The notes beneath the pieces are model-generated. The model saw only the letters and a program-made list of their open reading frames with translations. It did not search any database and was not told the origin of the DNA. A program made the translations under genes and the position numbers. Below, piece after piece: positions 1-64,000 of a stretch of DNA of 64,000 nt. Each line of letters starts with the position of its first letter. The stretch's first letter is position 1. The stretch comes from an uncultured Chlorobiaceae bacterium (GTDB lineage: Bacteria; Bacteroidota; Chlorobiia; Chlorobiales; Chlorobiaceae): the NCBI GenBank assembly GCA_903939765.1, contig CAJAIK010000094.1, forward strand, positions 1-64,000, written 5' to 3'.

Positions 1-1
1 C

Positions 2-1315
2 GATAAAGGGTTTCAGGTCAAGCTGCTTGAAAAAAGAGAGATTTTCGGCGGCAAGGTTTCGGCATGGAAAGATGAGGAGGGTGACTGGATCGAATCGGGC
101 ACCCACTGCTTTTTTGGCGCCTACAGTGTGCTCTACGATCTCATGAAAGAGCTCAAAACGTATCACGCTGTTTCGTGGAAAGAGCATCAGCTCACCTACA
201 CCCTTGAGGGAGGAAAGAGCTTTACTTTCAATACCTGGGATCTTCCCAGTCCACTTCATCTTCTGCCGGCGATTGTGAAAAACGGCTATTTTACTTTTGG
301 AGAGATGCTGGCTTTCGCAAAATCGCTTATTCCCCTTGCGCTGCAAAAAGAGAAATATGCGCCAACCCAGGATCATCTGAGTTTTGCCCAGTGGGCGGCA
401 GAGAAAAAATTCGGTCGCCGCCTTCTGGAGAAAATGTTCCGCCCCATGGCTCTGGCCCTGAAGTTTATTCCACCCGAAGAGATCTCCGCCAAGATTATTC
501 TTGACGTTACCGAGACCTTTTACCGAATTCCGGATGCCTCCCGCATGGGTTTTCTCAAAGGTTCTCCCCAGGAATATCTGACGCAGCCGCTCATTGACTA
601 CTCGGCATCGAAAGGTGCGATATTCAAGAACAGGACAGTGGTCGAAGAGCTGCTTTTTGATGGCCGGGAGATTAATGGCGTGCAGCTTCGCAATGGCGAA
701 ATTTTGACAGCCGACTACTACCTTGCGGCCCTGCCTATCCATAATCTGAAAAAGGTGCTGCCAGACTCACTGAAACAACAGCACTCATTTTTTGAAGATC
801 TTGATCACCTTGAAGGGGTTCCGGTAATATCGGTACAGATCTGGTACGATCGGGAGATTACTGCGGCCGACAATGTGCTTTTTTCTCCCGATGGCGTCAT
901 TCCGGTTTATGCAAACCTTGCCCGTACCACACCCGATTACGCGACGCTCCGCAAAGAGCCCTTCAGCGGCAAAACCCGTTTTGAGTTTTGCGTCGCTCCG
1001 GCAAAAGAGCTTATCGCGCTCTCAAAAGAGGAGATCATCAGTCTCGTTGACCAGAGTGTCAGAAACTGTTATCCCCAAACCTCACGCGGAGCAAAAATCC
1101 TGAAGTCAACCGTCGTGAAAATTCCCCAATCTGTCTATGCCCCCCTGCCGCACATGGAGCAGTATCGGCCATCCCAGAAAACACCGCTCCGCAACCTTTT
1201 TCTTGCAGGCGGATTTTCGCAGCAATTGTATTATGACTCTATGGGTGGCGCTGTCATGAGTGCCAATCTCGCGGTGGATGCGATTGTGCTTAATGCGGGA
1301 AAAATGGAGGCATAG
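2..1315 (+). CDS. FAD-dependent carotenoid (zeta-carotene/phytoene) desaturase family, 5' truncated by window edge
   Basis: Frame 2 is open from base 2 through the listed ORF (128..1315). Translation contains [46 protein letters not shown] and [22 protein letters not shown], which resemble the CrtP/CrtQ family. Confidence 0.85.
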
Positions 1316-1892
1316 TGAAACCTGATATCAATATCACCCGTCAAAGGCAGATGGCGCGTGAACTCCGCCGGTTGAACCGTGCACTGCTGGCGATCAGCAC
1401 GTGCAACCAGGCTGTGCTTCATGCCGTTAATGAAATGGAATTATTGCATGAGATCTGTCGCTATCGTTGAAGCGGGTGGCTACCGGATGTCGTGGGTTGG
1501 TTATGCGGAAGATGACCGTGAAAAAAGCATTCGTCCTGTCGCCAAGGCTGGTTTTGATGATGGATATCTTGAGAAGCTCAAGATATCCTGGGCAGATAAC
1601 GAACTTGGACAAGGGCCGGGAGGAACTGCAATTCGAACAGGCAGACCATTTACAACCCGAAATATGCAATCAGATTCGCGCTTCAAGCTATGGTATTGAG
1701 CTTGCGGGAAAAATACATAAAACGAGCCCGCAATTGCCGATAATTTTGATCACCGGCTATGCCGAAGGGATTGCTCCAGACTTCCTTGATCAGTCTGGAA
1801 TCCGCAAACTCCTGAAAAAACCGTTACGAGTGACCGAGGTCGCCTCTGCACTCAAAGAGTTGATGGCACCAGCGTCCGGAAATCAGCGTTGA
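1315..1892 (+). pseudogene. Remnant of hybrid sensor kinase: GAF domain frameshifted and joined to the C-terminal part of a receiver domain
   Basis: Three frames are needed: GTG at 1315 ...LLHEICR / IVEAGGYRMSWVGYAEDDREK...SDSRFKLW / YGIELAGKIHKTSPQLPIILITGYAEGIAPDF...KPLRVTEVASALKEL. The GAF part matches the GAF segment of the 1006-aa kinase in this window; the tail is a REC C-terminus. Confidence 0.8.
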
Positions 1893-1913
1893 GCCGGGTT
1901 GTCTGAGCAAGGT

Positions 1914-3917
1914 TCACTCATCAACTTCTTGAGGCAGTGACAGGGTAAAAATCGTGCCACCCTCTGCCGGAGTCTCAAAGGAGAGGGTTCCTTTATGCAT
2001 GACAACAATAATATCCCAGGAAATGCTCATGCCGAGTCCTGTTCCTTTCCCAGGGCCTTTGGTGGTAAAAAAAGGGTTGAAAATATCCTTTCGGATTGCT
2101 TCAGGTACACCTGGACCATCATCGGCAATGGAACAGTAGACATTGCAACTGTCGAACCAGGTGTGAATGCTGATTGTTCCGTTTGAGCTTCGCTGTTGGG
2201 CCTGTATGGCGTGAACACTGTTGATGATCAGGTTCAAAAAGACCTGGTTGATCTGCTCCGGATTGCAGAGAACAAAGGGCAACTCTCCAAGGGATGTTGT
2301 AATATTGGCACAAGAGTTGTATTCATGGCGCGCAATGACAAGGGTATCCGTGATCCCCTGATTGATGTTGAACGAAACTTTTTTATCGACTGCATAGCGG
2401 TGCGATAAATTCCCCATACTGTTGATAATGGAGGTTATGCGCTCGAACCCGCGTTGTGATTGAGCGACGATCTCAGGGATATCATTGATCAGCATCCCGA
2501 CATCAAGTTCAGCCTCTTTTTGATGCAATTTCAGTAAATCCGTGTCAGAAAAGGTTTTCTCCTCCAGCTTTCTGGTGATGTTTTGATACTCTTTGAGAAT
2601 GACATGTAAATCCGAAGCGATATCCTTGATGTTCGAGAAATTAATGGCGATAAAATTCAGGGGATTATTGATTTCATGGGCCATGCCGGCAGAAAGCTGG
2701 CCTATCATCTCCATTTTCTGTGACTGCTGGAGCTGAAGCTGAAGTTTTTCCCGCTCTGTTTCAGCAATCTTTTTTGCGACGATATCCCACGTCAGGTTGG
2801 CAAGAACCGTTACCCAGCGGACATCGCTCTCGTCGTACATTACGGGTTTGTTTCCAATGCCGATTATAGCCACGATCTCGTCGTTTCGAATGACTGGCAC
2901 AATCAGTTCACGCCAAACTTCTGCAACGCAATTGCCCTCAATCCTCATGCAATGCTTGAGCACCGGATCATAATTGTGCTTCACCGCCCTCTGCTCCCGT
3001 ATCGCATCCGCCCAGGGGCCATGTTTGTCCAATGAAAAGTTCTGCCCCTGTTCTTTTTTGCTGCACCTCGTTTTTTCGCTATCCATGGAGCAGGCCTGCA
3101 ATGAAAGTGAGATTTGATCTTTTGCAACAAAAAAGACCGATCCGACAGTGCTTTTTGTCAGCCGTTGAGCCTCCTGAAGTGTCGTTTGCAGCAACGTTTC
3201 CACTGTGGATGTTTCAGCCATCTGGAGAATGCGCAGTCGGAATCGCAGGAGAAATTCGTAGCGCTTGCGCTCGGTAACATCATCGAACATCGAAACGACA
3301 GACCCTTTTTGCGGGCAGTACATCGAAACATCAAACCATTGAGCCAACGGTTCGAGGAAGATTTCAAAATGATCTGCTTTTCCGGTTTCGGCTACACGAA
3401 AATGTTTTTCGAGAAACTCGGGCTGAGATTGCCTGATATCGGGAAAAATCTCTGATATTTTTCGTCCGACCACATTTTTTATGCCGGTTATTTTCTCGTA
3501 ACCGGCATTCACCTCTTCATGAACAAAATCAACCGCGCATCCCTCTTTATAAATGACTCTGCCATAAACGTAACCGTTCCGCATGTAATCGATGAGGTTT
3601 CTGTGTGTCGTCTGGTTGGCAGAAAGCTTTTCGTTGGCCAGGGTCAGTTTGGCGTTATCCTGATTTTTTGCCTGAAGAACGGAATGTTTCTGTTCAATCT
3701 GCGCCTGCTGGTTTTCAAGATTATTCTTCAACCGAAGCAGTTCCTCCTGCTGTATTTCAAGCTCAACCCGGTTAATCGCCAGTTCATGAAGAAGACGGCG
3801 CGTCTCCTCAGGAGAAGCGCAAACAACCGGATTACGTTCTCCCTTTTCTTGCAGGCGCTTTTCAGCCACTTGCCGCAATGCAGCAAGATTATGATAAAAC
3901 GTCTCTTTCTTTTTCAT
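1914..3917 (-). CDS. PAS/GAF-domain sensor histidine kinase
   Basis: 667 aa; H-box MEMIGQLSAGMAHEINNPLNFI, G-box DDGPGVPEAIRKDIFNPFFTTKGPGKGTGLGMSI. Confidence 0.9.
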   Translation of the reverse strand: MKKKETFYHNLAALRQVAEKRLQEKGERNPVVCASPEETRRLLHELAINRVELEIQQEELLRLKNNLENQQAQIEQKHSVLQAKNQDNAKLTLANEKLSANQTTHRNLIDYMRNGYVYGRVIYKEGCAVDFVHEEVNAGYEKITGIKNVVGRKISEIFPDIRQSQPEFLEKHFRVAETGKADHFEIFLEPLAQWFDVSMYCPQKGSVVSMFDDVTERKRYEFLLRFRLRILQMAETSTVETLLQTTLQEAQRLTKSTVGSVFFVAKDQISLSLQACSMDSEKTRCSKKEQGQNFSLDKHGPWADAIREQRAVKHNYDPVLKHCMRIEGNCVAEVWRELIVPVIRNDEIVAIIGIGNKPVMYDESDVRWVTVLANLTWDIVAKKIAETEREKLQLQLQQSQKMEMIGQLSAGMAHEINNPLNFIAINFSNIKDIASDLHVILKEYQNITRKLEEKTFSDTDLLKLHQKEAELDVGMLINDIPEIVAQSQRGFERITSIINSMGNLSHRYAVDKKVSFNINQGITDTLVIARHEYNSCANITTSLGELPFVLCNPEQINQVFLNLIINSVHAIQAQQRSSNGTISIHTWFDSCNVYCSIADDGPGVPEAIRKDIFNPFFTTKGPGKGTGLGMSISWDIIVVMHKGTLSFETPAEGGTIFTLSLPQEVDE

Positions 3918-4354
3918 GACTGATACTGATTAATTCTTCGAATTACAGCAGGCAGAGCGATTACGGGTAAATGTACGGAAATTTTGAAAAGGTGGTATCT
4001 CCTTCTTTTTGCGGGTTGCAGAGCCCGGCGGTCATCAGTTGGGCAGAGAGTCCTGACGGTATCATTCAGCAAAGAAGCAGAAAGCGGTATCTCTCGAATG
4101 GTTCCGCGGCGAGTGTGCCTGAAAGAGCGCTGCGCCGATAACGAGGTGCTCCGAAAATAAGGCATTCTAATAATTTACCGATTTTTTTTTATTTTTAATC
4201 GGATTATTAATTTTTTTAACAGCAAAGAAATAAGCTTGACGTAACGCTTGAATGATGTTGTGAACCGCTGATTTCCGGTTTGAAATTTGTCTTTTCTTTT
4301 CCTGGGAAATTCTTATCTTCAATTCCCTGATTCGATTCTGTGAATTGTCAGCAG

Positions 4355-4427
4355 GCCCTTGTAGCTCAGTGGATAGAGTACTAGTTTCCGAAACTATTGG
4401 TCGGCAGTTCGAATCTGCCCAAGGGCA
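4355..4427 (+). tRNA. tRNA-Arg (CCG)
   Basis: 73-nt cloverleaf: gcccttg acceptor pairs with caagggc; D-arm gctc..gag; loop ttCCGaa; T-arm ggcagttcgaatctgcc. Confidence 0.9.
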
Positions 4428-4445
4428 CAGGATAAGAAGATATTT

Positions 4446-4518
4446 CGGGGTGTGGCTCAGTTGGTAGAGTGCTGCGTTCGGGACGCAGAGGTCGTGGGTT
4501 CGAGTCCCGCCACCCCGA
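4446..4518 (+). tRNA. tRNA-Pro (CGG)
   Basis: Acceptor cggggtg/caccccg; anticodon arm ctgcg ttCGGga cgcag; T-arm gtgggttcgagtcccgc. Confidence 0.93.
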
Positions 4519-4586
4519 CATCAGAGGTGATTATGGAGATGTTCCGTAGTCGCCTTTTTCCGTTTTCTTTCTGATTCTCTTTTTTT

Positions 4587-5855
4587 TCAGTTGCCGAGCG
4601 TATACCAGAGCAGGAAGAGTGAGGAGAGTGTCATCATCAGAAACGTTGCGATACCAAAAAAATTGGACCAGCCGTTGTTGGTATATTTCCCCATGATCTT
4701 TTTGTTATTGCAGATATGCAGGATCAATGCTATAAGTACCGGGGCGGTTACTCCGTAGAGTACGGCGGTGTAGATCATTGCCTGAACAGGGCTTATGCCA
4801 ATGAAGTGAATAAGCAGGCCGACAATGAGTGATAGCGTCATGGTTATGTAAAATCCCGGAGCCTCGTAATATTTTTTATCAAATCCTTCGTTCCAGCCGA
4901 AGGTTTCAGCCATCATGTAGCTCAATGATCCGGCAAGTACCGGAATGGCCAGAAATCCTGTACCAATGACTCCCAAAGCAAACAGGAGGTAGGCATGATC
5001 TCCGGCAAGTGGTCGCAGTGCCAGTGCCGCCTCTTCAACGGTATTGATGTTGTGAATGCCGGCATTGAACAAGACGGTTCCTGCCGCCAGAATGATGAAG
5101 TAAAAGACCACATTGGTAAAAAGCATGCCTCCTTTTACATCGGCCTCCATGTTATCCATATTTTTTTTATCCACAATCAGCCTTTTTTCATGGCGTTCTT
5201 CAACCTCCATTGATGCCTGCCAGAAAAAGAGGTAGGGAGAGATCGTGGTGCCAAGAATTCCTACCAGCGCCATAAAGTAGGCTTTGTCGGGCGTGAAGGT
5301 TGGCAGAAAGGTGTCTTTCAGCACGTGACTCCAGTCAACACCGATCAGAAAGGGGATCAGTATGTAGCTGACAAGGCTGATGCAGAGCCATTTCAGAATA
5401 AGGGCAATTTTATGGTATGACCAGAAGATAACGCTGTAGAGAATCAGAAGGGTGAAGGCAAGTGAAAAAAAAAATGCTGGAACCGCAGGGCAGAGGAGGT
5501 TGCCTACAGCACCCATTCCGGCAATGTCCGCACCGATATTAAGGGTAATAGAGGGAAAGCTGATGAAGAGAATGACGTAGAGGAAGAATTTCGGATAATA
5601 GTGCTTGATCGTGCCGGTGAGGCCGTGGTTGGTAACCAGACCAATGCGGGCGCACATCTCCTGAATTGAGACCATTAACGGGTAGGTGACAATGGCACTC
5701 CAGAGCAACTGCGAGCCAAATGCAGCCCCGGCCTGGGTGTAGGTTGCAATGCCCGATGGATCGTCGTCACTTGCTCCGGTAATAAGGCCCGGCCCGAGAG
5801 TGCCCCACAATCTTTTTATTGCACCCTCTTTTTTGGGTTCTGTTTTTATTTTCAC
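4587..5855 (-). CDS. NRAMP-family divalent metal/magnesium transporter
   Basis: 422 aa, multiple TM segments; GPGLITGASDDDPSGIATYTQAGAAFG and GILGTTISPYLFFWQAS at the TM1/TM6 positions of the NRAMP fold. Confidence 0.88.
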   Translation of the reverse strand: MKIKTEPKKEGAIKRLWGTLGPGLITGASDDDPSGIATYTQAGAAFGSQLLWSAIVTYPLMVSIQEMCARIGLVTNHGLTGTIKHYYPKFFLYVILFISFPSITLNIGADIAGMGAVGNLLCPAVPAFFFSLAFTLLILYSVIFWSYHKIALILKWLCISLVSYILIPFLIGVDWSHVLKDTFLPTFTPDKAYFMALVGILGTTISPYLFFWQASMEVEERHEKRLIVDKKNMDNMEADVKGGMLFTNVVFYFIILAAGTVLFNAGIHNINTVEEAALALRPLAGDHAYLLFALGVIGTGFLAIPVLAGSLSYMMAETFGWNEGFDKKYYEAPGFYITMTLSLIVGLLIHFIGISPVQAMIYTAVLYGVTAPVLIALILHICNNKKIMGKYTNNGWSNFFGIATFLMMTLSSLFLLWYTLGN

Positions 5856-6037
5856 AGGCTATTGATATGCATGAAAAAGTCACCGACATCCCTCTGGCTG
5901 AAAAATATCAAAAACCCTGAGTATATTAATACTTTCATTTTCCTGTAAAGGTGGCCGCCGCTTCATCTGGATTGAAAGATATTCATTTTCTCTTATCGGA
6001 GCAGGCTCACCTCTCAATGTAAAATTATCAAGGGAGA

Positions 6038-6610
6038 TTGTTCATGAACGAGACCATTGAGACTATTTTTCACAGAAGGAGTATCAGGGCCTACCAGCCT
6101 CTCCAGATCAGGGAAGAGGAGTTGCAGGAGATTATTCTGGCAGGGCAGTATGCTCCGACTGCCATGGGGGAGCAGCCGTGGCATTTTACCGTGCTGCAGA
6201 ATCCTGATTTGCTTGAAAAACTTCAACTGCAGTGCAAAGCGCTTTTTCTGAACTCCGACAATGCAAGTTTACGTGCAGTGGCATCTCGTGAAGGCTATCA
6301 TGTGTTTTATCATGCCCCGACACTCTTGATTGTTTCTGGAGATTGCAAGGCCATTACGCCTCTACAGGATTCTCTGCTGGCTATGGAAAACATGTTGCTT
6401 GCGGCGGCTTCTCTCGGCATTGGATCTTGTTGGGTTCATTCTGTGGTGATGCTTTGCGGCAACGATGAAGGAACTGCGGCTTTCAGGAGCCTTGGACTTG
6501 GTGTTCCGGAAGGTTACCAGCCCCATGCTGCGGCTGTTTTTGGTTATAGCGCCATGCCCTGGCCAGAGGCAGAGCCGCGCAAGCCCGGCAGAGTCAACGT
6601 TGTGCGGTAG
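6038..6610 (+). CDS. Nitroreductase family protein
   Basis: METIFHRRSIRAYQPLQIREEELQEIILAGQYAPTAMGEQPWHFTVL and LGIGSCWVHSV motifs. Confidence 0.9.
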   Translation: MFMNETIETIFHRRSIRAYQPLQIREEELQEIILAGQYAPTAMGEQPWHFTVLQNPDLLEKLQLQCKALFLNSDNASLRAVASREGYHVFYHAPTLLIVSGDCKAITPLQDSLLAMENMLLAAASLGIGSCWVHSVVMLCGNDEGTAAFRSLGLGVPEGYQPHAAAVFGYSAMPWPEAEPRKPGRVNVVR

Positions 6611-6676
6611 AGAGTCGCGGATCATTTCTGATGTTCGTAAAGGCTTAGTCTGGCGGTTGTTATCAAGACAGATGAT

Positions 6677-9229
6677 ATGAAAAACACAATGACGCCTGAA
6701 GGGTTTGTATCCCTCTCAGAAGCAGAAGCTGCAGAACGATTGGTGGCGGAAGGATATAATGAGTTGCCTGATTCGGAGCGCCGCTCTCTTTTTTTGCTGG
6801 CATTTGGAGTTGTCCGCGAGCCGATGTTTCTCTTGCTGGTGGCTTGTGGAGTGCTCTATCTGCTGCTTGGGGATGTTCCTGAAGCACTGATGCTTCTTGG
6901 GTTTGTCTTTTTTGTCATGGGCCTCACCCTTTATCAGGAGCGAAAGACCGAACATGCGCTGGATGCGCTCCGCGACCTGTCGAGCCCTCGAGCCCAGGTT
7001 GTCCGCGATGGTGCCGAACGGCGCATAGCGGGGCGTGAGGTGGTGCGGGGTGACATCCTTGTTGTCAATGAGGGTGACCGTGTTGCGGCCGATGCACAGC
7101 TTCTTGCGTGCCTCAACATGATGGTTGATGAATCCCTTTTGACTGGAGAGTCTGTTCCTGTCAGAAAATCAGATGAGGTGCGGGCGGAAAAAGAGCTTCA
7201 TCCGGGAGGAGACGATTTGCCTTTTATCTATTCGGGGACACTGGTAGTTCAGGGGCAGGGGATTGCGAGGGTTGTCTCAACTGGCACAAAGAGCGAAATC
7301 GGAAAAATCGGCAAGGTTTTGCAGTCTGTTGAGCCGGAGGAGACGCTCTTGCAGAAGGAGACGGGTCGATGGGTGCACCATCTTGCCCTGGCAGGTCTCT
7401 CGCTCTGCATTCTGGTGGTCATTTTCTACAGCCTTACCCGCGGCGACTGGATCCACGGGTTGCTGGCCGGTGTTACTCTTGCCATGGCCACACTCCCCGA
7501 AGAGTTGCCAGTGGTTCTGACCATTTTTCTTGCCATGGGAGCTTGGCGCATTTCGAAAAAACGGGTACTTACCCGTCGTATGCCGGCCATCGAGACGCTT
7601 GGTTCCTCCACGGTACTCTGTGTCGACAAGACCGGTACGCTTACCTTGAATCGTATGTCGCTCAGCAAGCTTTTTGCCGGGGGAGCTTTTCTTGATGTCG
7701 GAGAGGTTTCGCGGAACTCCATTCCCGAGGAGTTTCATGAACTGCTTGAATTTGCTATTCTTGCAAGTCAGCTTGACCCTTTTGATCCTATGGAAAAGTC
7801 GATCAAGGAGGCTGGTGATAACTATCTGACAGAGACGGAACATCTGCACAAGGATTGGCTGCTGGTGCATGAGTACCCCTTGTCCAAAGAGCTGCTCTCC
7901 CTTTCACGAGTCTGGAAATCATCGGAAAATCAGCATTTTACCATTGCGGCCAAAGGCGCCCCCGAAGCCATTCTTGATCTCTGTCATTTTGATGATGATG
8001 AAAGAGAGCGACTTTCCTGCTGTATCGGTGAAATGGCTGATCATGGACTGCGGGTATTGGGCGTGGCAAGGGCATTTTTTCAGCAACCGGTTTTGCCCGG
8101 CTTGCAGCATGACTTTGTTTTTGAATTTCTTGGTCTTGTCGGGCTTGCTGACCCGGTACGTCCCACGGTGCCCTCGGCTATAGCGGAGTGTTACAGCGCC
8201 GGTGTTCGTGTGGTGATGATAACCGGCGATTATCCCGGTACGGCCCGCAACATTGCCCGTCAGATTGGTCTGGAAAAAGCTGATAGATGGATTACTGGCC
8301 CGGAACTGGAGGGGATGACGGAGGCTGAGTTGCAAGAGAGAATCAATGAGGTGAATATTTTTGCAAGGGTTGTGCCGGAACAGAAACTGCGTCTGGTCAG
8401 TGCGCTCAAGGCCAATGGTGAAATTGTTGCCATGACGGGTGACGGGGTAAATGACGCTCCTGCGCTGAAAGCGGCCAATATTGGTATCGCAATGGGTGGA
8501 CGGGGAACCGATGTCGCCCGTGAGTCGGCTTCACTGGTTTTGCTTGATGATGATTTTTCTTCGATTGTACAGGCTATCAGGCTTGGCCGCCGGATTTTTG
8601 ACAATATCCGAAAAGCTATTGCCTATATTTTTGCCATCCATGTGCCCATTGCCGGCATATCGCTCTTTCCGGTGCTTTTTCAGTGGCCGTTACTCTTGCT
8701 GCCGGCGCATATCGCTTTTTTGCAACTGATTATTGATCCCGCCTGCTCAATTGTTTTTGAAGCTGAGGGGGAGGAAATGGATGTCATGAAGCGGCCACCC
8801 CGGCACTCCGGGGAGCCGCTATTCAGCCGGAAGATGGTTGTGCTCAGTCTGATGCAGGGAGTTATTGTGCTTGCGGTTCTTCTCGCGGTTTTCTGGTACT
8901 CATTCTCAAAAGGGGATGGTGAGCAGGAGGTTCGTGCCATAACCTTTACGACACTTATGATTTCCAATCTCGGCCTGATTCTGACAAACCGCTCCTGGAG
9001 TCGGTCGTTTGTTGCAACCATGCGCTTTCCCAACAAGGCACTTTTTCCTGTGGTCGCCGGGGCACTCCTTTTTTTGGGAGTTGTGCTCTCTATTCCCTTT
9101 TTTATTCATCTTTTCCGTTTTTCCGCCTTACATTATCCTGACTTTTTGCTTTGCCTTTCTGCAGGAATCGGAAGTGTTCTCTGGTTTGAAGTGGCCAAGT
9201 GGTGCGGATTTTTCCGGCAAAAAGGTTAA
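6677..9229 (+). CDS. Cation-translocating P-type ATPase (P2/Ca-type-like)
   Basis: 850 aa; DKTGTLT phosphorylation motif, TGES, MTGDGVNDAPALKAANIGIAMG, PEELP in TM4. Confidence 0.93.
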   Translation: MKNTMTPEGFVSLSEAEAAERLVAEGYNELPDSERRSLFLLAFGVVREPMFLLLVACGVLYLLLGDVPEALMLLGFVFFVMGLTLYQERKTEHALDALRDLSSPRAQVVRDGAERRIAGREVVRGDILVVNEGDRVAADAQLLACLNMMVDESLLTGESVPVRKSDEVRAEKELHPGGDDLPFIYSGTLVVQGQGIARVVSTGTKSEIGKIGKVLQSVEPEETLLQKETGRWVHHLALAGLSLCILVVIFYSLTRGDWIHGLLAGVTLAMATLPEELPVVLTIFLAMGAWRISKKRVLTRRMPAIETLGSSTVLCVDKTGTLTLNRMSLSKLFAGGAFLDVGEVSRNSIPEEFHELLEFAILASQLDPFDPMEKSIKEAGDNYLTETEHLHKDWLLVHEYPLSKELLSLSRVWKSSENQHFTIAAKGAPEAILDLCHFDDDERERLSCCIGEMADHGLRVLGVARAFFQQPVLPGLQHDFVFEFLGLVGLADPVRPTVPSAIAECYSAGVRVVMITGDYPGTARNIARQIGLEKADRWITGPELEGMTEAELQERINEVNIFARVVPEQKLRLVSALKANGEIVAMTGDGVNDAPALKAANIGIAMGGRGTDVARESASLVLLDDDFSSIVQAIRLGRRIFDNIRKAIAYIFAIHVPIAGISLFPVLFQWPLLLLPAHIAFLQLIIDPACSIVFEAEGEEMDVMKRPPRHSGEPLFSRKMVVLSLMQGVIVLAVLLAVFWYSFSKGDGEQEVRAITFTTLMISNLGLILTNRSWSRSFVATMRFPNKALFPVVAGALLFLGVVLSIPFFIHLFRFSALHYPDFLLCLSAGIGSVLWFEVAKWCGFFRQKG

Positions 9230-9263
9230 AGTGACTCAGCTAAAGAGATAACGTTTATCAATC

Positions 9264-10253
9264 ATGATGACTACAGCAAAACAGAACTATAATTTTCAGA
9301 AAATCGTCGTCGTTACCGGTGTTGTTCTTTTTCTGGTCAAACTGGTCGCCTGGTACCTTACCAATTCAGTAGCCATTCTTACTGATGCGCTTGAAAGTAC
9401 AGTGAATGTCACGAGTGGCTTTATCGGATTGTACAGCCTCTATATTTCTGCCAAGCCAAAAGACACCCGTCATCCTTACGGACATGGCAAGGTTGAGTTT
9501 ATTTCAGCGGCTATTGAAGGTACCCTGATTTCATGCGCTGGCTTGCTCATTATTTATGAGGCCGCCAAAAATCTTGGTAATCCACAACCGGTTGCCCAGC
9601 TTGATTACGGAATATTTTTAATCACGGCAACGGCAATTGTCAATTTCCTTGTTGGCGTACTGGCTGTTAAAAAAGGGAAGAAAAACAGCTCTCTTGCCCT
9701 TGTAGCCAGTGGAAAGCATTTGCAGTCAGATACCTACTCTACCATAGGCATTATTATTGGCCTGATCATTTTGTTCCTGACAAAGGTGGTCTGGCTCGAC
9801 AGTGTTGTTGCCTTGATTTTCGCATTTCTTATAGTGTATACCGGCTACAAGATTATCCGCGACTCTCTCAGGGGTATCATGGATGAGGCTGATGAGGAGT
9901 TGCTGGAAAAAATGGTCAGTTTGCTGCAGGCCAATCGCAGTAATGAGTGGATTGATCTCCACAATCTGCGCATCATCAAGTATGGGAGCACGCTCCATCT
10001 TGACTGCCATTTGACCGTTCCCTGGTACTTCAATGTGCACGAAGCGCACATACAGATTGATAAACTTAACAAGCTGGTCAATGACAATTTTGGCGGCAGC
10101 ATCGAGCTGTTTGTCCACACGGATGGCTGTCTTGATTTTTCCTGTGAAATCTGTCAGAAAGGGGAGTGCCCTGTTCGCAAGGCCGTTTTCAAGCGTACCG
10201 TTGAGTGGACGGTGAAAAATATATCTGACAACAATAAGCATAATGCTCTGTGA
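9264..10253 (+). CDS. Cation diffusion facilitator family transporter
   Basis: AILTDALESTVN, HPYGHGKVEFISA, SGKHLQSDTYST motifs; cysteine-rich C-terminus (CLDFSCEICQKGECP). Confidence 0.92.
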   Translation: MMTTAKQNYNFQKIVVVTGVVLFLVKLVAWYLTNSVAILTDALESTVNVTSGFIGLYSLYISAKPKDTRHPYGHGKVEFISAAIEGTLISCAGLLIIYEAAKNLGNPQPVAQLDYGIFLITATAIVNFLVGVLAVKKGKKNSSLALVASGKHLQSDTYSTIGIIIGLIILFLTKVVWLDSVVALIFAFLIVYTGYKIIRDSLRGIMDEADEELLEKMVSLLQANRSNEWIDLHNLRIIKYGSTLHLDCHLTVPWYFNVHEAHIQIDKLNKLVNDNFGGSIELFVHTDGCLDFSCEICQKGECPVRKAVFKRTVEWTVKNISDNNKHNAL

Positions 10254-10289
10254 GCGTGTAGCCGGAATACAGAGGGCTCTCTTTGGTCT

Positions 10290-11318
10290 CTAATCCCGAA
10301 TGCGGACGTTTAAAAGCAATGGCAAATGGTCGGAGTAGCCCCCCTTGTATTTTCTTTTTTCATAGGTGGGCCAGGGCTTTTTGCCGGAGTAGTCGAAAAG
10401 CCGGAAAAAGGAGAAGCAGTGGAATGCCTCTTCCTGGGCTGAGAGCCCCCTGTTGTCAAGCATTCCAGGGCTGAGGAGGATCTGGTCGATCTGTTGCCAG
10501 TGGTTGTTGTAGAAGTAGCTGCCGACTCCCTCGTAGTTGCTCCAGCAGTTGTAAAGCACTCCGTTGCCGTCCGCCCTGACTCTTGCGGCATCGAATGTTG
10601 AGTGAAGTACCTGTTTCAGAGATCGGTCGGAGGGCTCATCATTGAAGTCACCCATGACGATAATATCAGCTTTTGGATTGCCGACAAGCAGGCTGTCGAG
10701 AATGTGTCGGGCAACTTTTGCGGCGGCCATACGTTTTGGCTCACTCCACCCGGCATCGAAAGAGCGTGAAGGCCAGTGGTTCAGAATGAGGTGAAAGGGG
10801 TGGTTTGCGACTGAAAATCCGGCAACAATGATCTTTCTTGTCGGCTTGCCTTCAAGGGGCACACTGTAGGCTTTTGATCCTCTCTGGTGAATTGTTTCTG
10901 GATTATAGGCGAGACCGATATCGATGCCTCTCGGATCGCGGGATTCGTAATAGATGGCTTTATAGCCGACGCCCTGAATCCCTTCGAGTGTACGCTCAAA
11001 AATGTTCCGGTTTTCTACTTCGGCAAAAGCGAGGATATCGGGATATTTTCTGTAGTCAGGGTGTGCCTCCACAGCCGAGAGGAGGTGGCGGATGCGCATC
11101 ATTTTCAGCCTGACTCTCTTTTCTGTCCATTGCAGTTTTCCTTCCGGGGTATAATCGTCATCTTCGGTTGCCGGGTCGTTGTATGCATCAAAGAGATTTT
11201 CAACGTTCCACCAAAGGCAGAGTACGTTTTTTTCAGGATTTGCCTTTCCACTGACGGCGTGTGATGGTGACAAGGTGGCTATGAAAACGAGAAAAACGCA
11301 GCAGAGTAATATTCGCAT
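10290..11318 (-). CDS. Endonuclease/exonuclease/phosphatase family protein, probably exported
   Basis: N-terminal signal-like segment; WNVENLFDAYND, AFAEVENRNIF, MGDFNDEPSD, YSDHLPL. Confidence 0.88.
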   Translation of the reverse strand: MRILLCCVFLVFIATLSPSHAVSGKANPEKNVLCLWWNVENLFDAYNDPATEDDDYTPEGKLQWTEKRVRLKMMRIRHLLSAVEAHPDYRKYPDILAFAEVENRNIFERTLEGIQGVGYKAIYYESRDPRGIDIGLAYNPETIHQRGSKAYSVPLEGKPTRKIIVAGFSVANHPFHLILNHWPSRSFDAGWSEPKRMAAAKVARHILDSLLVGNPKADIIVMGDFNDEPSDRSLKQVLHSTFDAARVRADGNGVLYNCWSNYEGVGSYFYNNHWQQIDQILLSPGMLDNRGLSAQEEAFHCFSFFRLFDYSGKKPWPTYEKRKYKGGYSDHLPLLLNVRIRD

Positions 11319-11423
11319 GGCCTCTTTCGTTCTAATTTTTTTTCTTTCCCATAATCATTCTGTAACTTAATCGGGATTTTCCAGTTTGTCAATATTTTAT
11401 TTTCCAACAATCCGGGAAGCATT

Positions 11424-11834
11424 ATGACCCAGAAGAGTGATGTCAAGGAACAGGCCAAAGATATCCTCGAGGAGACCCTTGACAGGGAGGCGGTTATTGT
11501 GCTGGCAAGGATTTCTGAAGAGATGCAATTGCTTTTTCAGGCTCATCCGGAACCGGCAATGGACAAAGTCAAAGTGATTGTGACCGGTTTTTTTCTTGAG
11601 AACGGCAAGTCGGAACAGTTCATTGATGACTGGATCAAGACCTCGGAAGAGTACAGTTGCGCAAGGGGACTTGATGAGCAGTCCCAGCCAAAGGCTATGC
11701 TGTCGGATCTGGGAGTGTTCAGGTTTATGAGTTTTTTGAAAGACAAGGGGCTTACTGATGATCAGATTGCCATTGTACTGACAGGTGCGGTGCAGCAGGC
11801 GGCTTCTGATCAGGAGAATCAGCAAGGAGGCTGA
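11424..11834 (+). CDS. Conserved-looking hypothetical protein
   Basis: 136-aa ORF between well-supported genes; no domain recognised. Confidence 0.6.
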   Translation: MTQKSDVKEQAKDILEETLDREAVIVLARISEEMQLLFQAHPEPAMDKVKVIVTGFFLENGKSEQFIDDWIKTSEEYSCARGLDEQSQPKAMLSDLGVFRFMSFLKDKGLTDDQIAIVLTGAVQQAASDQENQQGG

Positions 11835-11895
11835 TTTTTTGGGAAATTAATGGTTATCGTTTGCTATTACCAATCACTATAATATTTGTTGCTAC

Positions 11896-12606
11896 ATGAA
11901 AAAGACGACACAATTGTACGAAGGCAAGGCTAAAAAGGTTTTTTTAACGGATGACGCTGATCTGGTTATACAGGAGTTCAAGGATGATGCAACTGCGTTC
12001 AATAACAAGAAAAAAGGGAGTATTGCCGAGAAGGGTGTTGTAAACAACGCGATTTCATGCAAGCTCTTCACCCTGCTTGAAGCTCAAGGGATACGTACTC
12101 ATTTTGTCGAGAAGCTCTCTGATCGTGATATGCTGTGCCGTTATCTCGACATTATCAAGGTTGAGGTTGTTGTGCGCAATATTGCCGCTGGTTCGCTGGT
12201 GAAGCGGTATGGCTTCAGTGAAGGAACTGTGCTGGAAACCCCCATTGTCGAGTTTTATCTCAAAGATGATGATCTCGATGACCCGCTGATGAATGAGGCC
12301 CACGCTGTTGCGCTTGGCGTTGCCACGCTGGAAGAGCTTGCTACACTGAAAAATCGTGCGGAGAGCATTAATGCTTTGCTCAAAAAGTTTTTTGCCGACA
12401 GGAAACTGAAGCTGGTTGATTTCAAGCTTGAGTTCGGTCGCCACAACAACGAGATTCTGCTCGGTGATGAGATAAGCCCCGATACCTGCCGTTTCTGGGA
12501 TCTTGAGACAAACGAAAAAATGGACAAGGATCGTTTTCGTTTTGACCTGGGTGGCGTTGAGGATGCCTACAGCGAGGTGCAGAGAAGGGTTCTTGACCTT
12601 GACTGA
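11896..12606 (+). CDS. purC: Phosphoribosylaminoimidazole-succinocarboxamide synthase
   Basis: YEGKAKKVF, GVVNNAISCKLFTLLE, VEVVVRNIAAGSLVKRYG, DFKLEFGRH, GDEISPDTCRFWD. Confidence 0.96.
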   Translation: MKKTTQLYEGKAKKVFLTDDADLVIQEFKDDATAFNNKKKGSIAEKGVVNNAISCKLFTLLEAQGIRTHFVEKLSDRDMLCRYLDIIKVEVVVRNIAAGSLVKRYGFSEGTVLETPIVEFYLKDDDLDDPLMNEAHAVALGVATLEELATLKNRAESINALLKKFFADRKLKLVDFKLEFGRHNNEILLGDEISPDTCRFWDLETNEKMDKDRFRFDLGGVEDAYSEVQRRVLDLD

Positions 12607-12635
12607 GGTCTACATTACAAAACGGAGGCTCGGTT

Positions 12636-13280
12636 ATGCTTGAAGCTGCAATTTTCTGGCTGCAGCATGCCGATCCTGAGGCTGTCTACCTTTTTCTCTT
12701 TCTGATCGCCTTTCTTGAAAATGTTGTACCGCCGATACCCGGAGATGTTCCCATTGCCTTTATCGGCTATTTGATCTGCAAAAGTGACATAACGTTTGCC
12801 GGGGCTCTTTTATGGTCTTCACTGGGTTCTACAGCAGGCTTCATGCTTGTCTACATGCTCAGTCGGCATCTTGGGTTGAAGCTGTATGCTCCAGGTGCGA
12901 GCACGGTCCAGCACTGGTTCGCGAAAAGTGTCCACCGTTTTTTTCCTCCTTCGGATATGGAGTTGCTTCGCCGGAAATTTGCCACTCATGGTTACCTCGC
13001 CGTTCTGGTGAACCGATTCCTGTTTGGTTCGAGGGCCGTTATTTCGGTGATGGCCGGTTTGATGCATCTCAGAGCGCCGTTTGTGCTTATTGCTGCCTTG
13101 ACAAGCGCTTTTGTCTGGAACGTGCTTCTGCTCTATGGCGGTTATTTTCTGGGAAGCAACTGGCATGATATAGGCGGTTATGCGGCACTCTACAGCATAC
13201 CGGTATCAATTGTTTTTGTTCTTGTACTTGTTTATTCTGGATGGAAGTTTGTAAGGGAAAGAAAGCAGCAGCATGAATGA
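12636..13280 (+). CDS. DedA family (VTT-domain) membrane protein
   Basis: FLENVVPPIPGDVPIAFIGYL; NRFLFGSRAVISVMAGLMHL. Confidence 0.88.
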   Translation: MLEAAIFWLQHADPEAVYLFLFLIAFLENVVPPIPGDVPIAFIGYLICKSDITFAGALLWSSLGSTAGFMLVYMLSRHLGLKLYAPGASTVQHWFAKSVHRFFPPSDMELLRRKFATHGYLAVLVNRFLFGSRAVISVMAGLMHLRAPFVLIAALTSAFVWNVLLLYGGYFLGSNWHDIGGYAALYSIPVSIVFVLVLVYSGWKFVRERKQQHE

Positions 13281-13358
13281 GTTTTTTTTGTTATTTATCC
13301 CCCGTCCAGGTGACTTCCAGCTTTTTTTCTTCATTCACAAGCATTTTGTTGATATACC

Positions 13359-14276
13359 ATGGCAAAAGAGTTAAAACTGTATCCTGCTGAAAAAAAAGGC
13401 GTGCTTCTTGAGCTTGCCTCCATTGATGATCTCAGGGAGATGGCCCGTCAGGTTCGTCGTGATGTTATCAGAATGCTTGCTATGGCCAATTCCGGCCATA
13501 CAGGTGGTTCGCTCGGCATGGCCGATATCTTTACTGCGCTCTATTTTCGTCTCCTTCGGCAGAAGCCGCATGAGTTCTGGAAGCTTCATGATGAGGATAT
13601 GGTTTTTCTCTCCAATGGTCATATTGTTCCGGTATGGTACAGTGTGCTTGCCCGTTCAGGGTATTTCCCTCTCAGCGAACTGAATTCCCTGCGACAGGTC
13701 AGTTCCTATCTTCAGGGCCATCCTACCTCTGAGGCGAGGCTCCCGGGCATAAGAATTGCTTCGGGATCTCTCGGTCAGGGCCTTTCTGCCGCAGTCGGAG
13801 CCGCGCTTGGTCTGCGTCAGGATGGCCGGCAGGGCGATGTTTTTTGTCTGATGGGCGATGGTGAGTGCCAGGAGGGGCAGATTTGGGAAGCGGCGATGAG
13901 TGCCTCTCATTACGGGCTCGGCAAGATTATTGGTATTGTCGATTGCAATAATCTGCAGATTGATGGTGAGGTTACCTCCATCATGAGCGTTGAGCCGTTT
14001 GCCGATAAATGGCGCTCGTTTGGATGGGATGTTTGCCATTGCGATGGCAACGATATGGAGGATTTTGTTATAACGGTCGAACGAATCAAGTTGAGTGCAA
14101 ATCGCCAGAAGCCGACCGTCATTCTTGCGACAACAATCATGGGTAAAGGGGTTCCCTTTTTTGAGGGAAGTATGCCTGATAAATCCAACTGGCACGGAAA
14201 ACCACCGTCCAGGGAGGATGCCATAAAAGCGCTTGCCATTCTCGGCGAGACACGGTTTGGTGATTTTTTGAGCTGA
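13359..14276 (+). CDS. Transketolase N-terminal (TPP-binding) subunit
   Basis: MANSGHTGGSLGMADIFTALYF, GSLGQGLSAAVGAALG, MGDGECQEGQIWEAAMSASHY, IVDCNNLQIDG; ends at ~305 aa without PYR/C domains. Confidence 0.9.
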   Translation: MAKELKLYPAEKKGVLLELASIDDLREMARQVRRDVIRMLAMANSGHTGGSLGMADIFTALYFRLLRQKPHEFWKLHDEDMVFLSNGHIVPVWYSVLARSGYFPLSELNSLRQVSSYLQGHPTSEARLPGIRIASGSLGQGLSAAVGAALGLRQDGRQGDVFCLMGDGECQEGQIWEAAMSASHYGLGKIIGIVDCNNLQIDGEVTSIMSVEPFADKWRSFGWDVCHCDGNDMEDFVITVERIKLSANRQKPTVILATTIMGKGVPFFEGSMPDKSNWHGKPPSREDAIKALAILGETRFGDFLS

Positions 14277-14286
14277 AGCGGGTTTT

Positions 14287-14823
14287 ATGCAGATTCTTGC
14301 AGGTCTCTATAAAGGACGTAAAATCAGGAGTTCGTCGTCGCTCGCGATACGTCCATGCAGCAGCCGGGTAAAGAAGTCGCTTTTTGATACGCTCACGGCA
14401 AGGATGGATTTTGAAGGGGCCTCCATCCTTGATTTGTTTGCGGGTTTTGGCTCCCTTGGTTTCGAGGCGTTGAGCCGTGGTGCCGGGTCGGTCTGCTTTG
14501 TTGATCAGCATGTTGATGCCCTCAAAGCGCTGAAGGCCACGGCCCTTCAGTTGGGGGTTCAAGAGCGCGTGAAAATTGTCAACGGGGATGTTTCGGCATT
14601 TCTTGGGCGTGCGACGGGGCCGTTTGATCTTCTTTTTTGCGATCCGCCCTACTCATGGCCTGATTATGATCTTTTGATTGAACGGATATTTGCATGCGCT
14701 CTGCTTGCCCAAGAGGGGTTCCTGCTTGTCGAACATAGCGCGCATCTCGATTTCCGGCACTTGCCCCGTTACTCTTTTCATCGCGATTACGGCATGACAA
14801 GAGTGACTTTTTTTCAGCATTGA
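14287..14823 (+). CDS. rsmD: 16S rRNA (guanine966-N2)-methyltransferase RsmD
   Basis: [52 protein letters not shown]. Confidence 0.92.
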
Positions 14824-14836
14824 TATTTGCCAGCCG

Positions 14837-15331
14837 ATGAAACAGAAAGCCATTTATCCGGGGACGTTTGATCCCTTTACCAACGGCCATCTTGATGTGC
14901 TTGAACGTGCCTTGAATATTTTTGAGGAAGTTATTGTTGTTATTGCAGAGAACTCTCAGAAACGCGCGCTCTTTACTGCTGAAGAGCGGGAAGCAATGAC
15001 GAGGGAGGTCACCTGTGATTATCCCGGAGTCTCGGTTGAGGTGCTGCACAACGGGCTCGTTGTGGATTATGCCCGTCAGTTAGGGGCGAGAGCCATTGTC
15101 AGGGGGGTGAGGCAGGTCAAGGATTTTGAATACGAATTTCAGATGTCACTTTTGAACCGCCAGCTTTATCCGGAGGTGACCACTGTTTTTTTGATGCCGA
15201 ATGTCAAATACACCTATGTGGCTTCATCAATCATCAAAGAGGTGGGAATGCTGGGTGGAGATGTCAGTAAATTTGTGCATCCGTGTGTTCTGGAGATGAT
15301 GCACCAAAAACGTGAAGAACAGAGCAGATAA
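14837..15331 (+). CDS. coaD: Phosphopantetheine adenylyltransferase
   Basis: [54 protein letters not shown]-like [20 protein letters not shown]. Confidence 0.96.
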
Positions 15332-15354
15332 AAATCATAACAAACCACTTATAT

Positions 15355-16563
15355 ATGTCACGAACACCTCTTCCGGAAGAACAATATCTCACCCGCAGGG
15401 TACTCAGCATGCAGGAGTCGCAGACCATGCGAATCACCAATCTTGCTGGTAAAATGAAGGCTGAAGGCCATGATATTGTCAGCCTTTCGGCTGGTGAGCC
15501 GGATTTTCCTACTCCCGTTCATGTCAATCAGGCTGGCATCGATGCCATCAATGCCGGGTTTACCCGTTATACGGCAAATTCAGGTATTGCTGAGCTGAAA
15601 AAAGCCATTGTCGAAAAGTTTCGGCGCGACAATGGTCTCAATTTCGAGGAAAACCAGATTATCGTCAGCAATGGCGGCAAACAGACCTTGGCAAACACCT
15701 TCCTTGCCCTTTGCGAAGAGGGTGATGAGGTGATTGTTCCCGCCCCTTACTGGGTGAGCTTCCCGGAAATGGTTCGTCTCGCAGGCGGAATACCCGTTAT
15801 TGTTCATACCACTCTGGAAAGCGAATATAAAATGACACCCTCACAGCTTGAGGGCGCCATTACTCCGAAAACAAAGATCCTTGTCTTGAACTCTCCCTCG
15901 AATCCAACGGGGTCGGTGTATAGTGAAGCAGAGGTTCGAGCCTTGATGAAGGTGGTCGAAGGGCGGGGTATTTTTGTGGTTTCCGATGAGATGTACGACA
16001 TGATTGTTTATGGTGATGTTCGTTCCTTCTCTCCCGCAAGGATTCCGGAAATGAAGGAGTGGGTCATTGTGAGTAACGGCGTGTCGAAAACCTACGCCAT
16101 GACCGGATGGAGAATCGGTTACCTTGCCGGGCCGAAATGGTTTATTGATGCATGTGACAAGATTCAGTCGCAGACTACCTCAAATCCCAACGCCATAGCC
16201 CAGAAAGCCGCTGTTGCAGCATTGACGGGGGATCAAGGTATTGTTGAGGAGCGTCGTCTGGAATTTGAAAAGAGGCGCGATTACATGTATGAAGCTCTCA
16301 ACAGCATTCCCGGCTTCAAGACAGCTCTTCCACAGGGAGCCTTTTACATGTTCCCGGACATCAGCGGTGTGCTCGGCCAGACGTTCAACGGTGTTGTCAT
16401 GAAAGATTCGGCAGATGTTGCTGAATATCTTCTGAAGGTTCACCACGTGGCAACCGTACCAGGCGATGCGTTTGGTGCACCTGAAAATCTCCGTCTCTCC
16501 TATGCTGCGTCGATTGCCTCACTTGAGGAAGCGGTAAACCGTATAAGGAGAGCGTTCAAATAG
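15355..16563 (+). CDS. Pyridoxal-phosphate aspartate aminotransferase
   Basis: [51 protein letters not shown]. Confidence 0.93.
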
Positions 16564-16570
16564 GGCATTT

Positions 16571-17335
16571 ATGCTGAAAGTTCGTCGCAGCAAGCTCTAT
16601 ACCTTGTGGTTCGGCTGGTATTCCCGCCGGCAGTTCCGCAGGTATTTCAACTCGGTACGCGTTTTTATGCACTCCGGAGTACAGCAGATGGAGCATGGTA
16701 CTCCGGTTATTTTTTACGCAAATCATTCGTGCTGGTGGGACGGTTTCTGGTCGCAACTCTGTACCGAAGAGTTTTTTTATCAGCATCTGCATATCATTAT
16801 CGAGTATCAGCAATTGCGGAAGCATCGTTTTTTTACCCGCATTGGAGCGTTTTCCCTTGATCGTTCCCGTCCGAGAAGTGCGGTCAGCACCATTCATTAT
16901 GCCTCCGAATTGTTGACGGCCAAAAGTGAGCGACAGAATGCCTTGTGGATTTTTCCCCAGGGCAAGATAGAGCCTGTTGATAAACGGCCGCTGTTTTTTT
17001 TTAAAGGGACGGCATCAATTGTTTCCCGAGTTCTTGATACGATTCCCGCTATTTACCTTGTTTCAGTTGTCAGCCGTATCGAATATCTTGATGAACAGAA
17101 ACCGGAACTCTTTTTGTCTTTCAGGGAGCCTATTCTGGTTACGCCAACGGAGTTTCCGGGCCAGAACGCCCTTACCGCATACATGCAGAGAATGACGGAG
17201 ACACATCTTGACGAACTCAAGGAACTGATTATCAACCGTACGCTTGACGATGCACGGATTGTTGTTTTGGGCACCCTCTCGATTAACAGACGTATTGAAG
17301 CGATCAGGCGGTTTCTGCACCTTCCCAATGCATAA
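16571..17335 (+). CDS. Lysophospholipid (1-acylglycerol-3-phosphate-type) acyltransferase
   Basis: VIFYANHSCWWDGF (HX4D-like), WIFPQGKIEP. Confidence 0.75.
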   Translation: MLKVRRSKLYTLWFGWYSRRQFRRYFNSVRVFMHSGVQQMEHGTPVIFYANHSCWWDGFWSQLCTEEFFYQHLHIIIEYQQLRKHRFFTRIGAFSLDRSRPRSAVSTIHYASELLTAKSERQNALWIFPQGKIEPVDKRPLFFFKGTASIVSRVLDTIPAIYLVSVVSRIEYLDEQKPELFLSFREPILVTPTEFPGQNALTAYMQRMTETHLDELKELIINRTLDDARIVVLGTLSINRRIEAIRRFLHLPNA

Positions 17336-17582
17336 TGCCGTCCGTATGGGCCTGGTTTCCGCGCCCTTCCGGTCAAAAAATCAAACAACCAATATTTTTT
17401 TACGCGTTGATTGTTCCGTGGTTTTTTTAAAAAATGATCAGTAAATACACAATAGCAACGACGTCCCCCTTTTTTATTTCGGTTGTTCTGGTATGGTGAA
17501 AAGAGTATAAATTTGCATACCTTGAATGCGGAAAATGAAAAAAAAGAGACAAGTGGTTTCCCACATACCAAATTGATCGGTT

Positions 17583-18560
17583 ATGAGTAATGTTATATGC
17601 AGTTGTCTTTTAGGTGATAATGCAAACGTAAGGTTGCGGCTTTCACAATTGCTGCACAGTGAGATGGAAACAATTTACGGGGTTTTTCCTGATGGTGTCT
17701 CCGATGATATATGCGAGGTTGAGTTACAGGGTTGCAGGAGGGAGTTTTTTATCAACAATACAGGAACTCCGTTCACTATCGGTATGCAGGTGATTATCGA
17801 GTCTGACGGTGGTTATGATTTCGGTGTTGTTTATTCGACCGGCCAGATTGCCCGGAAAAAGATTCAGCTTAAAGGGCTTGACAAGAGCGGGCAGGAGTGG
17901 ACCTCGGTGCTGCGGGTTGCTGATGAGAGCGATAATTTTGCCATTGTTGAGCTGAAAAAACGACAATTGGAGATACGCGATGTTTGCCTGAACAAGATTA
18001 AAAAGCATGAACTTGATCTGAAGTTGGTCGATGTGGAGTTGCGTATGGACCAGCAGAAACTGTCGGTCTATTATACCTCTTCACACCGGGTTGATTTCAG
18101 GACACTGGTGCGCGACTTGGCAGGAGAGTTCAAGGCAAGAATTCAGATGGTGCAGATAACAACACGTGAAGAGGCCAGACGGGCGAATGCCTTTGGGCCG
18201 TGTGGTTGCCTCCTCTGTTGTTCGAGCTGGATCCCGAAAATCCACGCAAATCCATTTGCTGAAAAATCACAATATTCCGAAATATCAGGCAATGAGAGCC
18301 ATGCATTCAATATCACCGGGATATGTAATCGCCCGAAATGCTGTCTTGGTTATTCGAAACATGAAAAGGGTTGCCGCTCCAACTCCTCTGCCCAGTCACA
18401 GTATCCTGTTGCAGGAAGCAGGGTTAACACGCCCGAGGGGCCTGCTGTTGTTGAAAGCTTTGATGCCCAGAAAAAACTTGTCTTGCTTCGTTATCTGAAG
18501 AGCGATCAGACTCGCAGGTTTCCACTGAACAAGTTCAACGCCCTGTTTGTTAAAACATAA
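17583..18560 (+). CDS. PSP1 domain protein (RicT/YaaT-like)
   Basis: Central RVDFRTLVRDLAGEFKARIQMVQITTREEARR and Cys-rich FGPCGCLLCCSSW / GICNRPKCCLGYSKHEKGC. Confidence 0.88.
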   Translation: MSNVICSCLLGDNANVRLRLSQLLHSEMETIYGVFPDGVSDDICEVELQGCRREFFINNTGTPFTIGMQVIIESDGGYDFGVVYSTGQIARKKIQLKGLDKSGQEWTSVLRVADESDNFAIVELKKRQLEIRDVCLNKIKKHELDLKLVDVELRMDQQKLSVYYTSSHRVDFRTLVRDLAGEFKARIQMVQITTREEARRANAFGPCGCLLCCSSWIPKIHANPFAEKSQYSEISGNESHAFNITGICNRPKCCLGYSKHEKGCRSNSSAQSQYPVAGSRVNTPEGPAVVESFDAQKKLVLLRYLKSDQTRRFPLNKFNALFVKT

Positions 18561-18570
18561 CGGTCAGTCT

Positions 18571-20679
18571 ATGAGCAAGTTTACAAAAACCCTTGTCACC
18601 ACAGCACTTCCCTATGCCAACGGCCCGGTTCATCTTGGCCATCTGGCAGGCGTCTATCTTCCTGCTGATATTTATGTCCGCTATAAACGGCTCAAGGGTG
18701 AGGATATCATTCATATCGGCGGTTCGGATGAACACGGCGTGCCCATTACCATTACAGCCGAAAAAGAGGGGATTTCACCCCGGGATGTTGTTGACCGCTA
18801 TCACATGATGAACATGGCGGCATTCTCAAAGTGCGGCATCTCTTTTGACTATTATGGAAGAACAACTTCCGAGCTTCATCACAAGACCGCCCAGGAATTT
18901 TTTCTTGATATTGAAGAGAAGGGGATTTTTATCAGAAAGAGCGAAAAGCTTTTTTTTGACCGCAAGGCCGATCGGTTTCTTTCGGATCGCTATGTGACCG
19001 GTACCTGCCCGATCTGCAATAATACGGAGGCCAACGGCGATCAGTGCGAACAGTGCGGTACCCATTTAAGCCCGCTTGAGCTCATCAACCCGAAAAGCAA
19101 ACTCTCGGATGCAACGCCGGAACTTCGCGAGACCATGCACTGGTATTTTCCGCTCGGTCGTTTTCAGGAAGAGCTTGAGAGCTATGTGAAGCTGCATGAG
19201 GAGGAGTGGCGTCAGAATGTGGTCAATTATACCCATACCTGGTTGAAGCAGGGGCTGAAAGATCGGGCGATAACCCGTGATCTCGGGTGGGGGATCAAGG
19301 TGCCCCTCAACAATGAAGAGGCTGAGGGCAAGGTGCTCTATGTCTGGTTTGATGCTGTGCTTGGCTATATCTCCTTTACGAAGGCGTGGGCAGAGCAGCA
19401 GGGGCAGAGCGAGCGATGGAAAGAGTACTGGCAGAACCCTGAGTGCCGTCTGGTTCACTTTATCGGCAAAGATAATGTTGTCTTCCATACGCTGATGCTG
19501 CCAGCAATCCTGATGGCATGGAATGAGGGTCGTCAAGATAACCGCTATAATCTTGCTGATAATGTGCCTGCCTCGGAGTTCATGAATTTTGAGGGGAGAA
19601 AGTTTTCGAAGTCGAGGAACTATGCCGTCTATCTCGGCGAATTCCTTGAAAAGTTTCCCGCCGATACTCTTCGTTACAGTATTGCCATGAATTATCCTGA
19701 AAACAAGGATACCGATTTCAGTTGGCAGGACTTTCAGAACCGAACCAACGGCGAGCTGGCCGATACCCTGGGCAACTTTATCAAGCGATCGGTTGATTTT
19801 ACCAATTCCCGCTTTGGTGGCGAGGTGCCTTGTCTCTCTACTTCTGAAGAGTGGAATGGGCTCGGAATCAACTGGGCTGAAAGCCTTGAGCAGCTTGATT
19901 TGGCTTATGAAGGGTTTCACTTCAGGGAGGCGGCATCTCTCGCTATGGATATTGCCAGGGCAGCTAACCGCTTCCTTACCGTGTCAGAGCCGTGGAAAGT
20001 GATCAAGATTGACCGTGAGGCTGCTGCAAGAACGATGGCTCTTTCGCTCAATCTCTGTCATGCGCTTTCCATAGCCCTCTTTCCGGTCATTCCTGAAACC
20101 TGCAACCGCATTCATGCCATGCTCGGCTTTGACAGGCGCATTGAAGAGCTTGTAACAGCCGGCAAATCCCTTGTTGCCGAACTTCTCTTGCCGGGGCTTC
20201 AAAAGGGGCACAAAATCAGGGAAAAGTCGGAAATTCTTTTTACAAAAATTGAGGAGAGCGATATTGCGCCGGAACTTGCAAAAATTGAGGGGTTGCTGGC
20301 TGACGCCGTAAAGCGTGAGGCTGGAGAGGAACAGCAAAAGATGGAGTTTAAACCTCTCATCAGCTTTGATGACTTTCTTAAGGTTGATTTGAGGGTTGCA
20401 CGTGTCATCTCGGCCGAAAAAGTTCATAAAGCGGCTAAACTCCTGAAACTTCAGTTGCAGGTTGGTTCCGTGACAAAACAGGTGCTTGCCGGGATTGCCA
20501 AATACTATACTCCTGAAGAGATGGTAGGCAAAAATGTGGTTATTGTGGCTAATCTTGCCGATCGTACCATCCGTGACGAGGTTTCAGAGGGGATGATTCT
20601 TGCCGTAGAGGGCGCGGACGGGAAGCTTTTTGTTCTTGAACCGCAAGGAAATGAAATAAATGGCAGACAGATACAATAA
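18571..20679 (+). CDS. metG: Methionyl-tRNA synthetase
   Basis: TALPYANGPVHLGHLAG, CPICNNTEANGDQCEQCG, FEGRKFSKSRNYAV (KMSKS-like), C-terminal tRNA-binding domain. ATG at 18571 preferred over the ORF start 18547 inside the previous gene. Confidence 0.96.
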   Translation: MSKFTKTLVTTALPYANGPVHLGHLAGVYLPADIYVRYKRLKGEDIIHIGGSDEHGVPITITAEKEGISPRDVVDRYHMMNMAAFSKCGISFDYYGRTTSELHHKTAQEFFLDIEEKGIFIRKSEKLFFDRKADRFLSDRYVTGTCPICNNTEANGDQCEQCGTHLSPLELINPKSKLSDATPELRETMHWYFPLGRFQEELESYVKLHEEEWRQNVVNYTHTWLKQGLKDRAITRDLGWGIKVPLNNEEAEGKVLYVWFDAVLGYISFTKAWAEQQGQSERWKEYWQNPECRLVHFIGKDNVVFHTLMLPAILMAWNEGRQDNRYNLADNVPASEFMNFEGRKFSKSRNYAVYLGEFLEKFPADTLRYSIAMNYPENKDTDFSWQDFQNRTNGELADTLGNFIKRSVDFTNSRFGGEVPCLSTSEEWNGLGINWAESLEQLDLAYEGFHFREAASLAMDIARAANRFLTVSEPWKVIKIDREAAARTMALSLNLCHALSIALFPVIPETCNRIHAMLGFDRRIEELVTAGKSLVAELLLPGLQKGHKIREKSEILFTKIEESDIAPELAKIEGLLADAVKREAGEEQQKMEFKPLISFDDFLKVDLRVARVISAEKVHKAAKLLKLQLQVGSVTKQVLAGIAKYYTPEEMVGKNVVIVANLADRTIRDEVSEGMILAVEGADGKLFVLEPQGNEINGRQIQ

Positions 20680-20725
20680 TAGTTTGCATATCAATATTTT
20701 TTGCTTACATTGATGGCACAAACAT

Positions 20726-20801
<76 letters not shown>

Positions 20802-20803
20802 GT

Positions 20804-20838
20804 AAAGCCGCCTCCTCAAAAGGGCGGCTTTTTTGTTT
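20804..20838 (+). terminator. Rho-independent terminator downstream of tRNA-fMet
   Basis: aaagccgcct cctcaaa agggcggctt ttttg hairpin followed by T run. Confidence 0.8.
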
Positions 20839-20870
20839 TGAGATCAACCTCCTTCCGTTCAGAGGCACTT

Positions 20871-22139
20871 ATGAGCATGAAGAACCTCGGTGTTACACGA
20901 TTCTTCCATTTCAGAAAAAAGGGCTTACAGCTTCTTGCCCCTTTTTTTGTTGCCATAGCACTCTCTCTTGCAGCCTTTTCAGCCTCGGCCGAACCCTTAC
21001 TCTGCGGTATCGATCGGCTTGAAGCCTCCAAATTCCGGGAGTTCTCCGGCTTGAGGGTCGGGCTTATTACCAATGCGGCAAGCCTCAGCCGAACAGGGGA
21101 GCCAAACTATCTCCTTATGCTGCACGCTGGCGTCAAACTGAAGTTTCTCATGGCTCCGGAGCACGGCTTTTCGGCGGATATTGAAGCTGGAAAAAAAGTT
21201 GGCCGCAGCATGGTTTCGGATACCCTGCAAGTTGTTTCGCTCTACGGAGCTTCCAAAAAACCCGATAGAGGGCAGTTGCGCCAAATCGACCTGCTCGTTT
21301 TTGACCTTCAGGATGTTGGCACACGCTGCTATACCTACATTTCAACCATGAAGAGCGCCATGGAGGCCTGTGAAGAGGCTGCCATACCCTTCATGGTGCT
21401 TGATCGCCCCAATCCGGTTATTCCTCTGCCCCCCCAGGGTTTCATGCTGAAGCCCGGATACGAATCCTTCGTCGGGGCGATCAATATCCCTTTTATCCAC
21501 TCCATGACGGTTGGCGAAATTGCCCTGTTGCTGAAGGAGCGGAGCTTTAAGAAACTGGATCTCAGGGTGATTGCGATGCAGGGGTACGCGCGGCAGAAGT
21601 TTGGCGATGAGTACGATGGGTTCTGTTTCAGGAGCCCTTCACCCAACATCAAAAGTGTTGAGACCGCCATACTCTATCCTGCCACCGTCTTTCTTGAAGC
21701 GACAACCCTCAGCGAAGGGCGGGGTACAGATGCTCCCTTCATGCAGTTCGGCGCACCTTTCATCAAAAGCGGGGAACTGGCTGATGCTCTTGGCAAATAC
21801 CATCTGGCGGGAGTGTCGTTCACCGCCGTCGTTTTTCAGCCCGGTTCAGGAAAGTTCAGCAAGGAGCGCTGCCATGGTTTGAAGCTTTCGCTCACCGACC
21901 GAAAAGCGTTCAGTCCCTTCAGAACGGCCACAGCACTGCTGCTTGAACTTCAGCGCCTCTATCCCGCAGAGATTGGCCTCAACAAAAGAGGGGATTTTTT
22001 TGATCAGCTTGCAGGAACCCCTCTTTTTCGGGAAATGATCAACAAGCAGTTGCCTCTTGAAATGATTATGGCGGAGAGTCGCCGACAAGTTGAACTGTTC
22101 AACAAGAGCCTTCCTTCTCCCCGCCACATCTACCCTTGA
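20871..22139 (+). CDS. DUF1343 (NamZ-like exo-beta-N-acetylmuramidase) protein, exported
   Basis: GLRVGLITNAASLSRTG, MAPEHGFSADIEAGKKV, SLYGASKKPDRGQLRQIDLLVFDLQDVGTRCYTYISTM. The ORF start at 20772 lies within the tRNA, so ATG 20871 is preferred. Confidence 0.88.
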   Translation: MSMKNLGVTRFFHFRKKGLQLLAPFFVAIALSLAAFSASAEPLLCGIDRLEASKFREFSGLRVGLITNAASLSRTGEPNYLLMLHAGVKLKFLMAPEHGFSADIEAGKKVGRSMVSDTLQVVSLYGASKKPDRGQLRQIDLLVFDLQDVGTRCYTYISTMKSAMEACEEAAIPFMVLDRPNPVIPLPPQGFMLKPGYESFVGAINIPFIHSMTVGEIALLLKERSFKKLDLRVIAMQGYARQKFGDEYDGFCFRSPSPNIKSVETAILYPATVFLEATTLSEGRGTDAPFMQFGAPFIKSGELADALGKYHLAGVSFTAVVFQPGSGKFSKERCHGLKLSLTDRKAFSPFRTATALLLELQRLYPAEIGLNKRGDFFDQLAGTPLFREMINKQLPLEMIMAESRRQVELFNKSLPSPRHIYP

Positions 22140-22149
22140 ATCTTGACCG

Positions 22150-23268
22150 TTACCGCGGGATGCAGGTTCTGCCCGGCAGGCCGTTTTTTGAGAGCAGCAC
22201 TTGCCAGAGCTGAATGGAGCGGGCCCGGAAAGAGCCTGAGAAGCTCAAGAGGTAGTAGCACCACATACGGTAAAATTTTTCGCCGTATCGGGATTGCAGC
22301 TTTGGCCACTGTTTTTCAAAGTTTTCATACCATGCCTTGAGCGTCAAAGAGTAGTCATGGGTAAAGACATGCCAGTCTTCGAGTGTAAAGAGCCCTTCGT
22401 AGCTTTTTGTGATCTGGCTGGCGGCGGGAAGCATGGAGTTCGGAAAGATGTACTTGCAGCTCCAGGGGTCACCGTTGGTGCTGGGCTGGTTGATGCCGAT
22501 TGTGTGCAGCAGGGTCAATCCCTCCGGTTTCAGGCAGTTGCTGACCATCCTGAAATAGTTGCGATAATTTTTATGTCCGACATGCTCGAACATGCCGATA
22601 GAATAGATACGGTCGAAAGAACCCTGCATGTTGCGATAGTCGTCTACGGTGATGGTGACCGGCAGGCCTGCGCATTGTTCCTGCGCAATTTTGGCCTGTT
22701 CGGTTGAAACGGTTATGGCTGTTACCGAAACGCCATAGTGTTCAGCCGCAAAGCGGGCTGCTCCGCCCCAGCCGCAACCGATATCGAGCACCTTCATTCC
22801 GGGTTGAAGCTGGAGTTTGTCGAAGACCAGACGCAGTTTCTTCTCCTGCGCTTCATCAAGGCTGTCGGTCTCTTTCCAGTAGCCGCAACTGTAAATCATG
22901 CGTTTATCGAGCATGGTCTCAAAGAGGTCGTTGCCGGTATTGTAATGTTTTTCCCCGACGGTAAATGCCCGTGAAGGATGTTGCAGGTTGATAATTTTGC
23001 CAATCCATTTTCCGATGAGGTTTACCGGGGTAACTACTTTTTCATCAGCTTTTGAACTGAGAAGCCGGAAAAAAAACTCATCAAGGTCAGCGCAGTCCCA
23101 CCATCCATCCATATAGGCCTCACCGAGACCAAGGTTTCCTTCGGTGATGGTACGACGGAAAACGAGCGGCTGATGGATTTGCATGTCCCACCGACGATTG
23201 CCATTGATGCTGATATCTGCCGGCTCAAAGATGCGCTCCAACTGTTTTTTGCAGTAGTTGTTCAACAT
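22150..23268 (-). CDS. Cyclopropane-fatty-acyl-phospholipid synthase family protein (copy 1)
   Basis: 372 aa; VLDIGCGWGGAARFAAEHYGVSVTAITVS, YSIGMFEHVGHKNY. Confidence 0.93.
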   Translation of the reverse strand: MLNNYCKKQLERIFEPADISINGNRRWDMQIHQPLVFRRTITEGNLGLGEAYMDGWWDCADLDEFFFRLLSSKADEKVVTPVNLIGKWIGKIINLQHPSRAFTVGEKHYNTGNDLFETMLDKRMIYSCGYWKETDSLDEAQEKKLRLVFDKLQLQPGMKVLDIGCGWGGAARFAAEHYGVSVTAITVSTEQAKIAQEQCAGLPVTITVDDYRNMQGSFDRIYSIGMFEHVGHKNYRNYFRMVSNCLKPEGLTLLHTIGINQPSTNGDPWSCKYIFPNSMLPAASQITKSYEGLFTLEDWHVFTHDYSLTLKAWYENFEKQWPKLQSRYGEKFYRMWCYYLLSFSGSFRARSIQLWQVLLSKNGLPGRTCIPR

Positions 23269-23298
23269 GTTCTGAGAGTCAGTTTTGTTGGATAAAAA

Positions 23299-24417
23299 CT
23301 ATCGAGGTACCCTGAATCTTCCTTCTATTCCGTGGTGCGAATATAAAAGCTGCCAGAGCTGGACATGCCGTGCCCGGAAAGAGCCTGCAGCACTCAGCAG
23401 ATAGTAGCGCCACATCCTGAAAAACCTTTCATCATAGGATGGCGCAAGTGCGGCTCGATTGTTTTCAATATTGTTGTTCCAGGCTTTCAGCGTGTGATAA
23501 TAGTCATGACCGAAAGAGTGCCAGTCTTCAAGAATCAGCTTTTCTTCAACTGCTTCCGTGATCTGGTTTGCCGATGGCAGCATGGAGTTGGGAAAAATAT
23601 ATTTGCTTGTCCATGAATCGGTATTGCTCCCTGAACGGTTACTTCCAATGGTATGCAAAAGAAAGAGCCCGTCAGGAGCAAGGTGTTTTTGGACAACCTG
23701 AAAGTATTTCTGGTAATTCTTCTGTCCGACATGTTCGAACATACCGATGGAGTAGATGCGATCGTACCTCCCTTTGGTATCGCGGTAATCCGTCAGTTTG
23801 ATCTCAACCGGTAATCCAGAGCAGAGTTCCTTTGCAAGCGTTGCCTGCTGGCTGGAAATTGTCAAGCCTGTAACGGTTACGCCATAGTGTTTGGCGGCAA
23901 ACCTGGCGGCCCCGCCCCATCCGCAACCGATATCAAGCACACTCATTCCCGGCTCCAGCATCAGTTTATCGAAGACGAGGCGCAGTTTCTGCTCCTGCGC
24001 CTCCTCAAGAGTTGATACATTGTTCCAGTAGGCACAACTGTACAGCATACGACGATCGAGCATAGCTGTATAGAGGTCGTTGCCGATATCGTAATGGGTA
24101 CGGCCGACAATGTAAGCCCTTGCCGGGTTTTGAAGATTGATTACCTTCCCGAGTACTCCGTTAAGAAAACGCAGCAGTCCGGAAACTTTTTTGTCGACTC
24201 CAGCCCTCAGTACGCGGTAAAAAAACTCATCAAGCTGGGGACAATCCCACCATCCATCCATGTAGGATTCCCCTGCACCAAGGTGTGCTTCTACAAGAAT
24301 CCGGCGGTAAAAACGGTCATCGTGCACCACAATATCCCACGGAGCGTCGCCTCCCACGGTAATACCGGCATCACCCAGCAGTTGTTCCACCCTGCGTCGG
24401 AAAAAGAAATTCCCCAT
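23299..24417 (-). CDS. Cyclopropane-fatty-acyl-phospholipid synthase family protein (copy 2)
   Basis: 372 aa, colinear with copy 1; VLDIGCGWGGAARFAAKHYGVTVTGLTIS. Confidence 0.93.
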   Translation of the reverse strand: MGNFFFRRRVEQLLGDAGITVGGDAPWDIVVHDDRFYRRILVEAHLGAGESYMDGWWDCPQLDEFFYRVLRAGVDKKVSGLLRFLNGVLGKVINLQNPARAYIVGRTHYDIGNDLYTAMLDRRMLYSCAYWNNVSTLEEAQEQKLRLVFDKLMLEPGMSVLDIGCGWGGAARFAAKHYGVTVTGLTISSQQATLAKELCSGLPVEIKLTDYRDTKGRYDRIYSIGMFEHVGQKNYQKYFQVVQKHLAPDGLFLLHTIGSNRSGSNTDSWTSKYIFPNSMLPSANQITEAVEEKLILEDWHSFGHDYYHTLKAWNNNIENNRAALAPSYDERFFRMWRYYLLSAAGSFRARHVQLWQLLYSHHGIEGRFRVPR

Positions 24418-24652
24418 AGTGCATATCGTTATGGTTTCTGTTCTGAGACGAGAGACCTATTGATATAATGTATGTATTATCAGGGTGTTTGCAAAGTTTC
24501 CTGCATGTTTGACTGCGGCATCAATAACAGGACTTGCAGCCCCGGAAACTGGAAAAAACAGGTTACCAACCCTTTTTTTTGGGTGATGTTGCCCTTACCC
24601 GGAGTTCCGGACGGGAATGGGATGGCAAGAGGGTGAAGAGAGAGGGTGCAAT

Positions 24653-25279
24653 TCAGGCTTCAGGCTCTTCCTTGAGCTTTTTGGATTTTGGTGTGGTGTC
24701 GGATTCTGTTTTTTTTGGACGGCCCCGCTTTTTTGAAGAGCTCTCTTTTTCTATTACAGGATCGGAGTGTTCAGATTCAAGGGATATTTCATCAGATTCC
24801 ACAAGATGCTCGTCGAGATCTTCGTCATGGAGATCAGGTGGAGCCATAAGGTCAAGGTCGTCGCACAGGAGTTCGTCAATGATTTCATCAACCGGTGGTT
24901 GTGATTTTACCCTGGCACCCCGCTTGTTTTTCATGGCTGGTTCAATCAGGGTGACCACTTCATTGATCGAAGAAAAAATATAAAGCTGTTTATCAAGATT
25001 GGTCAGCTTCAGAAGATCCTTGATCTGTTTACAGAGAGAGACGAAAATGGCCAACCCCTGTGACTGGTTCGAGAGTTGGTGAGCAAGCAGCATTGAGCTT
25101 ATCCCGCACGAATCAATGGCTTTTACCTGAGAAAAATCGATAACCAGGTTTTTTGCGTTCTCCTTGTCCACCATTCCTGCAATTGCCAACTTGAAAGCTT
25201 CGCTGTGGCGAAAATCGAAGACATCCTCTTCAATTTTCAGGATGGTTAATTCTTTCCGGGCTGATACTGAGTATTTCAT
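24653..25279 (-). CDS. STAS-domain (anti-sigma factor antagonist-like) protein with acidic/basic C-terminal extension
   Basis: LVIDFSQVKAIDSCGISSMLLAHQLSN STAS motif; tail KKRGRPKKTESD. Confidence 0.82.
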   Translation of the reverse strand: MKYSVSARKELTILKIEEDVFDFRHSEAFKLAIAGMVDKENAKNLVIDFSQVKAIDSCGISSMLLAHQLSNQSQGLAIFVSLCKQIKDLLKLTNLDKQLYIFSSINEVVTLIEPAMKNKRGARVKSQPPVDEIIDELLCDDLDLMAPPDLHDEDLDEHLVESDEISLESEHSDPVIEKESSSKKRGRPKKTESDTTPKSKKLKEEPEA

Positions 25280-25876
25280 GATAAGTCTCTACTTTAATAA
25301 CTGAAACACATTGTCATTCAAGTGTCTAAAGGATTGTTTGGCTGGCAGTGCACTGCGGTATTTACGAGGAATTTACAAAACGCTTCAAATACCGGATACG
25401 TTCAGTAACTGAGGTAAAATAAGCTAAGAGCTAAAACCATTTTAGTCTCCAAATCGTCATTGCACAGACACTATCCGTCAAATGGTAATCAAATAAACCA
25501 CCACTGGCAAAAATATAATTGCTGCCGACTCCGCTGATGCAATGGGCCGCACGCCAGCAGCTTATCGGCGGACATGCCGCATCACCGGAAGCCGTACGAG
25601 AGGGGAGATCACCACTTTATGGTGTTCAGGTGCTGTTGCGCCACAACGCCGCTTGCAGGGCAGGGCAACTCTTTGACAGTTGCCTGGTTCCAATCGGTTT
25701 GCCGTGTAGCGAAGTGGCTTCGCGAGCTGTTTTGATGAAGTTCTTTTGAACCGATGACGATTTCTTTGATACCTTGAATATTTTATAAAAACATTCGTAT
25801 TACTATGTTTTTTTTACATTAATTTGACGCAGGCTTTGTATTGCTCAACCCTGTTCCAAAATATAAAGGAGAGCTG

Positions 25877-26785
25877 ATGAAATTCCCGATACGCAATAAA
25901 GAGAGGCTGTTTGCTTTCGCCTGTTTGTGCATTGTTGTGCTGGCCACATCGTGCACCAATTTGACCGCTGTACAGGAATGGTCAAAGACTTCACTCGAAG
26001 CATCACAGTTTAACGCAATTGTTGCGACCTATGCGGATACTCCGATGAGGCTGAAGCGATATGATGAGCTGCATTTCAAGCAATACAGGAGGCCTACTGA
26101 AAAGCAGAAGGAGATGTTTGCGTTGCGCCAGAAAGTTTATGGCACGAACGCAATTGATCGCCAGATTCAGGCTGAAGCGCTGAAAAAGGTATTGTCTGTT
26201 GTCTCTGATTATATGGGAGCTTTGGCGACACTCTCCGCTGACGGTACAATGGACTACAGCAAAAACGTCAATGCCCTGAATACGGAAATCTGTACCCTGA
26301 ATGCAAAGCTTCACGCAGGTAAAGGGATTTCCACAAGTACGCTTGGTGCTGTTGGCTCGATAGTTCAAATGCTCTTTAAGCCCTACCAGGCAAAGCAGGT
26401 GAAAAATATTGTCGAGCAGGCCAATGCTCCACTTCAAACAATTCTCGCAGGGGAACTCCGACAGATCGTTGACAATGATTTTCAGGATGATTTAAAGGCT
26501 GAAAGTGATAATATTGATTTGTATTACGACGCTCTCCTTATCGATGGCCACCCTTCCGGTGCAGCTCAAGATGCCGTGACGGAGTGGAGAGAGTTGCGTC
26601 GAGAGCAAAATACCGCGCGCTTGCATGCTGTGACGGCCTATCTGAGGGTACTTGACAATATTTCAAAAGGGCATCAAAAACTTTATGACAACAGAAACAA
26701 ACTTGATGACAAAAAGTTAATCAAGGATCTCTACGCTCTTGTTCTTGACCTTCGCAAGCAGATTACCATACTCGCTAAAGCCTGA
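25877..26785 (+). CDS. Predicted lipoprotein of unknown function
   Basis: ORF 25841..26785; preferred ATG 25877 behind aaaggagagctg RBS. Signal peptide with lipobox-like VLATSC; helical mature region. Confidence 0.7.
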   Translation: MKFPIRNKERLFAFACLCIVVLATSCTNLTAVQEWSKTSLEASQFNAIVATYADTPMRLKRYDELHFKQYRRPTEKQKEMFALRQKVYGTNAIDRQIQAEALKKVLSVVSDYMGALATLSADGTMDYSKNVNALNTEICTLNAKLHAGKGISTSTLGAVGSIVQMLFKPYQAKQVKNIVEQANAPLQTILAGELRQIVDNDFQDDLKAESDNIDLYYDALLIDGHPSGAAQDAVTEWRELRREQNTARLHAVTAYLRVLDNISKGHQKLYDNRNKLDDKKLIKDLYALVLDLRKQITILAKA

Positions 26786-26805
26786 TAAAAAAGGAGAGAA
26801 TAAAC

Positions 26806-27213
26806 ATGCCATTACCCTTGACTTCAGATGACGCACGAGCTGTTTCTGATGCGTTACGAGCTGCTGAGCACAGCGTAAAGCATTATATGGATGAAAATTA
26901 TAATCAGGATCAACACAAAATAAGTCGCTCAGAATATGACTCTCTCTACGAATGTTGCCAGACACTTTTGTGTTTATCAAACGATGTAACCACGGCTGCC
27001 GTCGGTCTTTCTCTTGGTGCCTTGGCTGCTCCTGTTGCTGAATTGACTGGTGTCATAGATGAGGCTGAAGAAAAGATCAAAACCCTGATTAAAATTTCCA
27101 GTGTTATGAATTGTGCTTCCGCTCTTGTCAATCTTGCTACTTCTATTATTGACAGGAATTCGGGTGAGATTGTTACCTCACTCAATAAATTGCGCAATGA
27201 GATAAGAGCGTAA
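26806..27213 (+). CDS. Hypothetical protein, probably co-transcribed with preceding lipoprotein
   Basis: 135 aa, RBS-like aaaggagag upstream, 20-bp spacing from previous ORF; central hydrophobic segment TTAAVGLSLGALAAPVAEL. Confidence 0.65.
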   Translation: MPLPLTSDDARAVSDALRAAEHSVKHYMDENYNQDQHKISRSEYDSLYECCQTLLCLSNDVTTAAVGLSLGALAAPVAELTGVIDEAEEKIKTLIKISSVMNCASALVNLATSIIDRNSGEIVTSLNKLRNEIRA

Positions 27214-27425
27214 TACCGGACTGAATTTTTGCAAGTCCACCGGCCAGCCGGATCAACCTCATTGCTGTTCCGCGGTTTATTTACCACTCTTGCACCAGAA
27301 GCAGGCGGAGAGTGTTTATTCACCAGCAGTAAAATATTTTGTTGTAAATAACAATCAGCCCTGTTTATATTGCATTATATTGTAAAAAAACAACGCCTTG
27401 ACACTCGAGTTATTTTAGAAAAAAA

Positions 27426-27842
27426 ATGATAAGTCTTTCTGATATCGCTGTTCTGTTTGTTGACGATGAGGTCGAAATCCTCTGTGCCCTGAAAAGTTGT
27501 TTTCGCAGGGAGCCCTACGTAAAACTGTTTGCAGAATCTGCTGAACAAGCCCTTGCCTTGCTGGAGGAGAGTAGCTGCAAGGCTCCGGTTGTTGTCATTG
27601 CTTCAGATATTCACATGCCGGGTGTGAATGGCATAGAATTGATACAGAGGGTGAAGAGCCGTTTTCCTGATACCATCTGCATGTTGGTCTCTGGAGCCAA
27701 TAATATGCATGAGCTTGTCAAACAAGTTGATCCTGGCCATGTCTTTTCAACGCTCTCAAAACCCATCGATGTGCCGGTTTTCAAAAAAACCATAATTGAC
27801 GCTATCGATTGCTACCACAACGCTAAAACAGGCACCCGGTAA
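27426..27842 (+). CDS. Response regulator receiver-domain protein
   Basis: VLFVDDEVEILCALKSCF, VVVIASDIHMPGVNGIELIQRVK, LSKPIDVP. Confidence 0.88.
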   Translation: MISLSDIAVLFVDDEVEILCALKSCFRREPYVKLFAESAEQALALLEESSCKAPVVVIASDIHMPGVNGIELIQRVKSRFPDTICMLVSGANNMHELVKQVDPGHVFSTLSKPIDVPVFKKTIIDAIDCYHNAKTGTR

Positions 27843-27908
27843 TGTTCGATGCAATGCATCGTCTTAATGCCGAGTGCATTATCTTCTCGTTTTTTTCGCC
27901 GCACCCCG

Positions 27909-30900
27909 TCAAGCACTTGGCACTTTTTGTACCGGAACTGTAAAGATGAACGTTGTCCCACCTTCCGGCAAAGAGACCGCAGAGAGGCTTCCCCTATGTT
28001 TATTGACTATGATGTCATAACAGATGCTTAACCCAAGCCCGGTTCCTTTCCCCGGCTCCTTGGTTGTAAAGAAGGGTTCAAATATTCGGCCTTTCACCGT
28101 TTCAGGGATTCCAGGACCATCATCAGTAATGGAGCAAGAGATGCTCCCTTCGCTTACCCATGTTTTAATCTCAATCTTGCCAGGAGAGCTTCTGTTTTGT
28201 GACTTGATGGCATGGCTGCTGTTGATAATCAGGTTCAGAATCACCTGACTGATTTTGGCCGGATCGCAATAAAGCTGCGGCAGCTCTTCAAGCGTTAAGG
28301 CAATCGTGGCAATATGGTTGTATTCGTGTTTCGCAATGACAAGGGCTTCATTAATTGCCTTGTTGAGATCAAACAGGAATAACTGCTCACTGCCGTTTTT
28401 GAAAGAGTAGCTTCGCATGCTGTGGGTGATGGCCGATATGCGTTCGATGCCATTCTGTAATTTTTCAAGAGCTTCAGGAATACTTTTGAGAAGCTCGTCA
28501 ATGTCAGTCGTTCTCTCTTTTTCACGGAGTAGACCTATCTCTTCGGAAACGGAAGGGAATTGCTCTGCTTTTTCAATGATTTGACGATACTGATCTACAA
28601 ATGCATCAAGATCGTTAAAATCCTCCAGAATAGTGTGCGCATTGAGGGTGATAAAATTGAGCGGGTTATTGATTTCGTGCGCGATTCCTGCGGCAAGCTG
28701 GCCAATCATCTCCATCTTCATTGCTTGCTGAAGCTGAGCAGCAAGCGTCTGTTTTTCTGCCTCAGCAATTTTTTTAGCAACAATATCCCATGTGTGATTG
28801 GCAATCAACTCTATGTATCGAATGTCATTATCATCATACATACTCTGCTTGTTGCCCACTGCCATGATAGCCACAATTTTCCCGTCGCGGTTGACTGGAA
28901 CAACCAGTTCGCGCTTGACTGCAGCATATCCCACCGGCATTCCCTTGCGATGCTTGAGCGCAGGGTAATCATTATGAATAATCGCTCTTTTCTCCCGCAG
29001 GGCATCACCCCATACACCGGCCTGGTTCAACGGATAGTGCTGACCCGTTTCTTCCGCCTTGCACATATTTTCAAAGGTATTGGTCGAGACAGCCTGCAGC
29101 AACAATGAATTTTGATCTTTATCAATAAAAAAGAGAAACCCGATGACGCTCCCCGTCAGCCGTTCCGCTTCATCAAGCGTTGTTACCAGCAACTCCTCTA
29201 TCGAATGCGTATCAGCCATCTGGAGTATGCGTAACCGTAATGCATTAATTTGTTCACTTTTTCTCAGCGCGTCATCCTTTCGCAGCATCTTGATGCCATA
29301 GGCAAGATTGCCCGCAAGTGAAGTGAGCTGTATGGTCTCGGCTGCATTAAAGGCATCTGGCAGTTCAGAATAAATCGTCAATGCCCCAACCACACGATTG
29401 TCGATAGATAAGGGTAAAGCGAGAATAGAAGCATAACCGTTCTTTATTGCCTGAGTGCGCCATAAGGTAAACTGTGGATCGGTCAGGATATGATTCGCAG
29501 CAACTGGTTGGCCGGTACGTATCGCTTTTCCGGCAGGCCCCTGCCCATACTGGTCGTCAGCCCACGATATGGTAGTCGTCTGAAAATAATCACCAATACT
29601 GCCTGCCGAGGCGGCAAGGTGCAAAATTTTTGTCTCATCATCAACGGCAAAGCCAACCCAGGCCATCCGGTAACCATCTGATTCGACGATGATGCGGCAA
29701 ATTTGTTGCAGCAGCTCTCGCTCATCTTCTGCCTGAATCAGAGCTTTGTTGCACCGGTCGCTCACCATGAGGACACGATTCAGGCGGTGAATTTCAGCTT
29801 CAGCTAATTTTCGATCGGTAATATCATGGGTAATGACGTGAATAACTGGCTTTCCATCTATTTCTATCCTGTTACGGTATATCTCGACATCACGAATGGA
29901 GCCGTCCGCCCTCCTGTGTTGCCCTATGACTTTATTGTGTTCTCTGGCCTCCACGGTTTGCAGGCTTTTTTCAATCTCAGCCTGCGAAAGAGTATTGATA
30001 TCGCGGGTGTACATCTGGCGGAGCTGTTCAGCGGACCATCCATACCACGTTACCGCTTCCTGATTGACGTCAAGCACTTTTCCGGTTTCGGGATCAAGAA
30101 TAGCCTGTATGGCAGATTGGCTGTTGAACAATGTTTTGAACCGCTCCTCGCTTTTTTTTAATGCCTCTTCGGTTCGTTTGCGATCAGTGATGTCGATGCC
30201 AACGCCGATAAGAAATGGAGCGCCATCAATCATTATCCTTTTGCCGGTCATGATGCGCCACTCAATACCAGATACTCCTCGAGGCACTACCCTAAATTCT
30301 TCAGTTGTTTCCGTGCCATTCTGTATCACATTCTGCAGTGCCTCAAGAGCACGACTTCGGTCGTCCGGATGGATGGTATCTAACACAATAGTTCCGATCA
30401 TTTCATCTTCTGATACCCCAAAGCTTTTCTTTCGGACTTCATCGTTCCAGGCAACAAACTTTCCATTTGCATCAAGGATATAAAAGCTTCCGGGAATAGC
30501 ATTGATAATCTGCTTATTGAAGAGCCGCTCTTTTTGCAGTAATTGTTCAATATCGCAGATATTCTGAGCAATGATAAGCAACCGGTCGATGTTGCCTTCA
30601 GGAGATTTGTAGGGATAGATGGTACTGCGTGTCAGTTGACCATTACTTTCATCATCAAAGGTGACGGGTCTGACGGTGCGCACGGCCTCTTGCAGCATTT
30701 TCAGACGTACAGTTCCAACATCCGGAGGTAACAAATCGAAAACATTCCGGCCAAAGAACTCTTCCGGAGTTTTATCAAACTGGGAAGCAAAAGCCTGATT
30801 GGCATCAAGAATAGTGCCCGTTGACGAAATAACAAAAACGACATCCGGAAAGGAATGAAACAAGGAAAGAAGTGTGGAGTTACCTTGTTTTCCTTTGATT

Positions 30901-30929
30901 TCAGTGTGTGCAATTATATCGAATGGCAT
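27909..30929 (-). CDS. Multi-PAS, dual-GAF sensor histidine kinase
   Basis: 1006 aa; PAS repeats, GAF segments, MEMIGQLAAGIAHEINNPLNFI H-box and TDDGPGIPETVKGRIFEPFFTTKEPGKGTGLGLSI. Confidence 0.92.
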   Translation of the reverse strand: MPFDIIAHTEIKGKQGNSTLLSLFHSFPDVVFVISSTGTILDANQAFASQFDKTPEEFFGRNVFDLLPPDVGTVRLKMLQEAVRTVRPVTFDDESNGQLTRSTIYPYKSPEGNIDRLLIIAQNICDIEQLLQKERLFNKQIINAIPGSFYILDANGKFVAWNDEVRKKSFGVSEDEMIGTIVLDTIHPDDRSRALEALQNVIQNGTETTEEFRVVPRGVSGIEWRIMTGKRIMIDGAPFLIGVGIDITDRKRTEEALKKSEERFKTLFNSQSAIQAILDPETGKVLDVNQEAVTWYGWSAEQLRQMYTRDINTLSQAEIEKSLQTVEAREHNKVIGQHRRADGSIRDVEIYRNRIEIDGKPVIHVITHDITDRKLAEAEIHRLNRVLMVSDRCNKALIQAEDERELLQQICRIIVESDGYRMAWVGFAVDDETKILHLAASAGSIGDYFQTTTISWADDQYGQGPAGKAIRTGQPVAANHILTDPQFTLWRTQAIKNGYASILALPLSIDNRVVGALTIYSELPDAFNAAETIQLTSLAGNLAYGIKMLRKDDALRKSEQINALRLRILQMADTHSIEELLVTTLDEAERLTGSVIGFLFFIDKDQNSLLLQAVSTNTFENMCKAEETGQHYPLNQAGVWGDALREKRAIIHNDYPALKHRKGMPVGYAAVKRELVVPVNRDGKIVAIMAVGNKQSMYDDNDIRYIELIANHTWDIVAKKIAEAEKQTLAAQLQQAMKMEMIGQLAAGIAHEINNPLNFITLNAHTILEDFNDLDAFVDQYRQIIEKAEQFPSVSEEIGLLREKERTTDIDELLKSIPEALEKLQNGIERISAITHSMRSYSFKNGSEQLFLFDLNKAINEALVIAKHEYNHIATIALTLEELPQLYCDPAKISQVILNLIINSSHAIKSQNRSSPGKIEIKTWVSEGSISCSITDDGPGIPETVKGRIFEPFFTTKEPGKGTGLGLSICYDIIVNKHRGSLSAVSLPEGGTTFIFTVPVQKVPSA

Positions 30930-31143
30930 AAAATACTTTTATGATGACAACTAATTACAGAAATTAATTCACAGGAAACAGGCGGGCACAGATAAAAACC
31001 GTTCCGCATATACTATCAGTCATCTGAGTTGATCGTTCACTCTGGGAAAATCCATACAGGCGCCTACTGGCGCCAAACATCGCTATTATAATGTTTTTTT
31101 GCAAATCCACCGTTTCATCCGTGAGCAGCAGGGGATGAAGTGG

Positions 31144-32211
31144 TTATCTCTTTATGCTCCGGGAGGAGATGCGGGTGAATCCCTCTTCTGCTTTTTCAGG
31201 CCAGCAGTGCGCAAGCTGATCAGCCATCGCCTCAAGTTCACTGCTGTTCAGGGGTGCATGTTCCCAGTTAACGGTCAGTCGGTTGCTGAAAAAAGTCAAC
31301 TGCCGTTTTGCGTAGTTGCGCGTATGCTGTTTTACGAGGGTAATTGCTGTGCCAAGGTCGATCTCTCCGTCAAAGTATTGAAAAAGCTCCTGATATCCCA
31401 CCGATTGCAGCGCGGAGGTTTTTCTCTCGGCAAGAAGTGGCCGGTAGTTGTGATAGAGCTTTTCAGCTTCGCCGCAAAGTCCTGCATCAACCATCTCGTC
31501 GGTACGACGGTTGATTCGCTCGTAGAGGAGGGGGCGGGGCATAGCAAGCCCTGCAGTGATAAAGCTCAGGCCCTTCTGCCGCAGCTTTCCCCTTGCCTGC
31601 AACTCCGTGACACTAAGGCCGGTGATGGCAATGATTTCAAGGCTCCTGACAAGCCGCTGACTCTTTGTGCAGTCGAGGGTTGCTGCCTGCGCCGGGTCTC
31701 TTTCAAGCAGTCTTGCATAGAGCCGCTCTTTTCCGTCGCGTTCAAGCTCCTCAAGCAGTTGCGCCCGTATTTCAGGGTTTGCCGGAGGCAGATCAGCAAA
31801 TCCTTCTATCAATCCCTCCAGATAAAGTGTCGAGCCACCGGCAACAACCACACGTTTTCCCCGCCGATGAATGTCGCCGATCCGCTCAACAGCCTCAGCG
31901 GCAAAATCCCCAGCCGTGAAGGGATCACCGATATTCTTTTCATTGACAAAATGATGCTTCACCTCCCCAAGTATCTCCAGTGAAGGTTTTGCTGCGCCGA
32001 TATCAAGCTCACGGTATACTTGTCGCGAGTCAGCCGAGATGATCTCCGCCCCCGTCCTTTTTGCCACAGCCAACGCCAGGGCGGATTTGCCTGAAGCCGT
32101 AGGGCCAAGAATGACCATAACCGCTGGCTGTTCCGTTTTTGTAAAGCCCATGTTTTTTATCCCCAAGAAATGATCCATACCCGTCAAAAATATAATACAA
32201 GCGCTACCCAT
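31144..32211 (-). CDS. miaA: tRNA dimethylallyltransferase
   Basis: VILGPTASGKSALALAVAKRTGAEIISADSRQVYRELDIGAAKPS. ATG may be internal (MGFTKTEQ). Confidence 0.95.
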   Translation of the reverse strand: MGSACIIFLTGMDHFLGIKNMGFTKTEQPAVMVILGPTASGKSALALAVAKRTGAEIISADSRQVYRELDIGAAKPSLEILGEVKHHFVNEKNIGDPFTAGDFAAEAVERIGDIHRRGKRVVVAGGSTLYLEGLIEGFADLPPANPEIRAQLLEELERDGKERLYARLLERDPAQAATLDCTKSQRLVRSLEIIAITGLSVTELQARGKLRQKGLSFITAGLAMPRPLLYERINRRTDEMVDAGLCGEAEKLYHNYRPLLAERKTSALQSVGYQELFQYFDGEIDLGTAITLVKQHTRNYAKRQLTFFSNRLTVNWEHAPLNSSELEAMADQLAHCWPEKAEEGFTRISSRSIKR

Positions 32212-32732
32212 AACCCGGCCTTAGGGGCGGGGTAATCCCGCCCAATTCTCAATCACCAATTCTCCGATCCGCAAAGATAATGAAAAACAGTCCATCCAAC
32301 AGCCGTAGCCTGCAAGGTGACAAAATCTTTAAAGGTAGAGAAATAACTTGTTGTTCCTCAGAACCCAGAACACAATCTGCAGCGGAGTACTCTTTTCTTG
32401 GGACGAGATGGTTGCTCCATGATGGAACCCCAAGAGTCTATAAGGGATTTTTATAACAGCCTTGCGGCAGCGGTAGATAAAGAGACCATGGGTGCCGGGG
32501 TCGACAAAACGGAGTTTTTCTTGATGTTGTGATGCAGAATTCCTGTGCTGCAGCATCTGGATGGGATACGTCACATCATGTTTACGAATTTCATGTGCCG
32601 CACGTTGTCAGTCATGCCAACATGTTATTCAAACGTGCTATTTTCATGACAGGTCAAAGAGTTGTGATTTTTTCGAGTCGTCACAAGATAGATCAAACTC
32701 CTGGTATCCAGTTGCCTGATCTGAAAAGTGGT

Positions 32733-33182
32733 TCAGACCTTGTTTACATCTTTTGGTTCACTCTTGACGGTTAGCGTCCAGGTTGAGTTTTCCTTGGAAA
32801 TAAGCCCTTCAACACGTTGAACAAGCACTGGAAAACGATTATCTCCATCATAAGGAGCTGTTCTGCCAAGAAACATAAATTTTTCATGTTTCAGCGCTTC
32901 GGACGTTGCTCTGTATTGCATCCAATTTTCATGGTATTTGAAAAGGTTTCCGGTTGCTGCCGCAATCGCTATCAACATTCCAAGCGACCCAATTATCCAG
33001 TTGCCGTACTCAACGTTCATTCCAGAAAGAAGCGGAATTATAGCAGCCGCTACGATTTCAACGATGCGAAGTCCTCCGTACCGCGACTTGCAAAGTGAAC
33101 TTTTGTCTGAGTACCAGTTAATCTGGTCATCCAGTCGTTGCTGGAAGTATTCGGAATCGTTCATTTGCATAGAATTACTCAT
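32733..33182 (-). CDS. SLATT/DUF4231-like two-TM membrane protein
   Basis: 149 aa; QQRLDDQINWYSDKSSLCKSRYGGLRIVEIVAAAIIPLLSG..IIGSLGMLIAIAAATGNLFKYHENWMQYRATSEALKHEKFMFL resembles the DUF4231/SLATT pattern. Assigned from memory of the family. Confidence 0.7.
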   Translation of the reverse strand: MSNSMQMNDSEYFQQRLDDQINWYSDKSSLCKSRYGGLRIVEIVAAAIIPLLSGMNVEYGNWIIGSLGMLIAIAAATGNLFKYHENWMQYRATSEALKHEKFMFLGRTAPYDGDNRFPVLVQRVEGLISKENSTWTLTVKSEPKDVNKV

Positions 33183-33518
33183 GGGTTGTGAGTTTTATTG
33201 ATGGTTTGCGTAAAAACAAGGTAACGAAAAAACTGTTCTGACGACCCATTCACCCAACTTATTGAATATTTTTGCTGGTACAATCCCGACTACAAATGTT
33301 ACGAAATGGAAAAAATGGAGATAAAACTGAAGACCATACATGGTAATGAGCTGAACTGCTGGCTCAAGGCGAACTCTTCTGACGCTTGAAAAAATCCAGG
33401 TTGTCAGTAATGTGTTTTTAGTTTGTTGTTTGTTGCGTATTAAAAAGATGCTAAATTAGCTTCTTTAGAGTATCATTTCCCGGGGTTCCCCGCATACATT
33501 AACAATTGATATCGATTC

Positions 33519-34550
33519 ATGACTGATATTTTTGTCAGCTACGCCCATGAAGACAGGGAGCGGGTAATTCTTATCGTCAAAGAGCTTGAAAAACTCAGAT
33601 GGAGTGTTTTCTGGGACAGAAATATCCCGCCGGGTGAAACATGGGAGACCTTTATTGGTAAAGCTTTGGGAGAGTGTCGTTGTGTTCTCGTTGTCTGGTC
33701 GAACTGTTCTGTAAATTCTGACTGGGTCAAGGAGGAAGCCGATGAGGCAAAAGAAAAGGGGCGGCTGGTTCCTCTCTTTCTTGATGCTGTTTTGCCACCA
33801 ATAGGGTTCAGGCGTATTCATGCCGCTGATCTCTCTGATTGGAAAAACAACAGTTCTCACCAGGCATTTCAGGAGCTCATCGGTGCGATTGAATCAAAAT
33901 TGTCTTCATCAACCCTTCCATCAGAGAACGGCCGTGATTCTGTGAGACGAGCAACGCAAGTATCTGAACCTGTATTACCAAAAGCTGAACAGGGATTGGT
34001 CAAAAAAGAACGCAGTTTTTCTTCAGGCAGGCTAAAAACGACCTCTGCAATTGTTGCGGTTGTCATGTTTGCTGTTCTTGTTATTGTTTGGTTTATGAGC
34101 AGTAAACAAGAGAGCATGCCAACAGGGCAGGCATCGAAAGCTATAGTCATCCCGGCAAGTATTGATGCAGTGAAGGCGAAACGAGAGGCTGAATTGCGTC
34201 AAAAAGCCGAAGAATCGAGATTAAAGGCAGAGAAAGAAGCGGCTGATCGTCTTGCAGCGAAAGAGAGGGCAAAACAGGCTGCGGCTGATCGTCTTGCAGC
34301 GGAAGAGAGGGCGAAACAGGAGGAGGCTGATCGTCTTGCAGCGGAAGAGAGGGCGAAGCAGGAGGAGGCTGATCGTCTTGCAGTGGAAGCTCCCATTGTA
34401 ATTAAGCAAGTAGCGAAGAAGGCTGCGAAGAAGGCTCCGGCGAAAGTTGCATCTGATTCTCCTTCAGAGGCTCCTGTAGCGCCTCCAGCGCCTCTTCGTG
34501 TAGATCGAACCTCAACATATAGTGTCCGTCCGCAGTTTTATAACCCTTAA
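33519..34550 (+). CDS. TIR domain protein with central TM helix and repetitive coiled-coil C-terminal region
   Basis: MTDIFVSYAHEDRERVILIVKELEKLRWSVFWDRNIPPGETW.. TIR; TM SAIVAVVMFAVLVIVWFM; ADRLAAEERAKQEE repeats. Confidence 0.85.
   Translation: MTDIFVSYAHEDRERVILIVKELEKLRWSVFWDRNIPPGETWETFIGKALGECRCVLVVWSNCSVNSDWVKEEADEAKEKGRLVPLFLDAVLPPIGFRRIHAADLSDWKNNSSHQAFQELIGAIESKLSSSTLPSENGRDSVRRATQVSEPVLPKAEQGLVKKERSFSSGRLKTTSAIVAVVMFAVLVIVWFMSSKQESMPTGQASKAIVIPASIDAVKAKREAELRQKAEESRLKAEKEAADRLAAKERAKQAAADRLAAEERAKQEEADRLAAEERAKQEEADRLAVEAPIVIKQVAKKAAKKAPAKVASDSPSEAPVAPPAPLRVDRTSTYSVRPQFYNP
34242..34388 (+). repeat. In-frame 42-bp tandem repeat, 3 full units plus a partial one
   Basis: gctgatcgtcttgcagcggaagagagggcgaaacaggaggag-type units start at 34242, 34284, 34326 and 34368 (partial). 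Confidence 0.9.
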
Positions 34551-34565
34551 GGGTCAGGGTGGCAC

Positions 34566-35309
34566 TCAGTTCAGTTCCGAATGGCGCAGGAACTCCTTTG
34601 TCCGTGGATCATCCGGATAGTTCATCAGCTTTTCGGTTGTGTTCATCTCAATCAGTTCCGATTTTCCCATGAATGCCAGATAGTCGGCAATGCCTTTCAG
34701 AAAGCGTACGGAGTGCGAGACGATGACGATGGTATGGCCGGAGTGGGCAAATTCGCGCAGCAGGTTTCGTACGTCACCGCTTCTCATCGGGTCAAGGGCA
34801 CTGGTGGGTTCATCGAGCAGGAGCACTTCAGGGTTCATGGCAAGGGCGCGAAGGATGGCTACGCGCTGTTGCTCACCACCGGAAAGCTCTTCTGGATATT
34901 TGTTCCTGTGCTGCGTGATTCCGAGCTTTCCAAGAAGCTGTGTCGCTTCACGTTCGGCCTCACTTTTTGTTTTGTGGCTCACCTGCATCGGCGCTTCGAT
35001 GATATTGCCGAGGACGGTCAGGTGGGGGAAGAGGTGGAGATGCTGAAAGACAATTCCTGATTTTTTTCTGAACTCCCACAACGCTTCGGAGTTAATCGTA
35101 CTCTCGCTGGCACTGATGCTTTTGTTGCCGACGGTGATTTCACCCTGATCAAAGGGCAAGAGTCCACAGAGAGAGAGGAGAAGGGTTGTTTTGCCATTGC
35201 CCGAGGGTCCGATGATTCCAAGTATCTTGCCTGACTCCAGTTCAAGGTTGACGTTGCGGAGGAGTGTGGTGTTTTGCATGTTTTTGCACAATCCTGTTAT
35301 TCTGATCAT
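34566..35309 (-). CDS. Polar amino acid ABC transporter ATP-binding protein
   Basis: GPSGNGKTTLLLSL Walker A, LSGGEQQRVAILRALAMNPEVLLLDEPTSALD. Confidence 0.92.
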   Translation of the reverse strand: MIRITGLCKNMQNTTLLRNVNLELESGKILGIIGPSGNGKTTLLLSLCGLLPFDQGEITVGNKSISASESTINSEALWEFRKKSGIVFQHLHLFPHLTVLGNIIEAPMQVSHKTKSEAEREATQLLGKLGITQHRNKYPEELSGGEQQRVAILRALAMNPEVLLLDEPTSALDPMRSGDVRNLLREFAHSGHTIVIVSHSVRFLKGIADYLAFMGKSELIEMNTTEKLMNYPDDPRTKEFLRHSELN

Positions 35310-36757
35310 TTGTCTGCTCCTGATGAAAGAATGCCGGTTGATTTTCTTTGCAGCTTCTGTTCCAGTTTGTGGGCATAATGGGCAAGAGGAAGGCTCATGG
35401 CCAGATAGTAGCAGCAGACAACGAGGCCGATACCGAGATAGCTCTGGGTTGCATTGGCCAGCTCCCGGTAGGCGGTAGCCAGTTCCCAGACGGCTATGGC
35501 GAAGGCGGTCGAGGTGTCTTTGAAGAGTGCGACAAAATCATTGGTCATTGGCGGCAGGGCGATTCGGAATGCCTGGGGAAAAATGATGCGCCGGAATGCG
35601 AGAAGAGGACGCATTCCAAGAGAGTAGGCGACCTGCCATTGCCGGTCAGGCACAGCCTTGAACGCCGTGCGGTATATCTGTGATTCATAGGCGGCATAAT
35701 TCAAACCGAGACCGACAATGGCGGTCAGCCATCCGGGGAGGGTAATACCGATGACCGGCAGACCAAAATAGAGGAAGAGCAACTGGACAAGAACCGGTGT
35801 GCCTCTGAAAAATTCAATATAGACCGTACAGGCTGCCCTTGTGAATGGGCCGCCGTTCGACTGGCCAAAAGCAAGGGGGAGGCCGAGAGTGACGGCAATC
35901 ATCATGGCACCGAAGGCAAGAAGAACGGTGACTGAGGCGGCCTTGAAGAGCTTGATCAACCCCTCGCTCCAGTTGAGTTTTGTGTTGGTCATCTCGAAAG
36001 CTGGCTGATTTGTGCTTCGAAGCTTGATCTGCTCTTCGTCCCACAACTGCCATTTTCTAAAAATCCTTTCGACGGTGCCATTGTTGATCAGCCGCTCTAT
36101 GGCGGTATTGACTTTTGCAAGCAGCAGGGTATCTTCTTTGCGGATGCCGACAATATAGGCGCCAGTCTTGAACGGTTTGCCGACCGACTTGAGTTTCGGA
36201 TTCTGCCGTGCATAGAACATCTCTCCGGCCACATCCATCAGGACAGCATCGACTCGACCGAGTTCAAGATCCTGATAGGCCGCTACGGGATCCTGATAAG
36301 CTTTTGCCTTGTATCCACCCTCATCAAGCAGGCGCGAAGCGGCGCAGTTGACCAGTGTCCCTACTGTTTGCCCATGTTTTTTGCAATCCTCCAGAGTCGA
36401 GATCAGCTTGTCCGTGCGTTTGACGCTCAACTGCAGTCTGAAAAGATAGTATGGTTTGCTGAAAAGCACTTCGCGGGCGCGATCTTCGGTGGGTTCGAAT
36501 CCATCAATGATCACATCGAACTCTTTTCGCTGAAGCGAGGCAACAATACTCTCCCAGTCAGTCGGAACAAATTCCGCTTTCATCTTCATCTCCCGGGCGA
36601 GTGCCTCGGCAAACTCATAGTCAAATCCTGTATAGGACTGCGGATTAGCCGGATCAGCATAAACATAAGGCGCGCCGCCGCTTGGATCGCCGCCCCAACG
36701 CATGACAGGCATTGAAAAAGCTGTCAGTGAGTGCATCACAAACAGAAACGAGAGCAA
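35306..36757 (-). CDS. Fused amino acid ABC transporter substrate-binding and permease protein
   Basis: N-terminal SBP (YTGFDYEFAEALAREMKMKAEFVPTDWESIVASLQRKEFDVIIDGF) followed by HisM-type permease (YIEFFRGTPVLVQLLFLYFGLP). Confidence 0.9.
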   Translation of the reverse strand: MLSFLFVMHSLTAFSMPVMRWGGDPSGGAPYVYADPANPQSYTGFDYEFAEALAREMKMKAEFVPTDWESIVASLQRKEFDVIIDGFEPTEDRAREVLFSKPYYLFRLQLSVKRTDKLISTLEDCKKHGQTVGTLVNCAASRLLDEGGYKAKAYQDPVAAYQDLELGRVDAVLMDVAGEMFYARQNPKLKSVGKPFKTGAYIVGIRKEDTLLLAKVNTAIERLINNGTVERIFRKWQLWDEEQIKLRSTNQPAFEMTNTKLNWSEGLIKLFKAASVTVLLAFGAMMIAVTLGLPLAFGQSNGGPFTRAACTVYIEFFRGTPVLVQLLFLYFGLPVIGITLPGWLTAIVGLGLNYAAYESQIYRTAFKAVPDRQWQVAYSLGMRPLLAFRRIIFPQAFRIALPPMTNDFVALFKDTSTAFAIAVWELATAYRELANATQSYLGIGLVVCCYYLAMSLPLAHYAHKLEQKLQRKSTGILSSGADK

Positions 36758-36945
36758 TATCAGTTTTTTCGTGGTGCGAAGGATTTTCAGGTTCCGGAAT
36801 GCTGTTCAGGAATTGGTTGCCTGAAATTAAGAATTTAGAGAGCTATCCCAATAAAATAGTTGCCTCTCTATCACAATTGCGCAGCAAAATGAAAATTCAA
36901 TTCTCTCCACAGGGGGCCCCATCCTGGCGGCTGTTTCAGATTAGC

Positions 36946-37524
36946 TTACAAGAATGCTTTGAGTGCCTTGCAGACTCTTGAGAGAGGGAGACCGACAACG
37001 TTGTAGTAGCATCCCTCGATTCGCCGGACGTGGCAGGCCATGAGGGGATCCTGAATGCCGTAGGCGCCAGCTTTGTCGTAAGGTTTTTCCGAAAGGAGGT
37101 AGCGCTTTATCTCATTGTCGGTCATGGGCTCAAACTCAACGGTGGTTGTCACGCATTCGGTGTGGGTTTTATTGCCGCAAAGAAGCACAAAAGCGGTATA
37201 GACCCGGTGCGAGCGATTCTGCAGGCTTTTGAGCATATCGAATGCACTCTCGAATCCTGCCGGTTTTCCATAGATTCTGCTTCCCTTTGCCACGATGGTA
37301 TCGGCCGTGAGAATGATGCAGTTATTTTCCTTCTCAGGCCTCAGCAGCAGGGCGGCCTCAGCTTTTTCAAGCGAGATTCGGGTAACATTTTCTTCGATTG
37401 AGCGCAAGGGGTCGAGCACTTCGGGAGTCTCGACCGAGATGGTTTCAAAAGGGAGGAGCGTCAACGAGAGAATGTCGCGCCGTCTTGGTGACTGCGATGC
37501 AAGAACAAGGGTTGGTTTGGCCAT
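36946..37524 (-). CDS. maf: Maf family nucleotide pyrophosphatase
   Basis: LVLASQSPRRRDILS, ILTADTIVAKGSRIYGKP, YDKAGAYGIQD. Confidence 0.93.
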   Translation of the reverse strand: MAKPTLVLASQSPRRRDILSLTLLPFETISVETPEVLDPLRSIEENVTRISLEKAEAALLLRPEKENNCIILTADTIVAKGSRIYGKPAGFESAFDMLKSLQNRSHRVYTAFVLLCGNKTHTECVTTTVEFEPMTDNEIKRYLLSEKPYDKAGAYGIQDPLMACHVRRIEGCYYNVVGLPLSRVCKALKAFL

Positions 37525-37534
37525 GATGATGTCG

Positions 37535-39352
37535 TCAGTTCAGGTTGTTCCAGCCCCTGCGGTTCAGGTCAGCAAAGATGAGTGATCCGGCAATGATTCC
37601 TGCACCAAGATAAAGTGATCCTTGGAGGATGTCGCCAAAGATAAATTTTCCGGTCCCGAAAAGGATTGCATAGATCATGATGATGCCGAGTGCCCAGTCA
37701 ACAAAGAGCATGACAAAGCCGGTATCAGACTCCACATCAGGCAGGTTTTTTGAGATTTTTTTCCAGAGCCTGCCGCCGACCCGTGTAGTTCTGTAGAAGG
37801 TCTCCAACTGGGCGGTTTCGGTGGGAGGCGTCAGAAAGGTGACGATGAGGGTTGCCGTTATGGTAAAGGCAACGATGATGAAAATCGAGAAGGGGAACGT
37901 TATGGTCGTAAAGAGCTGCAAACCGGTGAAGGCGATAAAGGGGGCCACCATGGAGGTGATTTCTGACCACGCATTCAGTCTCCACCAGAACCAGCGGAGA
38001 ATCAGCACAAAGCCTGTGCCTGCGCCGCACTGGATAATGAACTCCCATGCACCCGTTATGGTGTCGAGCACAAAGAAGGTGATGTAGAGGGCAAAAGCTG
38101 CGGTAAGAAATGTTGTGATTTTTGAAATGGTGACGTAGTGTTTTTCATCACCGTCAGTTTTCAGAAAGCGCTTGTAAAAGTCGTTGATGAGGTAACTCGT
38201 GCCCCAGTTCAGGTGGGTTGAGAGTGTTGACATGTAAGCGGCAAGAAAGGCGGCGATCAGCAGCCCTTTCAGTCCTGGTGGAAGCACTGCTTTCATGACG
38301 TAGACGAAGCCATCCTCTTTCTGGTTCATGGGAAGGCCGGGAAACATGACGAGGCTGACGAGGCCGACGATGATCCATGGCCAGGGTCTCAGGCAGTAAT
38401 GGGCTACGGTAAACCAGAGCGTTGCAAGGAGTGAGTGTTTTTCGTTTTTGGCGCTCATCATCCGCTGGGCAATGTAGCCGCCGCCGCCGGGTTCTGAGCC
38501 GGGGTACCACGATGACCACCACTGAACAAAGGCCATAGCGGCAAAGGAGATAAAGGGAAGGGCTACAGCTCCCGTAATGCTTTTTCCTGATGAGCTGAAG
38601 GTAGGGAAAAAGTCGAACATCCAGGCAGGAAGGGCTTTTTGCAGGCCTCCGGCAGAGACGACTGCGGGCGATTGAACGGCAAGAACGGCAAGAATGATAC
38701 AGCCTGTCATGGCGATGACAAACTGCACGGCATCAGTGATGGATACACCCCAAAGCCCTGAGAGACCTGAATAAAAGGTGGTCAGCAGGACGAGTGCAAC
38801 AATGGTCAGCATGGTTCCCGACGTATGGATATAGATCGTCTTGAAGAGCGTCGGTACGGCGATGATCAGTTCGGCATTGAGTTCGGGGATCATGATTTTG
38901 ATGATCTTGAACATGGCGAGGTTGACCCAGCCGATAATGACCGCGTTGATGAAGAGGCCGAAATAGATCGCCTTGAAGCCGCGCAAAAAGCGGGCTGCCG
39001 CGCCGCTGTAGCGCAACTCGATAAACTCAAGGTCGGTCAAAATTTCGGCCCTTCGCCAGAGCCGGGCAAAAAAGAAGACGGTCAGCATCCCGCCTGAAAC
39101 AAAGGTCCACCAGACCCAGTTACCGGCAATACCGTTTTTGGCTACAAATCCGGCCACTGCCAGGGGAGTGTCGGCGGCAAAGGTTGTTGCTACCATGCCG
39201 GTACCGGCAATCCACCAGGGAAGTTGGCGCCCGGAAAGAAAAAATTCGTCAACATTTTCCGAGGCGCGTCGGGAGAACCAAAGGCCGATAACAAGCGTCA
39301 GCAGGAGGTATCCGACGATGAAACTGTAATCGAGGAGGTTGAGCGTTTCCAT
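37535..39352 (-). CDS. Sodium:solute symporter family protein
   Basis: Polytopic; METLNLLDYSFIVGYLLLTLVIGLWFSRRASENVDEFFLSGRQLPWW. The ORF extension to 39649 overlaps pfkB-like gene, so ATG at 39352 is preferred. Confidence 0.88.
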   Translation of the reverse strand: METLNLLDYSFIVGYLLLTLVIGLWFSRRASENVDEFFLSGRQLPWWIAGTGMVATTFAADTPLAVAGFVAKNGIAGNWVWWTFVSGGMLTVFFFARLWRRAEILTDLEFIELRYSGAAARFLRGFKAIYFGLFINAVIIGWVNLAMFKIIKIMIPELNAELIIAVPTLFKTIYIHTSGTMLTIVALVLLTTFYSGLSGLWGVSITDAVQFVIAMTGCIILAVLAVQSPAVVSAGGLQKALPAWMFDFFPTFSSSGKSITGAVALPFISFAAMAFVQWWSSWYPGSEPGGGGYIAQRMMSAKNEKHSLLATLWFTVAHYCLRPWPWIIVGLVSLVMFPGLPMNQKEDGFVYVMKAVLPPGLKGLLIAAFLAAYMSTLSTHLNWGTSYLINDFYKRFLKTDGDEKHYVTISKITTFLTAAFALYITFFVLDTITGAWEFIIQCGAGTGFVLILRWFWWRLNAWSEITSMVAPFIAFTGLQLFTTITFPFSIFIIVAFTITATLIVTFLTPPTETAQLETFYRTTRVGGRLWKKISKNLPDVESDTGFVMLFVDWALGIIMIYAILFGTGKFIFGDILQGSLYLGAGIIAGSLIFADLNRRGWNNLN

Positions 39353-39389
39353 CTCTTTTTTTTTGAAATTATTGTTGCTGCGTGCTCTC

Positions 39390-40301
39390 TTATTCGTCGG
39401 TTCTTGAAAGCTCCCGGAAGCTCTGGAAGCGGTCTTCAATTTCGAGCAGATCAAGTGCGGCAATTTTTTCGGTACCGAATTTTTCGACGCAGAAGCTCGC
39501 CATTGCACTGCCGTAGAGCACTGCCCGGCGCATCTCCGTGTCGGTAATGGTTTCACAGCGTGAAAGGTGGCCGATAAAGCCTCCTGCAAAAGTGTCGCCA
39601 GCGCCGGTTGGATCATAAATGGATTCAAGCGGAAACGCCGGGGCAGCAAAGATACCGTTATCGGTAAAGAGAAGGGCGCCGTGTTCTCCTTTTTTGATAA
39701 TCAGGGTTTTCGGCCCCATCTGTCGGATGATTCTTGCCGATCTGACAAGGTTCGGGTCGCCGCTGAGCAGTCGTGCCTCACTGTCGTTCAGGATGAAAAT
39801 ATCAACCCGTTCAAGGGTTTTTTTCAGCTCTTCCGGTTTGCCTTCGATCCAGAAGTTCATGGTATCGAGAATGACCAGTTTTGGCTTGTTGATTTGGTCG
39901 AGCACCTTGAGTTGCAGTTCGGGGTCGATATTGCCGAGACAGACAAATTCTGCATTGCGGTACTGCTGGGGCACAACAGGATCGAAATCGGCAAAAACGT
40001 TCAACTGGGTGTCGAGGGTGTCGCGGGTGTTCATATCGTAGTGGTAGCGGCCTGCCCAGCGAAAGGTTTTTCCCTCCTCGACCATCTGAACCCCTTTGGT
40101 GTCGATGTTTCTGGAGTGCAGCAGATCAAAATGTTCCTCTTCAAAGTCGGAGCCGACGACGCCGACCATCTGAATTTCATCGGTAAAATAGCTTGCCGAA
40201 AGGGCAATGTAGGTTGATGAACCGCCAAGGGTGTTGTCGGAGCGTCCAAAAGGGGTTTCGATGTCGTCAAAGGCAAGGGAGCCGACAATAAGAATTGACA
40301 T
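39390..40301 (-). CDS. PfkB family sugar/nucleoside kinase
   Basis: VGSLAFDDIETPFG, LGGSSTYIALSASYF, DPTGAGDTFAGGFIGHL. Confidence 0.92.
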   Translation of the reverse strand: MSILIVGSLAFDDIETPFGRSDNTLGGSSTYIALSASYFTDEIQMVGVVGSDFEEEHFDLLHSRNIDTKGVQMVEEGKTFRWAGRYHYDMNTRDTLDTQLNVFADFDPVVPQQYRNAEFVCLGNIDPELQLKVLDQINKPKLVILDTMNFWIEGKPEELKKTLERVDIFILNDSEARLLSGDPNLVRSARIIRQMGPKTLIIKKGEHGALLFTDNGIFAAPAFPLESIYDPTGAGDTFAGGFIGHLSRCETITDTEMRRAVLYGSAMASFCVEKFGTEKIAALDLLEIEDRFQSFRELSRTDE

Positions 40302-40367
40302 AAAAAAATGGATTTGGTTAACGGATAAAGAAAAAGTTTAAAAGATACGTTTTTTGCGGTGCATTTT

Positions 40368-42281
40368 TTATCCCTCAGGCGGAAGTTCAAAGAGCATGCA
40401 CTCGCCCGGTTTGCAGCTTACCTCAAGCCGATGCCCTTTTACAGGATACTCCGTTTCGCTGATCAGGTCAAAGAAAGAGCCGTTTTCCACGCTGAATTCA
40501 AGAAAGCCGCACCTTGCATCGTTTATGTTACTGTTTCCAATAAAAAGAAGTGAGCGGCCAGCCATTGTTCTCATGACGGCAAAAAGCTCCGGCTGGCTGG
40601 TATAGGGGATGGCTATTGAGCCGGTTTCGCCCGAGAGTACCAGATCGAGGTAGCGTGCACGTATGTCAAGAATTTTGCGGATATAGCTGTTTAGAGGAGC
40701 GAGACCGTTGCTCTTTGCCCAGTCAAAACTCAATGCACTGAAAAGCGGGAGTTTTTCAGGAGGATAGAGCGTCCGGTCTTCATCATTGAAATTCAGGCCG
40801 AGGTTTACCGGATACCATTCACAGAGTTCCATCCCCGAATGGAGAAAAGGGATGGCAGGCAGTATGGCACTGAGCGTGAAGATAAAGATCGAGTGGTTGC
40901 GCCCTGCTTCCTGGCGGGGATAGCGGAAACAGACGCGCGGGGTGTTGTGATTTTCTCCCGTTCCGAAAAAGGGCAGTGCGACACCGGTTTTGTTCAGGTG
41001 GTTCAGTAACCCCCGTATAAAGACAATGTCGTGGATGACAAAAGGCAGAGAGCCGAAGACGGCATTGAACCCTTCGTTGCGAATTTCAGGAGTCGGATTG
41101 AAATTTTCATCCCAGAAGGCAAAATCCGCCCTTTTTTCGCGTGCCTTGCAAACAATCGTCTGTTTGAGACGCGTCGGCAGGGCGTGACCCATATCGATCA
41201 TTGCACCGTCAATCAGGTACTCATCCTGAAAACTGGGGATGATACCTGAAATCTCCTCCCAGAGGCTGCTGTTGAAGGTTGCAGGATTGTCGAGCGCGCT
41301 GTCGTACATCCTGATGGTGTTGTAGGCAATGTAGTTGAATGCCTCGTGGGTGTGCATTTTCAGGTAGGTGACATCACTCCAGGCCGGTTGCTGGTCGTCG
41401 GGGGGCCAGTCGGAGAAGGCACTTGCAATACGGCACGCCGTTCCGTCTTCAGCAATACCCTGAAGGGTGTCGTCCTCTCGATAAATTGTTACCGGTTGCT
41501 CAACGAACTGCTCACGGTATTCTGATGGGGGGCAGGGAAGATTGTGTAACTCATGGCGATCAACAACCTCATAAATGCGGTTGAGTGTCTGCTGATCAAA
41601 ATGGGGCGGCCCGTAGTTGCGGGTACGCTCATTATTTTTCAGCCAGTAAAACCATTCAGGATGTTCTGTTATCCAAATGCTGTCAACAGAGGTCGTTCTG
41701 AAAACAAACTCCAGAACAACGTGCATGTCGAGAATATGTGCCGCCTCAACAAAGGCTTTGAGAAGAAGTTCTGCTGAAAGCCCGAGTGCCGGTTCAGCGA
41801 GCAGGGGATCGAGTTTCCTCGGGTTTTTAACGGCATAGGGGGAGCCGAGAGAGCCTTTTCGGCTTTTTATGCCTATTTCGGTGAGTGGAAGAAGGTAGAT
41901 GGTATTTGCGCCAAGATTTTTGATATACGGCAGGAGCGCGATGGCTTTCAGGAGGGTACCGGTCTCCCTGAAGCCGCACGAAAGTGGTTCAGGGCTGATG
42001 GAGCCGTCGCCGTCATGGTCAAAAGCGGTTGCGAGACGGACAAAGAGGTTATAGACGATCGCCTCGGCTCTCCAGTCGCCATCTTTTTGTTTTTGCGAAT
42101 TGCCCCCGTTGTTGTCGAGGATGGTTTCGATGATCCGGGCAAAGTAGCTGGCCGGGTCGACCAGTTCGGTACCGCTCTCTTTTCCGTTCCAGATTCCAGG
42201 GACAGAGTAGTTGTTTCCGGTATCTGGAGTTTGAAGGCTTTTCAGCGCATGAAGAAGCGATGCAAGGTGGGTTTTCTGCAA
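40368..42281 (-). CDS. Alpha-amylase (GH13)-like catalytic domain protein
   Basis: [60 protein letters not shown]. Confidence 0.8.
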
Positions 42282-42626
42282 CGTGGTGCTATTGGTTTTT
42301 GGGGATGTAATTCTTATTTGACAGCCAATGTACTAAAGATTTTACTGCTAAAGTAGAGATGACCGACATTGGAAAGTTGAACGGCCCGGTTCATCAGTAC
42401 CGATATGTTTGAAGCAAAGGTCAAAGCGCTCTATGAGAATAGCTGCCGTGTACGCGGAAATGATGAGTTATCTATTAAATATTAAAATACTTACAAGAAA
42501 AACGTCCGCGCCTCATGTCTCCGTTTTTTTGTCAATTAGTTTTGGTTGCACGGTTTCCGAGCCAACTTGCTCAAGGGAACCAGTCTGGCCACGACCACCT
42601 TTGAGAGCATCGTGATTGAAATCCAC

Positions 42627-42682
42627 CTCAATGTCTGACTCAAAATTTTGGCTTTGACGGCCCTTATGAATTATTCAGGTTA
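42627..42682 (+). repeat. Left copy of 56-bp imperfect direct repeat bracketing the Tad locus
   Basis: ctcaatgtctgactcaaaattttggctttgacggcccttatgaattattcaggtta; 49/56 identical to 52479..52534 by manual alignment. Confidence 0.9.
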
Positions 42683-42899
42683 AGTTAGTGCAGGATTTTT
42701 AGCGGTGTCCATGAAAATATAGCAACTCCAGTTATTGTTTTTGCTATTTCTCTTGTATATATTACTTCAGTATTTCGCGGTCAATCTTTTTTTTAGAGGT
42801 TTCCTGCCCAATAGGTGGGTATGGAGTAAGGACGCACTCACAAGGCGGTGTTTCATTGTGGGGGTAACGATTAACTAATTTCATCGGGAGGCAAATATT

Positions 42900-43067
42900 A
42901 TGCTGAAAAATTTATTCTCTGTCAAATCACAAAAAGGCGTAACCTTGATTGAGTACGCTTTGATTGCGGCTCTGGTTGCTGTTGTTGCGATCACAACTCT
43001 TACTGCGCTTGGAGTTAGTTTGAATGGCATTTTTACCTATGTCTCGAGCAAGCTCGTTCATCCGTAA
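42900..43067 (+). CDS. flp: Flp/Fap-type pilin, 55 aa (absent from the supplied ORF track)
   Basis: ATG at 42900 after tcgggaggc RBS: MLKNLFSVKSQKGVTLIEYALIAALVAVVAITTLTALGVSLNGIFTYVSSKLVHP*. G|VTLIEYALI prepilin cleavage motif. Confidence 0.92.
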   Translation: MLKNLFSVKSQKGVTLIEYALIAALVAVVAITTLTALGVSLNGIFTYVSSKLVHP

Positions 43068-43088
43068 ATCTTTTTTACAGCCTAAGCA

Positions 43089-43904
43089 TTGAAACTACCA
43101 ATCTTTGTTCTTGCCATCGCACTCACTTTGGGAGCGGTGGCAGCTTTTATCGCCGCCCGCTGGATGAGCGTCGCCCAAACTTCGGTGTCCAGTGTCGTCA
43201 TTGTGGAGCAGCCCATCGAAGCTGGCAAAGCTATTACGGCTGATCAGATTAAGAGCATTGATTGGCCCGGTTCTGCCGTTCCGCACGATGCATCCACTCG
43301 CACCACTGATGTGGTGGGTCGAATTGCCCTTGTGCCCATGATGCCGGGCGAGCCTGTTTTACCTGGCAAATTGGCCGCAAAAAACGCGACCGGTGGCTTA
43401 TCGTCAATCATACCGGAGGGAAAGCGCGCTATTACCGTTCAAGTTAATGAGGTGATTGCGGTTGCCGGATTTGCCCTGCCAGGCTGCTATGTGGATGTTT
43501 TGGTTAGCAGCAAGGACGCCAACCAACAGCCCTTTTCGCGAACAGTGCTGTCGCGTATCAAAGTATTGGCCGCGGCCCAGGAAACCACTGCAAACCCCAC
43601 TGAACCAAAAGTGGTCAATGCCGTAACCCTTGAGCTTACGCCATACGAAGCCGAAAAGCTCGACCTGGCCCGCAACATCGGGGTAATTTCTCTCGCCTTG
43701 CGCAACGAAATCGACATCAGCGAAACCAACTCCGCAGGTGTACGTTTGCCCGATATTATTTATTCACAGTCCACTCGTGCAACCCCCTCTTCGCAGGCTG
43801 CACAAGCGGCACCGGCTCCCCACACTGTGGCGGCACCTTCGCGTCAAAGCATTGGACCCGAAGAAATCCGTGGGACAAGCCGCCAACCTGTAGCCACACG
43901 CTAG
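43089..43904 (+). CDS. cpaB: Flp pilus assembly protein CpaB/RcpC
   Basis: VVIVEQPIEAGKAITADQIKSIDWPGSAVP (SAF-like), IIPEGKRAITVQVNEVIAVAGFALPGCYVDVLV. Start codon is TTG. Confidence 0.9.
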   Translation: MKLPIFVLAIALTLGAVAAFIAARWMSVAQTSVSSVVIVEQPIEAGKAITADQIKSIDWPGSAVPHDASTRTTDVVGRIALVPMMPGEPVLPGKLAAKNATGGLSSIIPEGKRAITVQVNEVIAVAGFALPGCYVDVLVSSKDANQQPFSRTVLSRIKVLAAAQETTANPTEPKVVNAVTLELTPYEAEKLDLARNIGVISLALRNEIDISETNSAGVRLPDIIYSQSTRATPSSQAAQAAPAPHTVAAPSRQSIGPEEIRGTSRQPVATR

Positions 43905-43909
43905 CCAAC

Positions 43910-45574
43910 ATGCACATGAATTTGACATGCCTAATGCGTTTGGCCTGCAGGATGAGTGCTCTTTTGGCGCTTGCGGGCACCCTGCCCGTGGCAGCAATGG
44001 CCTCTCCTGAACCTGTCGTTAAAAAGGTCGCGCCTGAACCTGTCGCGAAAAAAGCTTTGCCGACACCTGTTGTCAAAAAGGCTTTCCCCATACCTGTGGC
44101 TAAAAAGATCTTGCCCGCCGCACCTGTGGTCAAAAAGGCTTCGCCTGAGCTCGTGAGGAGAAGACACGACTCGCGCGTAGCTGCCGTGTCCGCCGTGTCC
44201 GCTCCATCAATCTATCGTCTCCCTCTGGGCGAATCCAGGGTCTACCGGTTCGCGCAACCCATCAGACGCGTTGCCGTGGGCGACTCCCAGGTGGCCGATT
44301 ATATCATGCTTAGCCGCTTCGAGCTCTATCTGCTGGGGAAAAAACTGGGTTCAACCAATCTTGCTGTATGGGACCAAAATGGCAATGTAACGTCCACGCC
44401 AGTACAAGTCAGCCGCAGCACAACAGCTCTGCAAGCCTTCCTGAAAGTTCTCTTTCCAAATGAGAACGACATTAATATCTTTTCTTGGGGTCAGGTGCTG
44501 GTACTGTTCGGTTCTGTGTCTGACGCCCTGGTTGCAGAGAGCGTCTCCCGTCTGGTAACAGCGTATCTGGGCGGATCGGTTCCGGGCGGCAATCCGGAAT
44601 CTGCCCTTATCGGCAGTGATCCCTCAGCATTGAAAGGCATAATTAGCGAGAATAATAGGGTTTCTATACCTCTCTCTGTGAGCGTGAACACGAGCGGTAC
44701 GTCTGGTGGGGCCAATATTGTCTCAGGCTCTGCGGGAGCTGACAGCACGCGCGGCGTGGTTAATCTTCTCAAGATTCGCAATTCGCAGCAAGTCCGGCTC
44801 GAAGTCTGCATTGCCCAGGTGTCGAGAAGTTTCCTCGAATCTTTGGGCGTCAGTTTTTTGAAAGCCTCGGGTGATGCACAGGGCGGCACCCTTTTGTCAG
44901 GGTTTGTCAGTAGCGCTACGCTTAATAACCTCTTGTTCGGTAGGCTGGGTCAGACCGCTGGGATCAAGGTGGTCGCGGATCGCAAGCCCTCTTTGTTCAG
45001 GGTTCTGGCCGAGCCCACCATTGTCACCATGAGTGGTAAAGAGGGGTATTTCCTGATTGGAGGCAAAGTTTTTGTGCCCGTCAGGATCGATAATACTTCA
45101 GGATACGCCAAAATTGAATACGAACCACAAATCTATGGCGTGGGTTTACGCTTTATGCCCATCGTACAGGATGCCGGCCATATTTCGCTCAAGGTGGTGT
45201 CTGAGGTTTCCGAGCCTGAGACTGGAGTTATCCTTGCGGGTAGTACAACAAATTGGCCCGCGTTTAAACTGAACACCGTTTCTACCTCCGTCCAGATGAA
45301 CGAGGGTGAAAACCTTGTTATTGGAGGACTGAAGCTCGACAAGCTTGCCAATACGATAGACTCGGTGCCCTTGCTGGGTGAAATTCCCATTCTTGGCGCG
45401 CTTTTCCGGGACACCCAGAAGAATGCCGAGAAGACCGAACTCATGGTTATTGTTCGCCCCAGCCTGGTCAAAGGCAGCGTCATCGCGCCAGAGCTTCCGA
45501 CGGACAAATTTGTCCCTCCTACCCGAAAAGAGCTTTTCCTCGATGGAAAGCTTTATGGTTCAGGGGTGAAATGA
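43910..45574 (+). CDS. cpaC: Tad pilus secretin CpaC/RcpA
   Basis: LPLGESRVYRFAQPIRRVAVGDSQVADYIMLSRFELYLLGKKLGSTNLAVWD; secretin core EPTIVTMSGKEGYFLIGGKVFVPV, VPLLGEIPILGALFR. Confidence 0.92.
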   Translation: MHMNLTCLMRLACRMSALLALAGTLPVAAMASPEPVVKKVAPEPVAKKALPTPVVKKAFPIPVAKKILPAAPVVKKASPELVRRRHDSRVAAVSAVSAPSIYRLPLGESRVYRFAQPIRRVAVGDSQVADYIMLSRFELYLLGKKLGSTNLAVWDQNGNVTSTPVQVSRSTTALQAFLKVLFPNENDINIFSWGQVLVLFGSVSDALVAESVSRLVTAYLGGSVPGGNPESALIGSDPSALKGIISENNRVSIPLSVSVNTSGTSGGANIVSGSAGADSTRGVVNLLKIRNSQQVRLEVCIAQVSRSFLESLGVSFLKASGDAQGGTLLSGFVSSATLNNLLFGRLGQTAGIKVVADRKPSLFRVLAEPTIVTMSGKEGYFLIGGKVFVPVRIDNTSGYAKIEYEPQIYGVGLRFMPIVQDAGHISLKVVSEVSEPETGVILAGSTTNWPAFKLNTVSTSVQMNEGENLVIGGLKLDKLANTIDSVPLLGEIPILGALFRDTQKNAEKTELMVIVRPSLVKGSVIAPELPTDKFVPPTRKELFLDGKLYGSGVK

Positions 45575-46017
45575 CCACCATGCGCGCAGATATGGCCATG
45601 CTCAAGGCTCTGGTAAATGAGCACGCTCCATGTCAAAAGGGCAGTGTGTTGGTCGAATTTGCGCTCATCCTGCCCGTGTTTCTTCTTTTCCTCTTTGGGG
45701 TGATTACTTTTTCTGTAGCCCTGTACGACAAAATGGTGCTCACCATGGCCACCCGGGAGGGCGCGCGTGCTGGAACCGTGTATGTTGCAAACCAGACCGA
45801 CGACACGATCATATCCCGCGCCCGATACGCAGCCTCGCAGTCCTGTCTGAACATCATCAACTTCGGGACTAACACCCCTGACGTACCCCTTCCTACTATT
45901 GAGACTCTTGGAACCAACAGAATCCTCACCGTCACAGCTACCGTCAATTTCAGCGGAGTCTACATTTTTTCGGACCCTTTGTTGATCTCGGCCCAAACCA
46001 GCATGAGACTTGAATAA
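45571..46017 (+). CDS. tadE: TadE-like pseudopilin
   Basis: KGSVLVEFALILPVFLLFLFGVITF; TREGARAG. Confidence 0.88.
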   Translation: MTTMRADMAMLKALVNEHAPCQKGSVLVEFALILPVFLLFLFGVITFSVALYDKMVLTMATREGARAGTVYVANQTDDTIISRARYAASQSCLNIINFGTNTPDVPLPTIETLGTNRILTVTATVNFSGVYIFSDPLLISAQTSMRLE

Positions 46018-46019
46018 CC

Positions 46020-47045
46020 ATGGCACGCTCGCACCACACCTTCAAACTGCTGCACGGACAGCGTGGCGGTGTCGCTATTTTGTTTGCCCTGTGCTTGCCG
46101 GTGTTGCTTGCTTTTGCCGCTTTGGCGATTGACTTGGCTCGCCTCAACCTGACCAAGGCTGAACTTCAAAACGCGGCCGACGCTGCTGCTCTGGCCGGCG
46201 CTCGTTCTATCAGCGACTCATCTACTGTGGCGTCGGACCAGCCTTACAACTGGTCAGCAGCCACGGCCACTGCGCTGGTTTTGGCTCAACACAACCTCGC
46301 CAATGGCGCGCTGATTCCGATTAGGAATGTGACCATTGAAACGGGTTACTGGAACCTCAATGACCCCTCGCCCGGACTGTATCACCCTGGCACACTCGGC
46401 GAAGGCGATGTCCCTGCCATCCGCGCCACGCTTGCGATGCCCTTGAATTTGTTGTTCGCCCCCATTATGGGTATTACCGAAAGCAACGTTCAAGCCAGTG
46501 CCATTGCCGTACTACCCGCACCCGGGGGCGGTACGGGCATATTTCCCTTGGTCATCAGCAGAATCATGTTCGACACTTATTGGAACGCAGTTACACGCCG
46601 CCCTGCGCTGGATCCCGCCACAGGGAAGCCCTACATTCTCAATATTGGCTCCATCTTCAGCGGCGTCAACTCGGGCACCTGGACCACCTTTACGACTGAA
46701 GACAACGACGTCACAACATTGCGGCAACTCATCCAACAAGGCAACCCCACCAACTTATCCATAGGCATGGACACCTGGATCCAAACGGGCGTCGATGAGG
46801 CCTTGTTCGCAGATGTCCCTGCCAATAAAGATGTTCCTGTACTCGTTGTTGACAACGTTCAGGTTGGCTCCAGGCAACCTATTGTCGCGATTGCCGGTTT
46901 TCATATTATCTGCACCGTTGAAATTGGTGGCAAAAAAAATATTTGTGGTCAGTTCATCGACAACGTGCTCGTCAACACTACCAACCCGGGCACCGGCAAT
47001 GGGCTGCCGCTCGGTGCCTATAGTCCACCCATACTGGTCAATTGA
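46020..47045 (+). CDS. tadG: TadG-like pilus-associated protein
   Basis: QRGGVAILFALCLPVLLAFAALAIDLARLNLTKAELQNAADAAALAGARS. Confidence 0.85.
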   Translation: MARSHHTFKLLHGQRGGVAILFALCLPVLLAFAALAIDLARLNLTKAELQNAADAAALAGARSISDSSTVASDQPYNWSAATATALVLAQHNLANGALIPIRNVTIETGYWNLNDPSPGLYHPGTLGEGDVPAIRATLAMPLNLLFAPIMGITESNVQASAIAVLPAPGGGTGIFPLVISRIMFDTYWNAVTRRPALDPATGKPYILNIGSIFSGVNSGTWTTFTTEDNDVTTLRQLIQQGNPTNLSIGMDTWIQTGVDEALFADVPANKDVPVLVVDNVQVGSRQPIVAIAGFHIICTVEIGGKKNICGQFIDNVLVNTTNPGTGNGLPLGAYSPPILVN

Positions 47046-47051
47046 AAACAC

Positions 47052-48197
47052 ATGAACATTGTTGCTTACTCTCCCCAGCCCTGGGAGGTTCCCGATACAC
47101 AACTTGAACTGGCTCAACACCAACTGGTTCGAGTGGTGGGCGAGTTAGGGGTCATGGTGCGCCAACTCACCGCCCGTAACCCCGACCTCGTATTTCTCGT
47201 GGGTTTTGAACCCACCGAGCCCTATTACATACAAGAGGTAGAGAAACTCTGCCTCGCTCTACCGCATGCCGCCATCGTGGTCCTGCACCCACAACCACAG
47301 CCCGAACTTTTGTTATCTCTTATGCGCGCTGGTGTGTATGAAGTCATTGTCGATATCGCCCCCGAAACCCTACAACAAGTTATCGAACGCGCAAACCTTT
47401 GTGCCACAGGCGCGAGCATTCGCCTGGGTCGGGTGTTTGGATTTATCTCTTCCAAAGGAGGGGATGGCAGCTCTTGCATAGCGGCCAACTTAGCCTTTGC
47501 GCTCTCTCAAGAGCCCGGCACCCGCGTGCTGGCGATCGATGTCTCTTTACCCTTTGGCGACCTTGACATGTACCTCACCGGAGATAACCACCCTCAAGAT
47601 CTGGCTGACATCTCCAGTCAATCCGACCGGCTCGACCAGTCGTTACTCGACAGCATGGTGCAGCACCTCAGCCCCACGCTCGACCTCATTCCTTCGCCCA
47701 CCACGTTCGAAAAAATCGTTCATATCGAACCCGAGCGCGTGAGCGAACTTGTTCATACTGCCGCAAACTTTTACGACTACATTCTGGTTGACTTTGGCTC
47801 ATCTCTCGATCAGGTCGTCATCCTGGTTCTCGAGCACCTCGACGAACTCTGCATTGTATCCACCCCATCGCTGCCGTCGCTGCGCCGGGCGGCTCAACTG
47901 CTCAAACTCTGGAAAGAATTTGAAAAACCCATGTTGTGCATCGAAATTGTTCTCAACCGTGCCGACACAAGTCTTCCCATCTCCAGTACCGAAATCGAAA
48001 AAGTCATCGGCAGGCCAATTAACCATCGCTTCCCTTCCGACCAGGAAGCCGTGCAAGAATCCCTCTTGATTGGTCAGCCTGTCTTGCAAGTAGCACCCAA
48101 ATCCAAACTTTCAAAAACCATCGTCGACTGGGCCGCGCACCTCACAGGCAGCAGTCATCGTAAACGTTCGTTATGGCAACGCTTAAAGACCAAATAG
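47052..48197 (+). CDS. cpaE: CpaE/TadZ-like pilus assembly ATPase
   Basis: Receiver-like N-terminus then RVFGFISSKGGDGSSCIAANLAFALSQEPGTRVLAIDVSLPFGDLDMYL (MinD/ParA-like). Confidence 0.88.
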   Translation: MNIVAYSPQPWEVPDTQLELAQHQLVRVVGELGVMVRQLTARNPDLVFLVGFEPTEPYYIQEVEKLCLALPHAAIVVLHPQPQPELLLSLMRAGVYEVIVDIAPETLQQVIERANLCATGASIRLGRVFGFISSKGGDGSSCIAANLAFALSQEPGTRVLAIDVSLPFGDLDMYLTGDNHPQDLADISSQSDRLDQSLLDSMVQHLSPTLDLIPSPTTFEKIVHIEPERVSELVHTAANFYDYILVDFGSSLDQVVILVLEHLDELCIVSTPSLPSLRRAAQLLKLWKEFEKPMLCIEIVLNRADTSLPISSTEIEKVIGRPINHRFPSDQEAVQESLLIGQPVLQVAPKSKLSKTIVDWAAHLTGSSHRKRSLWQRLKTK

Positions 48198-49594
48198 CTC
48201 GCTGGAACCTCTCCACCAAACGGGTTGTAGTTCTTCCTGTATCGGCACCTGCACAACCCTATGTCGTTGAGGCTCTAACTTCGCCTGCACCAGCACCGGC
48301 GATAAAAATCAAAGCATCCCCAGGGGTTGACTATTACGCGACCAAAATAAAGTTGCACCAACAGTTGCTTACCCGCATCGACCTCAACTCTATCGAAAGC
48401 CTGACCCCCGAGCAGTTGCGCAACGAGCTTGGGGTCTTGCTTGTCGAGCTCATCGAAGAAGACGAAATCCGCTTCAATCATCAAGAGCGCGCCAGATTGG
48501 TGGCTGACCTCAAAAACGAAATCATGGGTCTGGGCCCTTTGGAACCCTTGCTCGCTGACCCCAACATTTCTGAAATCATGGTCAACGGCTACCAAAATGT
48601 CTATGTTGAAAAAAACGGATGCATTCAGCCCACCGACATCCGATTCAACGATGACGCCCACCTTATGAAAATCATCGACAAAATCGTCTCTCATGTGGGG
48701 CGGCGCATCGATGAATCCTGCCCTATGGCCGATGCCCGCCTCCCCGATGGATCGCGCGTCAACGCCATCATTCCGCCATTGGCTCTTGACGGCCCCATCC
48801 TCACCATTCGGCGCTTTGCGGTTGTGCCCATGCAAATGCACGACCTCATTGAAAAAAACACACTCACACCCGCCATGGCCGAACTGTTGTCAGCTCTGGT
48901 TAAAGTCAAATGCAACATCATCATTTCCGGTGGCACTGGTTCGGGTAAAACCACGCTGCTCAACATTCTATCGAGCTTTATTCCCACCGACGAACGCATT
49001 GTCACCATCGAAGACACTGCTGAACTGCAACTTCAGCAAGATCACGTCATTCGCCTGGAGACGCGCACGCCCAACATCGAAGGTAAAGGCGAAATCACCA
49101 TGCGCGCACTGGTGAAAAACTCCTTGCGCATGCGGCCTAACCGCATCGTGCTGGGCGAGGTCCGTAGCTCCGAGGTGATCGACATGTTACAAGCCATGAA
49201 TACCGGGCACGAGGGCTCGCTTACCACCATTCACGCCAACAGCCCGCGGGATGCGTTGGGCCGGCTCGAAAATCTGGTGGGCATGGGTGGCATCAGTATA
49301 CCCAGTAAAGCCCTGCGCCAGCTCATTGCCGCGTCGATTCACTTTATCGTCCAAATCGCACGACTAAGTGACGGTAGCCGCAGGGTCGTCAGCATCGAAG
49401 AAATCAGCGGCATGGAAGGCGATATCATTACCACCCAGGAAATCTTTTGCTACCAGCGCACCGGCACTAACCCGGACGGATCCGTGCAAGGGATATTCAG
49501 AGCCACGGGTCTGCGTCCCAAAGTGGCTGAAAAAATACGCACCTACGGCATCAGCCTCAGTGACGGCATGTTCGACCCCGGCGTCAACGACTAA
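48173..49594 (+). CDS. cpaF: Tad secretion ATPase CpaF/TadA
   Basis: IIISGGTGSGKTTLLNILSSFIPTDERIVTIEDTAELQL, MRPNRIVLGEVRSSEVIDMLQAMNTGHEGSLTTIHANS. Confidence 0.95.
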   Translation: MATLKDQIARWNLSTKRVVVLPVSAPAQPYVVEALTSPAPAPAIKIKASPGVDYYATKIKLHQQLLTRIDLNSIESLTPEQLRNELGVLLVELIEEDEIRFNHQERARLVADLKNEIMGLGPLEPLLADPNISEIMVNGYQNVYVEKNGCIQPTDIRFNDDAHLMKIIDKIVSHVGRRIDESCPMADARLPDGSRVNAIIPPLALDGPILTIRRFAVVPMQMHDLIEKNTLTPAMAELLSALVKVKCNIIISGGTGSGKTTLLNILSSFIPTDERIVTIEDTAELQLQQDHVIRLETRTPNIEGKGEITMRALVKNSLRMRPNRIVLGEVRSSEVIDMLQAMNTGHEGSLTTIHANSPRDALGRLENLVGMGGISIPSKALRQLIAASIHFIVQIARLSDGSRRVVSIEEISGMEGDIITTQEIFCYQRTGTNPDGSVQGIFRATGLRPKVAEKIRTYGISLSDGMFDPGVND

Positions 49595-49608
49595 CCTACG
49601 AGCACACC

Positions 49609-50565
49609 ATGACGACGTTTTTGATTTCATTTTTTGCTTTTGTGGCAGTCATGCTGATCATGCTTCTGGTCTATGGGGTGTGGGCCCAGTTTTTAGGCCG
49701 CCGCAATAAAGCCAAAAAAAAGCGCATGCAGTCCATCCACAATGCTGTTCACTTGGGTGGGCAAAGCCTCAGCAGCGCGCAGGACAGTGCATTTGAAGCC
49801 TGGCTACGCTCCCGCTCCCGAACATTTGAGCAATTCGAAAAGCTGCTCCAACGTGCCCAAAGCCCGCTCACTGCCGGGCGATTAATGGGTCTCATGCTTC
49901 TCTTGTTTACGGTGGTTGTGGTGTTGGCTCTTCTGTTCCAAACAAACCTCATACTCCTGCTGGTGCTGGCCGTCGTCATTGCCAGCACGCCAGTTCTGTG
50001 GTTATCTCGACAATCCAACCAACGCCGTCAAGCCTTCGGAGAAAAACTTCCGGAAGCGCTCGACTACATCTCACGTGCAATGCGCGCCGGCCACGGCCTT
50101 ACCTCGGCCATCGGCATGGTTGGCAAGGAGTTCCCCGGCCCCATAGGTCACGAATTCAAAACCGTCATCGATGAAATTGGCTTCGGCATCCCATTCAAAG
50201 ACGCGATCGGCCAGCTCGCCGATCGCGTTCAAACAAGCGACCTCAATTTCTTTGTTATCTCGATCATGATCCAGCACGAAACTGGCGGCAACCTCACCGA
50301 ACTACTCGATGGGTTGGCCAGTACCTTGCGCGAACGCGTCAAACTGCGCGGCAAAATTCGCACGCTCTCATCCGAAGGGCGCGCATCAGCCTGGATACTG
50401 GGTAGTATGCCATTTGTGCTCATCGTTTTGCTCGCGCTCATAAACCCCGGCTACATTTCGCTGCTCTGGACCACTCCACAAGGCCAGAAGCTCCTCCTCA
50501 TCGGTGGTGGGCTCATGGCCGTTGGCATCCTTCTGCTCAACCGCATCATCCAGATCAAGGTTTAA
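49609..50565 (+). CDS. tadB: Tad membrane platform protein TadB
   Basis: T2SF domain: LPEALDYISRAMRAGHGLTSAIGMVGKEFPGPIGHEFKTVIDEIGFG, MIQHETGGNLTELLDGLASTLRER. Confidence 0.92.
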   Translation: MTTFLISFFAFVAVMLIMLLVYGVWAQFLGRRNKAKKKRMQSIHNAVHLGGQSLSSAQDSAFEAWLRSRSRTFEQFEKLLQRAQSPLTAGRLMGLMLLLFTVVVVLALLFQTNLILLLVLAVVIASTPVLWLSRQSNQRRQAFGEKLPEALDYISRAMRAGHGLTSAIGMVGKEFPGPIGHEFKTVIDEIGFGIPFKDAIGQLADRVQTSDLNFFVISIMIQHETGGNLTELLDGLASTLRERVKLRGKIRTLSSEGRASAWILGSMPFVLIVLLALINPGYISLLWTTPQGQKLLLIGGGLMAVGILLLNRIIQIKV

Positions 50566-50583
50566 CCCTAACCACGTTGCACT

Positions 50584-51531
50584 ATGCAAGTCATCCTGCA
50601 AATCCTGATCATCGTGCTCACAGGTGCCGCTGTCTCCTCGGTTGTGCTCGTGTTGTACAATTGGCTGGTCGACAACGCCCTCAAAAAACGCCTTACCCAA
50701 ATCGTTCGCCAAGGCTGGGCCCCAGCCAGCCACTCCTTGTCCAAGAGGGCCAATACCCACAAAGTTGCCGCAGTCATCAACATCCTCTCTAAACTTTCGC
50801 TCCCGGAAGAAGGGTGGCAAAGCTCCAGCATTCAGCTCAAGTTTTTGCAAGCCGGCATTCGTAACAAAAACGCACATCAATACTACTTCGCCGTTAAAAC
50901 CCTGCTCACACTGGTGCTACCGGTGGTGCTGGCTTTATTTATACATTTGACCCGGCCCCACATTCACTTCGCTCCATCCATGCTCCTTGTGCTGCTCACA
51001 GCCGCAGCAGGCTACTATCTGCCCGAAATATTTCTTCGCTTCATCATTCAAAAACGTATCGAACGCATGCGCAAAAGCCTACCCGACATGATCGACCTCA
51101 TGGTCATCTGCACAGAGTCGGGCATGAGCATCGATGCCGCCATTGCCCGCATATCGCACGAAATGGCCCGTACCAACCCCGACTTGGCCCAGGAGTTTTA
51201 CCTCTCAGCCCTCGAAATGCGCGCCGGCGCTACACGCATCGAAGCCTTGCGCAACCTGGCACTGCGCTCACGCCTCGAAGACCTGAAAGACCTCATCTCC
51301 GTACTCGTACAGTCCGACAAATTTGGCACCAGCCTGGCCGAATCGTTGCGCGTGCAGTCAGACATGATGCGCTCACGTCGCACCCAACGCGCCGAAGAGC
51401 TTGCCGCTAAAATCCCCGTCAAAATGTTGCTGCCGCTCATCTTGTTTATTTTTCCGACTCTCATTATGGTGCTGCTGGGGCCGGCAATCATTCAGGTAAT
51501 TCAAGTCTTCTCGAAACATCCCTTGCCATGA
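50584..51531 (+). CDS. tadC: Tad membrane platform protein TadC
   Basis: T2SF domain: SLPDMIDLMVICTESGMSIDAAIARISHEMARTNPDLAQEFYLSALEMRAGATR. Confidence 0.92.
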   Translation: MQVILQILIIVLTGAAVSSVVLVLYNWLVDNALKKRLTQIVRQGWAPASHSLSKRANTHKVAAVINILSKLSLPEEGWQSSSIQLKFLQAGIRNKNAHQYYFAVKTLLTLVLPVVLALFIHLTRPHIHFAPSMLLVLLTAAAGYYLPEIFLRFIIQKRIERMRKSLPDMIDLMVICTESGMSIDAAIARISHEMARTNPDLAQEFYLSALEMRAGATRIEALRNLALRSRLEDLKDLISVLVQSDKFGTSLAESLRVQSDMMRSRRTQRAEELAAKIPVKMLLPLILFIFPTLIMVLLGPAIIQVIQVFSKHPLP

Positions 51532-52430
51532 GCCTCAGCTACATGTTGCATGACTGGCCATGGTGGTTGGCCGGCGCGTGGATTGGCCTGTGGCTGGTGT
51601 CTTTGGCCCGCATCATTCCGCGCAAGGTGTTGCAGTGCGTAGATGCCCCTCTGCACGCATGGCTGGGCCCCGGTGGCGGCCTTGAGCAGCCCATTCCGCT
51701 GGCCCGACGTATTTGGGTGCCGGTGCTGAACGCCAGCTTGTGGGCCTATGCGGCCGACACCGCCGGTCACCCGGCATTCTGGGCCGCGCTATCAGGGGCC
51801 GGTTTGGCCAGTACTCTGGTATTGCTCGCCCTCATTGACTGGGACACCACCCTGTTGCCAGACTGGGTTGTCTTGCCGCTGTGGGTGGCGGGCTTGGCCA
51901 GCAGCTATGCAGGGTTTACCCCGCACAACCTGCTCGTTAGTGCAGCATCTGCCGCAGTGGTGCTGGGCCTGATGGGTGGGCTTGCCTGGGTGTTCCAGCG
52001 CCTCAAAGGCGAAAGTGGTGTCGGTAGTGGTGACCTCAAACTCCTTGCCGCCCTGGCCACTTGGTGGGGCCTTGTCGGCGTGCTTTACATCGTGTTGTGG
52101 GGCAGTGTGCTTACCGTCGTCTGGTATTTGGTGTGGCGCCGTTTCAAAGGCTTTAGCCCCCAAGCCGAATGGCCATTTGGTCCCGCCCTTGTGGTGGCCG
52201 CACTGGTATGGGGCTTGCTGGCGGCTTATTCTCCCGCCCGGCTCGACGCGGATGCTTCCTTTGACCGACGACGCCCCTCGATGCACGGCGTTCTGGGACA
52301 GGTGAGCAATGGTTATCTCATGGAAAAGAACATTACCGCAGTACGCAGATCGTCTTCAAACGCTGTCACGCTTTCATCTGTCAGGCTCAGAGCCGGAGCA
52401 AGCCTCGCAACGTTGCCAGTTTACAAGTGA
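51528..52430 (+). CDS. Prepilin peptidase (A24/CpaA-TadV-like), C-terminal tail probably chimeric
   Basis: Catalytic Asp motifs DWDTTLLPDWVVLPLW and GVGSGDLKLLAALATWWG; overlaps tadC by 4 bp. Confidence 0.85.
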   Translation: MSLSYMLHDWPWWLAGAWIGLWLVSLARIIPRKVLQCVDAPLHAWLGPGGGLEQPIPLARRIWVPVLNASLWAYAADTAGHPAFWAALSGAGLASTLVLLALIDWDTTLLPDWVVLPLWVAGLASSYAGFTPHNLLVSAASAAVVLGLMGGLAWVFQRLKGESGVGSGDLKLLAALATWWGLVGVLYIVLWGSVLTVVWYLVWRRFKGFSPQAEWPFGPALVVAALVWGLLAAYSPARLDADASFDRRRPSMHGVLGQVSNGYLMEKNITAVRRSSSNAVTLSSVRLRAGASLATLPVYK

Positions 52431-52478
52431 CCGCGTTCTTGTTCTCCATATTCGTTACATTGCCACAGCCAGGACTAT

Positions 52479-52534
52479 CTCAATTTCTGACTCAAAATTT
52501 CGGCTTTGGTGGCCCTCACGAATTATGCAGGTTA
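52479..52534 (+). repeat. Right copy of 56-bp imperfect direct repeat bracketing the Tad locus
   Basis: ctcaatttctgactcaaaatttcggctttggtggccctcacgaattatgcaggtta; same orientation as 42627..42682. Confidence 0.9.
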
Positions 52535-53265
52535 TGAAGAACATTCGGATGACTGTTGAATATGATGGAACCTCTTTTGCCGGATGGCAACGGCAGTCAG
52601 GTTCTTTTGTAACCGTTCAGGGGGTGATTGAGGCGGCTCTTTGCAAAATTTTGCAGGAACAGGTCTCTCTTGCGGCTGCCGGAAGAACCGACAAGGGGGT
52701 TCATGCCAGAGCCCAGATGGCCAATTTTAATACAGATTCACTCATGGAGCCTGCCAGAATAGCCCATTCACTGAATTCGCTTCTGCCAAAAACCATCAGG
52801 ATAAGCGACCCGGCGGAGGTTGATTTTGATTTTCATGCCCGACATAGTGCACGGGAGAGGCAGTATCGCTATTTTCTTCTTGAGCAGCCGTCGGCGATTT
52901 ATGGCAGGTTTGCGGGCTGCTCGTTCGGCAAGCTTGATCTTGCACTGATGCAGCAACTGGCCTCTCATCTTGTCGGAACGCACGATTTTTCTGCATTTTC
53001 CAGGGAGAACAGGGATAATCCCGGACGAATCTGTACGGTAACTGCCTGTAAATGGTATCAGCATAAGCATTATCTTGTGTTGCGCATTTCAGCCGACCGT
53101 TTTTTGCGAAGTATGGTGCGCTACCTCGTTGATGCCATGATACGTGCTGGAAAGGGGATGCTTTCCACTGAAGAGTTCAGCAGGATGCTTGAAAGCGGCG
53201 TTATGACGAGTCAGCTCAATCCTGCATTCCCGGGGGGGCTTTTTCTGTGGAAGGTGAGCTACTGA
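52534..53265 (+). CDS. truA: tRNA pseudouridine(38-40) synthase
   Basis: MTVEYDGTSFAGWQRQ, AAGRTDKGVHARAQMANF, DFSAFSR. Start at 52534 (MKNIRMTVEYDG) preferred over ORF start 52309, which runs through the repeat. Confidence 0.94.
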   Translation: MKNIRMTVEYDGTSFAGWQRQSGSFVTVQGVIEAALCKILQEQVSLAAAGRTDKGVHARAQMANFNTDSLMEPARIAHSLNSLLPKTIRISDPAEVDFDFHARHSARERQYRYFLLEQPSAIYGRFAGCSFGKLDLALMQQLASHLVGTHDFSAFSRENRDNPGRICTVTACKWYQHKHYLVLRISADRFLRSMVRYLVDAMIRAGKGMLSTEEFSRMLESGVMTSQLNPAFPGGLFLWKVSY

Positions 53266-53417
53266 GGGCCGATTTACCTCTTTGTTTTGAAAGAAAAGCA
53301 GACGATTATTGTAATAGTCTGGAACTGTTTTTATGTTATTTTCATGGTTCAATGGGGATTTTTGCTGTTGCAGCACGGATCGTTTAACAACCACTCCTCT
53401 AATTCAAACTGCCGCTT

Positions 53418-55115
53418 GTGAAAATCAGTTTCTCTTCCATGATTCCCAAGGTGTTGCTATCGGCACTTTTTTGCCAGTTTCTGGCTATGCCTCTTTGTTC
53501 CGCGGATTCCATTATAAAAAACAGGGATTTATTTGCAAATTCATCTGTTGCCGAGATTCTTGACAGCTTGGTGAATGCAACCTATTTCAAGGACGAACAC
53601 TTTTCAGCTCCCTTGAAAGAGGGTGAAAAGTTTGGATTTCCTTCTACCTTTGTACCTCAGTTCAGTGATTCGGTCTATGCTGCAAGAATTGCGGTGCTCA
53701 AACGTAAAACGGCGATTCCTCTTGTCTATAATCAGCATGTTCGGGGATTTATCAGACTGTACGCTGTAGACAAGAGGGGGTCTACTGCAAAAATTCTTGG
53801 GCTGACCAAACTCTATTTTCCTCTGTTTGAGGAAAAACTTGATGCGTATAACGTTCCCCTTGAAATAAAATATCTTGCTATTGTCGAATCTGCCCTGAAC
53901 CCGACGGCAGTCTCTTCTGCCGGAGCCAGAGGATTGTGGCAGTTTATGTACGGAACCGGTAAAATGTACGGCTTGCAATCGTCCTCTTTTATTGAGGATC
54001 GCTATGACCCTTACAAGGCGTCAGTTGCTGCAAGCAGATATTTGCGGAATCTCTATAATATCTATGGTGATTGGTTTCTCGCTCTTGCAGCGTATAACTC
54101 AGGTCCGGGAAATGTCAACAAGGCAATCAGAAGAGCTGGTGGAATAAAGGATTACTGGGCAATATGGGATTACCTGCCAGCCGAAACCAGAGGCTATGTC
54201 CCTGCGTTTATTGCCGTCAACTATATTATGAACTACTATAAAGAGCATAATATCCGTCCGATTGAACCTGGATTTTTGTATCAGGATATTGATACACTTC
54301 AAACGTCCCGTTTGTTGTCGTTTGAGCAGATCAATGAAACTATTGGTGTGCCAATGAGTGATCTCCATTTTCTCAATCCGCAGTACAAGCTTGGCATTAT
54401 TCCTTCAACAAGCTCTTCATCGCCAAATGTATTACGGCTGCCGAAAAAATATATTGCCCAGTTCCAGAAGCGTGAAGAGGAGATTTATGCCTATAAATCT
54501 GCGGCAACCATTGAACGCGAGGGGCTTTACGCACGGCTTGAAAGTATCAATGCCGGATCCCGTATTCAGTCTCCGGAGCCGGGCATGCCGGAAAGGGTAG
54601 AGAAGTTTCATATTGTGCAGCAGGGGGAGAATCTTGGTTCGATTGCAAGAATGTACCGGGCCTATATCAGCCAGCTCATAGCATGGAATAACCTTACAGA
54701 TGCAAATGTCACTCCCGGTCAGAAGCTTATTGTTTTTGGAGCAACGGACAGCGCCCCGTCATCTTCGGTGCAACCGCACTCGAAAAAGGCGGATACTATC
54801 GTCGTGAAGCCGATAGCCCGTCACATGGTGAAAAGAGGTGAAACGCTTACACTTATTGCGAGGAAGTACAATACCACTCTTCAGCGCTTGGCACTGCTGA
54901 ACAATCTTGGCCGCCGCATGAAGATTGTTCCTGGTCAGCGTATCAAGGTTGACGGGGAGGTTTCCATCAGTAAAAGCAGTTCCGCCTCAAAAACCGTTTC
55001 TGTGGTAAAACATTCAAGGCAAATTGTTAAAAAAAGCCGTTCATCAAGAAAGGTATCTGCTGTAAAACATCATAACAAGAGCGCCTCTGCCCATACCCGC
55101 AAGCGCAGAAGGTGA
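53418..55115 (+). CDS. Lytic transglycosylase with LysM repeats (MltD-like)
   Basis: [51 protein letters not shown]; LysM segments [19 protein letters not shown] and [28 protein letters not shown]. Confidence 0.92.
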
Positions 55116-55285
55116 GAGTGACGAGGAACCGGATTTTTTTTACAATGCTAATTGTTTTTCGTCGTGTTCTATAAAGGATAATTTTATTATCTTTAACCTT
55201 TTCAGGTTGGTCAACTGACGGAGAATAATTGTTGGTTAGAAGCCGCTTTATTCAATAATTCTTTAAATGAGAATCATTAAAACGT

Positions 55286-56479
55286 ATGCGTAATATCATT
55301 TTTACCGGAAAAGGTGGAGTTGGTAAAACTTCTGTAGCCGCTGCAACAGCGCTCAGAGCAGCAGATATGGGGTACAAGACCCTCATTATGTCTACCGATC
55401 CGGCCCACAGTCTGGGTGACTCACTCGATGTTCAGTTAGGACCTTCCCCGGTTAAAGTTGCTGAAAACCTCTGGGGTCAGGAAGTCAGCGTTTTTGGTGA
55501 TCTCAATCTGAACTGGGATGTTGTCAGGGAACATTTTGCCCATTTGATGGAATCCCGGGGTATTGAAGGTGTTTATGCCGAGGAAATGGGTGTGCTTCCT
55601 GGTATGGAAGAGCTCTTCTCGCTCTCTTATATCAAGCGTTACAATGAGCAGCAGGAGTATGACCTCCTTGTTGTTGACTGTGCGCCTACCGGCGAAACCC
55701 TTCGTCTGCTCTCCCTGCCTGAAACATTCGGATGGTTTATCAAGCTTATCCGTAATGTTGAGAAGTTCATGGTGAAGCCTGTTATCAGGCCTCTTTCAAA
55801 GAAAATCAAGAAAATAGACGATTTTGTCGCTCCTGTAGAGGTTTATGACAAGGTCGACAATCTCTTCTCTTCTACAGAAGGGATTATTGATTTGCTGGCC
55901 GACAGCTCCAAAACAACCATGCGTCTTGTCATGAATCCTGAAAAGATGGTTATCAAGGAGTCGATGCGCGCCCTGACCTATCTTAATCTCTATGGCATTA
56001 CCGTCGATCGTATTACCATCAACCGCGTCATGCCTGATCAGAGCCCTGATCCTTACTTCCAGAAGTGGCGTGCAATTCAGCAGAAGTATATTGAGCAGAT
56101 TCAGGAAGCTTTTGCTCCAATTCCGATTACTGAAGTGCCGTTGTTTGATGACGAGGTCGTTGGTATAGCAATGCTTCGCAGGGTCGGCGAGAAAGTTTAT
56201 GGTGACCTGAATCCACTCGATATCTTCTTTAACGAGAATCCCATTGATATCAAAAAGGTCTCTGATGGCCATTACAAGGTGCGTGTCAGATTGCCGTTTA
56301 TGGAGAATATGGGACTGGAACCCAAAATTCTCAAGCTTGGTGATGATCTTACCATCCGTATTGGTGATTATCAGAAAATTGTGGCTTTGCCGATTTTCCT
56401 TGCCGGAATGGATTCTACGGGTGCATCTTATGAAGACAAGTGGCTGAGTATTGATTTCGAGAAGGCAAAACAAAACTGA
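55286..56479 (+). CDS. ArsA/GET3-family ATPase with C-terminal HSP20-like segment
   Basis: [60 protein letters not shown]. Confidence 0.92.
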
Positions 56480-56518
56480 TTGTTGTTTCTGTTATTTCGG
56501 CAACTTCGCGATTACCAT

Positions 56519-56551
56519 AAAAAACCTGCCTTACCGGCAGGTTTTTTATGG
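56519..56551. terminator. Bidirectional hairpin terminator between arsA-like gene and serA (convergent)
   Basis: aaaaaacctgccttaccggcaggttttttat. Confidence 0.85.
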
Positions 56552-56568
56552 TACTGTTTTTCCCTATT

Positions 56569-58149
56569 TCAGAGCAAGACAAGATTTGCCACGTCAACAC
56601 CGTTCACGTTTCTTATTTCATCAAGCAGCCCAGGTGTAACAGCGCCATCAACAACAATTGCGGTCATCGCGACCTTTTTTTCCTCATCTCTTGAGAGTGC
56701 CACATAAGCCACATTCAGGTTGTGCTGTAAAAGTAATTGAGTGACATGGGCAATAACACCCGGTTTGTCGGTATTGTTGTAGATGATGATGTTTCCTTCA
56801 GGCTTGAATTCCACAAGAAACTGGTCGATCATCACAATTCTTATCTCCTTGTCGCCAAAGACGGTTCCGCCGATCATCCGCTTTGTTACTCCATTTTCAA
56901 GTTCTATGCGGATCAGGTTGGTATAGTCCGGATTTTCTTTTTCAAATTTCTGTTCCAGACTTATGCCGCACTCCTTTGCCATGGTAAAGGCATTGATGTA
57001 GTTGGTATCTTTTGACTGCCGGACATCAAGAAGCCCTTTGAGAGCTGCGGCGGTAATGACTTCATTGAAGGTATGCAGAAACTCTCCGGAGGTTCTTACG
57101 GTCATTTTGTTTGCATGGGTTGGTGCCATCTGAGCCAGTGTTGCTCCAAGTTTTTCGGCCAGGGCAAGATATGAGCTCACTCCGGGAGCCTGTGCCAGTT
57201 CGACAGCCGAAGCATTGACCGCGCCGACAAGTTTTCCTGTGCGTTTCCATTCTACAATCTGTTCTGCGATTTGAATGGCAACTTTTTCCTGTGCTTCGCT
57301 GGTGGAGGCGGCAATATGCGGTGTGGCAATCACCTGTTCGAGTTTAAGAAGGGGATTGTCAGGCTTGACCGGTTCGGTTTCAAAAACATCAACTGCTGCC
57401 GCGGCAACTTTGCCAGACTGAATGGCTTCTGCAAGATCAGCCTCATTAATGATTCCTCCCCTGGCGCAATTGACGATGATAACGCCATGCTTCATCAGCT
57501 CAATCGTCTGTTGTGAAATCAGGTTACGGGTTGATTCGTTGAGGGATGAGTGGATGGTGATAAAATCGGCACGTATGAAGTTTTCATGCAAGGGAAGAAG
57601 CTCAATGTTGAGTTTTGCTGCGTATTCGTCGGGAATCATGGGGTCATAAGCGACTATTTTCATTCCGAAGGCCTGCATGCGGGATGCCACCTCACGCCCG
57701 ATTTTTCCAAGACCGATAATGGAGAGGGTTTTGCCCTCAAGTTCCACGCCGGAAAATTTTGTCTTGTTCCAGTTTCCCTGCTTCATGTCGGCCGTTGCCT
57801 GTGGAATACGGCGGGCGGCGGAAAGCATCATTGCACAGGTGTGCTCTGCGGCAGAAACGGTGTTTCCCCCGGGAGTATTCATCACGATAATGCCGTTTCT
57901 GGTTGCAGCTTCAATGTCGATGTTGTCAACTCCGGCACCAGCCCTTCCGATAAGTTGCAGCTTTGTGCCGCACTCGATAATTTCTGCAGTAACTTTTGTT
58001 GCGCTTCTGACGATCAGTTTGTCGAAGCCGCCAATGATCTCTTTGAGTTCTTCCTTGCTGATTTTCGGCTTTTCGGTCACACTGAAGCCGTTTTGACGGA
58101 GGATCTGACCGCATTGAGGATCAATACCGTCAGTGATCAGTACGTTCAT
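56569..58149 (-). CDS. serA: D-3-phosphoglycerate dehydrogenase (long form with ACT domain)
   Basis: GRAGAGVDNIDIEAATRNGIIVMNTPGGNTVSAAEHT, LSIIGLGKIGREVASRMQAFGM, C-terminal ACT region. Confidence 0.96.
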   Translation of the reverse strand: MNVLITDGIDPQCGQILRQNGFSVTEKPKISKEELKEIIGGFDKLIVRSATKVTAEIIECGTKLQLIGRAGAGVDNIDIEAATRNGIIVMNTPGGNTVSAAEHTCAMMLSAARRIPQATADMKQGNWNKTKFSGVELEGKTLSIIGLGKIGREVASRMQAFGMKIVAYDPMIPDEYAAKLNIELLPLHENFIRADFITIHSSLNESTRNLISQQTIELMKHGVIIVNCARGGIINEADLAEAIQSGKVAAAAVDVFETEPVKPDNPLLKLEQVIATPHIAASTSEAQEKVAIQIAEQIVEWKRTGKLVGAVNASAVELAQAPGVSSYLALAEKLGATLAQMAPTHANKMTVRTSGEFLHTFNEVITAAALKGLLDVRQSKDTNYINAFTMAKECGISLEQKFEKENPDYTNLIRIELENGVTKRMIGGTVFGDKEIRIVMIDQFLVEFKPEGNIIIYNNTDKPGVIAHVTQLLLQHNLNVAYVALSRDEEKKVAMTAIVVDGAVTPGLLDEIRNVNGVDVANLVLL

Positions 58150-58444
58150 GTTTTTTTTATTATTGGTTTTTGCGGAATTTAACAGGCAAAGGCTTCCAAG
58201 GCGGTTCTTGCCTTTTTGCCTACACCTTCATTCTTTGCTGCTATAATATATTTTTTTTGATGTTACTATTATTAAGGAAAAATTGCAGCAAAGGTAATCA
58301 TTCATAATGGGATTATGAAGAGCCATCTTTTAACGGGATGCTCGTTTTCACTGAATTTATCAGTATGGTTGTTCATGTTATTCATGTGTTTTTTTTATCT
58401 TGCCTCTTGAAAATTCTAATAAAGTTATTATTGTTGTAAAACGA

Positions 58445-59506
58445 ATGGAACAGTTACATGATTTAAGAGTTTCACGAATTATCCGTCTTTCTTCCCCCAA
58501 GGCACTCAAGGAGATGCTGCCGGTGGATGAGCGTATTGCGGCTACCGTTGCCGCCGGACGTCGTGAAGTTGAGAATATATTGACCGGCAAGGATTCGAGG
58601 TTACTGGTGATTGTCGGGCCCTGTTCGATTCATGATATGGATGCGGCGCGTGAGTATGCCACCCGGCTTTCAGTGTTGCGCGCTGAACTTCAAAGTGATC
58701 TCTGCCTCATGATGCGGGTTTATTTTGAAAAGCCACGGACGACCATTGGTTGGAAAGGATTTATCAATGATCCTCATCTTGATGATACCTACGATATTGA
58801 GCATGGCATTTTTCATGCCCGCAAGCTTCTGCTTGAAATCAACGAAATGGGTCTGCCAGCCGCAACGGAGTTTCTTGACCCGATATCGCCCCAGTATGTT
58901 GCCGACCTGGTGAGCTGGGCGGCAATCGGAGCAAGAACCATCGAGTCACAGACTCACCGCCAGATGGCCAGCGGGCTCTCCATGCCGGTCGGCTTCAAGA
59001 ATTCGACCGATGGACGCCTTAATGTTGCCGTTGATGCTATCCGTTCAGCGATGCACCCTCACAGCTTTCTCGGTATTGACCAGGAAGGTCGCAGCAGCGT
59101 TATTACGACAAAGGGCAACCCGTTTGGTCATCTCGTGCTGCGTGGTGGTGAGAAGCCGAATTATGATGCAGCAAGCATTACGCAGGCTGAATCATGGATT
59201 GGCAAGGCGGGCCTGGAGCTGTCGCTTCTTGTTGACTGCAGTCATGCCAATTCAGGCAAAAAACATGAGCAGCAAGTGAATGTCTGGGAAGATATACTGA
59301 AGCAGAAAAGAGAGGGCAATAAAAGTATTGTCGGCGTCATGATCGAAAGTAATCTCTGTTGCGGTAATCAACCTTTCCCGGAGGATCCCGTCAAGCTAAG
59401 GTATGGAGTCTCCATTACCGACGAATGTCTTTCATGGGAGGAGAGCGAGCGCATGCTTCGTAAAGGGGCTGCTGTCATGCACAAGCTTATCCACGGAGAA
59501 GAGTAA
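58445..59506 (+). CDS. 3-deoxy-7-phosphoheptulonate synthase, class I (AroF/G/H type)
   Basis: [60 protein letters not shown] 58445 preferred over 58400. Confidence 0.94.
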
Positions 59507-59635
59507 CACCATTCCTCGCGGTCATTACCGTTTGTGACGGCTTGCGGGGAATTTTGAGGAGCGCCAGGCACTGAGCCTCGCCTTTGCCTTTTATAGAAAG
59601 AGAGCGATTCCATCACATAACAGGGGGGGATAATA

Positions 59636-60769
59636 ATGGCAATAGAGATTCGTCAGGTTCAGAATAAAAAAGAGCGGAAGAAGTTTATCACCTTTGCATG
59701 GCAGATCTACCGCAACGATCCCGAGCTCGACAGGTACTGGGTGCCGCCGGTTATTGACGATTACATGAAAACGCTTGATACGGAAGTGTTCCCGTTGTAT
59801 GATCATGCCGATCTTGCCCTTTTTACGGCATGGAAGGATGGGGTTATGGCGGGCACTATTGCCGCCATTGAAAACCGGCGGCATAATCAGGTTCACGGTG
59901 ACAAGGTTGGTTTCTGGGGTTTTTTTGAGTCGATCAATGATCAACAGGTGGCCAACGCTCTTTTTGATGCGGCTGCCGGTTGGCTGAAAAAAAAGGGACT
60001 TGATGCCATGCGCGGCCCGGTCAGCCCCTCCATGAATGACCAGTGCGGTATGTTGACCAGGGGATTCGATAGCGCTCCGGTTTTTCTGATGCTCTACAAC
60101 CCGCCCTACTACAATGATCTTGTTCTGAAGTATGGTCACCGTGTTGGGCAGGAACTGCTTGCATGGTATATCGACCAGAAAATTATTGATATCGAACGCC
60201 TGCGCCGAATCGCCGGGCATGTGATGAAAAGGGAGGGATTGACGGTGCGGATCATGAATATGAAGGATTTTGACCGAGAAATTGACCGTATACGCGACAT
60301 CTACAACAAGGCGTGGGAGAAAAACTGGGGATTCGTGCCCATGACTGACAAGGAGTTCAATTTTCTCGCCAAAAGCCTTAAACCCCTTGCAAATCCTCAC
60401 TACATCTACTTTGTCGAGGATCGCAACAAGCGCACGGTCGGCTTCTCGCTCTCGCTTCCCGATGTGAATCAGGCGTTGAAACATGTTAATGGAAACCCTT
60501 TTTCGCCCATTGGACTTCTGAAATACCTCTGGTACAGTCGCAAAATTTCAATGGTACGTACCATAACCATGGGTGTTCTTCCTGAATACCGCAGCAAGGG
60601 AGTTGACAGTATTCTCAATACCCAGATTGCCGATTATGGGGGAAAACACGGGGTTTTTGCCAGTGAGATGAGCTGGGTGCTCAAATCGAACGAGGCGATG
60701 AGCAAGCTCGCAAAGGTAATCGGAGGAAAGCCCTACAAGGAGTACGTTATATACGAGGCTGATATTTGA
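59636..60769 (+). CDS. GNAT-like acetyltransferase family protein (377 aa)
   Basis: Two acyltransferase-like halves; MRGPVSPSMNDQCGMLTRGFDSAPVFLMLYNPPYY. Confidence 0.75.
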   Translation: MAIEIRQVQNKKERKKFITFAWQIYRNDPELDRYWVPPVIDDYMKTLDTEVFPLYDHADLALFTAWKDGVMAGTIAAIENRRHNQVHGDKVGFWGFFESINDQQVANALFDAAAGWLKKKGLDAMRGPVSPSMNDQCGMLTRGFDSAPVFLMLYNPPYYNDLVLKYGHRVGQELLAWYIDQKIIDIERLRRIAGHVMKREGLTVRIMNMKDFDREIDRIRDIYNKAWEKNWGFVPMTDKEFNFLAKSLKPLANPHYIYFVEDRNKRTVGFSLSLPDVNQALKHVNGNPFSPIGLLKYLWYSRKISMVRTITMGVLPEYRSKGVDSILNTQIADYGGKHGVFASEMSWVLKSNEAMSKLAKVIGGKPYKEYVIYEADI

Positions 60770-60791
60770 CAGCGAAAAATGCTGTGAACAT

Positions 60792-60834
60792 AAAAAAGGA
60801 GGCGCCCGGTTTAGGAAGGCCTCCTTTTTTTATC
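60792..60834. terminator. Probable bidirectional hairpin terminator
   Basis: aaaaaaggaggc ... aggcctccttttttt inverted repeat between convergent genes. Confidence 0.65.
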
Positions 60835-60871
60835 TACCGAATCTCGGCAAAGAACGTTATCGCATCCTGTT

Positions 60872-61570
60872 TCAGAATGATGCCATAAAGACAAGGTGCG
60901 AAGCTTCTGTGTCAGGGTTGTAGACATAAGAGGCCGTATAGCGATCTTTCGAAACCGATATGCCGGTGTTGACAAGAGCAATGTTGTCGCCCTCCTTGTC
61001 ACCATAGTAATCCTCATCTCCTAAACCAACAACACCTTTTGCCGTATAGCCATCTTTGTCGTAGAATTTGTAGCTGGCTTCACAGTACTTGGCATTTTTG
61101 TATCCGGGGGTTGTATCATTACCGGCTACGTTGATAGCGGCAAGCAGGCTGAGATTATCCTTCGCATAACCGATGTTAAACTCAACCACGTTTGGACCGT
61201 CACTGCTGAAATCAAACGATTTGTTGTTGCCAGCAACCGGAACATAATAATTGATCAAGGTAAAGCTGAATGGCCCGACTGGCACGGTGGCATAAAGGTC
61301 AACCTCCTTGTAGCGGGATTTAGCTCCGAACTCATCAACAACATTATCGATAACGGCATAGGAACCCCACGTGCCGACGACAACGCCGATACCCGGAAAA
61401 GTGTAGGAAAGGGCTGGCTGAATGGCTGGTGAATCGCCGATATCTCCACCTCTCCATACATAGCTGCTGACAACGTCTGCGCCGATTTTAAATCCTTCAG
61501 CCTGGGCGGTACCGCCGAATCCGGCAAAAAGTGCTACTGCAAGGGTTAATAGTTTTGCTGTTTTTCTCAT
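60872..61570 (-). CDS. TorF-like putative outer-membrane porin
   Basis: Signal peptide MRKTAKLLTLAVALFAGFGGTAQAEG; GADVVSSYVWRGGDIGDSPAIQPALSYTF; terminal aromatic FMASF. Start 61570 preferred. Confidence 0.75.
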   Translation of the reverse strand: MRKTAKLLTLAVALFAGFGGTAQAEGFKIGADVVSSYVWRGGDIGDSPAIQPALSYTFPGIGVVVGTWGSYAVIDNVVDEFGAKSRYKEVDLYATVPVGPFSFTLINYYVPVAGNNKSFDFSSDGPNVVEFNIGYAKDNLSLLAAINVAGNDTTPGYKNAKYCEASYKFYDKDGYTAKGVVGLGDEDYYGDKEGDNIALVNTGISVSKDRYTASYVYNPDTEASHLVFMASF

Positions 61571-61839
61571 TGACACTCTCCTGTTTTTTTTGTGTTGTTG
61601 TATGGTCCAGTTATTTTTTCTTTTCTTGTAAAAAAACACTGAATTCTTTAATAAAACCTACCCTGTAATATAAAAAGTTAATAAAATTATACAAATAAGT
61701 AATAAAAATTAGGCAATAATCTCATTTTCCTTAATAAAGTGATGTTTTTTGTGATTTATCGGCGTTTGTTTTGAGGCTCGCTTCATGCTACATTCAGAGC
61801 ATCTATTGAAGTGCTCCTGAAAAAAATAAAATTCCGTTC

Positions 61840-62247
61840 ATGACGCAAGCTGAAATTGTGCTGCAAGGCGGATACTCCGGCTATGACGCCCTCAACAGCT
61901 TTATTGCATCATTTGCCGAGGCAGAGGGTTACAGCAGGTTGTTTTTGGAGCAGCTTCAGCTTTCCATGAAGGAGGTCTTTGTCAACGCAGTCAAGCATGG
62001 TAACAGCGAACAGAACAGCTTGAGTGTCTCCTGTACGCTCAGTGCTGCTGCTGGCACACTTCTCGCGTCCATCAGGGATTGTGGAAAAGGGTTCAATTTC
62101 GATGAACTGCCCAATCCTGTTGATCCCCGAAATCTTTTCCGTTTATCAGGAAGGGGGCTCTTTATTCTTCGCAGCATTGCCGAAATCATCGCTCTTGAAC
62201 GTGACCGTGAGGGATCGGTGCTGACGCTGCGTTTCCACCCCTCCTGA
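61840..62247 (+). CDS. Anti-sigma regulatory factor (RsbW-like serine kinase, HATPase fold)
   Basis: LQLSMKEVFVNAVKHGN, SIRDCGKGFNFDELPNP, GRGLFILRSIAE. Confidence 0.88.
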   Translation: MTQAEIVLQGGYSGYDALNSFIASFAEAEGYSRLFLEQLQLSMKEVFVNAVKHGNSEQNSLSVSCTLSAAAGTLLASIRDCGKGFNFDELPNPVDPRNLFRLSGRGLFILRSIAEIIALERDREGSVLTLRFHPS

Positions 62248-62311
62248 ATGGTCAGAGTAACATGCTCATGGCGGGCAAATATTCATAAACAGGTAAACAA
62301 ACAACAAACAG

Positions 62312-63964
62312 ATGGATGTATCACAAAGTGCAGTCTGGAGTGCTCTTGTAACACACAAGCAGGAAATTGAAAAACTGCATATCCGGGAGCTGTTTCAGCA
62401 GGATGGCGAACGGTTCAAGCGCTTTTCCATTCAGTGGGGCGAGCTCTTGCTCGACTATTCAAAAAACAGGATCACTCCCCGTACCATGGAGTTGCTTTTG
62501 GATCTCGCCCGCAGCGTTGAGCTCGAAAAAAAGCGTGACGAGATGTTTCATGGTGCGCAAATCAACTCTACAGAACAGCGTGCCGTGCTCCACACCGCCC
62601 TTCGCCGACCCCCGGGCTATTCGCTTCAGGTTGATGGCCTTGATCTTTCAGCAGAAATTGCTGATGTGCTCGCCCAGATGAAAGAGTGCTGTGAGAGGGT
62701 TATTTCGGGCTCGTGGAAGGGATATACCGGCAAGCGGATGACCGATGTGGTCAATATCGGTATTGGCGGTTCTGATCTTGGTCCCTTCATGGTAACCGAA
62801 GCGCTTCGCCCCTTTGCTCACGGCCAGCTCCAGGTTCATTTTGTCTCCAATATTGACGGAACCCATATCTCCGAGACGCTGAAAAAGCTTGACCCCGAAA
62901 CAACGCTTTTCGTCATTGCCTCAAAAACCTTTACCACCCAGGAGACGCTGACCAATGCCATGAGTGCCCGTGCATGGTTTTTGACTCATGCCACCAGCCA
63001 ATCGCATATTGCAAAGCATTTTGTGGCGGTATCAACCAACCGCGCAAAGGTTGTCGAGTTCGGTATTGATGAAGCCAACATGTTCCGGTTCTGGGAGTGG
63101 GTTGGAGGACGTTATTCCCTCTGGTCTTCAATCGGACTCTCCATAGCCCTCTTTCTCGGTTTTGACCGCTTTCAGGAGTTGCTCAATGGTGCCTATGCGA
63201 TGGACGAGCATTTCTGTCATGAGCCTCTTGATCGCAATATTCCCGTTCTGCTTGCCCTGCTTGGCGTCTGGTACAATAATTTTTTTAATGTCTCCTCCCA
63301 TGCAGTCATCCCTTACGACCAGTACCTGCACCGTTTTCCTGCCTATCTCCAGCAGCTTGATATGGAGAGCAACGGCAAGCGGGTTGACAAGCAAGGTCAG
63401 ACGGTAGCTTATGCAACGGGGCCTGTGATTTGGGGCGAACCGGGCACCAATTCTCAGCACGCTTTTTTTCAGTTGCTGCACCAGAGTCCAAATTTTATTC
63501 CTGCCGATTTTATTGTGCCGCTCAAAAGCCAGAACCCGGCAGGGGAGCATCATGATATTCTGCTTGCCAACTGTTTTGCACAGACCGAAGCGCTTATGAA
63601 GGGCAAAAATGAGCAGGAGGTGCGTCTTGAACTTGAAGCTGCCGAAACTGAGCCATCGCAGCTTGAAGCCCTGCTGCCGCATAAGGTTTTTCCTGGAAAT
63701 CGTCCGACCAACACCCTCCTTTTTGGTGAACTCAATCCTTTTGCTCTTGGAAGCCTCATTGCCATCTATGAGCACAAGGTTTTTGTGCAGGGCATTATCT
63801 GGGGGGTCAACTCGTTTGACCAGTGGGGTGTTGAGCTTGGCAAACAACTTGCAAAAGCCATTTTTCCGGAAATCCAGGGGGATGAGAGTGTTTCCAGTCA
63901 CGACAGCTCAACCAACGCCCTCATCAATGCCTACCGCGAAGCTCGAATGAAGAAGATGGCTTGA
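62312..63964 (+). CDS. pgi: Glucose-6-phosphate isomerase
   Basis: [56 protein letters not shown]. Confidence 0.97.
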
Positions 63965-64000
63965 GAGCTCCCGAAGCCATGAGATAAAGTTGATGACAAA

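Follow-up and report, generated by a model that had tools for sequence, protein, structure and literature searches.

A complete Tad/Flp (type IVc) pilus operon in the genome of an uncultured Chlorobiaceae bacterium was almost certainly acquired horizontally rather than by vertical descent, judging from gene trees and comparison with relatives. The operon lies between an amylase-like gene and truA in the window, the 64,000-nt stretch of contig CAJAIK010000094.1 that was analysed. It probably came from another member of the Chlorobiaceae and was brought into this site bounded by two direct copies of an IS1380-family insertion sequence (IS), in the manner of a composite transposon. A composite transposon is the simplest reading of the locus. 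Boundaries, junctions, the empty site of relatives and phylogenetic incongruence are direct observations; from them we infer transposition as one unit, its timing, the donor and the function of the pilus.

Organization of the insert

A sequence-only reading of this DNA had described a Tad locus delivered as a discrete island at 42627-52534. The island is indeed discrete, but with a transposase relic on the outer side of the left repeat the insert is wider than that span, and its extent is corrected to approximately 42345-52531 (10.2 kb). The same reading had placed all Tad genes (flp, cpaB, cpaC, tadE, tadG, cpaE, cpaF, tadB, tadC and a prepilin peptidase) between the repeats, and each of them has Pfam matches:

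40371-42281, minus strand: amylase-like gene (Pfam Alpha-amylase); left flank of the target site, outside the insert; divergent neighbour of truA in nine relatives
42282-42344, no strand: left remainder of the ancestral amylase-truA intergenic region, to ...GATTTTA (alignment with the empty sites of relatives)
42345-42623, plus strand: IS1380-family copy A (left), a stop-ridden, internally deleted transposase relic (PF13701, tblastn; alignment start 42347)
42624-42679, plus strand: inverted repeat that forms the right end of IS copy A and closes with CAGG; repeat 1 of the earlier reading (aligned with IS ends of other Chlorobium genomes)
42680-42899, plus strand: upstream region of the Tad operon, starting with the TTAA target of IS copy A (alignment with genome G026, locus L073)
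42900-43067, plus strand: flp pilin (PF04964, 6.7e-15)
43089-43904, plus strand: cpaB/rcpC (PF16976, PF08666)
43910-45574, plus strand: cpaC/rcpA secretin (PF00263, PF13629)
45571-46017, plus strand: tadE (PF07811)
46020-47045, plus strand: tadG-like gene (PF13400, PF09977)
47052-48197, plus strand: cpaE/tadZ (PF13614)
48173-49594, plus strand: cpaF/tadA ATPase (PF00437, 4.8e-65)
49609-50565, plus strand: tadB (PF00482)
50584-51531, plus strand: tadC (PF00482)
51528-52430, plus strand: prepilin peptidase, tadV/cpaA-like (PF01478; alignment with nine relatives)
52249-52308, plus strand: remnant of Tad-downstream DNA, 77% identical to sequence of genome G012
52329-52415, plus strand: IS1380-family copy B (right), transposase fragment of aa ~289-319, ahead of an internal deletion (transposase alignment)
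52422-52531, plus strand: right end of IS copy B, ending CAGG and including repeat 2 (IS-end alignment)
52532-52535, no strand: TTAT target tetramer adjoining IS copy B and overlapping the start codon of truA at 52534 (relatives have the empty site ...CTCTTTATGAAGAAC)
52534-53265, plus strand: truA (PF01416); right flank of the target site, outside the insert

By its Pfam content the operon holds the full set of a Tad/Flp pilus locus in one place; no tadD-like gene was seen in the insert. The Tad genes have stayed intact and presumably build an adhesive pilus for attachment to other cells or to surfaces. The conserved part of the prepilin peptidase reaches to ~52250; the usual stop is lost, and the frame reads through for ~60 aa into non-homologous and IS-derived DNA. 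The G012 counterpart of the remnant at 52249-52308 is found ~0.8 kb beyond the prepilin peptidase of that genome, past a 231-aa gene, and this match to downstream sequence means that part of the operon-downstream DNA was lost before IS copy B. At the right flank the insertion falls right at the start of truA, and the native upstream region of this gene is replaced by the IS end. The open truA frame extends upstream across the IS relic and reaches an ATG at 52309 (52309-53265).

IS1380-family ends at both boundaries

The two repeats, at 42627-42682 and 52479-52534, are direct, 56 nt long, 88% identical and 9852 nt apart. Their presence around the Tad locus had been claimed from a manual alignment and is borne out, with a degenerate 48-nt core of the repeat giving 0 matches in 100 shuffles. 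The whole-genome comparison that had been proposed as a check found only two significant copies in 2.98 Mb, which rules out a ubiquitous dispersed repeat.

The repeats are the right ends of two IS1380-family insertion sequences in the same orientation. Elsewhere in the genus, related sequences mostly end at ...GAATTATTCAGG and are variable beyond; homologous ends in G031 and G028 read CAGG, followed by a variable tetramer. At locus L064 the sequence ahead of the homologous end encodes the C-terminus of a DDE_Tnp_1_4 transposase (PF13701, E = 4e-33), which identifies the repeat as the right end of an IS1380-family element. The guess of an IS1380-type terminus in the sequence-only reading was thus correct, and transposase relics precede both repeats. 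A coding role for the repeat was dropped because the homologous copies are IS ends; its frame LTQNFGFGGPHELCRL resembles the C-terminus of a beta-ketoacyl synthase.

The only PF13701 match in the genome of the window (42360-42548) sits directly before repeat 1, contains four stop codons and has an E-value of 2.1e-4 in spite of its decay, a match below the curated cut-off. This left relic is 54% identical over 89 aa to an intact transposase of genome G088 (tblastn E = 1e-20 to 4e-22) and corresponds to approximately aa 319-420 of that protein. The right relic corresponds to approximately aa 289-319 and is followed by the IS right end. Copy A has lost its 5′ two thirds together with the left inverted repeat. 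No intact IS1380-family copy was found in the genome and no left inverted repeat in the window, where right ends alone survive. IS copies in other genomes (L087, L088 and L093) have both left and right inverted repeats; L093 is flanked by CTAA on both sides, and the flanks of L087 and L088 are without a matching tetramer. The elements resemble IS1380-family composite transposons and ISEcp1-type units in their PF13701 transposase, in their ends (CCTGAAT...ATTCAGG) and in the 4-bp duplication seen in one intact-ended copy of a relative, L093. Unlike these systems, the present locus has dead fragments in place of both copies, and what they enclose is a whole pilus operon of ~9.5 kb.

Empty site and junctions

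Comparison of the amylase-truA site across relatives had also been suggested, and it resolves the insertion to the base. In nine relatives, including the sister genome G024, the amylase-like gene and truA are divergent neighbours 75-123 bp apart and the site between them is clean and empty, reading GATTTTATTTCTCTTTATGAAGAAC in G024. In the window the left junction is GATTTTA/CTGCTAAAG and the right junction is CAGG/TTATGAAGAAC, the latter being exact (CAGG/TTAT-truA). The left side lacks the beginning of the IS, the target duplication and 11 bp of the target (counted with the right-hand TTAT). At its inner side IS copy A ends CAGG/TTAAGTTAG..., and from TTAA on the sequence is the DNA found upstream of flp in G026. 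From 42680 onward it is 75% identical over 225 nt to this IS-free upstream DNA (L073), in which TTAA precedes the same sequence.

Another Tad copy, different from that of the window, is found in another species, G012 (L067, C66 2259-18289), ~6 kb from the same truA, past a symporter gene and a Maf-like gene. It is a second, independent landing in the neighbourhood.

Route of insertion

Cargo between two same-orientation relics of one IS is the arrangement of a composite transposon. The unit formed by IS copy A, the Tad operon and IS copy B would have moved as one and inserted at the TTAT before truA after the split from G024. Decay of both ISs would have followed, removing the left inverted repeat, the TTAT on that side and 11 bp of the target, and leaving the operon fixed in place. 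Divergence between the two IS ends is 12.5%, no greater than the core four-fold divergence from G024 (0.13-0.21), and is compatible with insertion after that split. Because TTAT survives on the right alone, the position of its left partner having been lost with the 11 bp of target and the IS start, we describe the insert as IS-bounded and infer its transposition, rather than call it a proven transposon. Further observations count against a composite unit. IS1380 is absent from the other Tad loci examined in the genus, where no source composite transposon was found, and the two IS relics break off at nearly the same IS position (~347 and 353), a coincidence not expected of a plain composite transposon.

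A less probable but possible route begins with an IS1380 copy already resident upstream of truA, with which a circular or linear IS1380-Tad molecule, horizontally acquired, recombined. Such recombination would likewise leave the Tad operon between two direct IS copies, with no need for the whole unit to transpose. What remains of the two IS copies meets at IS position ~347/353 with no overlap, as would result from the opening of an IS-Tad circle at that point, and IS1380-type elements are present in many genomes of the genus. However, this coincidence of breakpoints could be due to chance (a few percent, as a rough estimate), and none of the nine relatives has a resident IS at truA, so we regard the resident-copy route as unlikely. 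It cannot be separated from composite transposition on present evidence.

ISEcp1 is a member of the IS1380 family, and in a one-ended mobilisation like that of ISEcp1 copy A would have mobilised the downstream Tad genes from its own left end to an alternative right end beyond them. The order of IS, right inverted repeat, cargo and second right end fits such an event. Yet the right boundary has transposase coding sequence 5′ of the terminal repeat and hence represents a second IS copy, which makes one-ended mobilisation improbable.

Origin of the Tad genes

Open reading frames inside the insert have a GC of 0.551 and a GC3 of 0.623, compared with 0.491 and 0.534 outside. Their codon-usage distance is 0.309, against 0.08-0.147 for every similar-sized contiguous block elsewhere in the window. 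The composition shift noted by eye is therefore real when computed, but it provides no evidence on this insertion, being common to most Chlorobium Tad loci: GC3 in those of other Chlorobium genomes is 0.58-0.70 (0.72-0.76 in G062), whatever the core (0.47-0.63). The GC3 and codon shift marks the Chlorobium Tad family and not this event. Composition as proof of a recent foreign origin was dropped for the same reason.

A wider CpaF tree gathers the Chlorobiaceae into a single clade (97/99), beside a Comamonadaceae copy and within a Burkholderiales group (100/97). The CpaF of the window shares 76-87% identity with Chlorobiaceae copies and no more than 66% with betaproteobacterial ones. The earlier impression of a proteobacterial-type Tad locus holds at depth, where the clade nests among Burkholderiales, but not for the Tad of the window, which sits inside the Chlorobiaceae clade. 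Because of this placement the immediate source was most likely another green sulfur bacterium of the Chlorobiaceae, and the tree suggests that entry of the Chlorobiaceae Tad from the Burkholderiales side was an older event. A direct recent transfer from a betaproteobacterium would account for the high GC3 and for a Chlorobiaceae clade that adjoins Comamonadaceae/Burkholderiaceae, but is very improbable given the position of the window CpaF within that clade and its low identity to betaproteobacterial copies.

Within the genus, the core tree built from flanking genes pairs the window with G024 (100/100, path 0.068). The Tad tree separates the two by a path of 0.25 and rejects their forced pairing, with AU p values of 0.0017 (all outgroups) and 0.0036 (one outgroup). 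The phylogeny asked for by the sequence-only reading hence rejects vertical descent of the Tad genes and, with the IS relics at both ends and the empty site, upholds its claim of horizontal acquisition. With an empty site in relatives and an incongruent phylogeny, the insert bears the marks of a horizontally acquired genomic island. At four-fold sites the window differs from G024 by 0.166 in core genes and 0.245 in Tad genes, and from G017 by 0.615 and 0.279, respectively; the overall ranges are 0.17-0.62 for core and 0.20-0.28 for Tad. This flat Tad divergence is suggestive, is not a clock, and could reflect constrained codon use that lowers the Tad figures. dN/dS values of 0.18-0.44 between the window Tad genes and those of relatives indicate constraint over the whole comparison, from which the time since insertion is not separable. 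The CpaF type of the window occurs in 17 of the 65 genomes of the genus, at various chromosomal places. G024, G010 and G026 carry their Tad loci at an exonuclease-linked site, where the genome of the window has none. Vertical inheritance of an ancestral Tad operon, lost from the amylase-truA site in relatives and flanked by unrelated repeats, could draw on the occurrence of this CpaF type in 17 genomes, but is scarcely credible in view of the clean, conserved empty site in nine relatives, the location of other Tad loci elsewhere, the rejected pairing with G024 and the contradictory divergence pattern.

Tad loci of the genus and known systems

Tad loci of the genus often share a downstream set consisting of a 231-aa protein, a 616-aa protein and a glycosyltransferase-like protein of ~500 aa, all named by eye. 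The latter two accompany many Chlorobium Tad loci (L070, L073, L208, L067 and L072) and are absent from the window; this pair is possibly a pilus-associated glycosylation or matrix module. Two divergent Tad operons lie back to back in G011 (L075/L076, C26 ~36.7-57.4 kb), and two others are ~158 kb apart in G062. Two flp-like pilin genes occur in the Tad loci of G016 (L072), G021 (L074) and G069 (L206), and in G021 these genes adjoin a pair of IS3-like transposase genes recognised by eye.

That single-locus Tad systems are frequently transferred is established (PMC6668835). The insert shares the single-locus operon of the Tad or widespread colonization island (flp, rcpA/C, tadZ, tadA, tadB, tadC, tadE, tadG and prepilin peptidase), and differs from it in being bounded by IS1380 relics whose junctions are resolved to the base. 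Green sulfur bacteria are known to carry Tad loci, in a patchy distribution, and a proposed role of the pili there is to build syntrophic contacts (PMC7762298); Chlorobi are also listed with Tad loci elsewhere (PMC4793230). Gene clusters of the same kind, with a proposed role in cell-cell contact, are found in Prosthecochloris ethylica and Chlorobium luteolum/Pelodictyon phaeoclathratiforme (PMC7762298). Unlike the window, they have no mobile-element boundaries reported in that paper.

IS1380 was discarded as a general vehicle of Tad genes, as the other Tad loci examined show no trace of it. The flat four-fold divergence, the common GC-rich signature and the several chromosomal sites make it plausible, on balance, that the Chlorobiaceae Tad is a genus-wide shared pool that has passed between species more recently than these split, with IS1380 composite units as one vehicle and the window as a fossil of it. 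The mobility of Tad loci was already known; added here are one transfer whose boundary element and target site are resolved, and a pattern that points to a Tad pool common to the genus. The vehicle and exact joints of Tad spread are seldom preserved, and at this locus one can still make out the target site, the bounding element and the phylogenetic incongruence. The locus thus offers a usable test case for the movement of adhesion machinery among green sulfur bacteria.
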